Below are positions 1 through 64,000 of a stretch of 64,000 nucleotides of DNA, in pieces. This stretch comes from Candidatus Bathyarchaeota archaeon (GTDB lineage Archaea > Thermoproteota > Bathyarchaeia > Bathyarchaeales > Bathycorpusculaceae), in assembly GCA_026014615.1 (NCBI GenBank), contig JAOZHZ010000014.1:1-64000 (forward strand). Direction: 5' to 3'. The notes below the pieces were generated by a model. It ran no database searches. It was not told the DNA's origin and saw only the letters and a list, made by a program, of their open reading frames with translations. The translations under genes were made by a program, and so were the position numbers. Position 1 is the stretch's first letter, and each line of letters starts with the position of its first letter.

Positions 1-889
1 ATTTTTGGCAGTTCTGGGTTTCTTTCCAGTTAAATCCGGAGATTGCGGTTTTGATGTTGGTTTCCAGAACAGAAATGCTTGTTGCGTATTCATTGCGAAC
101 ATAGCAGGGCAGGACCAGTTTTCCATCTGGACCGACGTTAATCATGGCCCAGGGTGTGCATTTCCAGTTTTTCTCTTTTGTCATGACTTTAAAATAACTG
201 ATTGAATTCACCAGGGGATACCCTTTCTTTTTCATTGCAACAAGTTTTGCAGCTATCGTCGCGATTTCTTTTGTTGTAGGTGCAGACGCTGTGGTATTAC
301 AATAATCATGCGCTATGGCCACGGATATTCTGACATTCAATTCTTTCGCCAACTTCACCATGCCTTCGATATCATAGAGATTTTCAGCCATTATTGTCGT
401 GTTAATTGTAACTGGAACCTTCCGTGCGGCTACCGTTATGCCCTGCACCGCTTTTTTGAAACACCCACCAACACCTCTTATTGCGTCATGAGTTTTTTCT
501 AAGCCATCCAACGAAACGTAGACAACACCGTTAATGTAAGGTGACATTTCATCTATTTTGGATTCGAGTAGAGTACCATTAGTTATGAGGCTTGTATGCA
601 AAGGCAGAGAACGCGAAAAAGCAAGAATCTCCACCAAATCCTTTCTCAGCAGAGGTTCCCCGCCTTCAAACGCTATTCCGCAGGCTCCCGAATTGTAAAC
701 CTGTTTTAGAATTGCTTTTTCTTGGTCTATACTTGAATCCGGGCAGGGTCTTTTCCAGAATGGGCACATTTTACATTGGAGATTGCAGTTGTAGGTCACC
801 TTGTGCCCACAAAACAGAGGAACCTTCACGTCAAATAAGTTTGAGATGAAACCACGATAGATTCGCATTCCCAACCAAAATGTTTCCAT
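1..889 (-). CDS. Radical SAM/SPASM-like protein, C-terminus cut by window edge
   Basis: The frame is open from an ATG at 889 to the left edge, about 296 residues; an in-frame TGA just upstream limits the start. The N-terminal part carries a CxxxCxxC motif (CNLQCKMC, about residue 36) that binds the [4Fe-4S] cluster and SAM in radical SAM enzymes. A GGEP motif (FEGGEPLL) and an LITNGT strand follow, both typical of the barrel. Near the edge WKCTPW and LPCYVR supply further cysteines, as in the SPASM or twitch auxiliary-cluster region. Relatives modify peptides, cofactors or lipids; the substrate cannot be told here. Family call is firm, role unknown. Confidence 0.85.
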   Translation of the reverse strand, partial: METFWLGMRIYRGFISNLFDVKVPLFCGHKVTYNCNLQCKMCPFWKRPCPDSSIDQEKAILKQVYNSGACGIAFEGGEPLLRKDLVEILAFSRSLPLHTSLITNGTLLESKIDEMSPYINGVVYVSLDGLEKTHDAIRGVGGCFKKAVQGITVAARKVPVTINTTIMAENLYDIEGMVKLAKELNVRISVAIAHDYCNTTASAPTTKEIATIAAKLVAMKKKGYPLVNSISYFKVMTKEKNWKCTPWAMINVGPDGKLVLPCYVRNEYATSISVLETNIKTAISGFNWKETQNCQK

Positions 890-1010
890 GTAATGACGAA
901 TGTTTTTGCCGTCTCCAGAATAGTTGGGAACCCGAGATCATCCTCCAAAATCATTAACATAAATCTACAAATTAACAGTAACAAAAACAAGTACTTCTCT
1001 TTTTTGTTTC

Positions 1011-1175
1011 TTAAGAAAGGGGGAAATTTTGTTCGTTCTGTTCTTTTTTCTTGATTTCTTTCTTTACGCCCCTTCCGAAGTCACTTACAGCTTTGGCACT
1101 TTTCCCGATGCCTTTACCAATGGCTTCTCCAGTTTTTTCAGCAGCAGTTTCAACCTTTTTCTTCTCTTCAGACAT
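1011..1175 (-). CDS. Small lysine-rich hypothetical protein (54 aa)
   Basis: An ATG at 1175 opens a 54-residue frame ending in TAA. The peptide is hydrophilic: Lys/Glu-rich ends flank a central stretch GEAIGKGIGKSAKAV, which looks like a short amphipathic Gly/Ala helix. No known domain is recognised. The gene lies alone on the minus strand upstream of the radical SAM gene. The unbroken frame and biased composition favour a real gene; function unknown. Confidence 0.5.
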   Translation of the reverse strand: MSEEKKKVETAAEKTGEAIGKGIGKSAKAVSDFGRGVKKEIKKKEQNEQNFPLS

Positions 1176-1403
1176 TACTAATAACACTCGATAAAAGTGA
1201 GGTTTTTTGCTAAATTTAAGAGTGGGTGACTGTGAAGCTACAGCAACAAGTGGACCGTGATTACTTCAGAGCACTACAAATACGATTCTGCGCAAACATG
1301 CTTTGAATTGAGCATCAACGTTTTTCTAAAAAACTTCCCACTGAGCAGTAACCAACAGCAATCATCAGAGTTAAGGGTAGATTTCTGGGAAAGTCATGCA
1401 ACG

Positions 1404-1413
1404 CTTTATAAGC
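1404..1413 (+). promoter_or_regulatory. TATA-like box for the small zinc-ribbon gene
   Basis: CTTTATAAGC lies about 75 nt before the ATG at 1487, and GGAG lies 9-12 nt before that ATG. The stretch between 1176 and 1486 otherwise holds only this signal. A 73-codon frame overlapping it is probably not a gene. Confidence 0.4.
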
Positions 1414-1486
1414 ACCTCGACTGCTTTCTACTTAAGCTTGCAAGAGCTGTTTTTGCAAAGTACAATTTAGGGAGTTGATATACCGA

Positions 1487-1627
1487 ATGTTCAAGTACCA
1501 AGAAACATACACCGCAGTTTGCTCTGAGTGCAGTCTGGAATTTAAAATTTCAGCAAAACCGATTGCAGGCGAACCAATATACTGCCAAGAATGCTACTGG
1601 CAAAGAAAACAACAACTTAGCGTTTAA
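1487..1627 (+). CDS. Small zinc-ribbon protein (46 aa)
   Basis: The 46-residue frame begins at ATG 1487 after a GGAG ribosome-binding site. It holds two CxxC pairs (CSEC near residue 12 and CQEC near residue 33) about 17 residues apart. This is a minimal zinc ribbon of the kind common in archaeal RNA- or DNA-binding mini-proteins. The tail is basic (WQRKQQ). Zinc binding is inferred from the spacing; the partner is unknown. Confidence 0.6.
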   Translation: MFKYQETYTAVCSECSLEFKISAKPIAGEPIYCQECYWQRKQQLSV

Positions 1628-1802
1628 CCAAGTTAAAACTTAGTTAAAAAACCCAACCTTTTTGCTTTCATCAGGTTCTTTCGGAAACGGTGGGCGCCCC
1701 ATTAATGCAAACTTGAAATTTGACAGAAAAAACAAAAAATAAAACAGGAAGTCTATTCGTCGTTGTCATGCACATGGCTATTTGAGGAATAAAGTCAAAG
1801 AA

Positions 1803-2321
1803 CTAAGAAGTTATCTTTTGCCCTTCAATCTTTTGTTCACCGCGAAGGAAGTCTAAGTAACAGTCTACAAGCTGCTTTTGTTTTGTCAAAGGATCCAAAC
1901 CGTTACACATTTGAACAAACGTCTTCCGTAACACCTCAACGTCTTTACTTGATATCTCAAAAGGCAACTCATTCCGCTCGTACATAGCTAATATTGATGA
2001 CAAACCATCGATATACACCCTATTTTCCATAACATTTTCACGTTTTTTCCGATAGGCTTTGAACCAACTTGAAACACTCCGGCTTGTAATTTGATCAATG
2101 CAGTTATTACACACATTTAGTCTATCACCTTTTTCGCTTCTGATGACTGAAACATCAAAAATAGGGTCGTTTCCGCAAACATCACAGTTCGTATGCTGTA
2201 ATGAAGCGAAATTGTCAATTAAACGATGTGTTTTGCCTCTATACTTAAAAGGCCCAACACTCTCGATGCAGTCAGGGATAGTTCTACTCAACGCCAGTAA
2301 AATGTCATCTGTTTTTGCCAT
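1803..2321 (-). CDS. Hypothetical protein with treble-clef/zinc-ribbon Cys pairs
   Basis: 172 residues. The middle holds CDVCGND (near residue 46) and CNNC (near residue 71), two CxxC pairs that could bind one zinc. The rest looks helical and mildly basic (WFKAYRKKREN). No named family is recognised. It starts 21 nt downstream of the CBS-domain gene's stop on the same strand, so the two may be co-transcribed. Confidence 0.65.
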   Translation of the reverse strand: MAKTDDILLALSRTIPDCIESVGPFKYRGKTHRLIDNFASLQHTNCDVCGNDPIFDVSVIRSEKGDRLNVCNNCIDQITSRSVSSWFKAYRKKRENVMENRVYIDGLSSILAMYERNELPFEISSKDVEVLRKTFVQMCNGLDPLTKQKQLVDCYLDFLRGEQKIEGQKITS

Positions 2322-2342
2322 TTTTGCTCACCAGCTACACAG

Positions 2343-3512
2343 TTATATCGACGGAAATCTTCGGCTTAAATAGCCCTCTAGAAATTCGCGGTCATCTGCT
2401 AATTCTGTGCTTTTTACAATTTGGCCCTCAAGCCTATCCAAAGCTACCCTAAACGTCTGTTCCGCACCATAACCTTCACCTGAACTGAAAAACGCCCCCT
2501 TCTTTGTTCTAAATTGCAGTCGGCAGTGAATTAACTGATCGCCCTTGAAGTTTGTACCATGTGTCTTCATGTAGACAAATAGCGTTCCAGCCTCTAGGGT
2601 TCCTCCGTATCTGTGGGTAAAAGATTCAAAGTCATCCATAATGGCGCCTCTTTGGACTTCATCAATTCCTACGTCTTTTACTGAAAACTGCACCGCAAGC
2701 CTTTGCACCGGCTGTTCCATCTGAGCTAAAGGTTCAAGAAAGTCCCGTTTAGTTATGATACCGACAGGTCGCCCTTTGCTGACGATCACCAAAGAAGAAA
2801 CGTTAAATTTGTGCATCTGCTCTTCAGCATCTCGCAACTTGGTTTCAGGCAAAACAGTAACCACCGGCTTAACCATTATCCCCTTCGCCGGAATACTCAA
2901 GACGGGAACTTTCTCACCCACTCTTTCACCAAACCTTTGCACTTGTCGAGGCTGGAAAATATTCTCAATAATATCATAAATACTCACAATCCCCACAAGT
3001 TTTCCGTCTTTAACTATCGGCACATGGGAGATTCCCTCGCCTCTTAAAAGGCTTAATACGGCGCCTATCGACTCATCTTCTTCGATGATACACGGTTTCT
3101 TGGTCATTATTTCTTCAACAGTAGTATTGCCCCAATTCTCCATTACCGCTCCATGAATAACATCCTCATCTGTAACAAAACCCAAAAGTTTCTCGCCACT
3201 GTAAACTGGAAGTTGCCTAATCTCACTTTCAATCATCAACTTAGCGACCTTGCTAAGAGGATCCTGCAGAGTAACAGCAGGCGCCGACCGCATCAAAGAC
3301 TTGACTTTTGTTTTTGAGGCATCAAGACTAGAGCGTGTTATCCATTTGCGAGAAATAACCCCTCTGTAACTACCTTCATCATCCATGACCGCTAAAACAG
3401 GCGGCGTCTCTTCTTTAAAAAGAGATAAACAAGAAGAAAGCGTATCATTCTCATGTACCTCCAAGAACCCCTTGGAAAAAACATCCTCGACAATTTTAAC
3501 CATAAAACTCAC
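2343..3512 (-). CDS. Four-CBS protein with C-terminal HPF/RaiA-like domain
   Basis: 389 residues. Four CBS motifs run in order at about 7-60, 70-130, 133-190 and 208-262; each has the usual strand-helix pattern ending near 'GIVS..D' or 'GFVTDED'. CBS pairs bind adenine nucleotides and act as energy sensors. Residues about 270-375 resemble the ribosome hibernation (HPF/S30AE) fold: a long helix, paired strands, and a closing helix (AEQTFRVALDRLEGQI). CBS-containing ribosome-bound hibernation factors are known in archaea. An energy-sensing ribosome-silencing role is therefore a reasonable inference. The CBS part is certain, the HPF part likely. Confidence 0.8.
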   Translation of the reverse strand: MSFMVKIVEDVFSKGFLEVHENDTLSSCLSLFKEETPPVLAVMDDEGSYRGVISRKWITRSSLDASKTKVKSLMRSAPAVTLQDPLSKVAKLMIESEIRQLPVYSGEKLLGFVTDEDVIHGAVMENWGNTTVEEIMTKKPCIIEEDESIGAVLSLLRGEGISHVPIVKDGKLVGIVSIYDIIENIFQPRQVQRFGERVGEKVPVLSIPAKGIMVKPVVTVLPETKLRDAEEQMHKFNVSSLVIVSKGRPVGIITKRDFLEPLAQMEQPVQRLAVQFSVKDVGIDEVQRGAIMDDFESFTHRYGGTLEAGTLFVYMKTHGTNFKGDQLIHCRLQFRTKKGAFFSSGEGYGAEQTFRVALDRLEGQIVKSTELADDREFLEGYLSRRFPSI

Positions 3513-3659
3513 TCAATAATATTCGCGTGCTATCATTTAAGCATTAAACGAAAAGCAGAAACCCTTAGAAATAGACAACAATAAAAAGTCTTTTCAAATC
3601 ACATGAGAAGTCACGATTGGCACCAGCATTATAAGCTTGACTTAACAATTCAATACTAG

Positions 3660-3917
3660 GTGTTTTGGTTGAGTAAAAAGCGACGAGTAAAACCTGCAGG
3701 CACAGATTATGTTGAACCAAAGGAGAATCAGGAATCAGAAACAGAAGACATCTACAACGATAAGCAACGAGAAACAATGCTTAAAGAGGATGAAATAACT
3801 GCATCGGAGAATGCGTTTATGGAAGGCAGAGAAATGGACATGAAGAAGAACCGAAAAGCCAGTCATGATGATTCGGTGTCAGTTGAGCTTTCTAAGCATG
3901 AGTATGAAGAGGATTGA
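3660..3917 (+). CDS. Small highly charged hypothetical protein (85 aa)
   Basis: The frame starts at GTG 3660; a TTG at 3669 is also possible. The product is 85 residues, dominated by Glu, Lys and Asp, with no hydrophobic core or Cys, so it is probably disordered. It stands alone between minus-strand genes. Function unknown. Confidence 0.45.
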   Translation: MFWLSKKRRVKPAGTDYVEPKENQESETEDIYNDKQRETMLKEDEITASENAFMEGREMDMKKNRKASHDDSVSVELSKHEYEED

Positions 3918-4068
3918 TTACGAAAACTATTTTTCCGTTGGGCGCAAAAAAAACTAACTGCCCAAAACTAAATTGGTGACACCCCGACAACATGGTGAAT
4001 TTCAAAGACTTTCGGCTACGGTACTGCCCAGAAACATTTCTAAAGGTAATCTTGGGCACATTTGTTTT

Positions 4069-4584
4069 TCAGTAGTGGCAAGTTGCTGATGGTTGTTCGT
4101 CTTTCCCAGTCGCCCTCCAGATTTCTACAGCAAAACCGGTAAGTGCCCAATGCCAACCTCTTTTCTCCACAACCTGCTCACCAAACTCTTTCTGTATTCG
4201 CTTGTTCATTCGTATTATTCTGCGACTAACCTGATGACGCATCACCTTAAAGCGTTCAAGCTTAGCAGCCAAGTCCTTCGGCAACAAGCCAGGCGAACCA
4301 GCCTCAAAAAGAAATTGCAAAATCTCCCGGTCAACCTCATCCTTGCAAGCAATCCGCTCAATCAACGACTGCTCAAAATTGAAAGACCCCTTCAGACCGG
4401 CAAAGATTGTGCGCAGCATCAGCTTAACCTCTTCAACTTCTGCAAGAGTTCGTTTGAGGAGCTGCTGATTATACTTCAAGCGACCTATCTTCTCGCTTTG
4501 GCTGCGCTTCTTTTTTTGTTTTTGAACAGGGTTTTCTGTGCTTTCCATATCAGAATGCACACTCCAAGAAAATCGCTCCATCAA
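4069..4584 (-). CDS. Hypothetical protein with winged-helix-like C-terminal half
   Basis: 171 residues. Residues 18-60 are very basic (KQKKKRSQSEK) and lead into a predicted helix or coiled coil. Residues about 85-150 follow a winged-helix pattern: 'DREILQFLFEAG', 'LLPKDLAAKL' and 'VSRRIIRMNKRI', then the wing-like 'KRGWHWALT'. A DNA-binding role is inferred from this pattern only. It lies downstream of another winged-helix gene on the same strand. Confidence 0.6.
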   Translation of the reverse strand: MMERFSWSVHSDMESTENPVQKQKKKRSQSEKIGRLKYNQQLLKRTLAEVEEVKLMLRTIFAGLKGSFNFEQSLIERIACKDEVDREILQFLFEAGSPGLLPKDLAAKLERFKVMRHQVSRRIIRMNKRIQKEFGEQVVEKRGWHWALTGFAVEIWRATGKDEQPSATCHY

Positions 4585-4730
4585 AGCAGGGCAAAACTAA
4601 CAGTAGGTAATCAGGACTAACCACTGACAGAAAGGTGACTTCTGAAAAGCATGGACGTTTCCCATACCCTGCGGCATGTGCTAAAAGTGCTTTTGAACAG
4701 GGTTTCACTTCCATTCTTGCAGAGAAACTG

Positions 4731-5696
4731 TTAAGCAACATAGCTTTTGCCTCCATCTGCAACACCCCCAGACGCCTTCTGATTGTCTTCCTCACAGTCT
4801 ACCAGCCGACATAAAACATCTGCAACCTTCGCCAAATCACCACCCAACCTCTCCAACTTAGCAAGGCTACCCGAAATCCTCTCCAAATCACAAAGAACAC
4901 TATCGAATTGGCCCTCCAGCTTCTTGACACGCTCAGGCATCAACAAATACTCCACAGCCGCATCCCGACCAAGATGATCAAGCTCACCCTCATCCTCACC
5001 AGGACTATCATCAATAACCCGCTTAGGAGTACTCACCGTGAAGTAGCGGTTTAAGAGATTGGCAACTGGGTCATCAACGCCCAACTCATGACGTTTGTTG
5101 ATTTGCCCTTCACCAAGCAGGCAACCATACTTGCACATCAGACCCTTGGCAACGCGGTCAGCCAGATTCTTAGCCAAAGTCACCAACTCACCCGGACTGC
5201 GACCATACAACGTCTCCACATGAACAATCCAACTGGTCGTTGTATGTCTCACCTTCACGCCCTGCTCCAAACCCAGAAGCGCCGTCCAATTCTGCATCTC
5301 CACCCGCCGAAAATCACCCAACGGATAAACGCCCTCACGCAACACAGGGAACTTGAAGAAACAACGATGCAAACGAAACACACCGCTACTGAAAAGCACG
5401 CCCTCACATGATATGAGAAAGTTTTGACCTCGCTCCGTAAGCTCGTAATCAACAAAGTTGCTGCGCTTTAATCTGTGGATTAGCCCTGCCTTTTCCAGCT
5501 TTTTCACGTAGTAGGCGACATGTTGTTTGCTCCATCCACGGGCGCGGGCTATCTTGGCGGGGTACATTTTGACCTCAATGCCCTTAAGAATCGGGATGAC
5601 GCGGGAGCGGACGGTATAGAAGTCAAATTTGACTTTTGACTTTGAAAGAGAAACAGTTTGACTTCTACCCGTAGACCCGACCAAAACAAGTTTCAC
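4731..5696 (-). CDS. Winged-helix DNA-binding protein with coiled-coil C-terminus
   Basis: 321 residues. A MarR/ArsR-like winged helix spans about residues 43-95 ('KIARARGWSKQHVAYYVKKL', then 'DYELTERGQNFL'). A middle domain of unknown fold follows, then an acidic linker (DDSPGEDEGE). The C-terminal 80 residues have a leucine heptad pattern (KLEGQFDSVLCDLERI) predicting a coiled coil. The start overlaps the upstream gene's stop by 4 nt, so the two are translationally coupled. It may be a regulator or an element-encoded partition or replication protein; the sequence does not decide. Confidence 0.65.
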   Translation of the reverse strand: MKLVLVGSTGRSQTVSLSKSKVKFDFYTVRSRVIPILKGIEVKMYPAKIARARGWSKQHVAYYVKKLEKAGLIHRLKRSNFVDYELTERGQNFLISCEGVLFSSGVFRLHRCFFKFPVLREGVYPLGDFRRVEMQNWTALLGLEQGVKVRHTTTSWIVHVETLYGRSPGELVTLAKNLADRVAKGLMCKYGCLLGEGQINKRHELGVDDPVANLLNRYFTVSTPKRVIDDSPGEDEGELDHLGRDAAVEYLLMPERVKKLEGQFDSVLCDLERISGSLAKLERLGGDLAKVADVLCRLVDCEEDNQKASGGVADGGKSYVA

Positions 5697-6046
5697 CTCA
5701 GCTTTGGAAGCACATTTTCCTTGATTTTTTGTCTTAGCGCTTCTATGCAGTCGTCGAGTTCTGCCAAGCTTAGCAGGCGTTTATCATTAAACTCAGCTAA
5801 CGCTGCTCTCAAGGAATCGCGGTTTTCAACAGAGTCTCTTATGCGAAAGAACGCCGAAATGCCTGCCCTACCTTCGACGACTACTGGCGCCATCATGACT
5901 TCAAACTCGACATTTTTAGGGGTTCCAGGCGCAAAATAGCAATGCTCCAAATACTGCCCAAAGCCGCCGTTATAACCGAAAACAATCCAGCGGCCATCGG
6001 TCAGCCAATCAGCGGCGTTTACCCTGCTAAGGACCAGATCCAACAT
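5693..6046 (-). CDS. Hypothetical protein coupled to winged-helix gene
   Basis: 117 residues, beginning at ATG 6046 and overlapping the next gene's start by 4 nt. The first 80 residues look like a small alpha/beta domain; the last 35 are helical and charged (DDCIEALRQKIKENVLPKLR). No family is recognised. The tight overlap with the winged-helix gene suggests the products act together. Confidence 0.55.
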   Translation of the reverse strand: MLDLVLSRVNAADWLTDGRWIVFGYNGGFGQYLEHCYFAPGTPKNVEFEVMMAPVVVEGRAGISAFFRIRDSVENRDSLRAALAEFNDKRLLSLAELDDCIEALRQKIKENVLPKLR

Positions 6047-6141
6047 AACCCTCCTTGCGCTGGATTCTCTGGCCGCTACCTTTGAAGACTAAACAGGCTT
6101 CGCTTGATGCTATGCGATTAATTGATCTTCTGCCCTGCATC

Positions 6142-6163
6142 GCGGGTTCGGTGCAGCACCCGC
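6142..6163. other. GC-rich nested hairpin between tRNA-Lys and hypothetical genes
   Basis: GCGGGT at 6142-6147 pairs with ACCCGC at 6158-6163. Inside the same stretch GGTGC (6150-6154) pairs with GCACC (6156-6160), so two mutually exclusive hairpins are possible. It lies 123 nt downstream of the tRNA-Lys 3' end on the minus strand. A role in processing or termination is only a possibility. Confidence 0.3.
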
Positions 6164-6295
6164 ACCAAAAAACGCAGTCCATGCAATAGAAAACTTGGGG
6201 CGTAGACTGCGCACAGTTTGGACTAGAATTTTCGGGTTTGGGTTGTTTGGAAAAAGAAAAAGTTGGGTAGAAACGGGATAAATTCGTGGCGTGTG

Positions 6296-6373
6296 TGGCG
6301 GGCCCGACGGGAATTGAACCCGCGACCTACGGATTAAGAGTCCGCCGCTCTGGCCTGACTGAGCTACGGGCCC
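6296..6373 (-). tRNA. tRNA-Lys (CTT), CCA encoded
   Basis: The minus strand folds into a full cloverleaf. The acceptor stem is GGGCCCG/CGGGCCC, the D stem GCTC/GAGC, the anticodon loop CTCTTAA (anticodon CTT), the variable loop AGGTC, and the T arm GCGGG-TTCAATT-CCCGT. Discriminator G and CCA follow in the DNA (6299-6296). A TATA-like CTCTATATT on the minus strand near 6412 sits at promoter distance. The 325 nt between this tRNA and the gene at 6699 hold its promoter, a TATA-like ATTTAAAAG near 6650, and nothing else I can support. Confidence 0.95.
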
Positions 6374-6698
6374 GCAGATGTTTGTTCGAAATGGAATTTT
6401 CATCTATCAATATAGAGGTTTCGCTTAAGTTGACGGCTTCTTGGGTGTTAGGGCGAACCGTTACGCACACACAGTTAACCGAGTCCACAGCCAATGGGAA
6501 AGCTGTGAAGAAGGATGGAGAAACGTAAAACGTCAAACAAGAACACAAAGACAAAGAGAACTGGTGGAATGTTTTCTTAGTTTAGACTTAGATGCAAGCG
6601 GCAACACCGCCTGAAGACTCATGAAAAAGTCTTAGTTGGAGCCAAAAATTTAAAAGTGCGGGGAACTTTTTGACGACAAAAACCAAAGGTGCTATAGA

Positions 6699-6806
6699 AT
6701 GATAAATGTTGCATCAACTTTGATGTGGATTTCTCTTGGCGCAGGCTCTTTCGGATTAGCCTTAGCCGAGTACATCATAAGCAAACGACGGAAAAAAGAA
6801 AACTAA
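6699..6806 (+). CDS. Single-pass membrane microprotein (35 aa)
   Basis: ATG 6699 opens a 35-codon frame. Residues about 4-27 form one hydrophobic helix rich in Gly and Ala, followed by a strongly basic tail (SKRRKKEN) that would stay inside the cell by the positive-inside rule. An AT-rich box (ATTTAAAAG, near 6650) lies upstream and a hairpin terminator follows at 6824. This complete transcription unit supports a real small gene. Function unknown. Confidence 0.55.
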   Translation: MINVASTLMWISLGAGSFGLALAEYIISKRRKKEN

Positions 6807-6823
6807 AGACCAAACACTGAAAG

Positions 6824-6849
6824 AAGAGCACGAGCAGTGTTCTTTTTTT
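6824..6849 (+). terminator. Hairpin plus T-run terminator
   Basis: AAGAGCAC (6824-6831) pairs with GTGTTCTT (6837-6844), with one G-T pair, around a 5-nt loop. A run of T follows. It closes the microprotein unit at 6699-6806. Confidence 0.5.
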
Positions 6850-6960
6850 CAGTGCTATTTCTTCAGTTTTAAATATAGTGATTTTCTGCGGAGGTTGCTT
6901 AGGGAAGGTATTTTTTGGGCAAAACGTAGGTTACTGTCAGAGATGTTTTGAGGTGTTCAA

Positions 6961-7149
6961 ATGACCATAGACAGGAACAAAATAAGTGGTGAGCATCTTA
7001 CCGAGCTGAAAGAGCTTGTTCGGGAGCAGCAGGGAAAAGCGTCTAAAGAGAAGATTTTGGCGATTTTCTGTCAAAGGCACGGTGTCTCCGTGGAGCAATG
7101 CCAAAAATACTACGACCAACTTGTAGCCGACGGCGAAATCAAAGAATAG
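6961..7149 (+). CDS. Small helical hypothetical protein (62 aa)
   Basis: 62 residues from ATG 6961. The sequence is helical and charged and reads like a small helix-turn-helix or three-helix bundle ('KASKEKILAIFCQRHGVSVEQ' pattern, then a final helix with DGEIKE). No family is named. It is convergent with the Hsp20 gene. Confidence 0.5.
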   Translation: MTIDRNKISGEHLTELKELVREQQGKASKEKILAIFCQRHGVSVEQCQKYYDQLVADGEIKE

Positions 7150-7183
7150 TCGACGAAAAAGGAAGAATAAAGAGGTTTGTTCT

Positions 7184-7519
7184 TTATTCTATCTGGATTC
7201 TTTTCCCCTTCAAAGGTCCTTTTAGGGGAATCTCAACTGTTAGTAAGCCGTTTTCAAATTTTGCTTTCGCTTCATCTTCCTTGGCAGGATGCGCTAAACT
7301 ATAACAGCCTAAGTAGACGATGTCGTCACGGGCAGCCTCCACACAAACGCTTTGTTCACCCACCGAAAGCTCCACATGCTCCTTAGCAACACCAGGCAAC
7401 TCAATTTCAATAGAGTACGCTTTGTCGTCGTGGTCTATGCAGATTTCAGGAGTGACCACAGTCACGGTTTCTTCTTCCTCATCAGCTTCGGGTTCCTTAA
7501 CAACTTTCTTTTTAGGCAA
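7184..7519 (-). CDS. Small heat-shock protein (Hsp20/alpha-crystallin family)
   Basis: 111 residues, slightly short for the family. An acidic N-terminal tail (EPEADEEEE) leads into an alpha-crystallin beta-sandwich from about residue 25 to the end: 'YSIEIELPGVAKEHVELSV' is the first core pair, and 'AKFENGLLTVEIPL' is the conserved 'A.ndGvL.v.lPk' signature. Such proteins hold unfolded proteins in solution as oligomers in the cytoplasm. The C-terminal IxI-type contact is weak (KRIQIE). The assignment is confident. Confidence 0.85.
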   Translation of the reverse strand: MPKKKVVKEPEADEEEETVTVVTPEICIDHDDKAYSIEIELPGVAKEHVELSVGEQSVCVEAARDDIVYLGCYSLAHPAKEDEAKAKFENGLLTVEIPLKGPLKGKRIQIE

Positions 7520-7665
7520 AACAAGACACCTTCAAAAGTCTGCAACTAAATCTAGCCTGTTGCAGCTAAAAAACCTGACGTAACAGAAAAACAGCGAGAC
7601 ATCCCCGTCACTTTTGCCGTTAAAGAGCCATTCGAAACTTTGAACCTGGAACTTGTATAGGCGGT

Positions 7666-8463
7666 TTAGCTATTGGGAGCTAACTTAATTTCGTATATTT
7701 GCCGCCAGTTTTTCCCTGTCACAAACAGCCTGTCGCCTTCCGAGCCATAGGCTATCCCGTTTAGAACCCCGCTGTTAGCCGCTGCACCTTGAAGACCAGT
7801 TAAGTCAACCCATACCTTGACTTGTCCCGTATTAGGATTAATGACTGCTATTTTTGTCTGTTCATAAATGTTAGCGTACACGTCGCCGTTTATGTATTCA
7901 AGCTCGTTCAGCCTTGACACAGAAACGTTTCCATCGTAAATTTGGAGCGCCTTGACCTGCTGAAAAGTTTCAGGGTCTATAAAGTAAAGGTTGCTGGAGC
8001 CGTCGCTCATGATTAAGTTTTCGCCATCGAAAGTGAGTCCCCACCCTTCAGTGGGGTAAGAGAAGTTTTTGATCAAAGCAAAAGAGGTTTTGTCGTAAAC
8101 AAAGCCGACTTTTTCTTGGTATGTCAACTGGATTATAGCATCACCAACAAGGGCTGCGCCTTCACCAAAGAACTGGTCTGAAAGCGAAAACTCTTGCAGA
8201 ACCTCACCCGAAGCCAAGTCAACTCGCCTCAGACTAGAGAAGCCTTTCAACCCGGTGCTTTCGTATAGGAAGCCATCTGCGTAGAAGAGTCCCTCGGTGA
8301 AGGCGTTTGGGTCATGAGGATAAGTGTTGATGACGGTGTAGGTGTAGTTTTGCGCGGTTAAAGCTGCTTGGGGGTTTTCGCTGCTTAGGGAGAAGCCTAC
8401 GATTCCTATGCTAAGAGCAAGAATCATAAGCACAAACAAGGCAGACAGCGCAGTTTTCTGCAT
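7666..8463 (-). CDS. Glutamine cyclotransferase-like beta-propeller protein
   Basis: 265 residues. A hydrophobic N-terminal helix (residues 5-25, 'ALFVLMILALSIGIVGFSL') is a signal peptide or membrane anchor, so the protein is outside the cytoplasm. The remainder matches the plant-type glutaminyl cyclotransferase family (PF05096): 'YPHDPNAFTEGLFYADGFLYESTG' near the start, 'EGWGLTFDGENLIMSDGS' in the middle and 'LNGIAYGSEGDRLFVTGKNW' near the end. Family members convert N-terminal Gln to pyroglutamate. The substrate in archaea is unknown. Confidence 0.85.
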   Translation of the reverse strand: MQKTALSALFVLMILALSIGIVGFSLSSENPQAALTAQNYTYTVINTYPHDPNAFTEGLFYADGFLYESTGLKGFSSLRRVDLASGEVLQEFSLSDQFFGEGAALVGDAIIQLTYQEKVGFVYDKTSFALIKNFSYPTEGWGLTFDGENLIMSDGSSNLYFIDPETFQQVKALQIYDGNVSVSRLNELEYINGDVYANIYEQTKIAVINPNTGQVKVWVDLTGLQGAAANSGVLNGIAYGSEGDRLFVTGKNWRQIYEIKLAPNS

Positions 8464-8639
8464 ACATTATTTGTAGCGGTTGCTTGTTAATATTCTAAAC
8501 GGAACTACCGAAAAAACGGCATAACCTTTCTTCCGACCAGTATAACAGTAGGCATCGTTGCCGTCTTGAACCGTAAACCTTAAGAACACCCGCCAAGCTA
8601 CTTTTGTCAGTCGTACAAACTACAAGGTGTTGAATCAGA

Positions 8640-9173
8640 TTGGCAGTTGAAGGTTTTTTCGAAAACAAACGCCCACAACCAGTTGAAGCCAAAGTCGGTG
8701 ACCTGACGCCGCAATCAAAGGCAGTAAACGTCACAGCAAAAGTGGTTTCCAAAAGCGAAATACGAGATATCCCCATAGGCAGAGATGGTTCTGCTCACAA
8801 AGTCTGCGACGCATTAGTTGGAGACGAAACGGGTGTAATTTACCTTACCTTATGGGATGACAACATTGAAAAAGTAAACGAAGAAGAAACAATACGCGTC
8901 GAAAACGGCTACGTAACACTCTTCAAAGGCAACATGCGCCTGAACATCGGCAAATACGGCAAACTCGAATCAGCTGAAGCCCTAACCGTAGAAGTGAACA
9001 CAGAAAACAACGTATCCAGCAAAACATACGAGCAAGAACGCAGACCATTCAGAGGCGGCGGACGCAGCGGCGGTAGAGGTTTCGGCGGTGGCGGCTATGG
9101 CGGACGCAGCGGCGGAGGTTACGGTGGACGTGACCGACGTGGCGGCGGCGGATTTAGAGACCGCAGGTACTAA
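8640..9173 (+). CDS. ssb: OB-fold single-stranded nucleic-acid-binding protein with RGG tail
   Basis: 177 residues from a TTG start at 8640. Residues about 15-115 form one OB fold of the archaeal SSB/RPA type ('VNVTAKVVSKSEIRDIP', 'GDETGVIYLTLWDD', 'NGYVTLFKGNMRLNIG'). From about 130 on, the tail is almost only Gly, Arg and Tyr in RGG/YGG repeats. RGG tails bind RNA or DNA and favour condensation, unlike the acidic tail of bacterial SSB. A terminator hairpin follows at 9182. The OB fold is firm; DNA versus RNA preference is open. Confidence 0.8.
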   Translation: MAVEGFFENKRPQPVEAKVGDLTPQSKAVNVTAKVVSKSEIRDIPIGRDGSAHKVCDALVGDETGVIYLTLWDDNIEKVNEEETIRVENGYVTLFKGNMRLNIGKYGKLESAEALTVEVNTENNVSSKTYEQERRPFRGGGRSGGRGFGGGGYGGRSGGGYGGRDRRGGGGFRDRRY

Positions 9174-9181
9174 ATAGGCTG

Positions 9182-9209
9182 AAGCATAATTTTTTATGCT
9201 TTCATTTTT
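9182..9209 (+). terminator. Hairpin terminator after SSB gene
   Basis: AAGCATAA (9182-9189) pairs with TTATGCTT (9194-9201) around a TTTT loop, and a T-rich tail follows, 8 nt after the SSB stop. Confidence 0.5.
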
Positions 9210-9368
9210 CCAGTTTAGCTTTTTTATGTCTTATTTTTTTATCTTAAATCGTTTTCACGTGTAGATTAACTTGAATCAATTGTTCCTTCGAATTGATGGC
9301 GCCAAATTTTCTCGTTCAAAACTATCGTTAAAGCGCAAATCAAAACGATTACGTGAAACGCGATTGTT

Positions 9369-10163
9369 TCAGGGTTTGCTGGGATGTCTGAATCTAGCCG
9401 CTCGGTTAGCGATTGACGTTGCAACCGCACCTGCCGAGACTCCTGCATCTATGTTCACAACGGCTAAACCCAAAGAACAAGACTGAAGCATAGCCATCAA
9501 AGTGCCTACGCCCTTTTCTCCAAACCCATAACTGTTAGAGGTAGGAACCGCAATTACAGGCACGCCAACCATTCCGGCTACAACCGAAGCCAAAGCGCCC
9601 TCTCTACCTGCCACAACCACAATGCAGTCCACATCTTTGAGCATCAACTCCTTAAGCGGCTGAAGCAACCTATGAATCCCAGCCACCCCAACATCGTAAA
9701 CCATGGAAACGTCACAGCCCATTTCTTCAGCAATAATCTTAGCCTCTTTGGCTACGGGAATATCAGAAGTTCCTGCAGTTATAATCCCAATTTTTCCACC
9801 AGTTTGTTTACCTACAAAATCCTTCCTTTTTAAAAGCGCAATTCGGGCTTTTTCACAGAAATACAGGTTTGAATCGTCTGGAACCGATTCGCGTAAAGCC
9901 TGTATTTGCTCGGGGGTGCATCGGCTAATTATTGCCCTGCCTGACTGTGAAAGCAGTTTTAGCGAGATTTCTTTGAGGTCACTTACGGCTTTGCCTTCAC
10001 CGAGAATTATTTCAGGCACACCATTGCGCAGTTCCCTGTTCACGTCGATTTTCGCCAAGTGCCCAACTTCTTCGATTGCAAGAAACCGCAGTAGGCTCTC
10101 GGCTTCATCCAAAGAGATTTCGCTGTTCGCAACCTTCTCAAGCACTTCTTTAAGCGTTAACAT
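9369..10163 (-). CDS. larB: LarB, nickel-pincer nucleotide cofactor biosynthesis
   Basis: 264 residues from ATG 10163 (an earlier in-frame ATG at 10199 is less likely). LarB carboxylates and hydrolyses nicotinic acid adenine dinucleotide to a dicarboxylated mononucleotide, the first step to the NPN cofactor. The C-terminal 150 residues form the AIR-carboxylase-like (PurE-fold) domain: 'GKIGIITAGTSDIPVAKEA', 'VAGREGALASVVAG' and 'VIAVPTSNSYGFGEKG'. It is divergent from larC, with TATA boxes facing both ways between them. The family call is very secure. Confidence 0.93.
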   Translation of the reverse strand: MLTLKEVLEKVANSEISLDEAESLLRFLAIEEVGHLAKIDVNRELRNGVPEIILGEGKAVSDLKEISLKLLSQSGRAIISRCTPEQIQALRESVPDDSNLYFCEKARIALLKRKDFVGKQTGGKIGIITAGTSDIPVAKEAKIIAEEMGCDVSMVYDVGVAGIHRLLQPLKELMLKDVDCIVVVAGREGALASVVAGMVGVPVIAVPTSNSYGFGEKGVGTLMAMLQSCSLGLAVVNIDAGVSAGAVATSIANRAARFRHPSKP

Positions 10164-10202
10164 AACAGTGCACTGCGCGGAATTGTTTGAAAGACACAAG
10201 TC

Positions 10203-10219
10203 ATATATTATTTATATGG
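10203..10219. promoter_or_regulatory. Divergent larB / larC promoter
   Basis: The 79-nt gap holds an AT-rich core with TTTATATGG facing larC and, on the opposite strand, ATAATATATGA facing larB. The larC box lies only about 25-30 nt before its ATG, which suggests a leaderless or very short leader. GGGG at 10232-10235 could still serve as a ribosome-binding site. Confidence 0.5.
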
Positions 10220-10242
10220 TTACCTTTTCACGGGGAAAAATC

Positions 10243-11517
10243 ATGTGTGCCAGCCAAAACGGTGTTTCTGACAGAATAGTTTTTGTTGATTGTCAAACTG
10301 CTGGTGTCGCCGGAGACATGTTTCTTGGAACTTTGATAGACCTTGGGGCAAACGTCGAAAGCATAGTTTCCGCCATAAAAGCCCTTGGGAACCCGGAAGG
10401 GGGGTACGGAAACGTGGAAGTAGAAATAAAGAAAGTTATGCGAAGAGGGCTCACAGCGACTCAAATTGACGTTAAATCAGATGTAACACCTAAAAAGAAC
10501 GGGCTGGAACTTGTAGAACTTGTGGAGAAAAGCGCAGCAAATCTGGGGCTTTCTGCAAAAGCAAGACAATTTGCGTCTCGCGCTATTCGAACGTTGGTTA
10601 ACGCTGAAGCGGGAATTCACGGAAACAACTTGGCAGACACGCACCTGCACGAAGTCGGGTTAGTTGATACTCCTGCAGAAATACTGGGCGTTGCCGTTGC
10701 CCTAGAAGACCTTGGTTTATTCAACGCTAAAATTTATGCTACGCCCGTTTCAGTGGGAGGAGGAACAATCAAGTTCTCCCATGGCATTGTCCCAATTCCA
10801 GCCCCTGCGACATTGACGATTCTCCAATCAAACAATTTCCCCTTCAAAGGCGGACCCATCGAGGTAGAGTTAGCTACACCCACGGGAGCAGCAATTCTGG
10901 TTAATTTGGTTGATGAAGTCAGTCGGGTTTATCCTTGCATGCAGCCTTTGAAGGTAGGTTACGGCGCAGCAACCAAAGACTTCCCAGAATTAGCGAACGT
11001 TCTAAGAATAACCATAGGCAAACCGTTGAACGAGGGGCTTTTGTGCGAAGAAATCGCCGTCTTAGAAACAAACATCGATGACGTAACAGGAGAAATCGTG
11101 GGATATACACTGGAAAGACTGCTCCTTGAAGGCGCCAAAGACGTAAGTATAATTCCGATGTTTACCAAAAAGAGCCGCCCCGGTCAAATTCTAAAAGTAA
11201 TCGCAGACAAAAAAGACACCGAGTGTCTGTCGCGGGTTATCATGGAAGAAACAGGCACCCTAGGAGTCAGGGCAATTTTTTGCGAGCGACACATCCTAAA
11301 CCGTGAGCTTCACGAAATGGAAGTATCCATAAACGGAGTAAAGGAGAAAGTAAACGTGAAGGCAACAAAGGACAATAAAGGCAGAGTTTTCCACATCAAA
11401 CCTGAATATGAAGATTTGAAACGGGTAGCAGAAGCTACAAAGATGCCTTTAAGAGAAGTTTCAGAAATAGTCATGACAAAAGCGAGAGATATCCTCCAGA
11501 AGAGGCAACCCACATGA
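10243..11517 (+). CDS. larC: LarC, nickel insertion for the NPN cofactor
   Basis: 424 residues from ATG 10243; the frame is open far upstream but that part is antisense to larB. LarC is a CTP-dependent nickel cyclometallase that inserts nickel into the thiolated pincer nucleotide. The N-terminal half has 'VDCQTAGVAGDMFLGTLIDLG' and 'HLHEVGLVDTPAEILG'; the C-terminal half has 'ETNIDDVTGEIVGYTLERLL', 'MFTKKSRPGQILKVI' and 'EETGTLGVR'. It is a single chain, not split by a programmed frameshift as in Lactiplantibacillus. It overlaps larE by 4 nt. Confidence 0.93.
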   Translation: MCASQNGVSDRIVFVDCQTAGVAGDMFLGTLIDLGANVESIVSAIKALGNPEGGYGNVEVEIKKVMRRGLTATQIDVKSDVTPKKNGLELVELVEKSAANLGLSAKARQFASRAIRTLVNAEAGIHGNNLADTHLHEVGLVDTPAEILGVAVALEDLGLFNAKIYATPVSVGGGTIKFSHGIVPIPAPATLTILQSNNFPFKGGPIEVELATPTGAAILVNLVDEVSRVYPCMQPLKVGYGAATKDFPELANVLRITIGKPLNEGLLCEEIAVLETNIDDVTGEIVGYTLERLLLEGAKDVSIIPMFTKKSRPGQILKVIADKKDTECLSRVIMEETGTLGVRAIFCERHILNRELHEMEVSINGVKEKVNVKATKDNKGRVFHIKPEYEDLKRVAEATKMPLREVSEIVMTKARDILQKRQPT

Positions 11518-12329
11518 ATGAAGCTGAGACGAAGTATGAAACGTTAAAACTCTTCATCAAAGACAAGGGAAAAGACGGCGTGGCAATTGCTTTTTCTGGT
11601 GGGGTAGATAGCGCAACACTGGCTGCCGTGTGCAAAGATGTTTTGGGCGACAAAGCGGTAGCGGTCACCGCAATATCCCCCACATACACTGCCCAAGAAC
11701 TGGACGAAGCACAAACCGTGGCTCAAGAAATAGGCATCAAACTGGTAACTGTGGAAACTGACGAGTTATCAAACGAAGACTTTACCAGTAGCCCTGAAAA
11801 CCGATGCTACTTCTGCAAAAAAGAGCTCCTAAACCAGTTGCTGGAAGTTACTGAAAAACTGGGTTTTGGAGTGGTTTTTGAAGGCACAAACTTCAGCGAC
11901 CTGAAAAAACACCGACCGGGATTTCAAGCCGTGAAAGAATTAGAAAACGTTTACAGCCCGTGGGTTGAAAGCGGCTTCACTAAAACCGAAATACAAAGTC
12001 TGGCTAAAACGCTTGGGCTTTCGGTTTATGACAAGCTGCCTCAACCTTGTTTAGCCTCACGGATTCCCTACCACGAAAAAATAACCAAGGAGAAGCTGGA
12101 AAGGATAGCAAAAGCGGAGCAGACAATAAAAAGAATTGTTGAGGTTAAGCAGCTTCGCGTTCGAGACCACAGTGGATTAGCTAGAATCGAGGTTGGAAAA
12201 GACGAAAGAGCACTCTTTTTTGATGCTCAGGTTCTTGACAAAATAAATTTTGAGTTGAAGCGGCTGGGCTTCAAGTATGTTGCTGTGGATTTGGAGGGGT
12301 ACCGTTCAGGCAGCCTGCTCATGTATTAG
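11514..12329 (+). CDS. larE: LarE, sulfur transferase for the NPN cofactor
   Basis: 271 residues, coupled to larC by an ATGA overlap. LarE adenylates the pincer precursor and adds sulfur to its carboxylates. The PP-loop is SGGVDS (residues 28-33). Three cysteines stand out: C98 and C101 in CYFC, and C179 in PQPCLASR. The last aligns with the sacrificial cysteine of single-Cys LarE. The three-Cys pattern matches the [4Fe-4S]-cluster LarE class, which would make the enzyme catalytic rather than sacrificial. The class is an inference from motif; the LarE call is firm. No larA is in the window. Confidence 0.92.
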   Translation: MNEAETKYETLKLFIKDKGKDGVAIAFSGGVDSATLAAVCKDVLGDKAVAVTAISPTYTAQELDEAQTVAQEIGIKLVTVETDELSNEDFTSSPENRCYFCKKELLNQLLEVTEKLGFGVVFEGTNFSDLKKHRPGFQAVKELENVYSPWVESGFTKTEIQSLAKTLGLSVYDKLPQPCLASRIPYHEKITKEKLERIAKAEQTIKRIVEVKQLRVRDHSGLARIEVGKDERALFFDAQVLDKINFELKRLGFKYVAVDLEGYRSGSLLMY

Positions 12330-12427
12330 AAAGTTAGAGAAGCCCGCGTGTTTAGGGCGCATCCGCTTTTGGTAAAGGAAAACTTTTAACGTTACACAGG
12401 TTGTCTTTCCTGTCAAGGCGTTATTTC

Positions 12428-13804
12428 ATGGTTGCCGAAAAAACAGCAAAACCCACCGTTGAAGAGTTACTCGCAAAAGCCAAGAAACCCGCGCAGGTCG
12501 CCCCTGCAATGCACCGATTCTACGAGGGCAAAATGCAGGTTATGCCCCGATGCGCTATAACCAGCCCCGATGACTTCGCCATCTGGTACACGCCGGGAGT
12601 GGCGGCGCCCTGCAGAATAATTCAAGCTGACCCTGAAAAGAGTTTTGAGTTGACGAACCGTTGGAACAGCGTAGCCGTAGTGTCAGACGGCACACGAGTG
12701 CTCGGTTTAGGCAATATTGGACCGGAAGCAGCCATGCCTGTTATGGAAGGCAAAGCGATGCTGTTCAAGTACCTCGGCGGAGTCGACGCCGTTGCGATCT
12801 GCCTGAAAACCAAGGACCCTGACGAAATTGTCCACACATGCGAACTGCTGGAACCCACGTTCGGCGGCATAAATCTTGAAGACATCGAAAAACCCAAATG
12901 CTTCTACACTTTGGAGAAAACACGGGATAAGCTGCAGATTCCTGTTTGGCATGACGACCAGCAGGGAACGGCAACCGTGATTTTGGCGGGTTTAATGAAT
13001 AGTTTTAAGCTTGTCGGCAAAAAACCACAAGATGCACTCATCACTTTGGTCGGCTCAGGAGCAGCAAACATCCGCACATCCTATGTTTTGATGCGGTGGG
13101 GCGTCAAACCCGGCAACATCATGCTTGTAGACAGCAAAGGCGTCGTGCATCAAGGCAGAGCCGACATCACTAAAGAAGAGGACCCGTGGAAGTACGAGTT
13201 AACTCAGAAAACCAACGATGAAGGCAGAACAGGCGACATAACCCAAGCCTTCAAAGGCGTAGACGCCGTCGTCGCAGCCTCAAAACCAGGACCTGGAACG
13301 ATAAAACCTGAATGGGTCAAAACCATGGCGGATAAAGCAATCATTTTTGCGTGTGCGAACCCGATTCCTGAGATTTGGCCTTGGGAAGCCGAAGAGGCAG
13401 GAGCCAGCATCGTCGCTACTGGCAGAAACGATTTCCCTAACCAAGTCAATAACAGCTTGGGTTTCCCGGGTATCTTCCGCGGTGTTTTGGATGTCAAAGC
13501 GAAGACCATAACGGATGATATGTGTATTGCGGCTGCGCAGGAGTTAGCGGCTTTTGCTGAGGAAAGAGGCATGACTGAAAAGGATATTCTGCCGCGTATG
13601 GAGGAGTGGGAGGTGTTTCCGCGGGAAGCTGTTGCTTGCGCCTTAAAATCCATTGAGCAGGGCGTGGCGAGGGTTAAACCAAGCAGGCAGGAACTGTATG
13701 AACGTGCCAGCGCTATTATTCGAAACTCCCGAGAATCCACCGAGACGCTTATGAAGAGAGGCTTGATAAAGCAGGCGCCAAGCGAAGAGCAACTGCTGAA
13801 ATAG
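12428..13804 (+). CDS. Malic enzyme (malate oxidoreductase, decarboxylating)
   Basis: 458 residues from ATG 12428; a start nine codons earlier is possible. The enzyme converts malate to pyruvate and CO2 with NAD(P)+, linking C4 and C3 metabolism. Motifs seen: 'WYTPGVAAPCR' with the catalytic Tyr, 'GNIGPEAAMPVMEGKAMLFK' with the catalytic Lys, 'PVWHDDQQGTATV' with metal-binding acids, 'GSGAANIRTSYVL' for the nucleotide, and 'GRNDFPNQVNNSLGFPGIFRG'. Length fits the short archaeal/bacterial class without a PTA domain. It stands alone downstream of larE. Confidence 0.9.
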   Translation: MVAEKTAKPTVEELLAKAKKPAQVAPAMHRFYEGKMQVMPRCAITSPDDFAIWYTPGVAAPCRIIQADPEKSFELTNRWNSVAVVSDGTRVLGLGNIGPEAAMPVMEGKAMLFKYLGGVDAVAICLKTKDPDEIVHTCELLEPTFGGINLEDIEKPKCFYTLEKTRDKLQIPVWHDDQQGTATVILAGLMNSFKLVGKKPQDALITLVGSGAANIRTSYVLMRWGVKPGNIMLVDSKGVVHQGRADITKEEDPWKYELTQKTNDEGRTGDITQAFKGVDAVVAASKPGPGTIKPEWVKTMADKAIIFACANPIPEIWPWEAEEAGASIVATGRNDFPNQVNNSLGFPGIFRGVLDVKAKTITDDMCIAAAQELAAFAEERGMTEKDILPRMEEWEVFPREAVACALKSIEQGVARVKPSRQELYERASAIIRNSRESTETLMKRGLIKQAPSEEQLLK

Positions 13805-13900
13805 CAGCAGTCTCTGCGTTTGAATGCGTCGGATTAGTTTCTCGTGGTATAGGAGAAAATTATTTAAGTAATTCATAAGATACTTGGGCTGGGGATTACT

Positions 13901-14527
13901 ATGCGTTTGGATTACGCTCTTTACGGTCTAGCAATAGTGTTATTCGCCTCAACGGCAATCACCTTCGCGTTAGTGACGGATGGGAACTTGCAAATAACCA
14001 TCGCGGCAGCAACAGCCGCTATTGGACTTGTATCAATCGTAGGAGGCTACGCTTTGCGACCTAAAGGCACTTCGGCACCAACAATCCAAACAGTTACGCC
14101 CATAGCGGAAACAGCTGCAGAGCCCGTTCAGCAGGCACCAGCAGTTGAAACCCCCGTAGTTGAAGCCCAAACTGTTGAAGAACCAAAAATGGAAACTCCC
14201 GCTGTCGAGTCGTCAACAACGCAAAGTTCTCCTGTTGTTGAAGCACCAAAAGCTGAAACAGCATCCGCGGAGTTGGAAACTGACGAAGCAGTTTGCGCCC
14301 CTGCAGAGGCACCAGCACCCCAGAGTGCAGAGGTACCAACAGGAAAAGGTGTTTTCGCACAGATACGCGGAATCAGCGAAAAAAGGGCTGAACAGTTAAG
14401 AGCCAATGGCGTTAACAACTTGGAAGATTTAGCTAAGGCTGACCCTGAAGATTTAGCGGCGAAACTTGATGTGTCGCCAAGAATCATGAAAATGTGGATT
14501 GGATGCGCCAAGAAACTGATAAAATAA
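13901..14527 (+). CDS. Membrane protein with C-terminal helix-hairpin-helix
   Basis: 208 residues. Two hydrophobic helices at about 7-27 and 31-51 anchor the protein. A low-complexity Ala/Pro/Glu/Val linker (about 55-145) resembles a spacer. Residues about 148-208 ('FAQIRGISEKRAEQLRANGV', 'NLEDLAKADPEDLAAKL') form tandem helix-hairpin-helix motifs of the type that binds DNA without sequence preference. This could tether DNA to the membrane; that is inference. An AT-rich box lies in the short gap after malic enzyme. Confidence 0.7.
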   Translation: MRLDYALYGLAIVLFASTAITFALVTDGNLQITIAAATAAIGLVSIVGGYALRPKGTSAPTIQTVTPIAETAAEPVQQAPAVETPVVEAQTVEEPKMETPAVESSTTQSSPVVEAPKAETASAELETDEAVCAPAEAPAPQSAEVPTGKGVFAQIRGISEKRAEQLRANGVNNLEDLAKADPEDLAAKLDVSPRIMKMWIGCAKKLIK

Positions 14528-14559
14528 AAAGGGGTTTGTTTAGAACAGCAACGTGTTGT

Positions 14560-14814
14560 CTACATCAGTTTCACTATATTTCTTTTTTCTAAGCGCCTGA
14601 GAGCGTCTAAAAACTCGTTTCTTTTCTCTCCTGCAAAATTCAAGTTGTACATCATATCTTTGACGGACATCTCACATTTGCCGAAGTTTTCATGACGCTT
14701 GTGGAGGTGCTTTACTATTGACCGCTCAAGTTTGCCGCAACGCCACGTCGTATTCCGAATCAGAACGACTATAGTCCTTACCAGTACTTGCTCGTTGGTT
14801 TGTCTCTTGGACAA
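14560..14814 (-). CDS. Small basic hypothetical protein (84 aa)
   Basis: 84 residues, basic, starting at ATG 14814. The C-terminal half reads like a small winged-helix ('SVKDMMYNLNFAGEKRNEFL', then 'ALRRLEKRNIVKLM'). No family is recognised. It stands alone and is convergent with the gene before it. Confidence 0.5.
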   Translation of the reverse strand: MSKRQTNEQVLVRTIVVLIRNTTWRCGKLERSIVKHLHKRHENFGKCEMSVKDMMYNLNFAGEKRNEFLDALRRLEKRNIVKLM

Positions 14815-14913
14815 ATCTCCATTTGCCCCCGTAAGCGTAAATGTTTAACTGTTTTTTAAGGGTTTGCGTTTAAGACTTTTCTCACAGCTATCGCCCAAAA
14901 AAGGAGCGTTCGC

Positions 14914-15366
14914 TTAACTCAGGTTCTTTTTAAGATAAAACCCGTGGGAGTCCCCATAGTAATTTTCGAGAACCCTTACTCTTTTGTATCCAAGTTTAAG
15001 GTAAAGACTCAACGCTGAAACGTTACCCACACGCACCTCCAGATGACATTCTCGCATGTCGCTCTGTTTAAGAAGGTCTTCAAGCGCAAGCATTAACCGT
15101 TGAGCCACGCCACTTTTTCGGTAAACGGGTAAAACGTCGATTGTCATTACGTGACCTACAGGTTGACCCCGAACTAAGTCGATTCGTCCAATAATGAACC
15201 CCGCGATTTCGCCGTTAACCCTTGCTACGAGGCTGATGGAGGCGTAGTCTGACAGGAGGTAACCTATCTGCTGTTTTGAGAACGCTTCCTCTTTGAAGCA
15301 CTGCAGTTCTATCTCATAGAGGACATCTAAAAGGCGAATTGAAGCATCTTCTATCTGCACGTTCAT
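14914..15366 (-). CDS. GNAT N-acetyltransferase, RimI-like
   Basis: 150 residues, the usual GNAT length. The acetyl-CoA loop is seen as 'VLPVYRKSGVAQRLMLALED' (the R/Q-x-x-G-x-A pattern), preceded by 'GHVMTIDVLP' and followed by 'LEVRVGNVSALSLYLKLGYK', the classic RimI 'E.R..N..A..LY...GF' signature. Archaeal RimI/Ard1 proteins acetylate protein N-termini. It lies 17 nt downstream of the flippase-like gene and is probably in the same transcript. Confidence 0.85.
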   Translation of the reverse strand: MNVQIEDASIRLLDVLYEIELQCFKEEAFSKQQIGYLLSDYASISLVARVNGEIAGFIIGRIDLVRGQPVGHVMTIDVLPVYRKSGVAQRLMLALEDLLKQSDMRECHLEVRVGNVSALSLYLKLGYKRVRVLENYYGDSHGFYLKKNLS

Positions 15367-15383
15367 CGGTAACCGAGACCAAA

Positions 15384-16475
15384 CTAGGGCACGCTGGACG
15401 ATTTAGGTTTTCCCGCTGAATCATTCCCATTTTTCAGGACGGGCTTAAGCTCTATCCACTGCTGCGAAGCAAAACCGATGCCGAACCTCAGCCAGAGGGT
15501 AATTATGCGGCTAAGGATAGTTGCTGTCGCGCACACAGGAGCAAACTGAATTCCCAGCAACGATGTGTACAATGTGGTCATGGTTATTTCGGGTAGCCCA
15601 ACCTCAAAAGGCACTCCAACAGGGACGGATTTTACTGCCACCACAATAGCGCCAGTGATAAGGATTACGCTCCAAGAAACATCAACACCCAGCGATAAGA
15701 AAACAAGGTAGGGAATGCTTAAACTACAAAGCCAATTCAAAGCAACAAGAATAGTAGGAACCACGAGAGCTTGCGGTTTGTGAACAAACTCTTTCATAGA
15801 AGTATGAAACATTCCTGCAGCTTTAACGGCTTCTTCCTTGAGGAATTCAAGTTTCTGCCGCCATCTTCCCCGAGTTAGGAAGATTCCTGCATTAATAAGT
15901 GAAGTTATTGTTTTGAGGCTCCATGTTGGCTTCACACTCAAAGTTAACAGGAGAACAAGGATGATGGCTATGGCGGCGGTGAAGAAAAAGATGAGGTTGA
16001 AAATGATGGGGTTCACTTGTCTTTCGGCGAAAATCAAGGCAATTCCTATAATCAGCGCGGCTATGTTCATAGCCATGCCTAGAATTCTTTGCGTAACGAC
16101 AGAAGCCACAACTTTGCCGCTTGTCCCCTCTTGTTCTCGGTTAACTAAGTAAACTCTGCAGACTTCGCCGCTTACGGACTCCGCAGGAATAACAATGTCT
16201 ATGAACGCGCCGTACCACACAAATAGGTAGCTACGGATTACCGAAATTTTCACTTTGAGAAATTTGAGGATGCTTCGCCAAGAAACAGCATAAAAAAACA
16301 TTTCAGCAAAACTAACCAGAACCGCCGCAGAGTAAAGGAGTGGGTCTGCACTTCGCGCCGTGGCTATAATTTTTGGTAGATCCACGTTGAAAAGAAGAAT
16401 GTAGAGGAAGAACGCAGCTAAACCAACAATCGACAACAGAATTGTTTTACGTGTAAATTTTGGTTTAGCACCCAA
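15384..16475 (-). CDS. Membrane protein of the LPG-synthase TM / UPF0104 family
   Basis: 363 residues with about eight hydrophobic segments. The pattern matches the flippase-like domain shared with lysylphosphatidylglycerol synthase and archaeal UPF0104 proteins: 'AESVSGEVCRVYLVNRE' is the characteristic 'P...GE..R...L' loop, and 'VPVGVPFEVGLPEI' is the late signature. These proteins are thought to move lipids or lipid-linked sugars across the membrane. The acetyltransferase downstream is probably co-transcribed. Transport substrate unknown. Confidence 0.8.
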   Translation of the reverse strand: MGAKPKFTRKTILLSIVGLAAFFLYILLFNVDLPKIIATARSADPLLYSAAVLVSFAEMFFYAVSWRSILKFLKVKISVIRSYLFVWYGAFIDIVIPAESVSGEVCRVYLVNREQEGTSGKVVASVVTQRILGMAMNIAALIIGIALIFAERQVNPIIFNLIFFFTAAIAIILVLLLTLSVKPTWSLKTITSLINAGIFLTRGRWRQKLEFLKEEAVKAAGMFHTSMKEFVHKPQALVVPTILVALNWLCSLSIPYLVFLSLGVDVSWSVILITGAIVVAVKSVPVGVPFEVGLPEITMTTLYTSLLGIQFAPVCATATILSRIITLWLRFGIGFASQQWIELKPVLKNGNDSAGKPKSSSVP

Positions 16476-16722
16476 ACTTTTGCTCCCCCTAACTTGTATG
16501 GCAAATTGTGGATTTGGATGTCATGCATGGATTATATGCTTTGTCCAAATCAGAGGCAAAATAATAGGCATTTTCGCAAGAAATCTTAAGTGAACTGTTG
16601 CTAAAGGCAGTTTAAACAGGTTTTGTTTTTAGCGTGAACGTCTGCTCTGCTGATTAGACTGTTGACCACAAGTCTTATGAGCCCATGGCTTCTAGGTGGA
16701 TAATGAGGAAGGTGAAAAGAAT

Positions 16723-17142
16723 ATGGTTTACTGCTCTAAATGCGGCACTTTAAACGCTGACGATGCAAACATCTGCAGCAACTGCGGCGCTACCTTTCAA
16801 GCAGCAGTAAGCCAAGGCAAAGCAGGTCCGTATGTGAAGAGTCGGCGGTACCGTGATGAATACTACGCCCGAAGAGGCGGCGGTTTAGGCGGCGTGTTTA
16901 TTGGAGCCATAATCATCGTGGTCGGCTTAACTTTGTTCTTCTCCCAGTACTATGAGGTACCCGTTAACTGGAACACGGGGTGGGCAATAATCATAGTTAT
17001 CGTGGGACTTTGGCTAATTTACGGAGCTTTCCGCAGCCGAAACAGATACAAAAACAGACCCAAAGAGACCGTAGGTCCTTCCGTTTGTGCTGCTTCTGGC
17101 ACGTTTTGTACAAGTGTTCAGCTTTTCACACAAAAAAGTTAA
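16723..17142 (+). CDS. Zinc-ribbon membrane protein
   Basis: 139 residues from ATG 16723, which has a better ribosome-binding site (GGAAGGTG) than the GTG at 16696. An N-terminal zinc ribbon has CSKC and CSNC (residues 4-25). A basic Arg/Tyr linker (RRYRDEYYARRGGG) follows, then two hydrophobic helices joined by a short loop. This double-ribbon-plus-TM design is common in archaea. It precedes pyrG by 44 nt. The role is unknown. Confidence 0.7.
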   Translation: MVYCSKCGTLNADDANICSNCGATFQAAVSQGKAGPYVKSRRYRDEYYARRGGGLGGVFIGAIIIVVGLTLFFSQYYEVPVNWNTGWAIIIVIVGLWLIYGAFRSRNRYKNRPKETVGPSVCAASGTFCTSVQLFTQKS

Positions 17143-17186
17143 ATTGACACCGTTCAAAGGTGTAGTCTATTAATGGGGAAATCTGG

Positions 17187-18815
17187 ATGGTGAAGTACCT
17201 TTTTGTTACTGGTGGAGTGTTAAGCTCGGTTGGCAAAGGAATCTTAACAAGCTCAATCGGCAAAATGCTCCAGAGCCGAGGCATAAAAGTCACAGTTATA
17301 AAAATCGACCCGTACGTGAATGTCGACGCGGGAACAATGAACCCGTACATGCATGGCGAAGTGTTTGTCACCGACGACGGCGGCGAAACTGACCTCGACT
17401 TGGGCTGGTACGAACGTTTTTTGGACCTCAGCCTGAAACAGGTTAACAACATAACGACAGGTTCCATATACAAAGCCGTTATCGAAAAAGAACGCAGGGG
17501 CGACTTCTTGGGGCGATGCGTCCAAATCATTCCCCATGTAACCAACGAAATAAAGACGCACTTCCGCAAAATCGCCAAAACCTCCAACGCCGAAGTCGTC
17601 CTAACAGAAGTAGGCGGCACCGTAGGCGACATCGAAGGGTTGCCGTTTCTTGAAGCCATTCGTCAAATGCGTTTGGAAGAGGGTCCTGAAAACACGCTTT
17701 ACGTGCATGTTGCTTTGGTGCCTATTTTAGACGTAACACAAGAGATGAAAACTAAGCCTCTGCAGCACAGCGTCAACGAGCTTCGGCGTATCGGTATTCA
17801 ACCCGACATCATCGTTGCCCGCAGCCCGAAAATGATTGACGCGGAGGCTCTGCGCAAAATCGCCTTGTTTGGCACCATTCCCGAAAACGCGGTTTTCTGC
17901 AGCTACAACGCTGAATCGGTCTATCAGGTGCCTCTTATTCTGGATAGGCAAGGTATGGGCGACTTCGTATGTCAACGGTTTAACTATAACTGTATTCGAC
18001 CTGACTTCACTGAGTGGACAAAGTTCGTGGATGCCTCCGTGAAGCCGGAGCATGAAGTAAACATCGCTTTAGTAGGTAAATATGCGGGGTTAACGGATAG
18101 CTACGTCAGCATGGGCGAGGCGTTGCGGCATGGGGGCGCTGCGAACAAAACCAAAGTCTGCATAACGTATATGGAAGCAGAAAGATTCGAGCAGAACCCT
18201 CAATGCGTAGAGGAACTTAGAAACTTTGATGGCATATTCGTGCCTTACGGGTTTGGTCCTCGCGGTACTGAGGGAAAAATGGCTGCGGCACGGTTCGCTA
18301 GAGAAAACGACATACCCTTCTTGGGCATCTGTTATGGTTTTCAGATTGCCACCATAGAGTTTGCCCGTAACGTGTGCGGTTTAAAGGGCGCGAACAGCGC
18401 GGAAATTAACCCCAACACACCCCACCCAGTCATAGCGTTGATGCCTGAGCAGCGGGGCATCGAAATCAAAGGTGCAACTATGCGGTTGGGAGCGCATAAA
18501 GTTAAACTGGAAAAGGGCACCATGGCAGGCAAACTGTACAAAACCGAAGAAGCTTATGAGCGTCACCGTCACCGTTTTGAAGTCAACTTAGACTATATCG
18601 ATGTGCTCAGCAGTAACGGTATGGTTTACTCAGGCAAAAGCGCCGACGGCAGACGCATGGAAACGTTGGAGTTGCCCGACCGCTACTTCTATTTTGCGTC
18701 GCAGTTCCACGGAGAATTCAAAAGCCGCCCAGGAAAACCTTCGCCTGAATACTATGGCTTCATAACTGCCTGTTTAAGTAAGAAGTTGGGTAAACCTAAG
18801 CCGACATTTGCTTAG
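17187..18815 (+). CDS. pyrG: CTP synthase
   Basis: 542 residues, full family length. It makes CTP from UTP, ATP and glutamine. The N-terminal synthetase domain begins 'KYLFVTGGVLSSVGKGI' and has 'KIDPYVNVDAGTMNPY'. The C-terminal class I amidotransferase has the nucleophile Cys382 in GICYGFQ and His508 with Glu510 in QFHGEF. The usual motifs are GICLGMQ and Q(F/Y)HPEF, so Tyr and Gly replace Leu and Pro here, but the triad is complete. A small hairpin (ACACC/GGTGT, 17147-17163) lies in the leader. Confidence 0.96.
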   Translation: MVKYLFVTGGVLSSVGKGILTSSIGKMLQSRGIKVTVIKIDPYVNVDAGTMNPYMHGEVFVTDDGGETDLDLGWYERFLDLSLKQVNNITTGSIYKAVIEKERRGDFLGRCVQIIPHVTNEIKTHFRKIAKTSNAEVVLTEVGGTVGDIEGLPFLEAIRQMRLEEGPENTLYVHVALVPILDVTQEMKTKPLQHSVNELRRIGIQPDIIVARSPKMIDAEALRKIALFGTIPENAVFCSYNAESVYQVPLILDRQGMGDFVCQRFNYNCIRPDFTEWTKFVDASVKPEHEVNIALVGKYAGLTDSYVSMGEALRHGGAANKTKVCITYMEAERFEQNPQCVEELRNFDGIFVPYGFGPRGTEGKMAAARFARENDIPFLGICYGFQIATIEFARNVCGLKGANSAEINPNTPHPVIALMPEQRGIEIKGATMRLGAHKVKLEKGTMAGKLYKTEEAYERHRHRFEVNLDYIDVLSSNGMVYSGKSADGRRMETLELPDRYFYFASQFHGEFKSRPGKPSPEYYGFITACLSKKLGKPKPTFA

Positions 18816-18982
18816 ACAACCCGCCCATAATTTTTTCTTTTAATTCGCCAGATTTAGTAAATATGTTCTGTTTTGGGCAAGAGAAAAAATGGGTTAAAGC
18901 GAAGCCCACGTTTCTTGGTGAGCCTGAAGCTTTAGCTACACGGTTGTTAGTGTTGATTGTCGTTTCCGTTTGTGAGAGGCGT

Positions 18983-19420
18983 TTATCTTACGCGTTTGTA
19001 GCCTGGGCGGCAGAGTTCTGTGAGCTCAGGAATTTTTGAGGGAACTGCGAGTATGACGTTGTCTGTTGTGAGCACGCCGACGAGTTCGCCTTGTTTTCCT
19101 GTAACGGGTAGGTGTTTGACTCCCCAGTGGTTCATCATTTGGACTGCTTCTTCGATTGTGGCGTCTTCGTCGATGGTGAAGATTGGGTTGGTGTAGACCA
19201 TGCGGGCTATGACTGATTTTGGTGATAGTCCTTGGCTCACAAGGCGAACGAGGATGTCGTGTTCGGTGATTATGCCGGTTGGTTTGCCTTGCATTTCAAC
19301 CATCATGTAGCTTAAGTCGTCCTTAACCATCATATCAACAACTTCTTGCATTGTTGTCTCATTGTGGACTACGGGAATGTTCTTGGTCATGATGTCTTTT
19401 ACTACGACGTTGCTTGCCAT
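18983..19420 (-). CDS. CBS-domain pair protein
   Basis: 145 residues made of two CBS motifs (about 8-62 and 70-130), each ending in 'GIITEHDI' or 'GVLTTDNV'. CBS pairs bind AMP/ATP or SAM and usually control another protein. No other domain is attached. It is monocistronic and its partner is unknown. Confidence 0.85.
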   Translation of the reverse strand: MASNVVVKDIMTKNIPVVHNETTMQEVVDMMVKDDLSYMMVEMQGKPTGIITEHDILVRLVSQGLSPKSVIARMVYTNPIFTIDEDATIEEAVQMMNHWGVKHLPVTGKQGELVGVLTTDNVILAVPSKIPELTELCRPGYKRVR

Positions 19421-19660
19421 TCTGATTTACTCCTAATGTCTATGACAGATGCGGGAGTCATTTATCTATTTTTTGTTACTCACAGTTGTTGCGGCTTCTG
19501 TTGGGAGCGGGTTATTTCTTTTTGATTTAGTGTTGCTTAAGATTTGCTATGCAATACTGAGGAGGGTTCTGCGCCTGCATTCTAGAAGATGTCAAAAAAC
19601 AGACGTATATCATCGCTAAGTTTTAATCCTTGATGAACCACCTACTTTTAGAGTTAAATT

Positions 19661-19870
19661 ATGAGTAGCATATCTAAACTTGTGGTGAAATGCCCTTTTT
19701 GTGGAACCCTGGTCGAAGTTCCAACTCCAGACAGGGTTCACTCTGTTTTTTCAACCACAAAACCCGCGGTCAATAGTTACCGAAAAAACATAATCGAACA
19801 AAGACTAAAGTGCAGCAAATGCAAAAAATCAGTCGACGTTTACTGGTATGAACCGCTCAACAACCGTTAG
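19661..19870 (+). CDS. Zinc-ribbon protein (69 aa)
   Basis: 69 residues with CPFC near residue 11 and CSKC near residue 51, a split zinc ribbon. The linker is basic and holds a YRKN motif. It probably binds nucleic acid or serves as a small adaptor; function unknown. Confidence 0.6.
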   Translation: MSSISKLVVKCPFCGTLVEVPTPDRVHSVFSTTKPAVNSYRKNIIEQRLKCSKCKKSVDVYWYEPLNNR

Positions 19871-19959
19871 TTCCTCAAAAGGGAAGTAAGTTTTATGGTG
19901 TATCTGTTTACAGTCACATACAGTTATACGCCATCAGGAGTTCTCCACTCTGTGGTTCT

Positions 19960-20127
19960 ATGAAGCTATCGTCTGTAAAGTCAAAGTGGAAAGATAACGC
20001 CTCACTTGTGGAATTCGGATTTGAGTGCCCTCTGTGCAAGAAAGTCTTCGCTGACCCATTAGAGCTAAGGCAACATAGACAAAAGGCACATAGAAACTTC
20101 ATGGAAGAAATCAAATACAGAATTTAG
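19960..20127 (+). CDS. Single C2H2 zinc-finger protein (55 aa)
   Basis: ATG 19960 opens 55 codons. Residues 23-44 fit C-x2-C-x12-H-x4-H exactly (CPLC...HRQKAH), a classical C2H2 finger. The rest is basic. One-finger C2H2 proteins are known in archaea and archaeal viruses as DNA-binding regulators. It is the second of two small zinc proteins in a row. Confidence 0.65.
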   Translation: MKLSSVKSKWKDNASLVEFGFECPLCKKVFADPLELRQHRQKAHRNFMEEIKYRI

Positions 20128-20243
20128 GCGCCACCAAAACTGCAAACACCGCCAAAAACAAGCGAAGACTGACTTTGCTCTTACAACCCTTTCACCCTTT
20201 TTTGACCTGAACGTTTTAAGGTTGCAGTGTACACAACTCTTCT

Positions 20244-20762
20244 GTGGAACATGTTTTGAGCAAAGACCAAACTGCACCAGAATTCTCAAAGAAACTTGAA
20301 AGCGCATCCAGCTACGCAGAAGTCTGGCAAACAGTCAAAAACACTGTGCATTTCGCGTTTGGCAAGCGTCGGGGCAGCATGATGCTTTTCTTAGATGATT
20401 TACCCCTGCAGTTAGGTGCCTACTACCCTGTGGGAACCAACAACATTGTCCTGAACAGGCGTCTGGTCGAAATCGTTGAAACCACCCTGAACGACAAACA
20501 AACCGTAAACGCACTGGTTTACAATTTGCTTTTGCATGAGTATCTACACGCATTAGGTGAACTGTCGGAGGTTGAAGTACGTCGCCAAGTGGTGGTTGTG
20601 GCTGCTAAGTGCTTTGGGAACGAGCATGCAACGACGGTTCTGGCGCGCAAGTCCCCGTGGATTCTGCTTAAAGATTTGCCGCTGGATGCATCTGCGGCGC
20701 CTAAACGGGTCATGCGAATTGTCCACAACTTTGAAGAATCAACACGCAAATACGTGGTTTAA
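20244..20762 (+). CDS. Putative HExxH zinc metallopeptidase
   Basis: 172 residues from GTG 20244. LLLHEYLHALGE carries HExxH (His98, Glu99, His102), the zinc site of gluzincin/metzincin-type peptidases. A third ligand is not obvious; Glu or His residues about 20 downstream are candidates. No signal peptide is seen, so the protein is probably cytoplasmic. The peptidase call rests on this motif and its helical setting. Confidence 0.65.
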   Translation: MEHVLSKDQTAPEFSKKLESASSYAEVWQTVKNTVHFAFGKRRGSMMLFLDDLPLQLGAYYPVGTNNIVLNRRLVEIVETTLNDKQTVNALVYNLLLHEYLHALGELSEVEVRRQVVVVAAKCFGNEHATTVLARKSPWILLKDLPLDASAAPKRVMRIVHNFEESTRKYVV

Positions 20763-20934
20763 AAGCAAGAAACCAATAGGAAAACTTACAGGGAACAGGA
20801 AGCTATCGAAAAGTGGCCTAACCGATCAGAAACTAAACATTTTAACGCGAAAAACTGTTTTTGCAACGGAAATGCCTTCGCATCAAATCGCTATAAGAGC
20901 CATGCGTCTGCTTGAGTTTGCTTACCGTCTGGCT

Positions 20935-21261
20935 TTAGGAGGAGTCTATCCATTTGTTGAACTGCATTTCCGTTAACCCCCTACCTAACTTGCAGTCAAG
21001 CCTGCGGGAAACCACTCCATTTTCGAACAGCAAGACTGAGGGCACTGCTTCTAAGCCGAAGGTTTCCCAGAGGGGGTTTTCGTCCTCATCAATTCTGACT
21101 TTGATATACGTAGCTTGATTGTTGGGGTCTTCTGCATACCTGTTGAAAGCGGGCAGGAAACTTCTGCAGAAGGGACACCATGAAGAGTAAAACAGTACCA
21201 AAACATGCGGGTTAGTTTTCAGTTGTGTTTCAAGACCTGCTTGGTCAATAACTTCAATCAT
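20935..21261 (-). CDS. Thioredoxin-fold protein
   Basis: 108 residues from ATG 21261; a GTG at 21294 would add 11 residues. The active site is SWCPFC (Cys29, Cys32), followed by the thioredoxin strand order and the cis-Pro loop 'LEAVPSVLLF'. CPFC departs from the common CGPC and is closer to glutaredoxin-like or TlpA-like sites. No signal peptide is present. It acts in cytoplasmic thiol-disulfide exchange. Confidence 0.85.
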   Translation of the reverse strand: MIEVIDQAGLETQLKTNPHVLVLFYSSWCPFCRSFLPAFNRYAEDPNNQATYIKVRIDEDENPLWETFGLEAVPSVLLFENGVVSRRLDCKLGRGLTEMQFNKWIDSS

Positions 21262-21383
21262 AGAGACACGTCTTTCTGCTTCTAGAAACGGCACAAACTC
21301 ATAAGGCTGCTGTTCTCCCGCAAAGAATTTGCCTATTCAAAAAATAAGGAGGAATGTTTCTTGCTTGCTACCGCATTGGATTA

Positions 21384-21608
21384 TTAGGCTTCGGTGATTG
21401 TTATAACGCTGACGGGACAGGAGTCTGCGGCTGCTTGTGCTTCAGCTTTTTTGTCGTCGTCAAAGGTTCCTGTGGATTTGCCGTTCGTGGTTCCACCGAT
21501 TACTATGGATTTTTCTTCGGAGTCGCTTCCGAAGTGGTCGGGGTCCATGGTGTAGCAGGTTCCGCAGGAGATGCATTCTTCGCGGTTAACTTCGATTTGA
21601 TATTTCAA
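21384..21608 (-). CDS. Single-cluster [4Fe-4S] ferredoxin
   Basis: 74 residues. Cys12, Cys15 and Cys18 (CISCGTC) with Cys64-Pro65 (SCPVSVI) provide four ligands for one [4Fe-4S] cluster. Length and the 'YTMDPDHF' segment fit the monocluster type seen in Thermotoga and Thermococcus. It is a small cytoplasmic electron carrier. It lies downstream of, but not clearly with, the thioredoxin gene. Confidence 0.9.
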   Translation of the reverse strand: MKYQIEVNREECISCGTCYTMDPDHFGSDSEEKSIVIGGTTNGKSTGTFDDDKKAEAQAAADSCPVSVITITEA

Positions 21609-21679
21609 AAAGGGTTCCTCTGTCGGTTGTTTAACTAAAACTTCAACTTAAAGAAGGCTGAACGGCGGTTTTATTTGTT

Positions 21680-22138
21680 TTGGAAAAAACCCGGTGGTTG
21701 AATCCCGCAGCTTTTCGGGTAAACCCTTATCTGAACTCCCAGACTTATTCATATCAACAGCGTGAGGGCAAACAGTTGGAAAATTCGCAACCCAGAACCG
21801 AGCACCCGCGGATAACTCGTGAAAAGCAAACCATCCAAGCCATGGTGCACATCTACTGCAAAGCCCACCACGGCACCCACGGCGAACTCTGCCCCGAATG
21901 CACCGAATTCATGGAGTACGCCTTCATGCGGCTGGACAAGTGCCCGTTTCAAGAGCGGAAAAGTACCTGCGGCAAATGCCTCATACACTGCTACCGACCC
22001 GACATGAAAGAAAAAGTCAAGAAAGTCATGCGGTACTCAGGACCCAGAATGATACTACATCACCCCCGATTAGCGCTGCATCACGTGTGGGACGGACGCA
22101 CCAAACCACCAAAACTGGAAAAGAAAACCACCTCATAA
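21680..22138 (+). CDS. YgbA-like (nitrous oxide-stimulated promoter family) protein
   Basis: The region from about residue 48 to 138 matches the YgbA family (PF11756): 'MVHIYCKAHH', 'LCPECTEFMEYA', 'CPFQERKSTCGKC', then 'HCYRPDMKEKVKKVMRYSGPRM' and 'HPRLALHHVWDG'. The many Cys/His residues suggest a metal or Fe-S site. In E. coli the gene responds to nitrosative stress. The first 40 residues are not conserved in my recollection, so the TTG start at 21680 may be too early. The family call is good; the archaeal role is unknown. Confidence 0.8.
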   Translation: MEKTRWLNPAAFRVNPYLNSQTYSYQQREGKQLENSQPRTEHPRITREKQTIQAMVHIYCKAHHGTHGELCPECTEFMEYAFMRLDKCPFQERKSTCGKCLIHCYRPDMKEKVKKVMRYSGPRMILHHPRLALHHVWDGRTKPPKLEKKTTS

Positions 22139-22180
22139 GCAACAAGCTTCTACACATGCAACCAAAAAGTCGTTTGGCAG

Positions 22181-22341
22181 CAAGCCCTTTTTTTTAAAAA
22201 AAAATGCACCGTTTTCAACCTTTTTCTGCCTTTTCTAGCCTTTTCCCGCCGAATCCAGCCTTTCCTAGCCGCAAGTTAAACCCAAAACAAACGCAGAATT
22301 GAAAAAGCACCCCAAAACGGGCTCTTCACAGGATAGGGGGG
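22181..22341 (+). repeat. Dispersed intergenic element, copy A
   Basis: This 161-bp stretch between the YgbA-like gene and the ABC permease aligns end to end with the reverse complement of 37128-37284. The 60 bp at 22212-22271 are identical in both copies. The core consists of 10-nt phrases, each with GCC (or ACC) at phrase positions 2-4, strongly pyrimidine-rich. The left end is CAAGCCC plus T and A runs; the right end is GGATAGGGGGG. No ORF or terminal inverted repeat is seen. It may be a non-coding RNA or a non-autonomous mobile element. Confidence 0.8.
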
Positions 22342-22424
22342 TAGAAGAAAAACGCGGCAAATAACAAATTTTGACCAGTACCAGATCAGCGGTTTACTTA
22401 AAAATAAGAGGAAAAAAGGTTCTT

Positions 22425-24104
22425 TTAGAGTTCTGCTTTTGTGAGCAGTTCTTTGGCGTTGCCGACTGCAATTTTGTAGAATATGAACGCCAACACCGCA
22501 GACAATACACCGCTGATTATCAATCCTTGGTAGAGTTCAATGGAGAAGCCTAAGTCGAAGCCCGTAAACACTGATATCCCGTAAGGTACCAGCGGCAGTA
22601 ACACAACCAACCCAACTGCTCCACATGTAAGCATGTTGATTAGGCTCCATTCTGTGCGTATCATTCGGGGTCTTGGGACTTCGTTGAAGTCGGCTCCTTT
22701 AATTCCGTTACCAAGCGACAGCACCGCGACGGTGACTGCCACGAAAATCGACTCTACGACCAACGTAACCATCGTGTTAACCGAAGGATGATAAATGAAG
22801 TACCCAACCAGCCCTGTTATAGGCAAAATAATCAACGAGAAGAACAGCATAAACGCGTATTTGCTCCGTATGAAGGCTTTTGCGGAAACAGGGGACATGT
22901 AAATCCGCCAGATGTTCTGCCCTTCTTCGCCTGTCATGAAGTTGCCTAAACTGTAAGCCATCAAACCAACAGGGAACAGCGACGTGAAGGCAAACCCGAA
23001 CTGCGGCGGAAACCCTCCTGTAGTGCCTGAAGTGTTGAGGCTAGACATGACAGGAATCAAAAGGAAAACTATGGGGATGATGAAGGCTGATATGAGTTCC
23101 CTTCGACGCGTGAACGCCTTAAGGTCCTTGCGTATCAAAGCGGCTTCAACCGACGAAAAACCCAGCCGACCCAACATACCCGTTTTGGGCGCGTAGACAC
23201 CTTGGCTGATTGTAATTGCGGGTGGCTCATAAAGTCCGAAACGCTCATTCAGCTTAGTTCCCAACACAAACAAGCCCGCGATAAACAACAAAGATAAGCC
23301 TAGAAATGCAATGCCCTGCAGAACTAGCCCGCTTGCCAGAGAGTACAGCATGATGCCCAGCCAAACGAAGGGTACAAACCAAAGCGCATTCTGAACTGAA
23401 GCGACAGATTGAATGAAGTACAAAGCATTTTCGCCGTAGACTATGGAAAAGTAGGCAACGTAGAAAACCACAAAGAACAGAATGGAGCTTATGAAGCGAA
23501 CCCAAACCGCAGCTCTACCCGTTGACTTGTAAACAGCACCCGTGAACCGCACCTGCAGAATGCGGAAAATCTCCGTGGTCGCGCAAGCCATGAAAGCCGC
23601 CGCAAACATGGTCAACACCGCACCTACTGCGGACGCAACCAGCCCAGTGTACGCCGCGACAATGAAGACAGCGGGAGCAATGGCGGCTATGGCAAGCATG
23701 GGTAAACCAAGAAAGTCCGCAAGGATACCCGCCAGAGTGTGTTCCTGCCATGTGACGGGTAACCAGTAAGGTGCTTGCCGCATGAAGTTGCTGCCGCTGC
23801 GTTGAATCTGCTGCATCAGAGAAAAGATGAACGTGAAAACCACAATCAACGTGGGTAAACCATACAGGAAATTCGTGAACCCAAGGTGAAATAGGCTTTG
23901 AATGTTGGGTTCCACAGATAACGCGTTATAAATCACAAGGGTCAATACGCCCGCTGCGATGCCTATGATTAGGGCGATTATGTAGCCTAAGTAGCTGAAA
24001 AAGCGGTTCCTCTTCACATTGTAGTTGGCAAGCTTTTTTCCCCGAAGCTGCCTAGCTGACTTCATGTCAACACGTACAAGCTGAAGAACCGTTTTCCAGT
24101 TCAT
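22425..24104 (-). CDS. ABC transporter permease (ABC-2 exporter type)
   Basis: 559 residues with many hydrophobic segments spread over the whole length. A cytoplasmic break near the middle ('EAALIRKDLKAFTRRRELISA') precedes the second half; that sequence is typical of ABC-2 permeases. It overlaps the ATPase gene by 4 nt, forming an exporter pair. The cargo is unknown; antibiotic, lipid or peptide export are common in this class. Confidence 0.85.
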   Translation of the reverse strand: MNWKTVLQLVRVDMKSARQLRGKKLANYNVKRNRFFSYLGYIIALIIGIAAGVLTLVIYNALSVEPNIQSLFHLGFTNFLYGLPTLIVVFTFIFSLMQQIQRSGSNFMRQAPYWLPVTWQEHTLAGILADFLGLPMLAIAAIAPAVFIVAAYTGLVASAVGAVLTMFAAAFMACATTEIFRILQVRFTGAVYKSTGRAAVWVRFISSILFFVVFYVAYFSIVYGENALYFIQSVASVQNALWFVPFVWLGIMLYSLASGLVLQGIAFLGLSLLFIAGLFVLGTKLNERFGLYEPPAITISQGVYAPKTGMLGRLGFSSVEAALIRKDLKAFTRRRELISAFIIPIVFLLIPVMSSLNTSGTTGGFPPQFGFAFTSLFPVGLMAYSLGNFMTGEEGQNIWRIYMSPVSAKAFIRSKYAFMLFFSLIILPITGLVGYFIYHPSVNTMVTLVVESIFVAVTVAVLSLGNGIKGADFNEVPRPRMIRTEWSLINMLTCGAVGLVVLLPLVPYGISVFTGFDLGFSIELYQGLIISGVLSAVLAFIFYKIAVGNAKELLTKAEL

Positions 24105-24880
24105 TTCACAAGTTCCTCAACAACAGCTTTAACGTCACTTGTACCCGTAAGCTTCAAGAAAATGTCCTCTAAAGCCGAATCAGGCAGACTCGCCATTCCC
24201 CTAAGTTCCTCCATGTTACCCAAAGCCAACAGCTTACCCTGATACATGATACCGATACGGTCACAAACTGCCTGCGCAATTTCCAAAATATGCGTCGACA
24301 TAATGGTTGTTATGCCTTGCTGTTTAAGTCCATGAAGGAAATCCTTCACAATCCGCGCGGAACGCGGGTCCAACGCATTCAAAGGCTCATCAAGAATCAA
24401 CAGTTTAGGCTTATGCAAAAACGCTGAGATTAACGCGATTTTCTGCTTCATACCTTCACTGTAGCTACTTATCATGTCACCTTCTCTACCGTCAAGTTGC
24501 AACCCCTTCAGGTACTCGTTGATGCGGCTGCTCTTCTCCTCAGGCTGCATGCCATAAATGTCGCCGATGAAGTCCAGAAACTCAATTCCTGTGAGAAACT
24601 CGTAAAGCCGCGGCGACTCAGGAGCATACCCCACTAACCGCTTGACACCCACAGGGTCTTGCTTGGCGTCTCTACCTAAAACTTGGATGTTGCCTTCTTC
24701 AGGTTGAACTAGCCCCATCAGCATTTTGAGGGTGGTGGATTTCCCTGAACCGTTAGGTCCCAACAACCCAAAAATTTCGCCTTTGCCGATGTTTAGGTTC
24801 AAATTGTTTACGGCAGTGAGTTCACTGTAGCGTTTAGTGACGCCTTTGAGTTCAACTGCATAAGTATAGCTGTTCGCCAT
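24101..24880 (-). CDS. ABC transporter ATP-binding protein
   Basis: 259 residues. Walker A is GPNGSGKST, Walker B is LLILDEP, and the signature is SYSEGMKQK, the degenerate form usual in CcmA/NatA-like ABC-2 ATPases. 'STHILEIAQAVCDRIGIM' is the switch His region. It drives the permease encoded immediately downstream. Confidence 0.92.
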   Translation of the reverse strand: MANSYTYAVELKGVTKRYSELTAVNNLNLNIGKGEIFGLLGPNGSGKSTTLKMLMGLVQPEEGNIQVLGRDAKQDPVGVKRLVGYAPESPRLYEFLTGIEFLDFIGDIYGMQPEEKSSRINEYLKGLQLDGREGDMISSYSEGMKQKIALISAFLHKPKLLILDEPLNALDPRSARIVKDFLHGLKQQGITTIMSTHILEIAQAVCDRIGIMYQGKLLALGNMEELRGMASLPDSALEDIFLKLTGTSDVKAVVEELVK

Positions 24881-24995
24881 GATGTCTCCCTCGGTTTAAA
24901 TGGATTAACCATCGATATTTAAGATTAACGTAAGAAACACAAATTTGCTATGTAACCTAAACGTACATTCTCAAACTCACTTGAAGAACAACTGG

Positions 24996-25421
24996 CTAAC
25001 CTCGACGCCCTGATGCTTCATCCAACCGCTCGTTGACCAGCCTATCTGCTTTCTGAATAAAGCTGTTACTTCGGGGCACGACAACAAATTGCACACGGTT
25101 AAAATGCCGCACCAAATCTTGCGCTTTAACCCAAAGCTTACGCAACTCAGGGTTCTTCACTCTATACTCCCCAGTAAGATGCCTGCAGACAAGTTCACTG
25201 TCCAAGTGAAAAACTACGTCTGAAACTCCTAAAGTCACAGCCGCCTCTAACCCAGCAAGTACCCCCTCGTATTCAGCTTGGTTATTGGTCCGTTTACCGA
25301 GAAAACGTGAATCCGACTTCAAAACCACTCCGGTTTCAGAAAAAATCAAGTAAGCCGCTGCTGCGGGACCTGGGTTGCCTCTTGCGCCACCGTCGGAGTA
25401 AATTTTTGCCTGCATCCACAT
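24996..25421 (-). CDS. rnhA: Ribonuclease HI
   Basis: 141 residues. The catalytic carboxylates are visible: Asp10 in YSDGGARGNPG, Glu in NNQAEYEG, Asp in HLDSELV and a late Asp in KADRLVNERLD. The archaeal type lacks the basic protrusion of E. coli RNase HI, as here. It cuts RNA in RNA-DNA hybrids. Confidence 0.92.
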   Translation of the reverse strand: MWMQAKIYSDGGARGNPGPAAAAYLIFSETGVVLKSDSRFLGKRTNNQAEYEGVLAGLEAAVTLGVSDVVFHLDSELVCRHLTGEYRVKNPELRKLWVKAQDLVRHFNRVQFVVVPRSNSFIQKADRLVNERLDEASGRRG

Positions 25422-25463
25422 CCTTTCCAGTTTAGAATAGCCGCACGGTTTCTTTTTCAGTTT

Positions 25464-25913
25464 GTGGTTGTGTTTAGGCAGTCACAAATTGTTAAATGCA
25501 AACTGAACATACATCTTTTCAAGGAGGCTTTTGAGGGATGCTTTGTGAGAAGTAGGATTTTTGAGGATGCAGTAATTCACACCAAGCTACACGCAACCTT
25601 AATTGCGGATAGCAAAATAAACCCAAAGTATCCATATGAAGCTTACTGGGACGAAGAAAGAGTGCTCAGCAAGGAAAACCTGAAACTTATCGAGCAAATT
25701 TTGAAGCGATGCCGCAAACCTCAAACCGCAAACCAGCTTAAACAAATTATTTGCGCTGAGAAAGTCGCTGGCTGCATTCAATATCTGTTAAATCAAAAGT
25801 TGCTAGCTGAAGCGGGGGACACGTTTCTAATCACGGTGAAAGGCAAAATGCTGCTGGCTTTATTTGTTAAACTGCGGGGCTTCTTCGGAGTAGACCAAAT
25901 GGAACAGCACTAG
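25464..25913 (+). CDS. Hypothetical protein, possible winged-helix
   Basis: 149 residues from GTG 25464; the true start may be later. Residues 75-120 suggest a winged helix ('LKLIEQILKRCRKPQTANQL', 'VAGCIQYLLNQKLLAEAG', 'FLITVKGKMLLAL'), which would make it a small regulator. No family name is recognised. Confidence 0.5.
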   Translation: MVVFRQSQIVKCKLNIHLFKEAFEGCFVRSRIFEDAVIHTKLHATLIADSKINPKYPYEAYWDEERVLSKENLKLIEQILKRCRKPQTANQLKQIICAEKVAGCIQYLLNQKLLAEAGDTFLITVKGKMLLALFVKLRGFFGVDQMEQH

Positions 25914-25924
25914 CCTCGAAAGCC

Positions 25925-26140
25925 TTACTGGTTACGCCAAGATTCTTTCAGCTTCAAAACAAATCCTGCTTCATCCTCAGCCAAACGTTTCTTGACTTCT
26001 CGCCAAGTGATGGGGCAATTCTTGTACTCCGTTCCCACTATGCTATGGATGACTTTGTCGAGATGTTTCTTGTTTTCAGGCGTAACCGTTATCTCAGCTT
26101 TCCTAAAAACATCGCCTAAATGCCTAAAGTAACACGTCAA
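25925..26140 (-). CDS. Small conserved-looking protein (71 aa)
   Basis: 71 residues beginning MTCYFRHLG. The motif 'CPITWREVKKRLAEDEAGFV' is regular and helical. I recall similar short proteins starting MTCYFRH in other archaea, but cannot name the family. It is convergent with the preceding gene. Function unknown. Confidence 0.6.
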   Translation of the reverse strand: MTCYFRHLGDVFRKAEITVTPENKKHLDKVIHSIVGTEYKNCPITWREVKKRLAEDEAGFVLKLKESWRNQ

Positions 26141-26313
26141 CCAAACGCCACCAGATTATGGATATTTGCCGAGGAAAATAAGGGTATTCAATCACCTTCG
26201 AAGAAAGGTTAAGAAACACGTTTTTTCAGCGGTAAAACTCCGTATTCTTGCTTGTAAGAAAAATTAAATAGCATGAACACTGGATTAGTCCCACGTAAGT
26301 CAAATCTGATGAG

Positions 26314-27240
26314 ATGACAAAATTGCTGGTTACAAACAAAGAGTTAATGGTTCCCGCAAGAAAAAACGGCTACGCAATCCCCGCCCTTAACGTACAAAAC
26401 CTTGAAAGTTTAACCGCAGTTGCCCAAGCTGCAGTTGAAGAAAAGTCCCCAGTTATAATCGCAATCAGCCCAAGCGTCCTGAAATACGCAGGACTACCTT
26501 ACATTGTTGGCATGGCAAAAACCGCCGCTCAAAGCGCAACCGTTCCCATGAGCATCCACTTGGACCACGGAGAAGATTTCGAAACCGCGGCGAAATGCGT
26601 TGAAGCAGGATTCACCTCCGTAATGATTGACGGCTCATTCCTGAAGCTGGAAGAAAACATCGCCCTCACAAAAAAAGTCGTCGCCATGGCGCACCCCAAA
26701 GGAGTCTCTGTTGAAGCTGAGCTTGGAAGACTGGCAGGCGTGGAGGAACGTAGTGTCGAAGAAAAAGACGCCATCCTCACCGACCCCGAAACAGCCAAAG
26801 ACTTCGTGGAAGAAACAGGCGTGGACACTTTGGCAGTTGCCATCGGCACCTCACACGGCGCCTACAAGTTCAAAAGCGAAGCAAAACTTGACATCGAACG
26901 ACTCAAAGTCATCAGCCAAAAGGTACAGATTCCCCTTGTCCTGCACGGAGCATCCAGCGTTCCCCAATGGCTCATCGAAAAAGCAGACAAATACGGCGCC
27001 CAACTCTCAAACGCAAAAGGCATCCCTGAAACAGAAATCAAAAAAGCCATCAGCCTAGGTATAGCCAAAGTCAATGTTGACACCGACTTGCGTTTAGCAT
27101 TTACGGGTTCAGTACGGGAAGTCCTTACGAATTCACCTAAAGAGTTTGACCCTCGCAAGATTCTGGGGCCAGCCAGAGAAACCATGAAGCAAGTTGCAAA
27201 AAGCAAAATGCAGCTTTTCGGCAGCGCAGGAAAAGCATAA
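26314..27240 (+). CDS. fba: Class II fructose-bisphosphate aldolase family protein
   Basis: 308 residues. The zinc ligands and active-site motifs are seen in order: SIHLDHGEDF (His), VEAELGRLAGVEE (Glu), GTSHGAYKF (His), LVLHGASSVP (His), then KVNVDTDLR for the phosphate. This matches zinc-dependent fructose- or tagatose-bisphosphate aldolase (bacterial fba/gatY). Most archaea use a class I enzyme or FBP aldolase/phosphatase, so a class II enzyme is less common here and may have been acquired. Substrate choice is not decided by sequence. Confidence 0.88.
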   Translation: MTKLLVTNKELMVPARKNGYAIPALNVQNLESLTAVAQAAVEEKSPVIIAISPSVLKYAGLPYIVGMAKTAAQSATVPMSIHLDHGEDFETAAKCVEAGFTSVMIDGSFLKLEENIALTKKVVAMAHPKGVSVEAELGRLAGVEERSVEEKDAILTDPETAKDFVEETGVDTLAVAIGTSHGAYKFKSEAKLDIERLKVISQKVQIPLVLHGASSVPQWLIEKADKYGAQLSNAKGIPETEIKKAISLGIAKVNVDTDLRLAFTGSVREVLTNSPKEFDPRKILGPARETMKQVAKSKMQLFGSAGKA

Positions 27241-27319
27241 TCCCTTGGCAGAAACAAGCAGTTACCTGCCAAAACTCTTTTTCTTCTCTGAATCGACTTT
27301 TTACACTGGTTTGTTCTTC

Positions 27320-27691
27320 TTAGCTGCCTTGTTCTTCTTTGAGGTGCCGGTATTCCTGCTCAGTCAACCGTTCAGTCACGCCAGTACGTGTAAACACCAT
27401 CAAGTAATGAATCAGCAAACCGATGCCCCAACCGAACAATGGAAAAATGAACCATGGAAACACGCCGCGGTAGCCGCCTGTGAACCACCAGAGTAGAATC
27501 AGGAAAACGTTGACCACTGAATACACGGCTAAATTGACGTAAAAGCCGATTTTTGCCTCTGCCCTTGCGCGAGCTTTTCGCCTCAAGGCCTCTTCATTTG
27601 ACAAACTTTTTCCCCCAAACTGTTTATTTCTCTGCTTTTTTAATGCAGTATAGGTTAGATTTGAGCTTTTTGCTCTGTCGTAAGTCTCCAA
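27320..27691 (-). CDS. 2TM-domain membrane protein
   Basis: 123 residues. A basic N-terminal stretch (RRKARARAEAKIGFYVNL) leads into two hydrophobic helices separated by a short aromatic loop, the 2TM domain pattern (PF13239). The C-terminal tail is charged (LTEQEYRHLKEEQG). Such domains are often fused to sensors; here it stands alone downstream of the HtrA-like gene. Confidence 0.75.
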   Translation of the reverse strand: METYDRAKSSNLTYTALKKQRNKQFGGKSLSNEEALRRKARARAEAKIGFYVNLAVYSVVNVFLILLWWFTGGYRGVFPWFIFPLFGWGIGLLIHYLMVFTRTGVTERLTEQEYRHLKEEQGS

Positions 27692-27712
27692 ATTGTTTGC
27701 GTTAGTTCTGTT

Positions 27713-29098
27713 TTAATCGGGGCGTCTTTTTGTCAGCTCAATGCCTGAATTTCTTTTCACTTTGATGACCACCACAATTAAGCTGGTACTGAGGGCAACT
27801 GTCAAAATCAACGCTAAAACGGTTAGTTCAGGTATGGCTGGCGAGGACCCTGCAGGCGAAGGAGTAGAAACTGGGGAAAGGGTGGGTACGGGTGAAGGAG
27901 GAACAAACCCGCTGGGCATTGGACGCGTACCCAAAACTAAGGGTACATCCATTTCTTGGTTGTCCCGTAGTACAGTGACCGTTATGGTTTCACCAGGTAA
28001 AGTGTTTTGTGCAAGATACGACGACATAACATCAGAGTTAACGATACGAACATCATCTATCTCGATTATTACGTCACCGCCTGCCAATATAGTAACGCCG
28101 CTTACGGTAACCTGTGTTGTACCCCCCTAAGACCAGCATCATCTGCGGGACCACCACTCGTAACTTGCTGAAGCAAAACACCATCTGTAACATCCAAGTC
28201 CAGCCGAGTAGCAAGGTCATACGTCATGTCCACGCTGGTTATGCCCAAATAAGAATGCTGCGTGTACGTGCCCGTGTTAATCAAGTCAGCTATTTCCCGC
28301 AGAATAGTATCCGAAGGCATAGCAAAACCAACCCCCTGAGAACCCGAAATACCCGTCGTGTTAATCCCAACCACTTGACCTTCACTATTAAGCAGGGGAC
28401 CACCGGAATTGCCGGGGTTTATAGAAGCGTCTGTTTGGATAACGTTTGAGATAGGATAGTTGCCTGTCGTGGTTTCTGTTATGGTTCGCCCTAACTGGCT
28501 AACTATACCCGTTGTTATTGAACCTGACAAACCAAACGGACTGCCCACCGCAGCCACAAAATCCCCCAACACTCAAAGAAGAGGAACTAACTAGCTCCAA
28601 CGGCTGAAATTCTTCAGCAGGAGCATCCGCAGACAGGACGGCAAGGTCAGCATACGGGTCAGAGCCCAAAACAGTGGCGGCGTACCCGTTACCATTTCTG
28701 AAAGTTACACTGATGTTAACGGCGTTGCTTACCACATGGTAGTTTGTGATTACAACCATGCGTCCGTCAAAGTCGTAGACAAAACCGGACCCCTGAACCG
28801 AAGTGTAAGACGGCCCAAACCCCGTTGACGAAGGCTGCACGTCAGTAATAACCACAACAGAGTTCCGCACATCATCGTAAAGCTGAGAAATCGAAATCTC
28901 TTCTGTGACTTGAGGCTGCACAGCAACTTCTTGGCTGCTTTGTGCATAAACATCGGATACCCCTGTCAGAGCAGTAAAAGTCAAAATTGCAAACAGAACA
29001 AAAACCACACTGTACCGAACACGCGGTCTTTTGAGAACTTGGTTCCCTAAGGAAGGTTTCTGATTAAAAGAAGAGAACATTTTGCTTTCTTCCGACAC
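27713..29098 (-). CDS. HtrA/DegP-like membrane serine protease, two frameshifts
   Basis: Three consecutive minus-strand frames make one protein of about 461 residues. The N-terminus (29098 on) has a membrane helix, then trypsin-fold motifs with His (VITNYHVVSN) and Asp (DPYADLAVL). The middle frame (to 28102) has the catalytic Ser in NPGNSGGPLL and the start of a PDZ domain. The last frame (to 27713) completes the PDZ, a Pro/Ser/Thr-rich stretch and a C-terminal membrane helix with basic end. The breaks lie at a run of five C (28563-28567, one base too many) and a run of six C (28122-28127, one base too few). The two offset each other, which suggests sequencing indels rather than decay. Confidence 0.85.
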
Positions 29099-29207
29099 TT
29101 TTCAGTCGATAACTCAATCGAGGGAGGGTAATAAAATTTTGTTGGTTAATACCCACAACCACAAAACAAATTTCCGATCAACTCTGGCTTCGTGTTTTGA
29201 AAAGTTG

Positions 29208-29285
29208 TGGTGGGCCGAGCCGGATTTGAACCGGCGACCTTTCGATTATCAGTCGAACGCTCCAGCCGTGCTGAGCTACCGGCCC
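29208..29285 (-). tRNA. tRNA-Ile (GAT), CCA encoded
   Basis: Cloverleaf on the minus strand: acceptor GGGCCGG/TCGGCCC, D stem GCTC/GAGC, anticodon stem TTCGA/TCGAA with loop CTGATAA (anticodon GAT), and T arm GCCGG-TTCAAAT-CCGGC. Discriminator A and CCA are encoded. A TATA-like GCTTTTAAACC lies about 40 nt upstream on the minus strand. Confidence 0.95.
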
Positions 29286-29550
29286 ACAACTTGCGTGCCA
29301 ACACATTAATACCATGTTGGTTTAAAAGCGTTTTTGTACATCTTCAGCTTCTGCAATAAAAAACACGCAAAACGCAGCCAGACGTAACTCTGGTTAATTT
29401 GAGGCTAAACCTCTAAAAGCTAAAGAAAACACAAACGCACCCCAAAACAGTGAAGCAAATCCCTAGGCAGATAGACGAAATTCAAGAAAAAGCCGCCTCA
29501 ATTAGTTACCTTTTTTAATGTCATACTCAATGTTGGTAACGTTAGATTGC

Positions 29551-29626
29551 GGGTTAGTAGCCTAGCACGGATTAAGGTGTCGGCCTTCGGAGCCGGAGAT
29601 CGTGGGTTCAAATCCCACCGGACCCG
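29551..29626 (+). tRNA. tRNA-Arg (TCG), no encoded CCA, acceptor mismatch
   Basis: 76-nt cloverleaf: D stem GCCT/AGGT, anticodon stem TCGGC/GCCGG with loop CTTCGGA (anticodon TCG), variable AGATC, T arm GTGGG-TTCAAAT-CCCAC. The acceptor GGGTTAG/CGGACCC has a U-G pair at position 5 and an A-G mismatch at position 6. Discriminator G is followed by CTT, so CCA must be added by enzyme. A T-run just after the gene can terminate transcription. Confidence 0.92.
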
Positions 29627-29822
29627 CTTTTTCTCTTCATTTCAGACATAACAGGGCGGGAGGTTTGCTGTTTGAGAAAAGTTTTGTTTTATCATGTTGC
29701 AGTCACATATTTTTAATTTCTCCCTTATGCACCGTCTAGTGGGGTAGGTAGGATTTTGCCATACGCCGCTTTAGATAGTCAGGTTACGTTAGCTGCCTTT
29801 TTGTTAGAGTGGAGGTTTATGG

Positions 29823-32002
29823 ATGAGGATATCTGAGGTTAAAGAGGGAAACTGGATTATAGGGGCAGGCGGCGCGGGAGTTGCAATAGCCGCTGAAGTT
29901 TCAGCTCGGCTTAGAGAATTGACCGACAGCAGAGAAAACGTGAGGGTGGACGCTTTTGATATGTCAGGGGACTCTATTTCTGAGGCGTTGCGAAATGACC
30001 TGCTGGCGCGAAACGAGTCTTTTCAACCCATCGGCATTGACAGGTACAGAGCGAATACCCAAGGGTAGCCAGAGACCTCGGAATTTTTTCTGAAGAAGAC
30101 GTAGGCTTTGCGGAATTGAGCAACACCATCAGCGGGGAAGGCGCTCGCAGAGACCGCCGAAAAGCCATGGTGTACATGAGGCACCCGCGGATTTGGGACC
30201 AATTTTACGGGAGAATAACTGAGGGCTGCAGGTTCTTCCGAGACTACTTCAACTACACATTGAGCGATTCAGCAAAAGTGCCTACGGTGAACGTGGTTTT
30301 TGTTTCCAGTGCAGGCGGCGGATTTGGCAGTGGAGTAATCAACGAGCTGTCAAAAATGACCAAGAAAGGACTTGAAGACCGCGAATTAAGCGTTCGACAG
30401 TGGCTTATTCTTGTGGGCGCCCCCAGAAACATCGACCTTGCCGACAAGGAGTTGCTGCATTCGCAGCTCAACGAGTTTTTTCTGCTCAGAGACGTGCTTT
30501 TTTTGCAGTCAAGAAACAACAATAACCACACAGAAGTTGACCCCAACGGCAGAACCCTCACTTCTGGCCCCTACTATAACGCCGTGTACGTTTACCCCTT
30601 AATGGAGATGAGCCCCAGCGAATACAAACGCACTGACCAACACATCAGAGATTTTATTCTTTCAAAGATTCTTCTTCCCGCAGAGTTATATCAGGGTGGA
30701 AGCACCAGAGTCATGCCCCTTGAAAACCTTGACAACGCCATCCGACAGGCAGAACTGAACTATTGTAGAGGAGAACGATTCAGTTTCGGCAGTTTTCAGG
30801 TTTGTCACCTTTCGGTTCCCATCATCAGTTTGGTGAAGTGGAACGAGCTAAAAGACCGAGAACGAGCAATCGAAAGGCTACTGGAGGAAGACAGCGAAAC
30901 AGCGGAACTTATTAAAAAAAGAACTGAGGAAATGGCTTCCGCCGACTATATGAACGTCGAAATAAAGGATATCGAGTCGTGGCTGTCCGCACTCAAATCT
31001 GATACGGGTAACAAGATTGCGCCGTTGAAAGAGGCGGTTGCTGAAGTAATCGCGGGTTTACAATTTAAGCTGAACCAGAGCAGGCACAATTACGAAGCTG
31101 TAAACTCTGAAAAAGCAAGATACGACGACGAAATCCAAAAGGCCAGAGAACAGCTGGCACACAAAAACGAACTGAACTTCATAGGTAAACGTAGCCTACG
31201 CAGAGCCATCGAGAATTACCAAGCCATCCTTAGACCACTGCAGGACGATTTGATGGAGAAAAAGGAGCAACTTAACAAACTGCAGACATTAATAAATAAG
31301 TTTATCGAAATCCGCGACAAAATCGGAATAGAGCATGACCAACTTAAAACGGAGTTATCGACGCTTAGGGAGAAACTTTACAATCTCCAGCAGGTGCTTG
31401 AAAGAACGCAGAGCCCTAGCGGACTGGCGGGTTTTCAGTTGCCGTTCAAAGAAGATGAGTTGAGCAGGTTTCGTGAAATCTTTTGGGTGCCGGGGCTGCG
31501 GAAAATTGACCAGTTACCGCTATCAGATATTGGCATGAAGGTTTACGGTGAAAATAGGTTTCTAAATATAGTTAATGCTGCGTTTAGGAAAGCGGCTGAT
31601 GCCCCAATTTACGTGGACTTCATTAACTCAGGGGATGGTGGACCTAAGAAGTATCCTGTGCAGATGGTTAACTTGGTTTCAGGGGAAGCCAACAACTTAG
31701 AGTATCTGCAGAGCGTGTTCCAAGCGGAGTTGGGGCTGCAAGGTTCAGGGGAGTACGGGGTCGGCTGGTACATTGCTCAAGCTGAAAACTTGGGTTCCAG
31801 CATTTACCTCGCGATTGAGTTTGATGGCATTCCTCCTACCCAAATCAAGGACCTACGGAAACTGGAAGAGCTCTATAACTCGCTTAGGGACCGCGTCCAA
31901 AACGGACAATGTTACCCGCTGTCAACGGCTATTTCGCTTGTGAACCCGATTCAGTCGCCGATAAAGGAGATTGGCCCGCATGTTAATTTTCCTAATCCTT
32001 GA
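29823..32002 (+). CDS. Tubulin/FtsZ-superfamily-like protein with coiled-coil insert, one frameshift
   Basis: Two overlapping frames give one product of about 726 residues. The first (ATG 29823 to TAG 30066-30068) has the Rossmann glycine loop WIIGAGGAGVAIA, like the FtsZ G1 loop. The second begins before 30116 and has SSAGGGFGSGVINEL, matching the tubulin signature GGGTGSG with Phe for Thr. A missing base between 30041 and 30066 (short runs of G or C) joins them as DRYRANT..ARDLGIFSEEDVG. A long coiled coil follows (about 31090-31420, Lys/Glu/Gln-rich heptads), then a C-terminal alpha/beta domain. It resembles the bacterial 'tubulin-like' (PF13809) group more than FtsZ. The partner vWA gene overlaps its end by 23 nt. 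GTP binding is inferred. Confidence 0.7.
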
Positions 32003-32594
32003 CTGCTCCCGCTCCATGAACGACAAGCTTTACGGGGAACACAAAATAGACACCGCAAAAAAGGCGTTAACCAGATTCTTAAAAAGTAGAGAAGGCTTGG
32101 ACGCTAAAGACCAGATTGGGATGGCTGTGTATCCGTGGAGCAACATAACTGCGTACCTGCTGTACCCGCCGTTTTCTGCCAGCATAAAACCGTTCACCAG
32201 CAGAGTCGAAGACCTCAAAGCCAAAGGAGCCTCGCCGATGGGTGAAGGCTTAAAACTTGCCTTTGACACCGCAAAAAAATCCGCTAACGCCGAGTGCAAC
32301 ATGGTTTTGATTTACGATGGCGAATACAATCAGGGAATTGACCCCAACCAAGTCGCAGCAAATATTATAGCAAGCGGAATCGGGTTGGAAAAAATCTACA
32401 TCGGCGATGTGAACAAATCCGTTAACAACAAAGTGATAAGGGCTCTTGACGAAGCAACACATTCAAAAACGTCCATTGTTCAAACGGCTGAGGAGCTTTA
32501 CAAGGCTTTAACGGTGCAGCGCAAAAAACTCACCCCCGCCGATGGCATAGCAGATAGCAAGCAGCCATTTTATGCAAAGCCTTATTACCGCTGA
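31980..32594 (+). CDS. von Willebrand factor A domain protein
   Basis: 204 residues from ATG 31980 (a TTG at 31971 would add three). The MIDAS metal site is seen as LILDCSRSMND (DxSxS) and the threonine/serine loop as KGASPMGEGL, with a late Asp in LIYDGEYNQG. The domain fills nearly the whole chain, so it is a stand-alone adaptor. It overlaps the tubulin-like gene, so the two are coupled. In bacteria vWA genes recur beside tubulin-like genes, which supports a joint complex. Confidence 0.85.
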   Translation: MLIFLILDCSRSMNDKLYGEHKIDTAKKALTRFLKSREGLDAKDQIGMAVYPWSNITAYLLYPPFSASIKPFTSRVEDLKAKGASPMGEGLKLAFDTAKKSANAECNMVLIYDGEYNQGIDPNQVAANIIASGIGLEKIYIGDVNKSVNNKVIRALDEATHSKTSIVQTAEELYKALTVQRKKLTPADGIADSKQPFYAKPYYR

Positions 32595-32626
32595 AAACGG
32601 TTTTCCCTTTAAACTGGGGTATCACT

Positions 32627-33535
32627 TTGAAGTTTGGCACCTTCACCTTAGAACCAAAAAAAGCCGAGGGCTTCGACTTTCACCTTTTACGCGTCAAAAC
32701 CGAAATGGGTATCCGAATTCCTCCACAGCCTGACATGTGCAGCAACGTGGCGGTTTTCGGAGACAACGCAGCCATCCGCGAGCACCCCGACTGGCTCTCC
32801 CAATCCCCGCTGGGTCCCGCAAAGATTGGAAACAACAACTACAACATTTACTGGAACATCGTCTGCCAAACCCAACCAGAACACCGCGCCGAACAACTGG
32901 ACTACATGGAAGACGTAGATAGGCACTCGCTGGGGGTGTGGCCGAACAGTCAGTATTTTGCTGACCACGGACACTGCACCTGCCCCCGATGCACGGAGCG
33001 CTGGCAGAAAAGCGGTCTTGGCTGGGTGGAGTGGCGCAAAAAAGAAGTCACCGACTACATAGCTCAGATTAGGGAACGCACAAAAAAACCGTTGGTCATG
33101 TGTATTCAGCCTGACCCTGCAACCAGCCTCGAACGTTACGGCGTAGACTTTGACGACCTCGCGGAGCACTGTGACATGTTCAACGTGGTTATGTTCAGCA
33201 AAAGCTACGCGACCCCCTGGTACTTCGAGATGATTGCGCGCGCCTTCAAGAAGCTCCTCAAGAAGCCCTTCTACGTCAGCCTGTACGTTTACGGTCCAGG
33301 CGACAGCCCAAACGATGTACCCAGCCCAGCGGAGTTACTTACCGTCAGTACACGAATTGCAAGGGCAGGAGCCGACGGCTTCCTATTCCTTACCGAAAAG
33401 GCTATCCAAATTAGGGATTTTCAGAAAGCTGCAGTTGCCCAAGTTGATTTGCGGGAACGCCTCAGAACTTATGGTGGGCAGCCTGTGAAGGAATTCCTGG
33501 ATTATGTTGCGGGCTGGAAGAAAACGATTCAGTAA
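32627..33535 (+). CDS. Putative TIM-barrel protein, glycoside-hydrolase-like
   Basis: 302 residues from TTG 32627, 32 nt after the vWA gene. Alternating strands and helices suggest a beta/alpha barrel. The segment HCTCPRCTERW recalls the 'C.CP.C...F' loop found in some glycoside hydrolase barrels, with candidate acids following (GVDFDDLAEHCD, YGPGDSPND). No signal peptide is present. Family and substrate are not identified. It may belong to the tubulin-like operon or only be adjacent. Confidence 0.55.
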   Translation: MKFGTFTLEPKKAEGFDFHLLRVKTEMGIRIPPQPDMCSNVAVFGDNAAIREHPDWLSQSPLGPAKIGNNNYNIYWNIVCQTQPEHRAEQLDYMEDVDRHSLGVWPNSQYFADHGHCTCPRCTERWQKSGLGWVEWRKKEVTDYIAQIRERTKKPLVMCIQPDPATSLERYGVDFDDLAEHCDMFNVVMFSKSYATPWYFEMIARAFKKLLKKPFYVSLYVYGPGDSPNDVPSPAELLTVSTRIARAGADGFLFLTEKAIQIRDFQKAAVAQVDLRERLRTYGGQPVKEFLDYVAGWKKTIQ

Positions 33536-33634
33536 CATGGTTTGTTGCTGTTAGTTAGCACCCACATACTCTCTTATTTTGTTCATGTATCAGTCTAGCT
33601 GTAGCTATCTACTGTTTTGTGGAGGTGATAGTTT

Positions 33635-34018
33635 TTGAGTATATTTCGAAGGAGGAAAGTTCCGTTAAACGCAGATGTTCTCATGAAATGTCAATGCGCT
33701 GAATGTCCCGTGCAAGCAGAAAGCGCATGTACCAGACCTAAGATACAAAAAGCCATGGACATGATGAACAAAATGTCGTCAAGTAGCCGAAGTAGCATGC
33801 CCGCGGGAAGCATGTCAATGCAAGCTAACCCTCCAGAAGTGGAGATGCCTAAACCTGAAGAGTTGCCTGGACCGTACTGTTCAATCGGCGTGGCACCCTG
33901 CAAGGACCTTGATGCAAACAAGCCGTGCATTTGCACAACATGCGAAGTGTACAAGGAATATAACCTTGCGTCATGCAAGCCCGTGGAACATTTCTGTTTC
34001 AACGGCAGAGCCGAATAA
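33635..34018 (+). CDS. DUF2769 cysteine-rich protein
   Basis: 127 residues from TTG 33635 behind a GGAGG site. An N-terminal CQCAECPVQ and a C-terminal CICTTCEVYKEYNL..C match DUF2769, a Cys-rich family common in methanogens and related archaea. A Met/Ser-rich linker joins the two Cys clusters. It probably binds metal or Fe-S. Function unknown. Confidence 0.75.
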   Translation: MSIFRRRKVPLNADVLMKCQCAECPVQAESACTRPKIQKAMDMMNKMSSSSRSSMPAGSMSMQANPPEVEMPKPEELPGPYCSIGVAPCKDLDANKPCICTTCEVYKEYNLASCKPVEHFCFNGRAE

Positions 34019-34141
34019 AAACGGTTCAGTTTAAGTTCATTGTAACCCCTTTTCCCGATTTTTCGAATTTAAACACCAGAATTTTTTCCGCTGGAAAGGC
34101 TTAATTGCTACAGTGGGCTTTTTTCTTGTGAGGGATTTTAT

Positions 34142-34429
34142 TTGCCCATCTACATTCTTCTGTCCACCCTTACTTCTGAAGGAAGAAAAACCATCAAAGA
34201 AAGACCCGAAAGAATCAAAGAAGTCAACAAAGAAATCGAAGCCTACGGAGCCAAAGTCCTCCAACAATACTCCGTTATAGGCAAATATGATTTTGTGAAC
34301 ATTGTGGAGGCACCCAACAACGAAGCCATCACGAAGGTTTCGATTGAGTTGGGTTCACGGGGAACAGTGCACATAATGAGCATGCCTGCTATGGCTATCG
34401 ACGATTTTCTGGCGGTTATCAAGAAGTAA
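34142..34429 (+). CDS. GYD-domain protein
   Basis: 95 residues from TTG 34142. The sequence follows the GYD family (PF08734): 'YILLSTLTSEGRKTIKERPERI', 'YSVIGKYDFVNIVEAPN' (the GxYD motif as GKYD) and 'SRGTVHIMSMPAM'. It is a small ferredoxin-like fold of unknown biochemical role, widespread in prokaryotes. Confidence 0.85.
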   Translation: MPIYILLSTLTSEGRKTIKERPERIKEVNKEIEAYGAKVLQQYSVIGKYDFVNIVEAPNNEAITKVSIELGSRGTVHIMSMPAMAIDDFLAVIKK

Positions 34430-34499
34430 ACTAAACAGCTGCCTCTTCTAAAGTGGCATAACAAAGCGTCGAGTTAGCGTTGAGCTCAGTGCTATTTCT

Positions 34500-34837
34500 C
34501 TACTTGAACTTGCCGTCAAAGATGCTTTTAAACAGGTAGACTATTAAAACTGCATTTATAACTATTCGCAGAGCGTTTAGCCAGATTTGATAGTAAATGA
34601 TTATGGACATGCTTACGCTGAAGGTGTAAATTAAGTGAACACGGTTAAAGCGGCGCCCCACTTGTGCATCGAAAGCAAGCCCGCAATCGAAGAAACCCAC
34701 AAACCCAACTCAATCCAGTTGTTCAGGTCAGCATAATCTGAAGCCAACAGCAACAACAGCAAAACAATGTTCAGTGTCATCCAGACTACTATCAGGTAAA
34801 TCGGCGCTGTCCGCTGAGGTTTTGCATACTCAGACAT
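34500..34837 (-). CDS. Small multi-pass membrane protein, one frameshift
   Basis: Two minus-strand frames (34837 to 34631, and one reading through to 34500) fit together as one 112-residue membrane protein. The first supplies two hydrophobic helices ('IYLIVVWMTLNIVLLLLLLA', 'ELGLWVSSIAGLLSM'). The second supplies two more ('LIYTFSVSMSIIIYYQIWL', 'IVINAVLIVYLFKSIF'). One missing base near 34640-34655 (for example in the short T or A run) restores the frame. Function unknown. Confidence 0.6.
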
Positions 34838-35017
34838 TCAGAAGCCTCAAATATATCCAACGTACGTGCGCATAAATGGATTTGTTTCTCTTCAAGCCTT
34901 ACTTAAACTGAAAAGTCATTCAGAAAAAGCGTTAATATCGGGTTTTTTGATTTTAGCTTCAAAAGTTTTAAACGCAACCTAGCCGTGACATTAAGTGCAA
35001 AACAAGTGTGATACTGA

Positions 35018-36076
35018 TTGCCTTCAACCTACCATTACATGCAGCTTCCCCGCGAAGTCATCATCGGAAAAGAAGTTCTCAACCGAATCCCCGAGGTAGT
35101 CAAACGTTTAGGCGTGAAGGGACCTGCCTTGATTGTGGCAGGACAGAGAAGCTGTGAAATCGCGGGGCGAACCGTACGAGACTTGCTTATACAATCAGAC
35201 ATCACTGTGGACACGATTCTAGTTCAGGCAGCCGCCTTAAGAGATGTTTTAGCCATAGAAGAACGTATTGCGGAGTTGAAGCCGCAGATTCTTTTTGGAG
35301 TGGGCGGCGGAACAAAAATTGACGCAGCAAAACTAAGTTCTGCCCATCAGGGATTACCCTTCATCAGCGTTCCAACTACTCTTAGCCACGATGGCATCGC
35401 CAGCCCCCTTGCCAGCATCAAAGGCTTTGACAAACCTTACTCAGCCATGTCGCAGGCGCCGTTGGCGATAATTGCCGACACGGGGGTCATCGCGCAGGAG
35501 CCGTGGCGGTTTGTGGTCAGCGGTTGCGGAGATGTGCTGGCGAAATTTACGGCAGTTAAGGATTGGCGGCTTGCTCATCTTGAATGCGATGAGTATTATG
35601 GGGAGTACGCTGCGAGCCTTGCTTTGATGAGTGCTACATTGGTTGAGGAAAACGCAAACCAGATTCAGCAGGGAAATGAAGAGGGCGAACAGCTTCTTCT
35701 GGAGGCGCTCATTAGCTGCGGGGTTGCCATGAGCATCGCAGGAAGCAGTCGTCCATGTAGCGGTTCAGAACACCTGTTCAGCCACGCCTTGACCATGGTT
35801 AATTCCTCGGGTGCCATGCATGGGGAACAGTGCGGGGTAGGTTCAATTTTGATGGCTTACCTTTATGGGGCAAACTGGAAACGCATACGTGAAACCCTCA
35901 GACACTTGGGTGCACCCACCAACGCGCAAGAGTTGGGCGTTTCAGACGAAGACATCGTTAAGGCATTAGAGTTGGCGGTCACCATACGCCCAGAAAGATA
36001 CACCATTCTGCACAAGCTACGCTTAGACTCTGAAACCTGCAAGAAAGTGGCGAAAATCACGGAAATAATAAGCTAA
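35018..36076 (+). CDS. egsA: sn-Glycerol-1-phosphate dehydrogenase
   Basis: 352 residues from TTG 35018. The enzyme reduces dihydroxyacetone phosphate to sn-glycerol 1-phosphate, the archaeal-specific lipid backbone. Motifs: 'FGVGGGTKIDAAK' for the nucleotide, 'PFISVPTTLSHDGIASP', 'SGCGDVLAKFTAV' with the zinc Asp, 'CSGSEHLFSHAL' and 'GAMHGEQCGVGS' with zinc His residues. It is a strong marker that the DNA is archaeal. It is preceded by an AT-rich promoter region and stands alone. Confidence 0.95.
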   Translation: MPSTYHYMQLPREVIIGKEVLNRIPEVVKRLGVKGPALIVAGQRSCEIAGRTVRDLLIQSDITVDTILVQAAALRDVLAIEERIAELKPQILFGVGGGTKIDAAKLSSAHQGLPFISVPTTLSHDGIASPLASIKGFDKPYSAMSQAPLAIIADTGVIAQEPWRFVVSGCGDVLAKFTAVKDWRLAHLECDEYYGEYAASLALMSATLVEENANQIQQGNEEGEQLLLEALISCGVAMSIAGSSRPCSGSEHLFSHALTMVNSSGAMHGEQCGVGSILMAYLYGANWKRIRETLRHLGAPTNAQELGVSDEDIVKALELAVTIRPERYTILHKLRLDSETCKKVAKITEIIS

Positions 36077-36110
36077 GTCTTAAAAAAGGAAAAAGAAGAA
36101 AGCGTTCAGT

Positions 36111-36944
36111 TTAGCTTTCGGTTGTTTCTGCTGGCTGCGTTGACTCGGCTGGTTGTGCTGGTTCGGCAGGTTTTTCTTCTGCTGCTGGCGGTGGAGCTTC
36201 GTTGGTTTCTGCGGGTTTGGTTTCTTCTGGCGGTTTGGTCTCTACGGCTGCTGGTTTGGGTGGAGCTTTGAAGGTGTCGATGAATTTGGTTTCTTCGAGG
36301 TCTGGGAAGAACTTTTGGAAGTCCATGGCGATGCCGCGTTTGGCGATTTGTACTCCTTCTAGGTAGTATGTGTCTTCGGGCATGTCGACGGTTAGGGTTT
36401 TTTCGGTGATTGCGTATTTGAATTTGCCTTCTTCCACAACGGGGATTCTGCGGTGGATGAGGGCGCCGATTTTTTCTTCGTCGGTTTCAAGTTTTTTGTT
36501 TACGGTCACGTCGTAAACTAAGGTTTTTCCTGCGAGCGGCGGGTTGAAGTCTAGAAGTGCGCGTCCTGCGCCCACGCTGCGTATGATGGCGTTTTTGCCG
36601 CCGAATTCGATGCGCATGCCAATGGCGGGGTTGATGCCTTTTTCGGCGAGTTTTTTGATGTGGACTTGTTTGACTTTTTCGGGGTCTCGGGGTCCGAAGG
36701 CTTTTTCGGGTGGGATTTCCACGGTTGCGGGTTTGCTTACTTCCATTTCGAGTAAGCCGTCGTCTAGGGGTTTGAGTAGCCAGCCTTCGCCGACAACTAT
36801 AAGTTTAGGTTCGTAGATTTCGCCTTCTTTCTGGAGGCGTTCTTTCTTTGCGGTTTCTTCCACTGTGGTGTCGAAAACTTCGTTTGTTTCCTTCACTTTA
36901 GCAGTGTAGTCAATTAGTATGAAATCTCCTTTTTGAAGCGCCAT
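36111..36944 (-). CDS. FKBP-type peptidyl-prolyl isomerase, SlyD-like, with acidic tail
   Basis: 277 residues. The FKBP core is split by an IF (insert-in-flap) domain as in archaeal long FKBPs: 'GDFILIDYTAKVKETNEVFD', 'VGEGWLLKPLDDGLLEMEV', 'EKAFGPRDPEKVKQV' and 'LLDFNPPLAGKTLVYDVTV'. An additional alpha/beta region (about 155-225) matches the C-terminal domain of archaeal long FKBPs. The last 55 residues are a Pro/Glu/Ala/Thr tail, probably disordered. It folds proteins in the cytoplasm. Confidence 0.9.
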   Translation of the reverse strand: MALQKGDFILIDYTAKVKETNEVFDTTVEETAKKERLQKEGEIYEPKLIVVGEGWLLKPLDDGLLEMEVSKPATVEIPPEKAFGPRDPEKVKQVHIKKLAEKGINPAIGMRIEFGGKNAIIRSVGAGRALLDFNPPLAGKTLVYDVTVNKKLETDEEKIGALIHRRIPVVEEGKFKYAITEKTLTVDMPEDTYYLEGVQIAKRGIAMDFQKFFPDLEETKFIDTFKAPPKPAAVETKPPEETKPAETNEAPPPAAEEKPAEPAQPAESTQPAETTES

Positions 36945-37127
36945 AACAGTTCACTCTGCTTGCGGTTCGAAACTAAGTTAAAACGGCGCATAAAAACCTT
37001 TCAGTTTCTGAGAATTTTTTCTGCCTATTTCCCTGTTTTTTGGCGCTTTTTGGATTGTTGGGGTGTTTTATTTTGCGTTGGGTTCTTTACTCCAGTTTTT
37101 GGAGTCTCTGTGCTGCAATTTTAGTCT

Positions 37128-37284
37128 CCCCCCTATTCTGTAAACTGCCCGTTTTGGGCTGCTTTTCCAATTCCACGTTTGATTTGGACTCAGTTCACGG
37201 CTAGGAAAGGCTGGATTCGGCGGGAAAAGGCTAGAAAAGGCAGAAAAAGGTTGAAAATGGCGCAATTTTTTAAAAAAGGGCTTG
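37128..37284 (-). repeat. Dispersed intergenic element, copy B
   Basis: This is the reverse-oriented partner of 22181-22341. The 60 bp at 37198-37257 are a perfect match. Outside the core identity is lower but order and landmarks hold: CAAGCCC with T/A runs at one end, an AACGGG motif, and a run of six C/G at the other. Here the AACGGG motif forms a hairpin, GCCC-AAAAC-GGGC. The rest of the 557-nt gap (36945-37501) holds the FKBP promoter, a TATA-like CATTATAATAC near 37418 and a 23-codon frame at 37445 that I do not call. Confidence 0.8.
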
Positions 37285-37501
37285 AACAGAAAATTTGTCG
37301 TTTCTCGATGTGTTCGGTGTGGTGGTTGTTCAACAACTGTTCCAACGTAAGTTAAATTGAAAGAATGGTTTTTGAAGGGATTATTTGATTTTTGAGGGAA
37401 AAGGACTAGAATTTGATCATTATAATACGATTAAGATAGCCATCATGAAAACCGAAGACATAAAAACAAAGCTGGAAAGCCAGCCTCCGAGTACGCAGTT
37501 G

Positions 37502-37876
37502 CTATTTTGTTTTTAGTTTTTCGTTCAGAACGCCCAAAAGGATGTCGGGGTTTACGGGTTTCACAAGAAACGCATCCATGTCTACGCGTGTCTCATTGCG
37601 GCTCCTCTTCAAGTCAGGTGACCCCGTAATGACAATTCGTACAGTTTTTGACGAGGTCTTTCGCAGCACAGGCAGAATTGCTGTGCCTTTCATGTCAGGC
37701 AGCCGAACGTCAATTAACGCGGCATCAAAACGGGTTTTGTCGATTTCGCTTAGGGCGTCTTTGCCTGTTTCCACTGCTTTAACGACGTAGCCTTTTTTCT
37801 CAAGAAGACGGGTGAAAACTCGCAGTATGGCGCGGTCATCGTCTACTATTAGGATACTTCTTTTTGGTTCATTCAA
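37502..37876 (-). CDS. Response regulator receiver domain protein
   Basis: 124 residues, a stand-alone CheY-like receiver. The acidic pocket is LIVDDD at the start, the phospho-acceptor Asp is in LIDVRLPD, the conserved Thr/Ser is in VITGS, and Lys is in FLVKPV. There is no output domain. It lies 103 nt downstream of the histidine kinase on the same strand, so the two probably form a phosphorelay. Confidence 0.9.
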   Translation of the reverse strand: MNEPKRSILIVDDDRAILRVFTRLLEKKGYVVKAVETGKDALSEIDKTRFDAALIDVRLPDMKGTAILPVLRKTSSKTVRIVITGSPDLKRSRNETRVDMDAFLVKPVNPDILLGVLNEKLKTK

Positions 37877-37979
37877 GGCGGATCATCACGGGAGCTAAGG
37901 CTGAATAGCAGAGACTTTACTTAGAAACTGAAGGTTTCTTTATAGAGATTTGTTGTTGTACAGGCACAGTCACAAAAAT

Positions 37980-40118
37980 TTAAAAGTCGTCGGCAGTCTG
38001 CATACTCACTTTAGGCGAAGTGTTCGACTCAACAAAAGGCAACTCAACCGTGAAACGTGTTCCCTTCCCAATTTTGCTTTCAAACGATATGTCCCCACCC
38101 AAAGTGTTTGTTAGCTTTTTAACCACAGCTAAACCTAAGCCTTGCCCTTTAGGTTTGGTGGTGAACAAAGGCTTGAAAATTTTGGCTTTCGCCTCCTCAG
38201 AAATTCCCTCCCCAGTGTCTCCAACATGAATTAAGACGTTTTCGTCGTTAAACGTTGCCCTCAGAGTAAGTTTTCCACCTTTAGGCATCGCCTGAACAGC
38301 ATTCGTAATCAAGTTTATCAGTACCCGTTTGAGATACGCTGAATCTGACCTAAACTTGGGAAAGCCCCGTTTCATAGACACAGAAACACGGATGTCAGAA
38401 GGAATCATCACAGTTGCCATGATATCTTTCACTGTTTGCCTAAGGCTCACATCCTCAAGGCAGGGCGGGGAAGAACGCGCGTAATCTTGCAGGTCAGCAA
38501 CAATTTTGTTAATGTAGGACATCTGTTCAGCAATTATCTGCACGTTTTCCATCAGATTCTTTTTCGCGTCAGTTTCAGGCAAAGACAACAATTCACCTTT
38601 AGCCAAATAAAGCTCCCCACTAATAGTCTGCAAGGGGTTACGGATGTCATGCCCCACCATACCTGCTGTTTCGCCAATAGCCGCCAGCCGCTCTGCTGCT
38701 TTCAACTTTTCAGTTCTTATTTTAACAAGGTCCTCCAGCCGTTGAGTGTATTCTTCAAGTTTATTCTGCAACTCCTTACGCTGCGTTACATCTTTAGTTA
38801 ACACTGAAACCCCTGTTTTTGAGGGATAAACATAGTTCTCAACAACCACTGACCTGCCGTCCATAGTTAACGTGTCAACAAAAACCCGCGGCTTTCGGGT
38901 TTTCAGCACCTTCAGGTAGATATCCGCCAACTTTCGGGTTGATTCATCCTCCTCGAAAACCTCAAACAAATGCCGCCCGATTGCATCTTTAGCTTTGATA
39001 CCTGTGATTCTTTCGGACGCTTTATTCCAGTAAACATACCGCAAGTCGCGGTCTAAAGCCACAAAGCTGTCGGCTATGCTGTTGGCTAATTCGCGGTAAC
39101 GAGTTTCGCTGTGTTTGATGGCAGCCTCATTTCGTTTCCGTCTTGTAACATTGTGAGCAAAAGCAAAAAACGTTCCTTCACCGTTTCTGCTGATGAATCT
39201 AACGCTAAGTTCGATGTTTACAGGAGAACCGTCCTTGCGGCGTAGGGTCGTTTCGAAACGTTCATGACCTCGAATTATTATCTTTTCAATATGTTTTCGG
39301 ATTTCTTCACGACTTTTAACCATATCTAAACTCTGAATATCTCTCTTCAACAGTTCTTCACGGGTGCACCCCACCAGATCACAGAAGGCGCCGTTCACCT
39401 CTAAAAAGCGCCCCTGCAGGTCGGTAATCCAAAAGGCATCAAGAGAGGTCTGCACAATGTCCTTGTACCAACCCTCTCTTTCCTTACGCTTCACTGAATC
39501 CTCAACTAAAGACCAATTGTTGTCGCGATTAATCAGGGTTCCAACGTGGTTACGTTCGATATCTAATACGTTTTTGCCGTTGCAACACTCTAAAGGATAA
39601 GCACATAAGGCTATTACGTTAAGGTTTTGAAAAATTGAAGAAAAAGACTTTTCATAAGCAGATAGGCTACGCCAACTTTTTTCTTTATAGGTTGTTCCCA
39701 TGGATTCACCAATACCAAGTGTTCGTAACCCGTCAAGCCCTTGATTCCGCACTTGTTCTTCTTTTTCCAACATTTTCTTCAGGCTCTTCTCAGCGTCTAC
39801 CTGTCCATTAGAAAGATACCAGTCGGAAAAAGAACAAATCTCCAGTTGTTTTCTGCGTAAGTAGCGACCTATGTTTGGTATTGCTTTTTTGAGGGCTTTT
39901 TCTGCTTCTTCAACGTTTAGGGGTGGAGAGGTAATAAGTAAGCAGTACTCGTTGCCTTGTAATCCCGCCGCAAAATAAGGAACCAGAATATCCAGTAAGT
40001 CCTGTTTAGTTTGGTATAGCTGACACAGATGTGTTCCCCATGGAACCTCACCGACCAAGTTAATACCGAACTTGCGGAGAGAATATTGATTATCGAGGTT
40101 CAACAAAACACTCTCCAC
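37980..40118 (-). CDS. MEDS-PAS-PAS histidine kinase
   Basis: 712 residues, no membrane helix, so a cytoplasmic sensor. Residues 10-190 match the MEDS sensory domain seen in archaea and DcmR ('WGTHLCQLYQTKQDLLDILVPYF', 'WYLSNGQVDAEKSL'). Two PAS domains follow (about 215-335 and 340-450), then a coiled coil, the H-box AGMVGHDIRNPLQ, and the ATPase with N-box 'ITNAVQAMPKGG' and G-box DTGEGISEEAKAKIFKPLF and GQGLGLAVV. The ligand is not apparent. It is paired with the receiver protein at 37502. Confidence 0.9.
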   Translation of the reverse strand: MESVLLNLDNQYSLRKFGINLVGEVPWGTHLCQLYQTKQDLLDILVPYFAAGLQGNEYCLLITSPPLNVEEAEKALKKAIPNIGRYLRRKQLEICSFSDWYLSNGQVDAEKSLKKMLEKEEQVRNQGLDGLRTLGIGESMGTTYKEKSWRSLSAYEKSFSSIFQNLNVIALCAYPLECCNGKNVLDIERNHVGTLINRDNNWSLVEDSVKRKEREGWYKDIVQTSLDAFWITDLQGRFLEVNGAFCDLVGCTREELLKRDIQSLDMVKSREEIRKHIEKIIIRGHERFETTLRRKDGSPVNIELSVRFISRNGEGTFFAFAHNVTRRKRNEAAIKHSETRYRELANSIADSFVALDRDLRYVYWNKASERITGIKAKDAIGRHLFEVFEEDESTRKLADIYLKVLKTRKPRVFVDTLTMDGRSVVVENYVYPSKTGVSVLTKDVTQRKELQNKLEEYTQRLEDLVKIRTEKLKAAERLAAIGETAGMVGHDIRNPLQTISGELYLAKGELLSLPETDAKKNLMENVQIIAEQMSYINKIVADLQDYARSSPPCLEDVSLRQTVKDIMATVMIPSDIRVSVSMKRGFPKFRSDSAYLKRVLINLITNAVQAMPKGGKLTLRATFNDENVLIHVGDTGEGISEEAKAKIFKPLFTTKPKGQGLGLAVVKKLTNTLGGDISFESKIGKGTRFTVELPFVESNTSPKVSMQTADDF

Positions 40119-40282
40119 GTATAGCCAAACAATATGAAATGTTCACAATAAAAGAATTACCCATCAGATGCTCAGCGAACCTAATCAGCAACACGAGGAG
40201 CAATTTCCTTTATACAGACTAAAAAGCAGCTAAAGTCAAAGGTTTTATACTCAACGGTAAGTACCTTGGTAAGGTGAAAGTT

Positions 40283-40627
40283 ATGGCAGAAAACAAGAAT
40301 GAAACGGTTGCTAAACTTGCGGCGCAAGCAAAAAACCTTACAGGCTTAGTTGATTATCAGGAGGGGTCAATCGTCAGCCGAACACTGATTGACAAAAAAG
40401 CAGGAACAGTGACTTTGTTTGCTTTCGATGCTACTCAGAGCTTAAGTGAACACACAGCACCCTTTGACGCGTTAATCTTCGTTTTTGATGGAGAAGCGGA
40501 GGCAACAGTTTCAGGTAAACCCGTCAAACTGAAGGCGGAAGACGTAACGTTGTTGCCTGCTGGCGAACCCCACTCTGTTAAGGCGCTTTCCCGCGTCAAG
40601 ATGATGCTTATAATGGTGCGGTCTTAG
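40283..40627 (+). CDS. Cupin-domain protein
   Basis: 114 residues from ATG 40283, which has an AAGGTGA site upstream; a GTG at 40274 is possible. The single cupin barrel is recognised by 'LSEHTAPFDALIFVFDGEAEATVSG' and 'DVTLLPAGEPHSVKAL'. His ligands are fewer than in the classic motif (EH in place of HxH, later PH). It is convergent with phoU. It may be a metal-bound small-molecule binder; role unknown. Confidence 0.85.
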   Translation: MAENKNETVAKLAAQAKNLTGLVDYQEGSIVSRTLIDKKAGTVTLFAFDATQSLSEHTAPFDALIFVFDGEAEATVSGKPVKLKAEDVTLLPAGEPHSVKALSRVKMMLIMVRS

Positions 40628-40629
40628 GC

Positions 40630-41274
40630 TCATCTGAGCGTTACTTTTTCTCCTGAAGCCACGTAAACAACAGCTTCCGCAACGTACGTCGCGTGGTCTG
40701 CTATCCGTTCCAGATACCTTACCACAAGCAAACTGGATATCGTACACGAATCCATCAGGCGCTCTTCTTTGGCGAGTTTACCCAGATACTGCAGGTACAT
40801 GTCATCGACTTCCTGCTCTGTTTTCGTTAAAGTCTTGGCAAGTTCGGTGTCAAGGCGTTTAAGCGAGTCAACACTTGTCTTCACCATCAAAAGAACCTTT
40901 TCACCCATGTCACGAATAAAATCCTGCATCCAACCTTCGCATTTGCCGGTTCCACCCAAACATTTGCGTGAGAAGGTTATATCCCAAGCGTATCTGCCGT
41001 ACCGTTCGAAGTCGTAGGCGATTTTCATGTAGCTGTTAATAATCCGCAGGTCGGAAGCTACGGGCTGGTATTTTGCGATTAAACTGAAGGATTTTTCTTC
41101 CACTTCAGCAGTCATCATAACCAAAATTTCGGAGAGTTCTCGAACAGTCTCAGAAGTGTCGTTTCCTCTTACGTACCCGCCGACAGATATGGATAACGCC
41201 TTTTGGGCTACTTCACCCATCTTGAAAACAACAGTTGTTAACTGTTCCAGTCCTTTATCTAACAGTCTGTGCAT
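40630..41274 (-). CDS. phoU: PhoU phosphate transport regulator
   Basis: 214 residues with two PhoU three-helix repeats. The conserved metal-binding style motif E/DxxxD appears as 'MKIAYDFERYGRYAWDI' and 'VVRYLERIADHATYVAEAV'. PhoU tunes the Pst transporter. It is the last gene of the pst operon, 11 nt after pstB. Confidence 0.93.
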   Translation of the reverse strand: MHRLLDKGLEQLTTVVFKMGEVAQKALSISVGGYVRGNDTSETVRELSEILVMMTAEVEEKSFSLIAKYQPVASDLRIINSYMKIAYDFERYGRYAWDITFSRKCLGGTGKCEGWMQDFIRDMGEKVLLMVKTSVDSLKRLDTELAKTLTKTEQEVDDMYLQYLGKLAKEERLMDSCTISSLLVVRYLERIADHATYVAEAVVYVASGEKVTLR

Positions 41275-41285
41275 ACCTTTTTCAC

Positions 41286-42062
41286 CTATCCAAACTTTCC
41301 TGTTATGTATTTTTCGGTTAACTCACTCTTGGGGTTCTCAAACACCGTGGAAGTATCATCAAACTCTATAAGTTGACCCAGATACATGAAAGTCGTGAAG
41401 TCAGAAACACGCGCCGCCTGCTGCATGTTATGCGTCACAATAATCACCGTGTACTGACTCTTAAGCTCCACAATCAACTCCTCAATCTTCGCCGTCGCAA
41501 TAGGATCCAACGCAGAACAAGGCTCATCCATCAAGATAACCTCAGGCTGCAAGGCAATAGCCCGCGCAATGCAAAGCCGCTGCTGCTGCCCACCTGAAAT
41601 GCTGGTGCCAGGCTTCTTGAGGTCATCCTTAACCTCATCCCACAACGACGCTTGTTGTAGGCTTTTTTCCACAACTTGGTCAAGGTTTTTTCCTTTCTTT
41701 GTTCCAGTCAACTTGAGCCCAGCCGCCACGTTGTCATAAATGGTCATGGTGGGGAAAGGGTTGGGTTTCTGAAAAACCATGCCGACGCGGCGCCGAATCA
41801 TAACTGGGTCAACGTCGCTGCCACAAACGTTTTGCCCGTCCAGAAGAATCGCTCCAGACATTTTGGCGCCTGGAACTAGCTCATGCATTCTGTTTAGGGT
41901 CCGTAGCAGAGTGGATTTTCCGCATCCAGAGGGACCGATGATGGCTGTGACTGCGTTGGTTTTGAACGTGACATTTATGTCCTTTAGAGCCTGTTTGGTT
42001 CCGAACCAAGCGTTCAAGCCGACACATTTCAGTTTCTCATTTGTACTCATTTTCATGTTCAC
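41286..42062 (-). CDS. pstB: Phosphate ABC transporter ATPase PstB
   Basis: 258 residues. Walker [10 protein letters not shown], signature ISGGQQQRL, Walker B VILMDEP and the Pst-specific '[20 protein letters not shown]' are all present, as is '[20 protein letters not shown]'. It energises phosphate import with PstC and PstA. It overlaps pstA by 4 nt. Confidence 0.96.
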
Positions 42063-42901
42063 CTTCGTAATCTTCCTCTACTTGCTAATCTTACACTTAT
42101 GTTGAGGGCTAAAACAATCAGAATCAGCACCAAAGCTGCTCCCCACGCTTGAGCCTGCAGTTCGGGCTGGGGCATTCGTGAATTAAGGAAAATCCTCAAG
42201 GGTAATGCATCCATCGCGTGGTTAAAGCCCTGAAAGAAGTAGCTGTTACCAAATATTGTGAGCAGAATCGGCGCGGTTTCACCTGCAACTCTAGCCACCG
42301 CTAAAAGAGTGCCCGTGATCAAACCAGCCTTGGCAGAGGGCAAAACAACGCTCAGGATTGTACGCCACCTGTGCGCACCTAAAGCCATTGAAGCTTCTCG
42401 TATGCTGTTGGGCACGAGCTTCATGGATTCTTCAGTGGTTCTTGCCACGATGGGTATTAGCATGAAGGAAAGTGCTATGGCGCCAGCAAAAGGCGAGAAG
42501 GAGCCGATTAAACCTATGACTATGACGCTGTAGGCGGTGATTCCCACCACTATAGATGGAACTTCAGTAAGTATGTCGTTTATGGTTCGCATCCATGATG
42601 CATACTTGTTGGTTCCGAACTCTGCAAGGTAAATTCCCGACAGCACACCCAACGGAATTCCGATGAGGCTTGTTAAACCAACCAAAATGAAGGTTCCTTG
42701 AATCGCAGGTCCAATGCCCCCCTGCAAACCGTTGGCGGTTAAAAAGTGCCAGTTCAGCACGGGTGCTCCGCGAACAATAACCTCAAAAAGTATGCTCATT
42801 AAAGGCACTACGGCTATAACTACGCAGAGCAGGCACAACACATAGAAAAGCTTGTTCTTAAATCGCCTGAAAGCGTAACCGCTGAAAAAACCGTTCAACA
42901 T
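42059..42901 (-). CDS. pstA: Phosphate ABC transporter permease PstA
   Basis: 280 residues with about six membrane helices and the EAA-type loop '[21 protein letters not shown]'. The C-terminal '[14 protein letters not shown]' region is typical of PstA. It pairs with PstC; gene ends overlap on both sides (pstC and pstB). Confidence 0.94.
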
Positions 42902-43842
42902 TACTCTACGGCGCCTCCCTTGACCTTGAGAACCCGCGTAACCATCACATGGGCTACGATGTTGATTATTAAGCTAATCATAAGCAGAACCAGTCCCGCC
43001 CCCACATATGCTGACTTTTCCAGTGGAGAGGGAGCCTCTAAGAACCCGTTAGCGATCAAAGAGGGCAAAGTTTGGCCAGGCTCAAAAAGTGAACTGGGCA
43101 TCGCGTTAGGTCCAATAGCGTTGCCGATGACCATGGTGACCGCCATGGTTTCGCCCACCGCTCTGCCCAGACCCAGAATCACGGCGCCAAAGATTCCTGA
43201 GCGTCCGTAACTGAGGACCCAGTGGCGAATTACTTCCCATTTGGTTGCTCCGATACCGTAGGCGCCTTCCCTGATGGAGTCGGGCACAGCGCTGATTACT
43301 TCTTTTGAAACCGAAGCTACTGTTGGGATAATCATGATGGCAAGAATTAGTCCTGCCGTGAAATAGTCAAGACCAAAAGGTGTTCCGCTGAAAAGTGGAA
43401 TCCATCCTAAAGTGGAATTCAAGGGTTTTTCGATGTAATCTAAAACCCAAAAACGGAGAACAAACAGGCCCCAAAGCCCGAAGATGACGCTGGGGACAGC
43501 CGCTAGCAGTTCCACTAGATATGAAAGGGGAACTTTGACGGCTTTTGGAGCCATTTCTACAAGGAAAATTGCTATACCGATACTTAGAGGGACACCAATC
43601 AGCAGAGCAAGACCAGACGTCAGAAGCGTACCAAGTATGTAGGGCAACACTCCGAAGGCTTCTCGGCCGACCACGGGGTTCCAGCTTGTCCCAGTCAGGA
43701 AGTCTAAGCCGAATGTCCCAAGAACTAAGGTTGATCCTGTAACGAGAACATAAGCGTTAATCAGAATAATTACCGCAGCTGAAGCCGCAATTACTGCAGC
43801 CAAGACTCTGAAGATATTATCCCCGGTTAACTTCGTAGTCAT
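42901..43842 (-). CDS. pstC: Phosphate ABC transporter permease PstC
   Basis: 313 residues, six helices. The EAA loop reads 'REGAYGIGATKWEVIRHWVLS' and 'GLGRAVGETMAVTMVIGN' is a strong PstC signature. It overlaps pstA by one base (TAATG). Confidence 0.94.
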   Translation of the reverse strand: MTTKLTGDNIFRVLAAVIAASAAVIILINAYVLVTGSTLVLGTFGLDFLTGTSWNPVVGREAFGVLPYILGTLLTSGLALLIGVPLSIGIAIFLVEMAPKAVKVPLSYLVELLAAVPSVIFGLWGLFVLRFWVLDYIEKPLNSTLGWIPLFSGTPFGLDYFTAGLILAIMIIPTVASVSKEVISAVPDSIREGAYGIGATKWEVIRHWVLSYGRSGIFGAVILGLGRAVGETMAVTMVIGNAIGPNAMPSSLFEPGQTLPSLIANGFLEAPSPLEKSAYVGAGLVLLMISLIINIVAHVMVTRVLKVKGGAVE

Positions 43843-43916
43843 GCAGATCTGCTCGCATCTTTACTTACATTAAACAAAAAAAAGTTGTGGTTTGTTGGCA
43901 CTGATTTCACGCCAAT

Positions 43917-45107
43917 TTATGGAATAAGGGTTTGTCCGTTGAAGGTTATTGACTTCAGTGTTGCTTCGTTAAGTTCTACTATGTTGGACGGAAGCGAAGC
44001 ATATTCTAAGGCGGGAGCAAGCGATTGACCATCATGAACCACATACCAGATATAATCGACTAGTTGAGTTGCCTTGTCCAAAGTCATTCCTGGAATCACG
44101 TTAAGCTCTTGATACACCAGCAAGTAGGTTGGCGTAACAATCGGGTACGCCTGCTCACCAGGAGTGTTCAAAATCACAACATCCTCCCAACTCTCACTAC
44201 CAGAAGGCAAACCACTGGTTGGAAGAGACTGCGCTGCCGCCGTCGTAGAATCAAGCGAAGGCAAAACAAAATTACCAGCAGGATTCTCAAGCGCCGCAAC
44301 TGCAAGGTCATTCTGAAGCGCATAAGCCAATTCGACGTAACCAATGGAGTACTCTGTCTGAGCTACCGTTGCCGCAACATTAGAGTTACCGCTAGCACCA
44401 AGAGAATTAGTCCCAGGCCACTGAACAGAAGTACCACTACCTACGTCACTGTCCCATGTAGAACTGACTAAGCATAAGTACTTAGTGAACCAGTTGGTAG
44501 TTCCAGAATTGTCAGATCTGTGCACAGTTGTTATACCATGATCAGGCAGAGTCAAGTCAGGGTTTAGGGCTGCTAATGCAGGGTCGTTCCAGTTGGTAAT
44601 GGTACCAAGGAAAATGTCTGCAATTGCTGTGCCGTCAAGTTTAAGTCCTGATGAGATACCGGGCAAGTTGTAGGTTACTGTGATTGCGCCGATTGTTTCT
44701 GGGATGTGCAATGCATTTGGCGCCGCCGCTCTCTGATCAGCAGTCAAAGGCTTATCACTACCAGCAAAATCAACAAGCTTCGCAGTCAAATCAGAAACAC
44801 CCTTACCACTACCACCACCAGGATAATTAATCTCAACATTAGGCCTCGTGTTTGTGTACGCTACGATGGTGGAGTTAAGGAATGGCATTGGAAAGGACGC
44901 ACCAGAACCAGTCAATATAACTGAAGATGATGACGGCGACGGAGATGTGCTTGGTGTTGACGATGAGGGGGTTGGGCTAGTTGATGGATTTGGCGATTCT
45001 GCGGGGTTTGCGAGGTATGAATAGGCTACGACACTTCCTATTATGATAACGATTGCAACAATTGCTGCTACGATATACATAGTTTTCATTTTTGATCCTC
45101 GTTTCAT
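43917..45107 (-). CDS. pstS: Phosphate-binding protein PstS
   Basis: 396 residues from ATG 45107; an ATG at 45089 is also possible. One N-terminal membrane helix (about 8-30) is followed by a Ser/Thr/Pro-rich linker, a membrane tether typical for archaeal binding proteins. The mature domain starts 'LTGSGASFPMPFLNSTIVAY' and has 'YPGGGSGKGVSDL', 'DFAGSDKPLT' and 'HRSDNSGTTNWF', the residues that bind phosphate oxygens. It is the first gene of the operon pstS-C-A-B-phoU. Confidence 0.94.
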   Translation of the reverse strand: MKRGSKMKTMYIVAAIVAIVIIIGSVVAYSYLANPAESPNPSTSPTPSSSTPSTSPSPSSSSVILTGSGASFPMPFLNSTIVAYTNTRPNVEINYPGGGSGKGVSDLTAKLVDFAGSDKPLTADQRAAAPNALHIPETIGAITVTYNLPGISSGLKLDGTAIADIFLGTITNWNDPALAALNPDLTLPDHGITTVHRSDNSGTTNWFTKYLCLVSSTWDSDVGSGTSVQWPGTNSLGASGNSNVAATVAQTEYSIGYVELAYALQNDLAVAALENPAGNFVLPSLDSTTAAAQSLPTSGLPSGSESWEDVVILNTPGEQAYPIVTPTYLLVYQELNVIPGMTLDKATQLVDYIWYVVHDGQSLAPALEYASLPSNIVELNEATLKSITFNGQTLIP

Positions 45108-45111
45108 CTAC

Positions 45112-45129
45112 ATAACCCAACTTGGTTAT
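45112..45129. promoter_or_regulatory. Imperfect palindrome, candidate operator for pst
   Basis: ATAACC at 45112-45117 is mirrored by GGTTAT at 45124-45129 around a 6-nt centre. It lies between the pstS TATA box and the start codon, near the expected transcription start, where a repressor would block. The AbrB-type regulator encoded next door is the obvious candidate to bind it; this is inference. Confidence 0.4.
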
Positions 45130-45147
45130 ATGACTGACCCCCATAAT

Positions 45148-45164
45148 CTTTATAGCCTATATAG
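45148..45164. promoter_or_regulatory. Divergent TATA boxes of pstS and the AbrB-PhoU regulator
   Basis: CTTTATAG (45148-45155) and the self-complementary CTATATAG (45157-45164) lie in the 109-nt gap. They can serve pstS on the minus strand and the regulator gene on the plus strand. Confidence 0.5.
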
Positions 45165-45216
45165 ACATCCTTTTTGTATCAAAAGAGAACATAATGCTCA
45201 TAGAACTCAATAAACG

Positions 45217-46275
45217 GTGACTGATTTGACCAATAGCTCAATAGGAGAGAGTGAGGAACAGAGAAAACTCCAAATCACAGGCGGATCCACCTACATACTC
45301 TCCCTGCCTAAAGACTGGATCATTAGAAACCAACTCAAAAAGGGCAGCGCCATGATGCTTCGCGAAGAAGAAGACGGCTCACTCGTTATCCTACCTCCGA
45401 AACTAACAAAAAAAGAAAAACAAGATGAAGCCTACATCAGGGTGACACCCAACGATTACCCCGACGCAGTTATGCGAAAAGCCATATCCGCATACCTAAT
45501 CGGCTACAACATTCTCCACATAAAAGCTCAAGGTCAACAACCTCTTTCTTCCAAAGTTAGGAATCACCTGAAAAACTTCGCCCGAAACTATTTAGTCGGC
45601 ACGGAAATCGTCATAGACACACCAAACGAGTTAACCCTACAAGTTCTGCTTAATTACCCTGAGTTAACCGTTCAAAGCGCCCTAAGCAGAATGGCGATAA
45701 TAGCTGCCTCCATGCACAAAGAGGCGTTAAACTCGCTTCGCAAAATGGACAACACAACAGCGAAAAGCGTAATCGAAACTGACCGCGAAGTCAACCGATT
45801 CGGCTTATACATCGTGCGGCTACTCAAGTTGGCAGTTTTGAACGCGAGGATGGTTAAAGAAATAGGGTTAGATAACCCCCGAACATGCATAGGCTACAGA
45901 CTTATAGCCAAAGCCGTAGAAAGGACGGCGGACCATGCTACGAAAATCGCGGAAAAAGTTATCCTGCTAAAAACGCCCGTGAATGAGGAGCTTCTTCAAA
46001 AAATAGAAATCCTAAGCAACTTAGCGATTTCCATGTTCGAGAGCTCAGTTGAAGCATTGTTCAAACGGGACTACAACTTGGCTGAAAGCGTAATCGAAAA
46101 ACTTGGTCAAGCGCATAAACTGGAAAGAGAAGCGGTTATTTCAGTTAAAGACGCAAGCATTGAGGAAGTTGCCAACCTGAGACTAGCCATCGAGAGCGTC
46201 CGCAGAACAGCAGAGTACGCCAGCGACATTTCCGAAGTTGTCCTAAACATGAACGTCGAATCCGTCATAGGCTAA
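45217..46275 (+). CDS. AbrB/SpoVT-PhoU phosphate uptake regulator
   Basis: 352 residues from GTG 45217. Residues about 15-60 form a swapped-hairpin SpoVT/AbrB DNA-binding domain ('RKLQITGGSTYILSLPKDWI', 'KGSAMMLREEEDGSLVI'). The rest is a PhoU-like helical body with two repeats ('RLIAKAVERTADHATKIAEKV', 'ESVRRTAEYASDISEVVL'). This archaeal fusion is thought to regulate phosphate uptake genes. It is divergent from pstS, with a palindrome between them, and probably controls that operon. Confidence 0.9.
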   Translation: MTDLTNSSIGESEEQRKLQITGGSTYILSLPKDWIIRNQLKKGSAMMLREEEDGSLVILPPKLTKKEKQDEAYIRVTPNDYPDAVMRKAISAYLIGYNILHIKAQGQQPLSSKVRNHLKNFARNYLVGTEIVIDTPNELTLQVLLNYPELTVQSALSRMAIIAASMHKEALNSLRKMDNTTAKSVIETDREVNRFGLYIVRLLKLAVLNARMVKEIGLDNPRTCIGYRLIAKAVERTADHATKIAEKVILLKTPVNEELLQKIEILSNLAISMFESSVEALFKRDYNLAESVIEKLGQAHKLEREAVISVKDASIEEVANLRLAIESVRRTAEYASDISEVVLNMNVESVIG

Positions 46276-46645
46276 CAGACTTGTGACGGGGTTGAACAAA
46301 CGACATTTGGCGTCATGTTAGTTGTTTTTGAGATGGATGTCGCAGACCAATAAAGAGCACAAAATCGGCTTAAAATGGCGAAAGCTGAGCTTAAAGCTAA
46401 TAAAAACGCAACGTATAAAATTATGCCCCGTTTAACCAAAATTAGGTGCATTTACGCCGTTTCTATATACTTCAACTAGTTCTCCATACAATATTTGGGA
46501 ACGGCAAATAAACCGAGGTAGCATAAACTCGATTAGGGTGAGTTAGGGTGGAACAGAAAAAAGAGTTTGAGCAACCGAACACTGAGAACAGAACAGAAGA
46601 GATAATCTATTTTGCCCACATATAACCGCCAAAAGCCGTTAAGCG
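46276..46645. other. 370-nt intergenic gap between convergent genes
   Basis: I see no clear gene. A GTG at 46548 opens 25 codons (Glu/Gln/Lys-rich) ending in TAA at 46625; it lacks a distinct promoter and is not called. AT-rich stretches near 46410-46450 could hold a start site. Confidence 0.3.
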
Positions 46646-48220
46646 TTACGCGTTAGGGGTTACGATGCATTCCGCGTCCAGTTGCTTCCCAAAAGCCTCA
46701 TAAAAGGCTCGTCTATTCTGAAGTATACTCCACTTTTCCAAGCTGCAATCCGAAGGCGAATAAAACCTGAGCAGAACATCGATTTTGTCCAAAAAAGTGA
46801 ATTCCGCCTTCTTTACTAGTCCACAGTGGCTTCGGTCAAGCTTCTCGGCAAACCTCAAAAAAGTCGAAAGGACGGCAATGACGTTTCTGGATTTGTCGTC
46901 TAAATCCATGGCTTTCAACGTTTTCTTTAACGGCAGCTTTTTCCTGTGAAAACGAGCGATGCTCGCCATAATCTGGATTTCTTTAGGATCAAAACCCAAA
47001 AGTTCAGCGTTGCTTATTATATAGTGCGAATGCATGTGATGATCTGTGAAGGACAAAAAGTCACCTACGTCGTGCAGGGTGGCTGCGTGCCGTAGAAGTT
47101 CCTTTTCGGGTTCTCCGAGGTTATGCAGACCGATTTGTTTTGCGCTGTCAAAAAGCTGCAATGCCAAAGAAGCCACGGTTTCAGAATGCTCTTCATCAAA
47201 GTTGCATGACCTGCCCAACTGCACTACGCTTCGGTTCCGCATGGGAGCTTTTTGCAGTTCACGGAACCCTTCAAACTGGGACAGGTAGTCGACAAGCATA
47301 CCGTCCCGCAGTTCCTTACGGCTGATGTTTATTTCGGCTAAGTTGAGCTCATCCATTATCGCTTCAACTATAGCTGCGCCAGCAATCAAAATGTCCGCAC
47401 GATGCGCATTAATAGCGGGCAACTTCTTTCGTTGTTCAAGGGGCAAAGAGCAGAGAATTGAAGCAAGCTTTTTCAGGCTCTTTCTAGTCAAGATGACCCC
47501 GTTGCCGTTTTTCTTAAACAGCTTACTGGCAATTTCCGCCAAATTTATGATTGTACCTGAGGACCCCCACGCTTTTCGGGCACCATAAGTCTGAACCTTG
47601 GTTTTCACCGCGTGAATGTCGCCGCATGCACGGTTTTTCATTTCATTGTAGGTTTTGGCGTCAACTGGTCCTGTCCAACCTTCGCCTACAAACTCGGTTG
47701 TAAGCCGTATCGCACCTAATCTAAGGCTCTGGACGTAGAAGCACTCGTACTGGTTGCCGATGGCGATTTCGGTGCTGCCTCCGCCTAAATCAATGAAAAT
47801 GGCGACTTTTCCACCGATATCTATGGAGCTTGCGACGCCAAGGCAAATCAGGCGGGCTTCTTCCTGCCCCGAAATCACATGAACATTCAGGCCCGTTTCG
47901 GCGTATAGTTGCTGCAAGAAGTCCTCTTGGTTCCGCGCCTCTCTAATGGCGGAGGTTCCCACGGCGATTATTTCGGTTGCGCCGTATGTTTTTGCTAAAT
48001 TAGCGAATTTTCCGCAGACAAAAATGGTGCGTTCCATGGCTTCGGGTTTAAGAAGACCATCTTTGAACTCTTGTTCGCCTAAGCGGACAACTTCTTTTTC
48101 TTGGCTGATAACGGTGTAGGAAAAGTTTGGGTTTATCCGCACAACTAAAAGACGCACTGAGTTTGTGCCGATGTCCACGAAGCCAACAACTTGCCCGACC
48201 GTTTTCACCGTTTCGTCCAT
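46646..48220 (-). CDS. ppx: Exopolyphosphatase (Ppx/GppA) with HD-like C-terminus
   Basis: 524 residues. The actin-fold N-terminal part has 'VGFVDIGTNSVRLLVVRI', 'AVGTSAIREARN', 'VISGQEEARLICLGV' and 'FIDLGGGSTEIAIG', the phosphate-binding and catalytic motifs of Ppx/GppA. From about residue 340 an HD-type helical domain follows ('AATLHDVGDFLSF..HMHSHYII'). It releases phosphate from polyphosphate ends or cleaves pppGpp; polyphosphate is favoured because ppk1 is in the same operon. It overlaps the CHAD fusion gene by 16 nt. Confidence 0.92.
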   Translation of the reverse strand: MDETVKTVGQVVGFVDIGTNSVRLLVVRINPNFSYTVISQEKEVVRLGEQEFKDGLLKPEAMERTIFVCGKFANLAKTYGATEIIAVGTSAIREARNQEDFLQQLYAETGLNVHVISGQEEARLICLGVASSIDIGGKVAIFIDLGGGSTEIAIGNQYECFYVQSLRLGAIRLTTEFVGEGWTGPVDAKTYNEMKNRACGDIHAVKTKVQTYGARKAWGSSGTIINLAEIASKLFKKNGNGVILTRKSLKKLASILCSLPLEQRKKLPAINAHRADILIAGAAIVEAIMDELNLAEINISRKELRDGMLVDYLSQFEGFRELQKAPMRNRSVVQLGRSCNFDEEHSETVASLALQLFDSAKQIGLHNLGEPEKELLRHAATLHDVGDFLSFTDHHMHSHYIISNAELLGFDPKEIQIMASIARFHRKKLPLKKTLKAMDLDDKSRNVIAVLSTFLRFAEKLDRSHCGLVKKAEFTFLDKIDVLLRFYSPSDCSLEKWSILQNRRAFYEAFGKQLDAECIVTPNA

Positions 48221-50547
48221 ACAAGCACCAGTTTCTTTGCGAAGGTCTTTTCAAACAAGTCCTTTTTCTTATTAAAAGACTCCTCTTCTAAAACCGCATC
48301 CACCTGCGATACACATTGAACCAATATTTGTTTGGTGCCGACTTTAACGTTTATGCTTTCAACGATGGACTGGTGAGTGTAATCTAAAGCGTCCGCCACA
48401 CGCAAAAAACTGGACAAAACCTTCACTTTTTGAATTGTTTGGCGACTCAATGCGGCGAGGTTCCAGTGGCTTTTTTTGGGCAAGGCTCTTCGGTGGTAAC
48501 GTGCGATGCTTGCGATTATCCGCCGTTCCTTTGAAGTGAAAGGCAACTGGGTTTCGTTAAGGATAAGGTGGGCGGATTTTTTATTGTGACCACCGCTGCC
48601 TTGAGACAAGCCGATGTCGTGGAGAACAGCGGCGCATTCAAGCCAGCACCGCTCCCGCTTCCCCAACCCATGCAAACTTCGCAGTTGGTCAAAGAACGCC
48701 AACGCAAGCGTGGTCACCTGCGTGAAATGGTCAGTTTCTTGCCAGTAACTTTTAGAAACCTCCTCCGACGCCTTCACCGTTTCCTTGCAGTTCTGCTCCA
48801 TTTCGTTCTGCTTTGCTTGGTCTTCCTCGGCTATGGCGTCGAGGGATACGCCGCGAAGTAACATCTGCGCAAAGCTTTCAGGCAACCCCTTCCGCCTCAA
48901 AGCGTCTGCAGCGGCGGCAACATCGTAGTCTAATCGAACCAACTCAACTTTGAAAGGTCTAAAACGTAGAAGAGCATAAGCCGCCTGCGAGTTCCCATCT
49001 CCAGGTCTGCCCACGCTTCCAGGATTAACAACGCAGACGCCGTTTGCGGTTCGTCTAAACTGCTCATGAGAATGCCCCACAACCACAACATCAGCGTTTG
49101 CTGAGGCAGCTATGGTTTTCAGCCGCTTCGCAGGTGTGTTGTGGTAAATGTGCTCGTCAATTGACTCGGGGCTTCCGTGAGTCACAAGCAGCGTTGTTCC
49201 ATCGACTTCAAGGCGGACTTCGTGGGGCAAAGCGAAAAGGTAGTTTGCGCAGGACTTTGACATCTCTTTTCGTGTGAAGTCTAAAGCAAGCTGTTTTTCG
49301 CCTTTCGCTTTGGCTTTACCTTCAACCACTTCAAGGTCATAGTTTCCCACAACACCCAAAACATTTCGCTCATGTAGCAACCCTACGACCTCGTTGGGGG
49401 AAGCACCAAACCCCACCGCGTCACCAGCATTCAAAAAAACGTCCACACCCCGCTTTTCCGCATCCTCAAAAACCCGCTCCAACGCCTGAAGATTCGCGTG
49501 AATGTCCGATAAAACAGCAATTTTCGCCTGTGGGTTTATGAGCACTTGTTTTGTGGTTTCTTCAGTTGCCGATAAACCTGCGTCGGTGATTTTTCTCAGC
49601 TTATCAAAGAAGTCTTTTTGTTTATTTTCCTCCCAGAGACGAACGAACTGAAGGTAATGGCTCTGCCTTTGCTCTTTGATATCAGCTAAGAACTTCAAAA
49701 GTGCCTGCTTCACTTCTTGCGGGTCTGTGTTTTTCTTTGCTCTGGAGTTACTTTTCGGTTTGATTCCGTCGTGGATGAATTCGGGGATGTAGGCTATCCA
49801 TACGTCACAGTCGTGCATTTCACCCAGCGAGTCCTGAAAAGCTTTCATAGTTTCGATTTCTTGGGTAAGTTTGTCTTCGTACAAGGGCGCAAAAGACTCC
49901 ATTGTGTAACGCAGCTTCTTCGCGCGGATTCTCATCTCATGATGCTTGAGAAGCTCGTTTTCTAAGTACACGCAGTCCTCCATTGCTAAAAAGTCGTCAA
50001 GTCTGCAGGATATGTACCAATGCGCTTTTTCCTTCAACAACAAAACGCCAGAAGAGGAATCGGATAACGCCTCCACTTTCTGCTCACAAAACTCACGCAT
50101 ATCCTCCAAAACACACGATTCAGTTAGCTCCTCCAAGCCGCGAACAAGCGACGGCTGCACACGGTCTCTGCGGTCTTTATGGCTTTCCAGCATCAAATCT
50201 AAACCGGACTTGTCGGTTGAAAACTCAAGTTTGCTCATGTATTGCTCTATGAAGGCTATTTGAACGTCAAGGTCTCTTGCTTCACCCAAAAGGCACGTAA
50301 TGTTCTTTACTTCGCGTAGCCATTTCTTGAATTTTTTTCTTGGAAAACAGAGCCTGAAAATTGGCAGGGCAGCACGGATTCGGCGGGATGCGACACGCAT
50401 TTTATGAACGTACTCAATGTCGTCGCCTTTGATTACGCCGTCGATTTGGTTTTCTAAAGCAGTTAGAAGTTTAAGCAGTCTTTCGAAGCCGAATTTACAG
50501 TAGCTTGCGTTGGTTTCGCCCATTTTGGGCTTAGTTGCGGCGTTCAT
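48205..50547 (-). CDS. CHAD - metallophosphoesterase - HD triple-domain protein
   Basis: 780 residues with three parts. Residues about 15-310 form a CHAD domain, which binds polyphosphate through conserved His and basic residues ('YVHKMRVASRRIRAALPIF', 'HEMRIRAKKLRYTMESFAPL'). About 340-540 is a YfcE/MJ0936-like metallophosphoesterase: VLSDIHAN, LNAGDAVGFG, VVGNYD, LVTHGSP and VVGHSHEQ supply the metal ligands. About 600-780 is an HD domain like the Ppx C-terminus ('AAVLHDIGLSQGSGGHNKKS'). Overlaps of 17 nt with ppk1 and 16 nt with ppx place it in the polyphosphate operon. A polyphosphate-targeted phosphatase is the likely role. Confidence 0.88.
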   Translation of the reverse strand: MNAATKPKMGETNASYCKFGFERLLKLLTALENQIDGVIKGDDIEYVHKMRVASRRIRAALPIFRLCFPRKKFKKWLREVKNITCLLGEARDLDVQIAFIEQYMSKLEFSTDKSGLDLMLESHKDRRDRVQPSLVRGLEELTESCVLEDMREFCEQKVEALSDSSSGVLLLKEKAHWYISCRLDDFLAMEDCVYLENELLKHHEMRIRAKKLRYTMESFAPLYEDKLTQEIETMKAFQDSLGEMHDCDVWIAYIPEFIHDGIKPKSNSRAKKNTDPQEVKQALLKFLADIKEQRQSHYLQFVRLWEENKQKDFFDKLRKITDAGLSATEETTKQVLINPQAKIAVLSDIHANLQALERVFEDAEKRGVDVFLNAGDAVGFGASPNEVVGLLHERNVLGVVGNYDLEVVEGKAKAKGEKQLALDFTRKEMSKSCANYLFALPHEVRLEVDGTTLLVTHGSPESIDEHIYHNTPAKRLKTIAASANADVVVVGHSHEQFRRTANGVCVVNPGSVGRPGDGNSQAAYALLRFRPFKVELVRLDYDVAAAADALRRKGLPESFAQMLLRGVSLDAIAEEDQAKQNEMEQNCKETVKASEEVSKSYWQETDHFTQVTTLALAFFDQLRSLHGLGKRERCWLECAAVLHDIGLSQGSGGHNKKSAHLILNETQLPFTSKERRIIASIARYHRRALPKKSHWNLAALSRQTIQKVKVLSSFLRVADALDYTHQSIVESINVKVGTKQILVQCVSQVDAVLEEESFNKKKDLFEKTFAKKLVLVWTKR

Positions 50548-52678
50548 GCCATATTCCTCGGTTCTGAATTAGCCAAGACTGAGAATTAATTACGCACTCA
50601 TCTTCTTTAGGCATTACACGCTCATATGTTCCGTTGGAGAGTAGTCTTCTTGCTTTAACGTTATCGTGAAGGTGAATTGTGAGCATGTTTTCAAGAATAG
50701 CCCGCCGCAGCTGGGAGTCAGGCACTGAGAAGAGCACTTCAACTCTTTCATTGAGGTTTCTAAACATTAAATCTGAGCTACCGATGAGAACTTCATCGTC
50801 TGCGCCGTCACGGAAGTAATAGATACGGGCATGCTCAAGAAAACGCCCAACTATGGAAATAACTGAAATGTTGTCACTTACCCCTTTAATCCCCGGCTTA
50901 AGACAACACAAACCGCGAACGTTGAGGTCAATTTTGACGCCCGCCATAGACGCCTTGTAAAGGGCTTGGATGACGTTTTTTTCTTCCAAGTTATTAAGTT
51001 TAAACGCTAGGTATCCTTTGCCTGTTTTTCTGTGAAAACGTATTTCTCGGTCGATTCGCCGAAGAATTTCCCGTTTCAAAGATTTCGGCGCCACCAAAAG
51101 ATGCCGAAACTCAGTTTCCTGCCGCCCAGTCATGAGCATTTTGAAGAGTTCTTCAAGTTCCAGCCCCACTTCAGGCTTAGCAGTAAGGTACCCTATGTCG
51201 CCATAAATCTTGGCAGTTACAGCGTTGTAGTTGCCAGAGCCAATGTGCGAGTAACGAACTACGCCTTTTTTCTCTTTTCTGACAATCAGGCACAGTTTAG
51301 CGTGAACCTTAAACTTGGGGAAATTGTAAACTGTGTTCACTCCGCCTTTGCGGAGTTTGGAAACAAGTTTGATGTTGTTTTCTTCGTCGAATTTTGCTTT
51401 CAACTCGACAACGGCTGTTACTCTTTTTCCTCTTTGTGTAGCGTCAATTAACGCGTCAACCACAGGGGACTTGTGGTCCATGCGGTACATTGTTATGCAG
51501 ATTTCTTGAACATGCTTGTCCTGCGACGCTTCCTTTAGCAGGTCTATGATTACTTCAAAACCGTCGTAGGGATGATAGAGCACGAAATCTTGCTTGGCAA
51601 TTGCTGCGAAAAGGTTGGCTTCGGGAGTAAGTAGCGGAGAAATGGAGGGAAGAAACGTGCGGTCCTTAAGGTCAGGACGATCAATCTTAAGCAGCTGCCA
51701 AAAATCCACCAGCCCCAACGGACCATCCACCTCATAAACTATGTAGTGAGGTAAGGCTAAGGCATTGGCTATTGCCTCTCTCAGAAACAAAGGCATGCGC
51801 TTGTCGAATTCAAGTCGAGTGGGGAAACCTGCTTTGCGGTTCTTCAAGCTTTTCTGCACTGAAGCAAGAAAATCAGAGGATTCATCCATAACTATGTCTA
51901 TTTCGCCGTTACGGGTCAACCTAAACGGGTAAGCTTTCAGCGATTTTTCATGGGGAAAAATCAAATCCAAACTGTTTGCCATTAAATCCTCAAGGAACAC
52001 GTAGTCGAATTCTATGCTGTCCACTTCTGCGGTAGATTCGGGGTCATAGCTTCCGCGTGGGATTCTTATCAGGCGCCCAAACTTTTCGGTTGGAACATCC
52101 AGAACAGAGCAGCCGTCAGCGTTCATGACTCCGTTCTGCACAAAAAGGTTCACGTGTAGATTCTCAATTGAAGCACCGTTGAAGCCTTCCTTGGGAATTT
52201 TCAGGGAGGGAAGAATCAACTTGGTGAAGTACGCTCGCAGATTCTCTTTTTGCTTCGAAGGCAAAGAAGTGAAGTCTCTGATGCAGATGTCTTCTTTTGC
52301 GAGCGCAGGAACAAGTTCGTCTCTCCAGCAGGCGGCGTGTTTTTCGATTAAGGACAAAATTTCTTTTCGGGTAGCCTCAATCTGCTGAGTTGCAGTCATG
52401 CCGTCCATTGATTTCTCGGAGGAGCCTTTGTTGATTTTCTTTATCAACCGTGCGACGCGGGTCATGAAGAATTCGTCAAGGTTGCTTCCGCAGATAGCGA
52501 GAAATTTGACTCTCTCCAGTAGAGGATGCCATAAGTCGAGGGCTTCTTCGAGCACGCGCGCGTTAAATCGTACCCAGTTGAGTTCTCTGTTGAGGTAGAA
52601 GTTTGGGTTATCTAACGATTTCTTTGATGACAGGCTACTATTGAGTGCGTCAGAATCAGGGTTCACAGGATTTAACAA
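50531..52678 (-). CDS. ppk1: Polyphosphate kinase 1
   Basis: 715 residues, normal PPK1 length. The N-terminal domain reads 'YLNRELNWVRFNARVLEEA'. The two catalytic histidines of the PLD-like domains are seen in SHIGSGNYNAVTAK and GRFLEHARIYYF, with 'RNLNERVEVLFSV' near the end. It makes long-chain polyphosphate from ATP and runs in reverse. PPK1 is uncommon in archaea, and here it leads an operon with the CHAD fusion and ppx. Confidence 0.95.
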   Translation of the reverse strand: MLNPVNPDSDALNSSLSSKKSLDNPNFYLNRELNWVRFNARVLEEALDLWHPLLERVKFLAICGSNLDEFFMTRVARLIKKINKGSSEKSMDGMTATQQIEATRKEILSLIEKHAACWRDELVPALAKEDICIRDFTSLPSKQKENLRAYFTKLILPSLKIPKEGFNGASIENLHVNLFVQNGVMNADGCSVLDVPTEKFGRLIRIPRGSYDPESTAEVDSIEFDYVFLEDLMANSLDLIFPHEKSLKAYPFRLTRNGEIDIVMDESSDFLASVQKSLKNRKAGFPTRLEFDKRMPLFLREAIANALALPHYIVYEVDGPLGLVDFWQLLKIDRPDLKDRTFLPSISPLLTPEANLFAAIAKQDFVLYHPYDGFEVIIDLLKEASQDKHVQEICITMYRMDHKSPVVDALIDATQRGKRVTAVVELKAKFDEENNIKLVSKLRKGGVNTVYNFPKFKVHAKLCLIVRKEKKGVVRYSHIGSGNYNAVTAKIYGDIGYLTAKPEVGLELEELFKMLMTGRQETEFRHLLVAPKSLKREILRRIDREIRFHRKTGKGYLAFKLNNLEEKNVIQALYKASMAGVKIDLNVRGLCCLKPGIKGVSDNISVISIVGRFLEHARIYYFRDGADDEVLIGSSDLMFRNLNERVEVLFSVPDSQLRRAILENMLTIHLHDNVKARRLLSNGTYERVMPKEDECVINSQSWLIQNRGIWHERRN

Positions 52679-52805
52679 AGCACTTCACGTTTACAGAAGG
52701 TTCATCAAGTCTTTGACGACTGTACACAAGTAATATAGTAGCCTTCAGATTTAAAGGTAAACCTTAGCAGCAAACTATAGACATAAAAAGGCTTCCGGCT
52801 TTGGG

Positions 52806-52919
52806 TCAGCGATCATACTTCCTTGGCAGGTCGTCTACGTCTGCTGCTTTGGGTTTACGAAAAACTGGTACTTCAAACTCGAAAAGAGGAACTTTCTTGC
52901 ACGTCAAAGTACATCCCAT
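52806..52919 (-). CDS. Possible 37-aa microprotein
   Basis: ATG 52919 opens 37 codons ending LPRKYDR. The sequence looks protein-like (hydrophobic strand 'VPLFEFEVPVF', then a charged end). A TATA-like AACTATATAATC lies at 52979-52990 on the minus strand. It sits in the 365-nt gap between ppk1 and the GIY-YIG-like gene; no homolog is known to me. The same gap carries a TATA-like box for ppk1 near 52730. Confidence 0.3.
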   Translation of the reverse strand: MGCTLTCKKVPLFEFEVPVFRKPKAADVDDLPRKYDR

Positions 52920-53012
52920 AGTTAAGTGGGAAAGGAGATGCTTAAATTCTCTCAAAATAGAAGCTATAGCCAACCATAGATTATATAGTTGCATCAAATT
53001 CAACATAGCAAA

Positions 53013-53021
53013 GGTTATATC
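53013..53021 (+). promoter_or_regulatory. TATA-like box for the GIY-YIG-like gene
   Basis: GGTTATATC lies about 25 nt before ATG 53044, the distance expected for a leaderless archaeal transcript. This supports 53044, not the upstream 52801, as the start. Confidence 0.45.
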
Positions 53022-53043
53022 TTGCCTAAAACATTTCACACTC

Positions 53044-53541
53044 ATGAATTCTAAAGCATTAAAAGAAAACGGTTTCTCAGAGGCATCCCCCCTAAAAGAG
53101 TTAACGTTCACCATGCTTCCTCAAGAGAAAAACAGCGTCTTTGCAATAATTGACCTAACCCAAACTGGAAAAACAAACTCAGACATACTATACATCGGTC
53201 GATCCAAAAAACCCGCAAAACGAATCTTCGGCGGATACCTATCGGGTTTTGGAGGAAAAACCACCCGACGCATCAACTCAAAACTGTTCACCGACGGCTA
53301 CCTCGAAAAAACAGCCATCAGCTGGACCGTAAGCGACAAACCCAAAACTACACAGCAGCAACTTTTGGAGAAATTCAAAAAAGAACACGGCGAATACCCC
53401 ACATGGAACGCCCCCGCTAAAAAAGCACCTGCAAAACCGAAACCAGCAGCCAAACCTAAACCCAAACCACAGGCACCAACAGTCGCCAAAACCACAAAAC
53501 CCCGCGGAAGACCACGAAAAAAAGCAAAGAAAACCGCATAA
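53044..53541 (+). CDS. GIY-YIG-like protein with AT-hook/H1-like tail
   Basis: 165 residues from ATG 53044. Residues about 30-110 resemble a degenerate GIY-YIG nuclease fold: 'SDILYIGRSKKPAKRIFGGYLSG' carries the YIG strand and conserved Arg. After residue 125 the tail is Ala/Pro/Lys-rich (KAPAKPKPAAKPKPKP), like histone H1, and ends in an AT-hook core, PRGRPRK. DNA binding is thus likely; nuclease activity is uncertain because the first GIY element is altered (FAIIDL). Confidence 0.65.
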   Translation: MNSKALKENGFSEASPLKELTFTMLPQEKNSVFAIIDLTQTGKTNSDILYIGRSKKPAKRIFGGYLSGFGGKTTRRINSKLFTDGYLEKTAISWTVSDKPKTTQQQLLEKFKKEHGEYPTWNAPAKKAPAKPKPAAKPKPKPQAPTVAKTTKPRGRPRKKAKKTA

Positions 53542-53569
53542 CCTCTACGCCCGTTTAGTTTGGGCACAT

Positions 53570-54091
53570 CTATTTCTGGTAATGATTGATTAGGTCTTGG
53601 GTACTCCAAGGCAGGCAGTCTTTGCTATCGAATCCCAAAAGCTCGGCGTACTTGTGAATGGTAGGGGCGGTTTGCGCTTCAATTTCCAGAAACTCAGGAA
53701 GGTAAGCGTAGTTTCCGTGGTACGTGTCTATGTCGAAGCGGGCTTGGTCAAGCGTGTAGCTGAGTCTATGTTTCTCCATGCTTTCTGTTACGGCTAAACC
53801 CAACAACTCCAGAATCTGCTTGGTCTTCGCCAAGTCGGAGACTTCAACGGAAAATTCCTGAGCCACCTTCGCAGCTTCAGTTACTTGAACCTTCTTGTAG
53901 GTCAACTGAGTTCTGCCCGCTTCCCGTCTTAACCGCAACAAGTCGTTGGCTTTCACGATTGAACCATCTTTGAAATCCAAAAAGAAGGTTTCTATTTCGC
54001 CGTCAAAGACTTTTCTGGCGCCAAGCCGAACCAAAGTTTGCACAACTCGATTTCGGTCTACCTCAAGAATCTTGGCTTCCACTTCTTTCAT
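53570..54091 (-). CDS. CYTH-domain protein (CyaB-like / triphosphatase)
   Basis: 173 residues from ATG 54091 (frame open to 54115). The CYTH signature EVEAKI (ExExK) opens the chain, followed by 'LRLRREAGRTQLTYKK', 'EKHRLSYTLDQARFDID' and 'YLPEFLEIEAQ', which place charged residues inside the triphosphate tunnel. CYTH proteins act as class IV adenylyl cyclases, thiamine triphosphatases or tripolyphosphatases. The polyphosphate operon nearby makes a short-chain (poly)phosphatase role attractive. Confidence 0.88.
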   Translation of the reverse strand: MKEVEAKILEVDRNRVVQTLVRLGARKVFDGEIETFFLDFKDGSIVKANDLLRLRREAGRTQLTYKKVQVTEAAKVAQEFSVEVSDLAKTKQILELLGLAVTESMEKHRLSYTLDQARFDIDTYHGNYAYLPEFLEIEAQTAPTIHKYAELLGFDSKDCLPWSTQDLINHYQK

Positions 54092-54275
54092 ACCATTTAC
54101 TGGGAAACTGCCCATTAAATAAACTATTGTTTAAACCAAATGCTGCAAGGCTCCATTTTGCGCAGTTCCTTCCTCATACAGCGGTTGGATTATCCAGCCA
54201 CTCATATAAATAATAGACAATTATAAGTTAATGCCCAAAGTGTAGCGTAAAAAATAAAACACGGTGGCATGTTGA

Positions 54276-54683
54276 ATGAATGGAAAAATGGACTCAACAC
54301 TGTTTGCAAAATGCGGAATAAATTGCCGGACATGCGTCGGCTTTTTTGGTTATAAACTGAATGGCGAAAAGACAACCCCTTGCGGCGGCTGCCTAACAAG
54401 ACAGGACACATGCACATTCTTTGAAAAGCATTGCAAGAACCAAGCAAACAGAGACAAAATTGAGCACTGCTTTGAATGCCCAGATTTTCCATGTATCGAA
54501 TTGAAAAAAATTGACGAATACTACAGCGGGAAATATGGAACGAGCTTAATCGAAAATTTCGTGTACATCAAAGCCAATGGAATGGCAGAATTTCTGAAAA
54601 GAGAGGAAGAAAAATGGAAATGTCCCACCTGCGGCGGAGTAATCTGCGCACACACAAAACGATGCTACACATGCAACCCCTAA
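54276..54683 (+). CDS. DUF3795 cysteine-rich protein
   Basis: 135 residues. The pattern 'CGINCRTCVGFF', 'TPCGGCLTRQDTCTFFEKHCKN' and 'HCFECPDFPCIEL' fits DUF3795, which has many Cys and probably binds metal or Fe-S. A zinc ribbon is added at the C-terminus (CPTCGG...CYTCNP). Start at ATG 54276; an in-frame ATG at 54288 is close. Function unknown. Confidence 0.8.
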   Translation: MNGKMDSTLFAKCGINCRTCVGFFGYKLNGEKTTPCGGCLTRQDTCTFFEKHCKNQANRDKIEHCFECPDFPCIELKKIDEYYSGKYGTSLIENFVYIKANGMAEFLKREEEKWKCPTCGGVICAHTKRCYTCNP

Positions 54684-54762
54684 GTCAAAACATTTTCGCT
54701 GGCGGCTAAAAAAAGCAATCCTTGCGTAAGTTTAATTGATTGCTTAGAAGTTTATTTTTGGT

Positions 54763-56115
54763 ATGCCTCGCTTGTGGTTTGATAAAGGTACGTTGCTGTT
54801 GAAGGGGGAAGTGGGGACCCCGTATGGTAGATGGGACCCGCGAAGTAGCTGTTACCGAATTAAAGCATGCCACTACAAGGATGTTCTAGATTACTTTAGG
54901 GAAAGCAATATTCGTGTTGAGGACGCGGTAGCTAATCCGCCGCCTCGTGAACAATTAAAAAGTAACATTGAGTTACGGTCGTACCAAAACAAGGCGTTAG
55001 ACAAATGGCAAGCCGCAGGCAACCGAGGAGTACTTGTTTTGCCTACAGCTGCTGGAAAAACATTCATCGCACTAAAAGCAATTGACCTACTCAAATTGCA
55101 GACTTTGATAGTTGTCCCAACTTTAGACCTGCTTGATCAATGGAAAAAACGCGTGCGGGAATGCCTTAGCATCGAAGCGGGGGTGGTAGGCGGCGGCGAA
55201 AACACCGTACGAATGGTCACAGTTTCAACTTATGATTCTGCGTATTCTCAGGCGCCACAGTTGGGAAACAAGTTTTTGCTGCTAATTTTCGACGAAGTGC
55301 ATCACTTGGCTTCGCCGGGTTACATGCAGATTGCGGAAATGCACATTGCGCCCCATCGTATGGGGTTAACGGCTACCTACGAGAGAAGCGACCAGAGACA
55401 TACACTTCTTCCCCTGCTGATTGGTGACCCCGTTTACTCTGTTTCCGTTGAAGAACTCACAGCCAAAAAGCACCTCTCAGACTACACGTATGAGAAAGCA
55501 GCGGTAAAGTTAACTACGGAAGAACAGCAAACGTACGACACTGAGATGGCAACTTTCAGGAACTATCTCGCTGAACGACGGATTGTCCTAAAAACGCCGG
55601 CTGATTTTCAACGGTTCATCATGACAACGGGCAGAGACCCCAAGGCTAGAGAAGCGCTTCTTGCAAGAAACAAAGCATTAAAAGTTGCCATTAACTCCGA
55701 AGCAAAACTGGACCTTCTGGCGGAAAAACTTGAAGAATACAAAAACGAGAAGATACTGATTTTCACGTTGTACAATGATTTGGTCTACACTGTTAGTAAA
55801 CGTTTTCTGATACCTGCGGTTACACATCAAACGCCCCGAGAAGAGCGACGGGAAATAATGGCTAACTTTGAACAAGGCAAATACAAAGTAATTGTTACAT
55901 CTCAGGTTTTAGACGAGGGAGTCGACGTCCCCGACGCGTCAGTTGGTCTAGTCCTTGGGGGAACAGGTAGCAAACGGGAATACGTGCAACGATTGGGACG
56001 GCTTCTTAGAAAAAGAAAGGGCAAAACCGCCAAACTGGTGGAAATTATCTCCAAGGAAACTGTTGAAGTTGGCATCAGTCGTAGGCGGCACCAAAAAGCA
56101 GGAGTTGCCCCATAG
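54763..56115 (+). CDS. xpb: Archaeal XPB-like DNA helicase
   Basis: 450 residues. An N-terminal damage-recognition-like domain (1-75) precedes the SF2 core: Walker A LPTAAGKTF, VVPTLDLLDQW, DEVHH box, 'MGLTATYERSD', then 'LIFTLYNDLVYTVSKRF', 'VTSQVLDEGVDVPDASVGLVLG' and 'RLGRLLRKRKGKTA' of helicase domain 2. The gene runs directly into bax1 with no gap, the classic archaeal XPB-Bax1 pair of nucleotide excision repair. Confidence 0.93.
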   Translation: MPRLWFDKGTLLLKGEVGTPYGRWDPRSSCYRIKACHYKDVLDYFRESNIRVEDAVANPPPREQLKSNIELRSYQNKALDKWQAAGNRGVLVLPTAAGKTFIALKAIDLLKLQTLIVVPTLDLLDQWKKRVRECLSIEAGVVGGGENTVRMVTVSTYDSAYSQAPQLGNKFLLLIFDEVHHLASPGYMQIAEMHIAPHRMGLTATYERSDQRHTLLPLLIGDPVYSVSVEELTAKKHLSDYTYEKAAVKLTTEEQQTYDTEMATFRNYLAERRIVLKTPADFQRFIMTTGRDPKAREALLARNKALKVAINSEAKLDLLAEKLEEYKNEKILIFTLYNDLVYTVSKRFLIPAVTHQTPREERREIMANFEQGKYKVIVTSQVLDEGVDVPDASVGLVLGGTGSKREYVQRLGRLLRKRKGKTAKLVEIISKETVEVGISRRRHQKAGVAP

Positions 56116-57684
56116 TTGCTTCCCAGCAGTCTACTCGTGGTGTATAAGCGGAAGGGGAAGATTCAGCCCCGTTACGCAAAACTTTCCTCTGAAAACCTTA
56201 CGGTCACAAACCGTCTTATCAAAGCCTACACGGGGGGCGTTGGTGAAAAGAAAAAGGTCCTGAAAACGTTTGTTACGGACTTAGAAAATCCAGGCTTTGA
56301 GTATCGGTTTGTTAGAGCGTTAGCTTTGTTGCTTGACCGAAGGGGCGTTTTTGTTTGCAGCAGCAAACTTGATCCTGCGGTTTTGAGGAGGAAAATTTTT
56401 GAAGCTGCAGAAGAATTTGGGTTGCCGGTGTCACCTGAAAAGCGGCAGCAAGTTCTTGAGTTTGTGGCTTCCAAAACAGGGCTGACAGCTGAACTTATTG
56501 AGGGGCAAATGTACGCGGATTTAGACTCCGAGTTAATTCTTACCAAAGTTAATGCGCCGTCAGCGTTGGATTTGCTCCGACAGTACAATCTCAGTTTGGC
56601 GCAGACACTTCTTTTTGACTGCACCGAGCTGACTTTCGAAGCTTCGGGAAATTGGCAGAACTTGTTTTATGCTGTTAAGAAGCTGGGGCTTATCTACGAC
56701 GTTTCTCGTGATTGTGAAGACGTTTTTTGGGTGAAGATAGATGGACCCGCCAGCCTCTTTAAACTCACAAAACGGTACGGAATCAACATTGCCAAGTTAC
56801 TGCCCCAAATCATCTCTAATCACGACTGGACTATAACTGCGAAGATATTGTGGAAGTACACGAATGAAGTATGTACATTTGCGATGGAACGCATAAAACA
56901 CAGTCCACTGCTGCCTAAGCCTAATTTGCGGCAGGTAACTTATGATAGTGCTGTTGAGGAGAGTTTTGCTTCACAGTTTAGAGCTTTAGAGTCTGGCTGG
57001 GTGTTGAAGCGGGAGCCTGAACCGGTTTTGGCGGGCAACTACGTTATTGTGCCTGATTTTTCGCTTGAAAGAGCGGGGCTTAAGGTCTATTTAGAAGTTG
57101 TTGGGTTCTGGACTGAGGAATATCTGCGGCGTAAAGCAGAAAAACTCAAGCAAGTGGACGTTAAAATGATTCTCGCAGTTGACGAGGCGCTATCGTGTGA
57201 GAAGCTCACCGCTTTGGAGAAGCGTCCGCAGCTGCACTTCATTTATTATCGAAATAAAATCTCGTTGGCACCTATTCTGCGTTATTTGAAGGCAGCGTTT
57301 GAAGAGGTTAAAACAAAAGAAATCAAATTGTTACAGGACCTGCCAGTTAAGTTTACCGAGCCAATTGTTTCTTACGCAGAATTCGCTGACAGAGTAGGGG
57401 TTTCTGTCGAAGCCGTACAGGCAGTGCTCACAGCTAATGTGCCCTCAGGTTACCTACCCTTGTCCAACAGTTTGGTAAGTGAAAAAAAACTTCAGCAAAT
57501 CCACATGGTACTAAATGAAGCTCGGAAGCAGTCAGGAAAACTAACTCTTAGCCAAGCAACACAGCTAATTGAAGCCACAGGACTACACGATGTATCCTGC
57601 GCATTAACTGCCCTTAACTACAAAATAGTCTGGCGCGGAATAAACAGCGAACAAGCAGAAATCGTCCCCTCAAAAAACAAATAG
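56116..57684 (+). CDS. bax1: Bax1 (DUF790) structure-specific nuclease
   Basis: 522 residues from TTG 56116, the base after the xpb stop. The N-terminal part 'YKRKGKIQPRYAKL..LTVTNRLIKAY' is typical for DUF790. A nuclease site is visible near residue 315-345: 'YVIVPDFSLERAGLKVYLEVVG', the D...E-V PD-(D/E)xK-like set. In known archaea Bax1 binds XPB and cuts bubble or overhang DNA, acting as an XPG-like partner. The pairing makes the call secure. Confidence 0.9.
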   Translation: MLPSSLLVVYKRKGKIQPRYAKLSSENLTVTNRLIKAYTGGVGEKKKVLKTFVTDLENPGFEYRFVRALALLLDRRGVFVCSSKLDPAVLRRKIFEAAEEFGLPVSPEKRQQVLEFVASKTGLTAELIEGQMYADLDSELILTKVNAPSALDLLRQYNLSLAQTLLFDCTELTFEASGNWQNLFYAVKKLGLIYDVSRDCEDVFWVKIDGPASLFKLTKRYGINIAKLLPQIISNHDWTITAKILWKYTNEVCTFAMERIKHSPLLPKPNLRQVTYDSAVEESFASQFRALESGWVLKREPEPVLAGNYVIVPDFSLERAGLKVYLEVVGFWTEEYLRRKAEKLKQVDVKMILAVDEALSCEKLTALEKRPQLHFIYYRNKISLAPILRYLKAAFEEVKTKEIKLLQDLPVKFTEPIVSYAEFADRVGVSVEAVQAVLTANVPSGYLPLSNSLVSEKKLQQIHMVLNEARKQSGKLTLSQATQLIEATGLHDVSCALTALNYKIVWRGINSEQAEIVPSKNK

Positions 57685-57821
57685 CGCAGGCATCACCATC
57701 AGCAATTTTTTGTAAAACGAAACTGCTTAAAACAAACTTATTTCTGGAGTTTTGTTTGGTGCTGCGGGCTAGCTTGAAGCCGTCGTTTAGACCGTCGTTA
57801 TACAATTGACAGGTTTATGCT

Positions 57822-57930
57822 AATTTGTTGTGTTTTTTGTTTGTTTGGTTTGTTGAGTGTTGTTGTTTTGGTGGTTTGCCCCGTTTGGTGTTGGTTTTGG
57901 GGTTCTTTTTGTTTTTTGTTGAGGGGTTGC
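57822..57930. other. G/T-only low-complexity stretch
   Basis: The plus strand is nearly devoid of A and C over about 110 nt, with many TTTG/GTTG words. It lies between convergent gene ends (bax1 and the 57968 gene). It may act as a bidirectional terminator or an R-loop/G-rich structural site; nothing coding is seen. Confidence 0.35.
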
Positions 57931-57967
57931 GAGGTTTATATTGCTTATATATTCATGTTCTTTGGGG

Positions 57968-58477
57968 TTAGTTTTCGAATTTGACTTTTCCGGTTGTGGT
58001 TATTCGGGCTACTTTCCAGTTGTAGTTGCCTTTTGAGATTGTTGTCTTGATGGAGTCTGTTATTTTGCGTGTTTTGGGGTTTCGGGTTTTAGATAGAAGG
58101 GTTATACTGCGTACTTGTTTTCCGTCGTTTAGCCCATCAAACACGACGAAGTCCACGGGGTCCATGATTGCTTTCATGTCGTATGGGTCGTATTCGAGTT
58201 TTTTGAATTCGGAGCAAAGGCACTTTCTAATCATCAGAGGAACTTTGTTTCTGCCGCGTTCTCTGGCCTTCTTACGCATTTCCGCTTCCTTAGCCTCAAA
58301 GACTTCTTCTTTTTCCTGAAGCGCAAAAAGCTGCAGTTCATACTTGTCTAGCCACGTTTTAGGTGATTTACCAGAGTATTTCAGATGTAAATCGCTCATC
58401 CGCACGATTTCTCCGCAGCAGGGACAAACACAAAGAATCCGCCTAAACGACTGGAAAACGCCTAACAGCTCGTTCAT
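57968..58477 (-). CDS. Holliday-junction-resolvase-like protein, active site degenerate
   Basis: 169 residues. It parallels its upstream neighbour: an N-terminal Cys pair (CPCCGEI), a long helical charged middle, then 'MDPVDFVVFDGL' and a core strand. The expected E-x-K is replaced by LLSKT, so the catalytic Glu seems lost. It may be a non-catalytic partner of the neighbour; the genes overlap by one base. Family assignment (PF10107-like) is by similarity to that neighbour. Confidence 0.65.
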   Translation of the reverse strand: MNELLGVFQSFRRILCVCPCCGEIVRMSDLHLKYSGKSPKTWLDKYELQLFALQEKEEVFEAKEAEMRKKARERGRNKVPLMIRKCLCSEFKKLEYDPYDMKAIMDPVDFVVFDGLNDGKQVRSITLLSKTRNPKTRKITDSIKTTISKGNYNWKVARITTTGKVKFEN

Positions 58478-58956
58478 TAGAGAACCCTCACATCAACCTT
58501 GTTTTCTGCTATAGCGTCCCGAATAAGCCGTTGATGTTTGTTAAGGTCTGACTTTCCAGATTTCACTTCTAGAAATGTTATGTGCTCAACGTTCCTATTC
58601 AGTAAACCGTTGAACACGATAATGTCGATTGGGTCGAATAGTGGTCTGCATTCGGCAAATTGCAAATTGAGGTCATTGTATGCAGGAATGAATCGCTCTA
58701 TAATCTTTCCAAATCCGACTTCAACAGCCTTCTTTTCAGAAGTAACATCTGCAGAAATCCGCCTCTTCTTCAAATCCTCCGCGCGCTCCGCAAGTTCATG
58801 CATAAGCCTAAGCCTGACCGCCATCGCTTCCTCGGGAAAACTTTTCGTTCCATCAAAAAGTATTGAATCCGAAAGACCAAATTCTTTATCACATTTTGGG
58901 CATTGCGCCACGAGTTTCGAGGTTTTCAGGCTCTTGAGAAACAACTCGATATCCAC
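58477..58956 (-). CDS. Predicted Holliday-junction-resolvase-like endonuclease
   Basis: 159 residues. An N-terminal CPKC is followed by a helical region and then the PD-(D/E)xK core: 'LFDPIDIIVFNGL' supplies Asp, and 'ITFLEVKSGKSDLNKHQRLI' supplies Glu-x-Lys. This is the pattern of the archaeal/bacterial 'Endonuc_Holl' family (PF10107). It probably cuts branched DNA, but activity is not shown for most members. It is upstream of and overlaps the degenerate paralog. Confidence 0.8.
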   Translation of the reverse strand: MDIELFLKSLKTSKLVAQCPKCDKEFGLSDSILFDGTKSFPEEAMAVRLRLMHELAERAEDLKKRRISADVTSEKKAVEVGFGKIIERFIPAYNDLNLQFAECRPLFDPIDIIVFNGLLNRNVEHITFLEVKSGKSDLNKHQRLIRDAIAENKVDVRVL

Positions 58957-59188
58957 AGCTAAACCTCAAATTCTATGGTCTATCCATTGTCTTAAATGCC
59001 TTATGAAGTAACAATACGGGTTTTACGTATGAAGATTTTTTTCAAATCAGATACACACATTTTTTCTATTCCGCTGTCTTTTGACTATTGGACACAGCAG
59101 AGTAGAACATTTACTGAATAGTTTATTAAAACGTGTCTACGGGGATAAAATGTGGCGTAGCAGTCTTTTATTTCTGCTGAAACGATAG

Positions 59189-59850
59189 ATGAACATGGCC
59201 AAGAAAGTATCATTAGAACTCTCCGATGAAACTTACAAACAGCTTTCGGATCTGGGAGCAGTCTACAAACAGAACATCAAACAGACCCTTGCTACGATAC
59301 TAAAATCCGTCGGCGACCACCAAAACGAGATAAGCTCTCTTAACTATAGGTATGGACAAACCAATACTCTTGAAATGACCCTTCTGTATATCTTCGCAAC
59401 TATCCCGCTTTATTCAACGTGTTTAACGAGTTACCTAAAAAAGTAGAAGCAGACGGAATGCTTGAACTTGATACTGATATAGAATTCTCCTTCGACGGGG
59501 ATTATTTCAGGGTAAGCTATGACGCCAAGTCTAATAATAAGCAGTCTTGTATTCATCGTGCGGATTTCTTAAAGCAAGATGGGCTCTATTGTTTTTCAAC
59601 CATTACCTACATTGATGTCAACGAAACAAGTAAGGAATCGCTAGAAGAATTGCATTCAATAGTCGCCGAAATTGAAGACCCGTTTGACCTTGAAAGTTTC
59701 AAAATTGAAATTGACGAATGCTTTGAAGACCAATGGAGCGTGACTATTGACTGTTGGGAAGACTCATTGGATGCCTTGCCGAAAATGAAACAAATTAACA
59801 AGCTTGTCAAGAAAATATTCAAGAAGGCAGGAGCAACTCTTAAAGAGTAA
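59189..59850 (+). CDS. Unknown CRISPR-adjacent protein, one frameshift
   Basis: The N-terminal part (ATG 59189) starts like a ribbon-helix-helix or helical DNA-binding protein ('KVSLELSDETYKQLSDLGAV'). The frame then shifts near 59372-59376, where one extra A in the AAA run of CTTGAAATG restores 'LENDPSVYLRNYPALFNVFN' and leads into the second part, 'ELPKKVEADGMLELDTDIEFS' onward. The joined protein has about 220 residues, with an acidic beta-rich C-terminus. No family is recognised. Its stop lies 7 nt before the CRISPR array. Confidence 0.5.
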
Positions 59851-59857
59851 CAGTTAT

Positions 59858-60797
59858 CTTTCAATTCCCGTTACTTGGGATTTTCCATTGAAGCTTCTGT
59901 ATCTGTTTTTTGGGGGGGTCGGTTACAACTTCTTTCAATTCCCGTTACTTGGGATTTTCCATTGAAGCAAACTCTTTTTCCGTTTCTTCAGAAAAACTTG
60001 CTTCTGTTCTTTCAATTCCCGTTACTTGGGATTTTCCATTGAAGCTGAGTACTAAGCCGCTTGTGAAGGCGCCGAATAGCCCTACTTTCAATTCCCGTTA
60101 CTTGGGATTTTCCATTGAAGCGGCCTCAAGCTCGCCCAGGCATAAGGAAGGTGAACTAATACTTTCAATTCCCGTTACTTGGGATTTTCCATTGAAGCAG
60201 CCACTTCCAGTCGGCGAACGACCCCCAGTACGTCGCTTTCAATTCCCGTTACTTGGGATTTTCCATTGAAGCGGTTCACGCGTGGACCGAAGGCGTGCTC
60301 CTGAAGAACTTTCAATTCCCGTTACTTGGGATTTTCCATTGAAGCTCGGATAATGCGCTCAGTTTCCTCTGAGACTTTCATTGTCTTTCAATTCCCGTTA
60401 CTTGGGATTTTCCATTGAAGCGTAGAAAAGCCAGTTGTTTTAATTGAGTGCCCTACTCTCTTTCAATTCCCGTTACTTGGGATTTTCCATTGAAGCTGAA
60501 TAGGTAGTTGCTCTTCGTGTTGAGGTTGTCTACTTTCAATTCCCGTTACTTGGGATTTTCCATTGAAGCAGTAGTAATCGAAAAAACAAGGCGTCGGGGT
60601 TAACTAACTTTCAATTCCCGTTACTTGGGATTTTCCATTGAAGCTCTTACGCTGTTTATAACGCAGTTATAAGTGATTATATTCTTTCAATTCCCGTTAC
60701 TTGGGATTTTCCATTGAAGCACAGCGTTTACTTCCGTCTCAACTGCGCCTTCAATGTGAACTTTCAATTCCCGTTACTTGGGATTTTCCATTGAAGC
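59858..60797 (-). CRISPR. CRISPR array: 13 identical 37-nt repeats, 12 spacers
   Basis: Repeats begin at 59858, 59932, 60009, 60085, 60162, 60236, 60309, 60385, 60460, 60533, 60608, 60684 and 60761. All 13 look identical (plus strand begins CTTTCAATTCCCG, ends CCATTGAAGC). Spacers are 36-40 nt. On the minus strand the repeat ends ATTGAAAG, the usual 5' handle, so crRNA is read right to left. TTCAAT/ATTGAA and TCCC/GGGA form a nested hairpin. The left end has no room for a leader, which also puts the leader on the right. The perfect repeats suggest an active array. Confidence 0.98.
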
Positions 60798-60934
60798 CGA
60801 GCCGATTTTGGCTTAATTTGCCGATTAGAGGCTGTTTTGTTCATGATTCTGGATATGTAGCCTCGATTATTATTGAGATGCCACTCAGTTTATAAATATA
60901 ATCGAATAACCTGCATGGTGCTGGTCGAACAGAA
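60798..60934. promoter_or_regulatory. CRISPR leader and divergent csa1 promoter
   Basis: AT-rich, non-coding 137 nt between the array and csa1. TTTATAAATATA at 60889-60900 is TATA-like on both strands; the minus-strand reading would start the crRNA precursor about 60-70 nt before the first repeat, and the plus-strand reading serves csa1. Confidence 0.6.
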
Positions 60935-61822
60935 GTGTATTTTCTTTCTGATATCGAACAGAAGCAGCGCCTCTATCAGCTTCTGTCAACCGCAAGAGAA
61001 GTAGGCGTAAGTAAAGAGTTAAGAGGCTGGAACTGGCATCAACCCCCACTCAAACCCTATTTTGACAATGTCAAGCTTCCCATGTACCAGGTAAGCTCAA
61101 AGTATTGTCCCACAAACCGTGACGTATATCTGCGGAACATCGAAAAGAAGTATTGCGCTCCAAATTCGCGGATGGCTTTAGGTAAACTATTCCATGGAGT
61201 AGTTAGTGATTGTTTGCAGAGTTTTCGGCAGCGACAAAACCTGAGTTTTGATGCTTGGTGGCAAAAGATCAGGTGGCAGGAGATTTCGGAGAAACCTGAA
61301 AACGTCATTGACCGCTGCAGGCAAGTCTGGGATTTCGTGCAGAAAATGTGTGAAGCCCAGTTAGTGGAGCTTTCTTGCAGCCAGCCCTATTCGACGCAGA
61401 TGGATTTGATGAGCACGGCTGTCCCGTTTTTAGTTGAGCATAAGCTTTCGGGTGAGTTGCTTGGTTTAAGTGACATTCTCAGTGTGGATTGTTTTGATTA
61501 CTTGCGGACAATCATGTTTGACCTCAAAGTAACCAGCTTCAAAGAAGAGTGGCATAGGCTTTACTCGCTTGGGTATGCTCTTGTGTTTGAAAGCATCCAT
61601 GAAGTGCCTGTGGATATCTGTTGCACGGTCTACTTGAGTGTTGAAAATGGCAAGATAAGTGTGCAGAAGGATTTGTTTTTTGCTAATGATGAGCTTCGGC
61701 AGTGGTGGCTTGAAGAAAGAGACAAAAAACTGGAGATAGTAGCAGAAAGAAGAGACCCTGGCAAGCCCGAACGTTCACAATGTAAAGAGTACTGTCAATA
61801 TTACAACGTCTGCTATGGATAG
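60935..61822 (+). CDS. csa1: CRISPR-associated Cas4-family protein, Csa1 type
   Basis: 295 residues from GTG 60935, the usual Csa1 length (ordinary Cas4 is near 180). Residues near 58-63 (YCPTNRDVYLR) and a C-terminal cluster (CKEYCQYYNVC) give the four cysteines that bind [4Fe-4S]. The nuclease core appears as 'LLGLSDILSV' and 'MFDLKVTSFKEEW' (D..D-x-K). It trims pre-spacers for integration and indicates the type I-A lineage. Confidence 0.88.
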   Translation: MYFLSDIEQKQRLYQLLSTAREVGVSKELRGWNWHQPPLKPYFDNVKLPMYQVSSKYCPTNRDVYLRNIEKKYCAPNSRMALGKLFHGVVSDCLQSFRQRQNLSFDAWWQKIRWQEISEKPENVIDRCRQVWDFVQKMCEAQLVELSCSQPYSTQMDLMSTAVPFLVEHKLSGELLGLSDILSVDCFDYLRTIMFDLKVTSFKEEWHRLYSLGYALVFESIHEVPVDICCTVYLSVENGKISVQKDLFFANDELRQWWLEERDKKLEIVAERRDPGKPERSQCKEYCQYYNVCYG

Positions 61823-61839
61823 AACGGGTTGATGTTGTT

Positions 61840-62874
61840 TTGAATGTTTTTTTGGATGATTTTGGCATCTTCTTGGGGCGAAAACGAAATCGTTTCAGTA
61901 TAAAGAAAGGTGGCGAAGTAAAGGAAATTGTGGCTGACGACGTTGATTCAATAATTTGCTGCTCTTCTGGCGTAGCTTTTTCTGCAAGTGCCCTAGATTT
62001 GGCGGTTGAGAACCATATTCAGGTGGTCTTTGCAAGGTATCGTGGGTGGCCTTATGCTGTTTTGATGCCTGCCTCTTTAACTGGCTCTGTTAGGGCCAGA
62101 AGAGAACAATTCCTTGCCTACAACGACGGGCGCGGCGTAGTTCTAGCTAAGAAGTTCATTGCTGGAAAGCTGGTGAATCAGGCGAATTTTTTGAAGCTGA
62201 TGGCAAAGAATAGGCGACAGACCAGTCCCAAATTGGCTGAAAAACTGTACGGCTCAGCCAAACTCATTGATGACGCCAACGACCGAATCAACAGAGAACA
62301 GGGACGTAACATTGATGAGAAGCGCCAGCAAATCATGAACTTGGAAGCGGAAGCTGCACGGTACTATTGGGACTGCGTGCGGCAGATTCTGCCTCCTGAA
62401 CTTGGCTTTACCGGACGGATAACTCGTGGCGCCACTGACCCGTTTAATGCGATGCTAAATTTTGGTTACCAGACGGTTCTGTTTCCTGAAGTTTGGAAAG
62501 CCGTCAGCTACGCTGGCTTGGACTTTTATGCGGGATATTTGCATGCCGACCGTTCAGGGAAGCCTTCGCTTGTGCTGGATATGATGGAGGAGTTTCGCCA
62601 GCAACTCGTAGACCGAACCTTAATTGGGTTAATTACCAAGAATGTCATAAAGCCTAATGAAATCATCGCCACCGAATCGGTTGAGGAGGGTCGGGTTCTT
62701 AGCAAAGAAGTCATCAAAGTGCTGTTGACCAGCCTTCAGGAGCGCTTGGATAGCAACGTGATGTTTAACGGTCAGAAGGGGTCGTTGAAGAGTTTTATTC
62801 ATTTGCAGCCTCGGTGTATGGTTCGTTTCCTGCTCAAAGAAACTGAGTACGTGCCTTTCTGTTTGGGGTGGTAG
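61840..62874 (+). CDS. cas1: Cas1 integrase
   Basis: 344 residues from a TTG start at 61840 with no better alternative. Active-site residues Glu169 (LEAEAARYYW), His235 (YLHADRSGKPSLVLD) and Glu250 (MMEEF) are all present. It integrates new spacers with Cas2 at the leader end. It is 17 nt after csa1 and overlaps the cas2 region. Confidence 0.95.
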   Translation: MNVFLDDFGIFLGRKRNRFSIKKGGEVKEIVADDVDSIICCSSGVAFSASALDLAVENHIQVVFARYRGWPYAVLMPASLTGSVRARREQFLAYNDGRGVVLAKKFIAGKLVNQANFLKLMAKNRRQTSPKLAEKLYGSAKLIDDANDRINREQGRNIDEKRQQIMNLEAEAARYYWDCVRQILPPELGFTGRITRGATDPFNAMLNFGYQTVLFPEVWKAVSYAGLDFYAGYLHADRSGKPSLVLDMMEEFRQQLVDRTLIGLITKNVIKPNEIIATESVEEGRVLSKEVIKVLLTSLQERLDSNVMFNGQKGSLKSFIHLQPRCMVRFLLKETEYVPFCLGW

Positions 62875-62879
62875 ATGCC

Positions 62880-63170
62880 ATGCGTTATGTAGTGATTTAT
62901 GATGTTTCTGACGATAACTTGCGTAATCAGGTTGCTGAGACGCTTAAAGATTATGGATTGCAGCGAATTCAGTACAGCGGCTTCATGGGAGACCTGCGAC
63001 GTGACCAACTCAACAGTCTTCTGGTGGACCTCAAGAACCTGATTAAGGAGTTGGTGGAGAACGTGCAGCTTTTCCCCATGTGTGACAGCTGCTTGAAGGG
63101 CAAAAAGATGGTGGGCAAACCCAAAAAGTACGAGTACAAAGAAGGCAAAGACAAAGTTGTGTACTTCTGA
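62880..63170 (+). CDS. cas2: Cas2
   Basis: 96 residues from ATG 62880; a GTG at 62868 would overlap cas1. The Cas2 ferredoxin fold is seen as 'RYVVIYDVSDDNLRNQVAETL', with the Asp of the first strand (YDVSDD), then 'YGLQRIQYSGFMGDL' and 'LIKELVENVQLFPMC'. It bridges Cas1 dimers during spacer acquisition. Confidence 0.93.
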   Translation: MRYVVIYDVSDDNLRNQVAETLKDYGLQRIQYSGFMGDLRRDQLNSLLVDLKNLIKELVENVQLFPMCDSCLKGKKMVGKPKKYEYKEGKDKVVYF

Positions 63171-63236
63171 CTTGAATTTGGATGGTTGGTGCAGAAGGTT
63201 TATGTGTGCAAACGATATCTATTGTATACGGTGGTT

Positions 63237-63560
63237 ATGTTGACACTTAAACCATTAGCTGTTAGAGTTCCAGCGGAGTTAGAAAAAGAAATTCTTGAAA
63301 TCATAAAAAAAGAAAAACTAGACAAGGCAACCGTTGTCCGAAATTTACTTGAAGCAGGCATTACTGAGTGGAGAAAACAAACCGCCCTTGAACTCTTAAG
63401 CAAAGGAAAAGCCACTTTTGCTGAGGCTGCAGAGATTGCGAAGCTTTCTCTTTGGGAATTCGCCGATTTAGTAAAGCAATGCAATATTGAATGGGTTAGA
63501 TTTGGACCTGAAGAAGTCGAAAAAGAATTCGAGGAAGCCTCGGCGGCGAAACGTAATTGA
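63237..63560 (+). CDS. UPF0175-family antitoxin
   Basis: 107 residues from ATG 63237. The N-terminus is ribbon-helix-helix-like ('KPLAVRVPAELEKEILEIIK', 'DKATVVRNLLEAGITEWRKQ'); the C-terminal 'LLSKGKATFAEAAEIAKLSLWEF' is the UPF0175 helix-turn-helix. Such proteins are antitoxins to PIN toxins. It overlaps the toxin start by 4 nt. Confidence 0.82.
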   Translation: MLTLKPLAVRVPAELEKEILEIIKKEKLDKATVVRNLLEAGITEWRKQTALELLSKGKATFAEAAEIAKLSLWEFADLVKQCNIEWVRFGPEEVEKEFEEASAAKRN

Positions 63561-64000
63561 AACCGTTAGTTTTCAATTCCACCCCCTTGATTTATCTGTC
63601 CAAAGCTGGGTTAAGCGGAATTATTGAAAAACTGCCAGAAGAAAAGTTGACTTCTCCGCAGGTTAAAGTTGAAGTTGTGGATAAGGGCAAACAAAAGGGC
63701 GTCCCAGACGCAATTGCACTGGAAAAACTGTTTGAAAACGGCGTTTTTACGCTCTGCAACCCCAAAGATAAACTGTTCCTTTCACGGTTGTCCAAGACGC
63801 GGGGGCTTCATGCTGCGGACGCAGAGGTTTTAGCGCTTGCCAAGGAACACGTGGGGCTGGCGGTTATTGATGATGAAGTGGCAAGAAAAACCGCTAAAGT
63901 TTACAAAATCAGCTACGTGGGCACACCTTACCTTTTGGCAAGAGCAGTTTTCGAAGGCCTCCTGTCAAAAGAGCAAGCTAAAGAGGCGGTTAAAGACATG
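63557..64000 (+). CDS. PIN-domain toxin (DUF3368), cut by window edge
   Basis: 148 codons from TTG 63557 to the edge without a stop. The DUF3368 pattern is seen: 'VFNSTPLIYLSKAGL' at the start, 'RGLHAADAEVLALAKEHVGLAVIDDEVARKTAK' with the PIN acids (ADAE and DDE), then 'GTPYLLARAVFEGLLSKEQA'. The usual first Asp/Ser (e.g. SNASPLI) is Asn here. It probably cuts RNA and is held by the antitoxin. Confidence 0.82.
   Translation, partial: MKPLVFNSTPLIYLSKAGLSGIIEKLPEEKLTSPQVKVEVVDKGKQKGVPDAIALEKLFENGVFTLCNPKDKLFLSRLSKTRGLHAADAEVLALAKEHVGLAVIDDEVARKTAKVYKISYVGTPYLLARAVFEGLLSKEQAKEAVKDM

Follow-up and report, generated by a model that had tools for sequence, protein, structure and literature searches.

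A tubulin-like gene and its vWA neighbor

The window, by which we mean the whole 64,000-nucleotide stretch that was analyzed, is a contig stretch of genome G000 (2.63 Mb, 29 contigs, 88.8% complete, 7.4% contamination), which ESCRT-III-like genes and further genes recognized by eye mark as archaeal. Its forward strand carries, at 29823 to 32002, a tubulin-like gene that is spread over two reading frames, the single break lying near 30,050. Of the two frames, the first contains the loop GAGGAG and runs into a stop codon at 30066-30068. The second contains SSAGGGFGSG and is open until 32002. In G006, a genome of the same genus (one contig), the gene is unbroken and comprises 725 codons. Its 725-aa product was 89 to 91% identical to the short piece from the window and 78 to 79% identical to the long one. 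This agrees with the sequence-only reading, which had proposed a protein of approximately 726 residues with both loops. Values of pN/pS between the two genomes, reported raw because dS is near saturation, were 0.088 (first piece) and 0.167 (second piece), and we therefore consider the gene to be real and under purifying selection. Approximately 105 to 140 nt 5' of the gene, an AT-rich block (29684 to 29717, +) could be aligned with the upstream DNA of G006, in which it is kept. It is a candidate promoter region.

Along the encoded protein, GAGGAG (29862 to 29879, +) occupies the T1 position, and alignment of the G006 ortholog with the Pfam family PF13809 begins at residue 12, profile position 2. 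A Gly/Arg motif, GEGARRDRRKA (30134 to 30166, +), aligns with a conserved Gly/Arg motif of other Tubulin_2 groups; its counterpart is formed by conserved columns in a group of Tubulin_2 proteins of approximately 890 aa, and it lined up in the other set alignments too. At the T4 position lies GGGFGSG (30314 to 30334, +), with Phe replacing Thr. A predicted coiled-coil region follows, with approximate limits of 30842 and 31414 (+). Several coiled-coil families matched this middle part, all below their cut-offs, and long helices appeared in a low-confidence structural model, in line with the large coiled-coil insert that had been proposed. It is also the least conserved part of the protein (67.5% identity between the G000 and G006 orthologs). 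The C-terminal domain (31427 to 31999, +) is 80% identical between the orthologs, gave no Pfam match, and was assigned no fold.

The second gene (31980 to 32594, +) encodes a stand-alone vWA protein. Its DxSxS motif, DCSRS, is located at the protein start and is invariant in G000 and G006. In Pfam, the protein matched VWA_2 (E = 2.7e-12, 47.7 bits against a cut-off of 27) and VWA (E = 1.5e-10, 42 bits against 23.8), and its best NCBIfam match was the cobaltochelatase-type model TIGR02442 (1.3e-9), far below the cut-off of that model. The G006 ortholog is 72% identical. With a pN/pS of 0.33, the gene appears to be under looser constraint than the tubulin-like gene, but the selection is still purifying. 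Its start is the ATG at 31980, with a TTG at 31971 also possible, and its first 23 nt overlap the end of the tubulin-like gene, stop codon included, so that the reported overlap and the vWA pairing both stood. A candidate ribosome-binding site, AAAGGAG (31963 to 31969, +), is identical in G006. The stretch TAAAGGAGATT 5' of the vWA gene is the same in the two genomes, and its conservation, together with the 23-nt overlap, suggests that the vWA gene is expressed by coupled translation. The start of the G006 vWA gene is uncertain because the position of the window ATG reads ACG (L004 8836-8838, −); AAAGGAG is kept there, and the ACG represents either a non-standard start or an error.

A TIM-barrel-like gene (32627 to 33535, +) adjoins the pair in G000, where no catalase-like gene was recognized by eye, and it had been regarded as part of the set. 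It gave no Pfam match over a cut-off. Its family of approximately 300-aa proteins was matched in 20 of 60 genomes searched and four times in each of the seven genomes of the genus, five of which are without the pair. In G006, a catalase-like gene (by eye) separates it from the pair. In G002 and G004, catalase-like, TIM-barrel-like, dehydrogenase-like, and FKBP-like genes are kept (by eye) without the pair. The three-gene set was therefore rejected, and nothing beyond shared synteny links the TIM-barrel-like gene to the pair. Elsewhere in the window, a helicase-like ORF and the ORF after it (54763 to 57684, +) resemble, by eye, an XPB helicase with its nuclease partner. Near the window end, two ORFs (60935 to 62874, +) resemble Cas4 and Cas1 by eye.

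Kinship to Tubulin_2

In an hmmscan search, PF13809 (Tubulin_2) was the sole Pfam family that matched the G006 ortholog with an E value below 0.05. The match (E = 2.7e-4) aligned residues 12 to 285 with profile positions 2 to 298 of 356, and its score of 20.7 bits lies below Pfam's curated cut-off of 27. It is colinear from T1 past T4, with both Gly-rich loops at the loop positions of the family. The long window piece alone matched PF13809 with an E value of 0.0019 (18 bits), and the short piece alone gave only sub-cut-off NAD-binding matches (0.12 in Pfam and 0.045 in NCBIfam). The exact family signature is GGGTG(S/T)G and the tubulin-like protein has GGGFGSG; because of this and the sub-cut-off score, we do not count it among the curated members of PF13809.

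A profile of the N-terminal domain, built from the two orthologs, was tested against archaeal Tubulin_2 proteins grouped into three sets. The GGGFGSG set scored 55.4 (E = 2.5e-7; best of 40 shuffles, 22.0; reversed, 19.3), the set with N-terminal extensions scored 37.7 (E = 1.4e-4; best of 40 shuffles, 26.4; reversed, 16.5), and the ~890-aa set scored 29.4 (E = 0.003; best of 40 shuffles, 24.1; reversed, 20.6). None of the 40 shuffles reached the real score in any of these comparisons. Full-length comparisons yielded E values of 2.4e-6, 3.8e-4, and 0.008, respectively. It should be noted that only the GGGFGSG comparison is strong by itself and that the ~890-aa match is weak.

The GGGFGSG set consists of L073 (genome G527) and L075 (genome G307), from other archaea of the phylum, which were the nearest proteins by profile and carry the same Phe in T4. 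Both are longer than the 725-aa ortholog (981 and 921 aa, respectively), share 25% identity with each other, and matched PF13809 below the cut-off (E = 4e-5 and 2.9e-4). Each of the 22 loci examined contributed one loop-bearing protein. GGGTGSG is present in 17 of these, GGGSGSG in one, and GGGFGSG in four, namely, the two orthologs, L073, and L075. The Phe that had been called unusual is therefore a recurring variant rather than a one-off error; it is real but not unique.

Likeness to FtsZ, CetZ, and tubulin is confined to a short segment around T4. PF00091 (Tubulin) gave no significant match to the ortholog (E = 0.099, 13.4 bits of 33). When the N-terminal part was compared with 25 FtsZ-like sequences from within the phylum, which were recognized by motif and not by family search (25 of 26 loci fetched, one being without a usable frame), it beat 60 of 60 shuffles, over 36 columns around T4 only. 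Unlike those proteins, the tubulin-like protein has a coiled coil, and in the comparisons run its C-terminal part is unlike FtsZ_C. In comparisons of the C-terminal part with the ~890-aa and GGGFGSG groups, 49 and 36 of 60 shuffles, respectively, were as good as the real sequence. An FtsZ-like succession H9-S8-H10-S9-S10, traced by eye in the C-terminal part, was rejected, as 18 of 60 profile shuffles and 113 of 300 semi-global shuffles were as good. The same applies to LENLDNA in the middle part as a T7 candidate, also picked by eye (10 of 60 and 87 of 300, respectively). AlphaFold was run without an alignment on the window piece minus its first ~72 residues and returned a pLDDT of 36.8, a confidence too low for a fold. 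A second such run on the window sequence gave 33.9, with the C-terminal domain modeled as low-confidence mixed alpha/beta. Among solved structures, there was no meaningful match (three matches, E = 0.48 to 0.68).

On the strength of the PF13809 match of the ortholog and the shuffle-controlled profile comparisons, the tubulin-like protein is very probably a diverged FtsZl1/Tubulin_2 relative within the tubulin superfamily, as had been suggested from its loops.

Known relatives, distribution, and cellular setting

FtsZl1, which corresponds to PF13809, was described in bacteria and archaea by Makarova and Koonin in 2010 (PMC2875224). According to that report, it is among the most diverged tubulin relatives and combines an N-terminal FtsZ-like domain, an extended coiled coil, and a mostly helical C-terminal domain, with T6-H7 not identifiable. 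The majority of its operons contain a vWA gene, and a kinase, GTPase, or OmpA gene is frequent in them without being universal (PMC2875224). Membrane remodeling was proposed from gene neighborhoods (PMC2875224), which in the papers cited here are the sole basis on which roles have been assigned to such proteins. Kaur et al. (2020) found tubulin and vWA genes in part of the DO-GTPase/GAP1 systems, which they interpreted as conflict systems and which occur in a few archaea (PMC7159879). A 2023 survey regards Tubulin_2 proteins as a group that is divergent and has its own history (PMC9871819). Such proteins are present in Borg elements as well (PMC9879509). Judged by title and the start of the abstract, no experimental study of a tubulin-like/vWA pair was recognized among the matches listed in searches of the open-licence PMC literature.

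The pair resembles FtsZl1 in its FtsZ-like N-terminal domain with T1 and T4, the coiled coil and C-terminal domain that follow, and the vWA gene in the operon. It differs in that the tubulin-like protein scores below the Pfam cut-off and has Phe in T4 and in that the vWA protein is short and stands alone. No GTPase, kinase, or OmpA gene was recognized by eye beside the pair in the ORF lists of G000 and G006. Since a GTPase domain, a coiled coil, and a vWA neighbor were all described in 2010 (PMC2875224), the kind of system is already known, and the suggestion of an undescribed one was only partly right. What is different here is the sub-cut-off sequence, the two-gene unit, the T4 Phe, the occurrence in 2 of 256 genomes, and the lack of a detected FtsZ in the genus.

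Tubulin_2 proteins of approximately 890 aa from the same class (e.g., L058) belong to the same superfamily, and their loops line up with those of the tubulin-like protein. In contrast to it, they have GGGTGSG and a different neighbor group without a detected vWA gene, and their C-terminal match is at chance level. This type has 34 strong places in 34 of the 256 class genomes, a few of them cut by contig ends. Its loci (L058 8593-16127, L059-L065, L070-L072, L076, and L077) share a conserved neighbor group of a probable secreted protein, an opposite-strand gene, and a large probable membrane protein. Across the 22 loci examined, 17 tubulin-like ORFs clustered together, and neighbor clusters of 15, 15, and 13 ORFs were obtained; one representative of each of these neighbor clusters had no Pfam match at an E value of 0.05. 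When the focal vWA protein was compared by phmmer with 361 filtered ORFs, each 90 aa or longer, only the pair itself was recovered. Two further Tubulin_2 proteins, at L066 7552-10707 (−) and L067 8807-11857 (+), have hydrophobic N-terminal segments (by eye), and each lies beside a protein of approximately 700 to 770 aa, that of L067 being without a Pfam match. A hydrophobic N-terminal segment has been reported for Sulfolobus SSO1376 (PMC2875224).

Of the 256 class genomes searched, 2, including that of the window, yielded an ortholog of the tubulin-like gene, and a mixed N-domain profile again recovered 2 of 256. Both genomes, G000 and G006, belong to one genus of seven genomes. In each of them, the vWA gene overlaps the tubulin-like gene, so that the neighbor is conserved in 2 of 2 genomes, both of this one genus. 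In a 398-genome sample of the phylum, G000 gave a strong match and four others gave weak, local ones (E = 0.001 to 0.008). The pair had no match at an E value of 1e-8 in the stretches of G002 and G004 around the TIM-barrel-like gene. The corresponding stretches of G001, G003, and G005 share little beyond that gene, and the pair is absent from them. Searches with short peptide patterns, which have limited reach, revealed no relatives in genome contigs or viral contigs; none was found in plasmids or phages by tblastn, and PHROGs gave no match. A six-frame PF13809 search missed the G006 gene, though its protein is matched by hmmscan, and equally diverged proteins may therefore be missed elsewhere. 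The pair looks accessory, being distributed in the manner of an optional two-gene unit, and it is unlikely to be the division machine because only two of the seven genomes of the genus carry the tubulin-like gene.

In all seven genomes of the genus, PF00091 found no FtsZ over the cut-off, whereas the control was matched in 13 of 14 known genomes. The sole sub-cut-off PF00091 match in the genus was the ~900-aa Tubulin_2 protein of G004 (4.2e-5). Snf7/ESCRT-III profiles scored over the cut-off in all seven; in the control, Sulfolobus acidocaldarius, they matched below it. Given ESCRT-III-like proteins in each genome and no FtsZ over the cut-off, division probably proceeds by ESCRT-III. The tubulin-like protein was the only tubulin-superfamily protein found in G000 by the searches run, and it may be the only one of G000 and G006, with the caveat that the six-frame PF13809 search missed the G006 gene.

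Proposed role and alternatives

We propose, with a probability of approximately 0.55, that the two genes form a pared-down and diverged version of the FtsZl1 (Tubulin_2)/vWA system, in which an accessory GTP-binding assembly protein would act with a co-translated vWA adaptor. The proposal starts from what was observed directly, namely, two overlapping genes under purifying selection, the order in which the loops occur, and the profile kinship. The architecture and vWA linkage published for FtsZl1 (PMC2875224) also speak for it, as do the ESCRT-III-like proteins found throughout the genus together with no FtsZ over the cut-off. The tubulin-like protein would probably bind GTP via the T1 and T4 loops and form filaments or smaller oligomers, in which the long coiled coil would serve as an arm or spacer. 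The vWA protein, presumably made by coupled translation, would probably serve as an adaptor, binding via its metal site and linking the assembly to a client, such as a membrane, a protein complex, or an invading element. Counted against the proposal are the sub-cut-off PF13809 score, the weak ~890-aa match, the T4 loop without Thr, the chance-level C-terminal comparisons, the low-confidence AlphaFold models, the frame break in the window copy, the ACG in G006, and the lack of a recognized GTPase or kinase partner. The tubulin-like/vWA linkage, moreover, is known from two genomes that belong to a single genus.

Two alternatives concern whether there is a functional tubulin relative at all. The frame break near 30,050 would fit a decaying pseudogene with nothing functional in the organism, a reading that we consider improbable. 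The reading frame stays open for the 649 codons past the break, where pN/pS is 0.167, and that of the vWA gene is open too. Moreover, an HtrA-type protease-like gene (by eye; 27713 to 29098, −) within 1 to 2 kb is itself broken up into three frames; this suggests that this part of the assembly contains indel errors, perhaps several. The break in the window copy is either recent or an assembly error, and we lean towards the latter. Still less probable is that the protein is unrelated to tubulins and that its Gly-rich loops reflect chance or another nucleotide-binding fold. The NAD-binding matches of the short piece, the sub-cut-off PF13809 score, and the low-confidence AlphaFold models would accord with this, but a colinear PF13809 match and real scores that no shuffle reached in three comparisons speak against it.

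Two further alternatives accept the kinship and assign another role, and both seem rather unlikely to us. The pair could be a defense or conflict module, a diverged DO-GTPase/tubulin/vWA system in which assembly upon sensing of an invader is the effector step. Like part of the DO-GTPase/GAP1 systems (PMC7159879), it has a coiled-coil tubulin-like gene that adjoins a vWA gene. Its distribution is patchy within the genus, G002 and G004 being without it in the corresponding stretches, and the gene of its nearest relative, L073, precedes one with a sub-cut-off DO-GTPase2 match (1.2e-4). A DxSxS neighbor of L073 was considered as a vWA protein and was confirmed neither by Pfam nor by profile comparison. 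G000 and G006 gave no match to PF19993 (DO-GTPase2), in a search that is not sensitive since it also missed the gene of G527. In PADLOC, the vWA protein had no match, and the tubulin-like protein was matched only within its coiled coil, by LmuB, which was judged an artifact. Alternatively, the protein could form a membrane-remodeling or cell-shape filament, as was proposed for FtsZl1 at the family level from gene neighborhoods (PMC2875224), and its standing as the only tubulin-superfamily protein found in G000 would be compatible with such a filament. However, G000 and G006 share no membrane protein next to the pair, neither protein of the pair has an obvious membrane segment (by eye), and absence from five of seven genomes of the genus argues against a basic role in shape.

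The preferred reading of an assembly protein with a vWA adaptor can be extended by analogy. Chelatase- or MoxR-type vWA proteins usually partner AAA+ proteins. It is conceivable on this ground, if doubtful, that a tubulin-like GTPase assembly replaces the AAA+ motor. The pair would then be a minimal, optional two-gene device, and its tubulin-like member, from a Phe-loop branch with a coiled-coil arm, would be the sole tubulin-superfamily protein of an FtsZ-less, ESCRT-III-bearing archaeon.

Cut-off-based surveys under-count the Phe-loop relatives, since these fall below the Pfam cut-off. The pair reduces the machine proposed for FtsZl1 to two genes, one of which encodes a small vWA protein, in a setting where no FtsZ was detected. 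It is therefore a convenient case in which questions of GTP binding, polymerization, and the vWA adaptor may be addressed.
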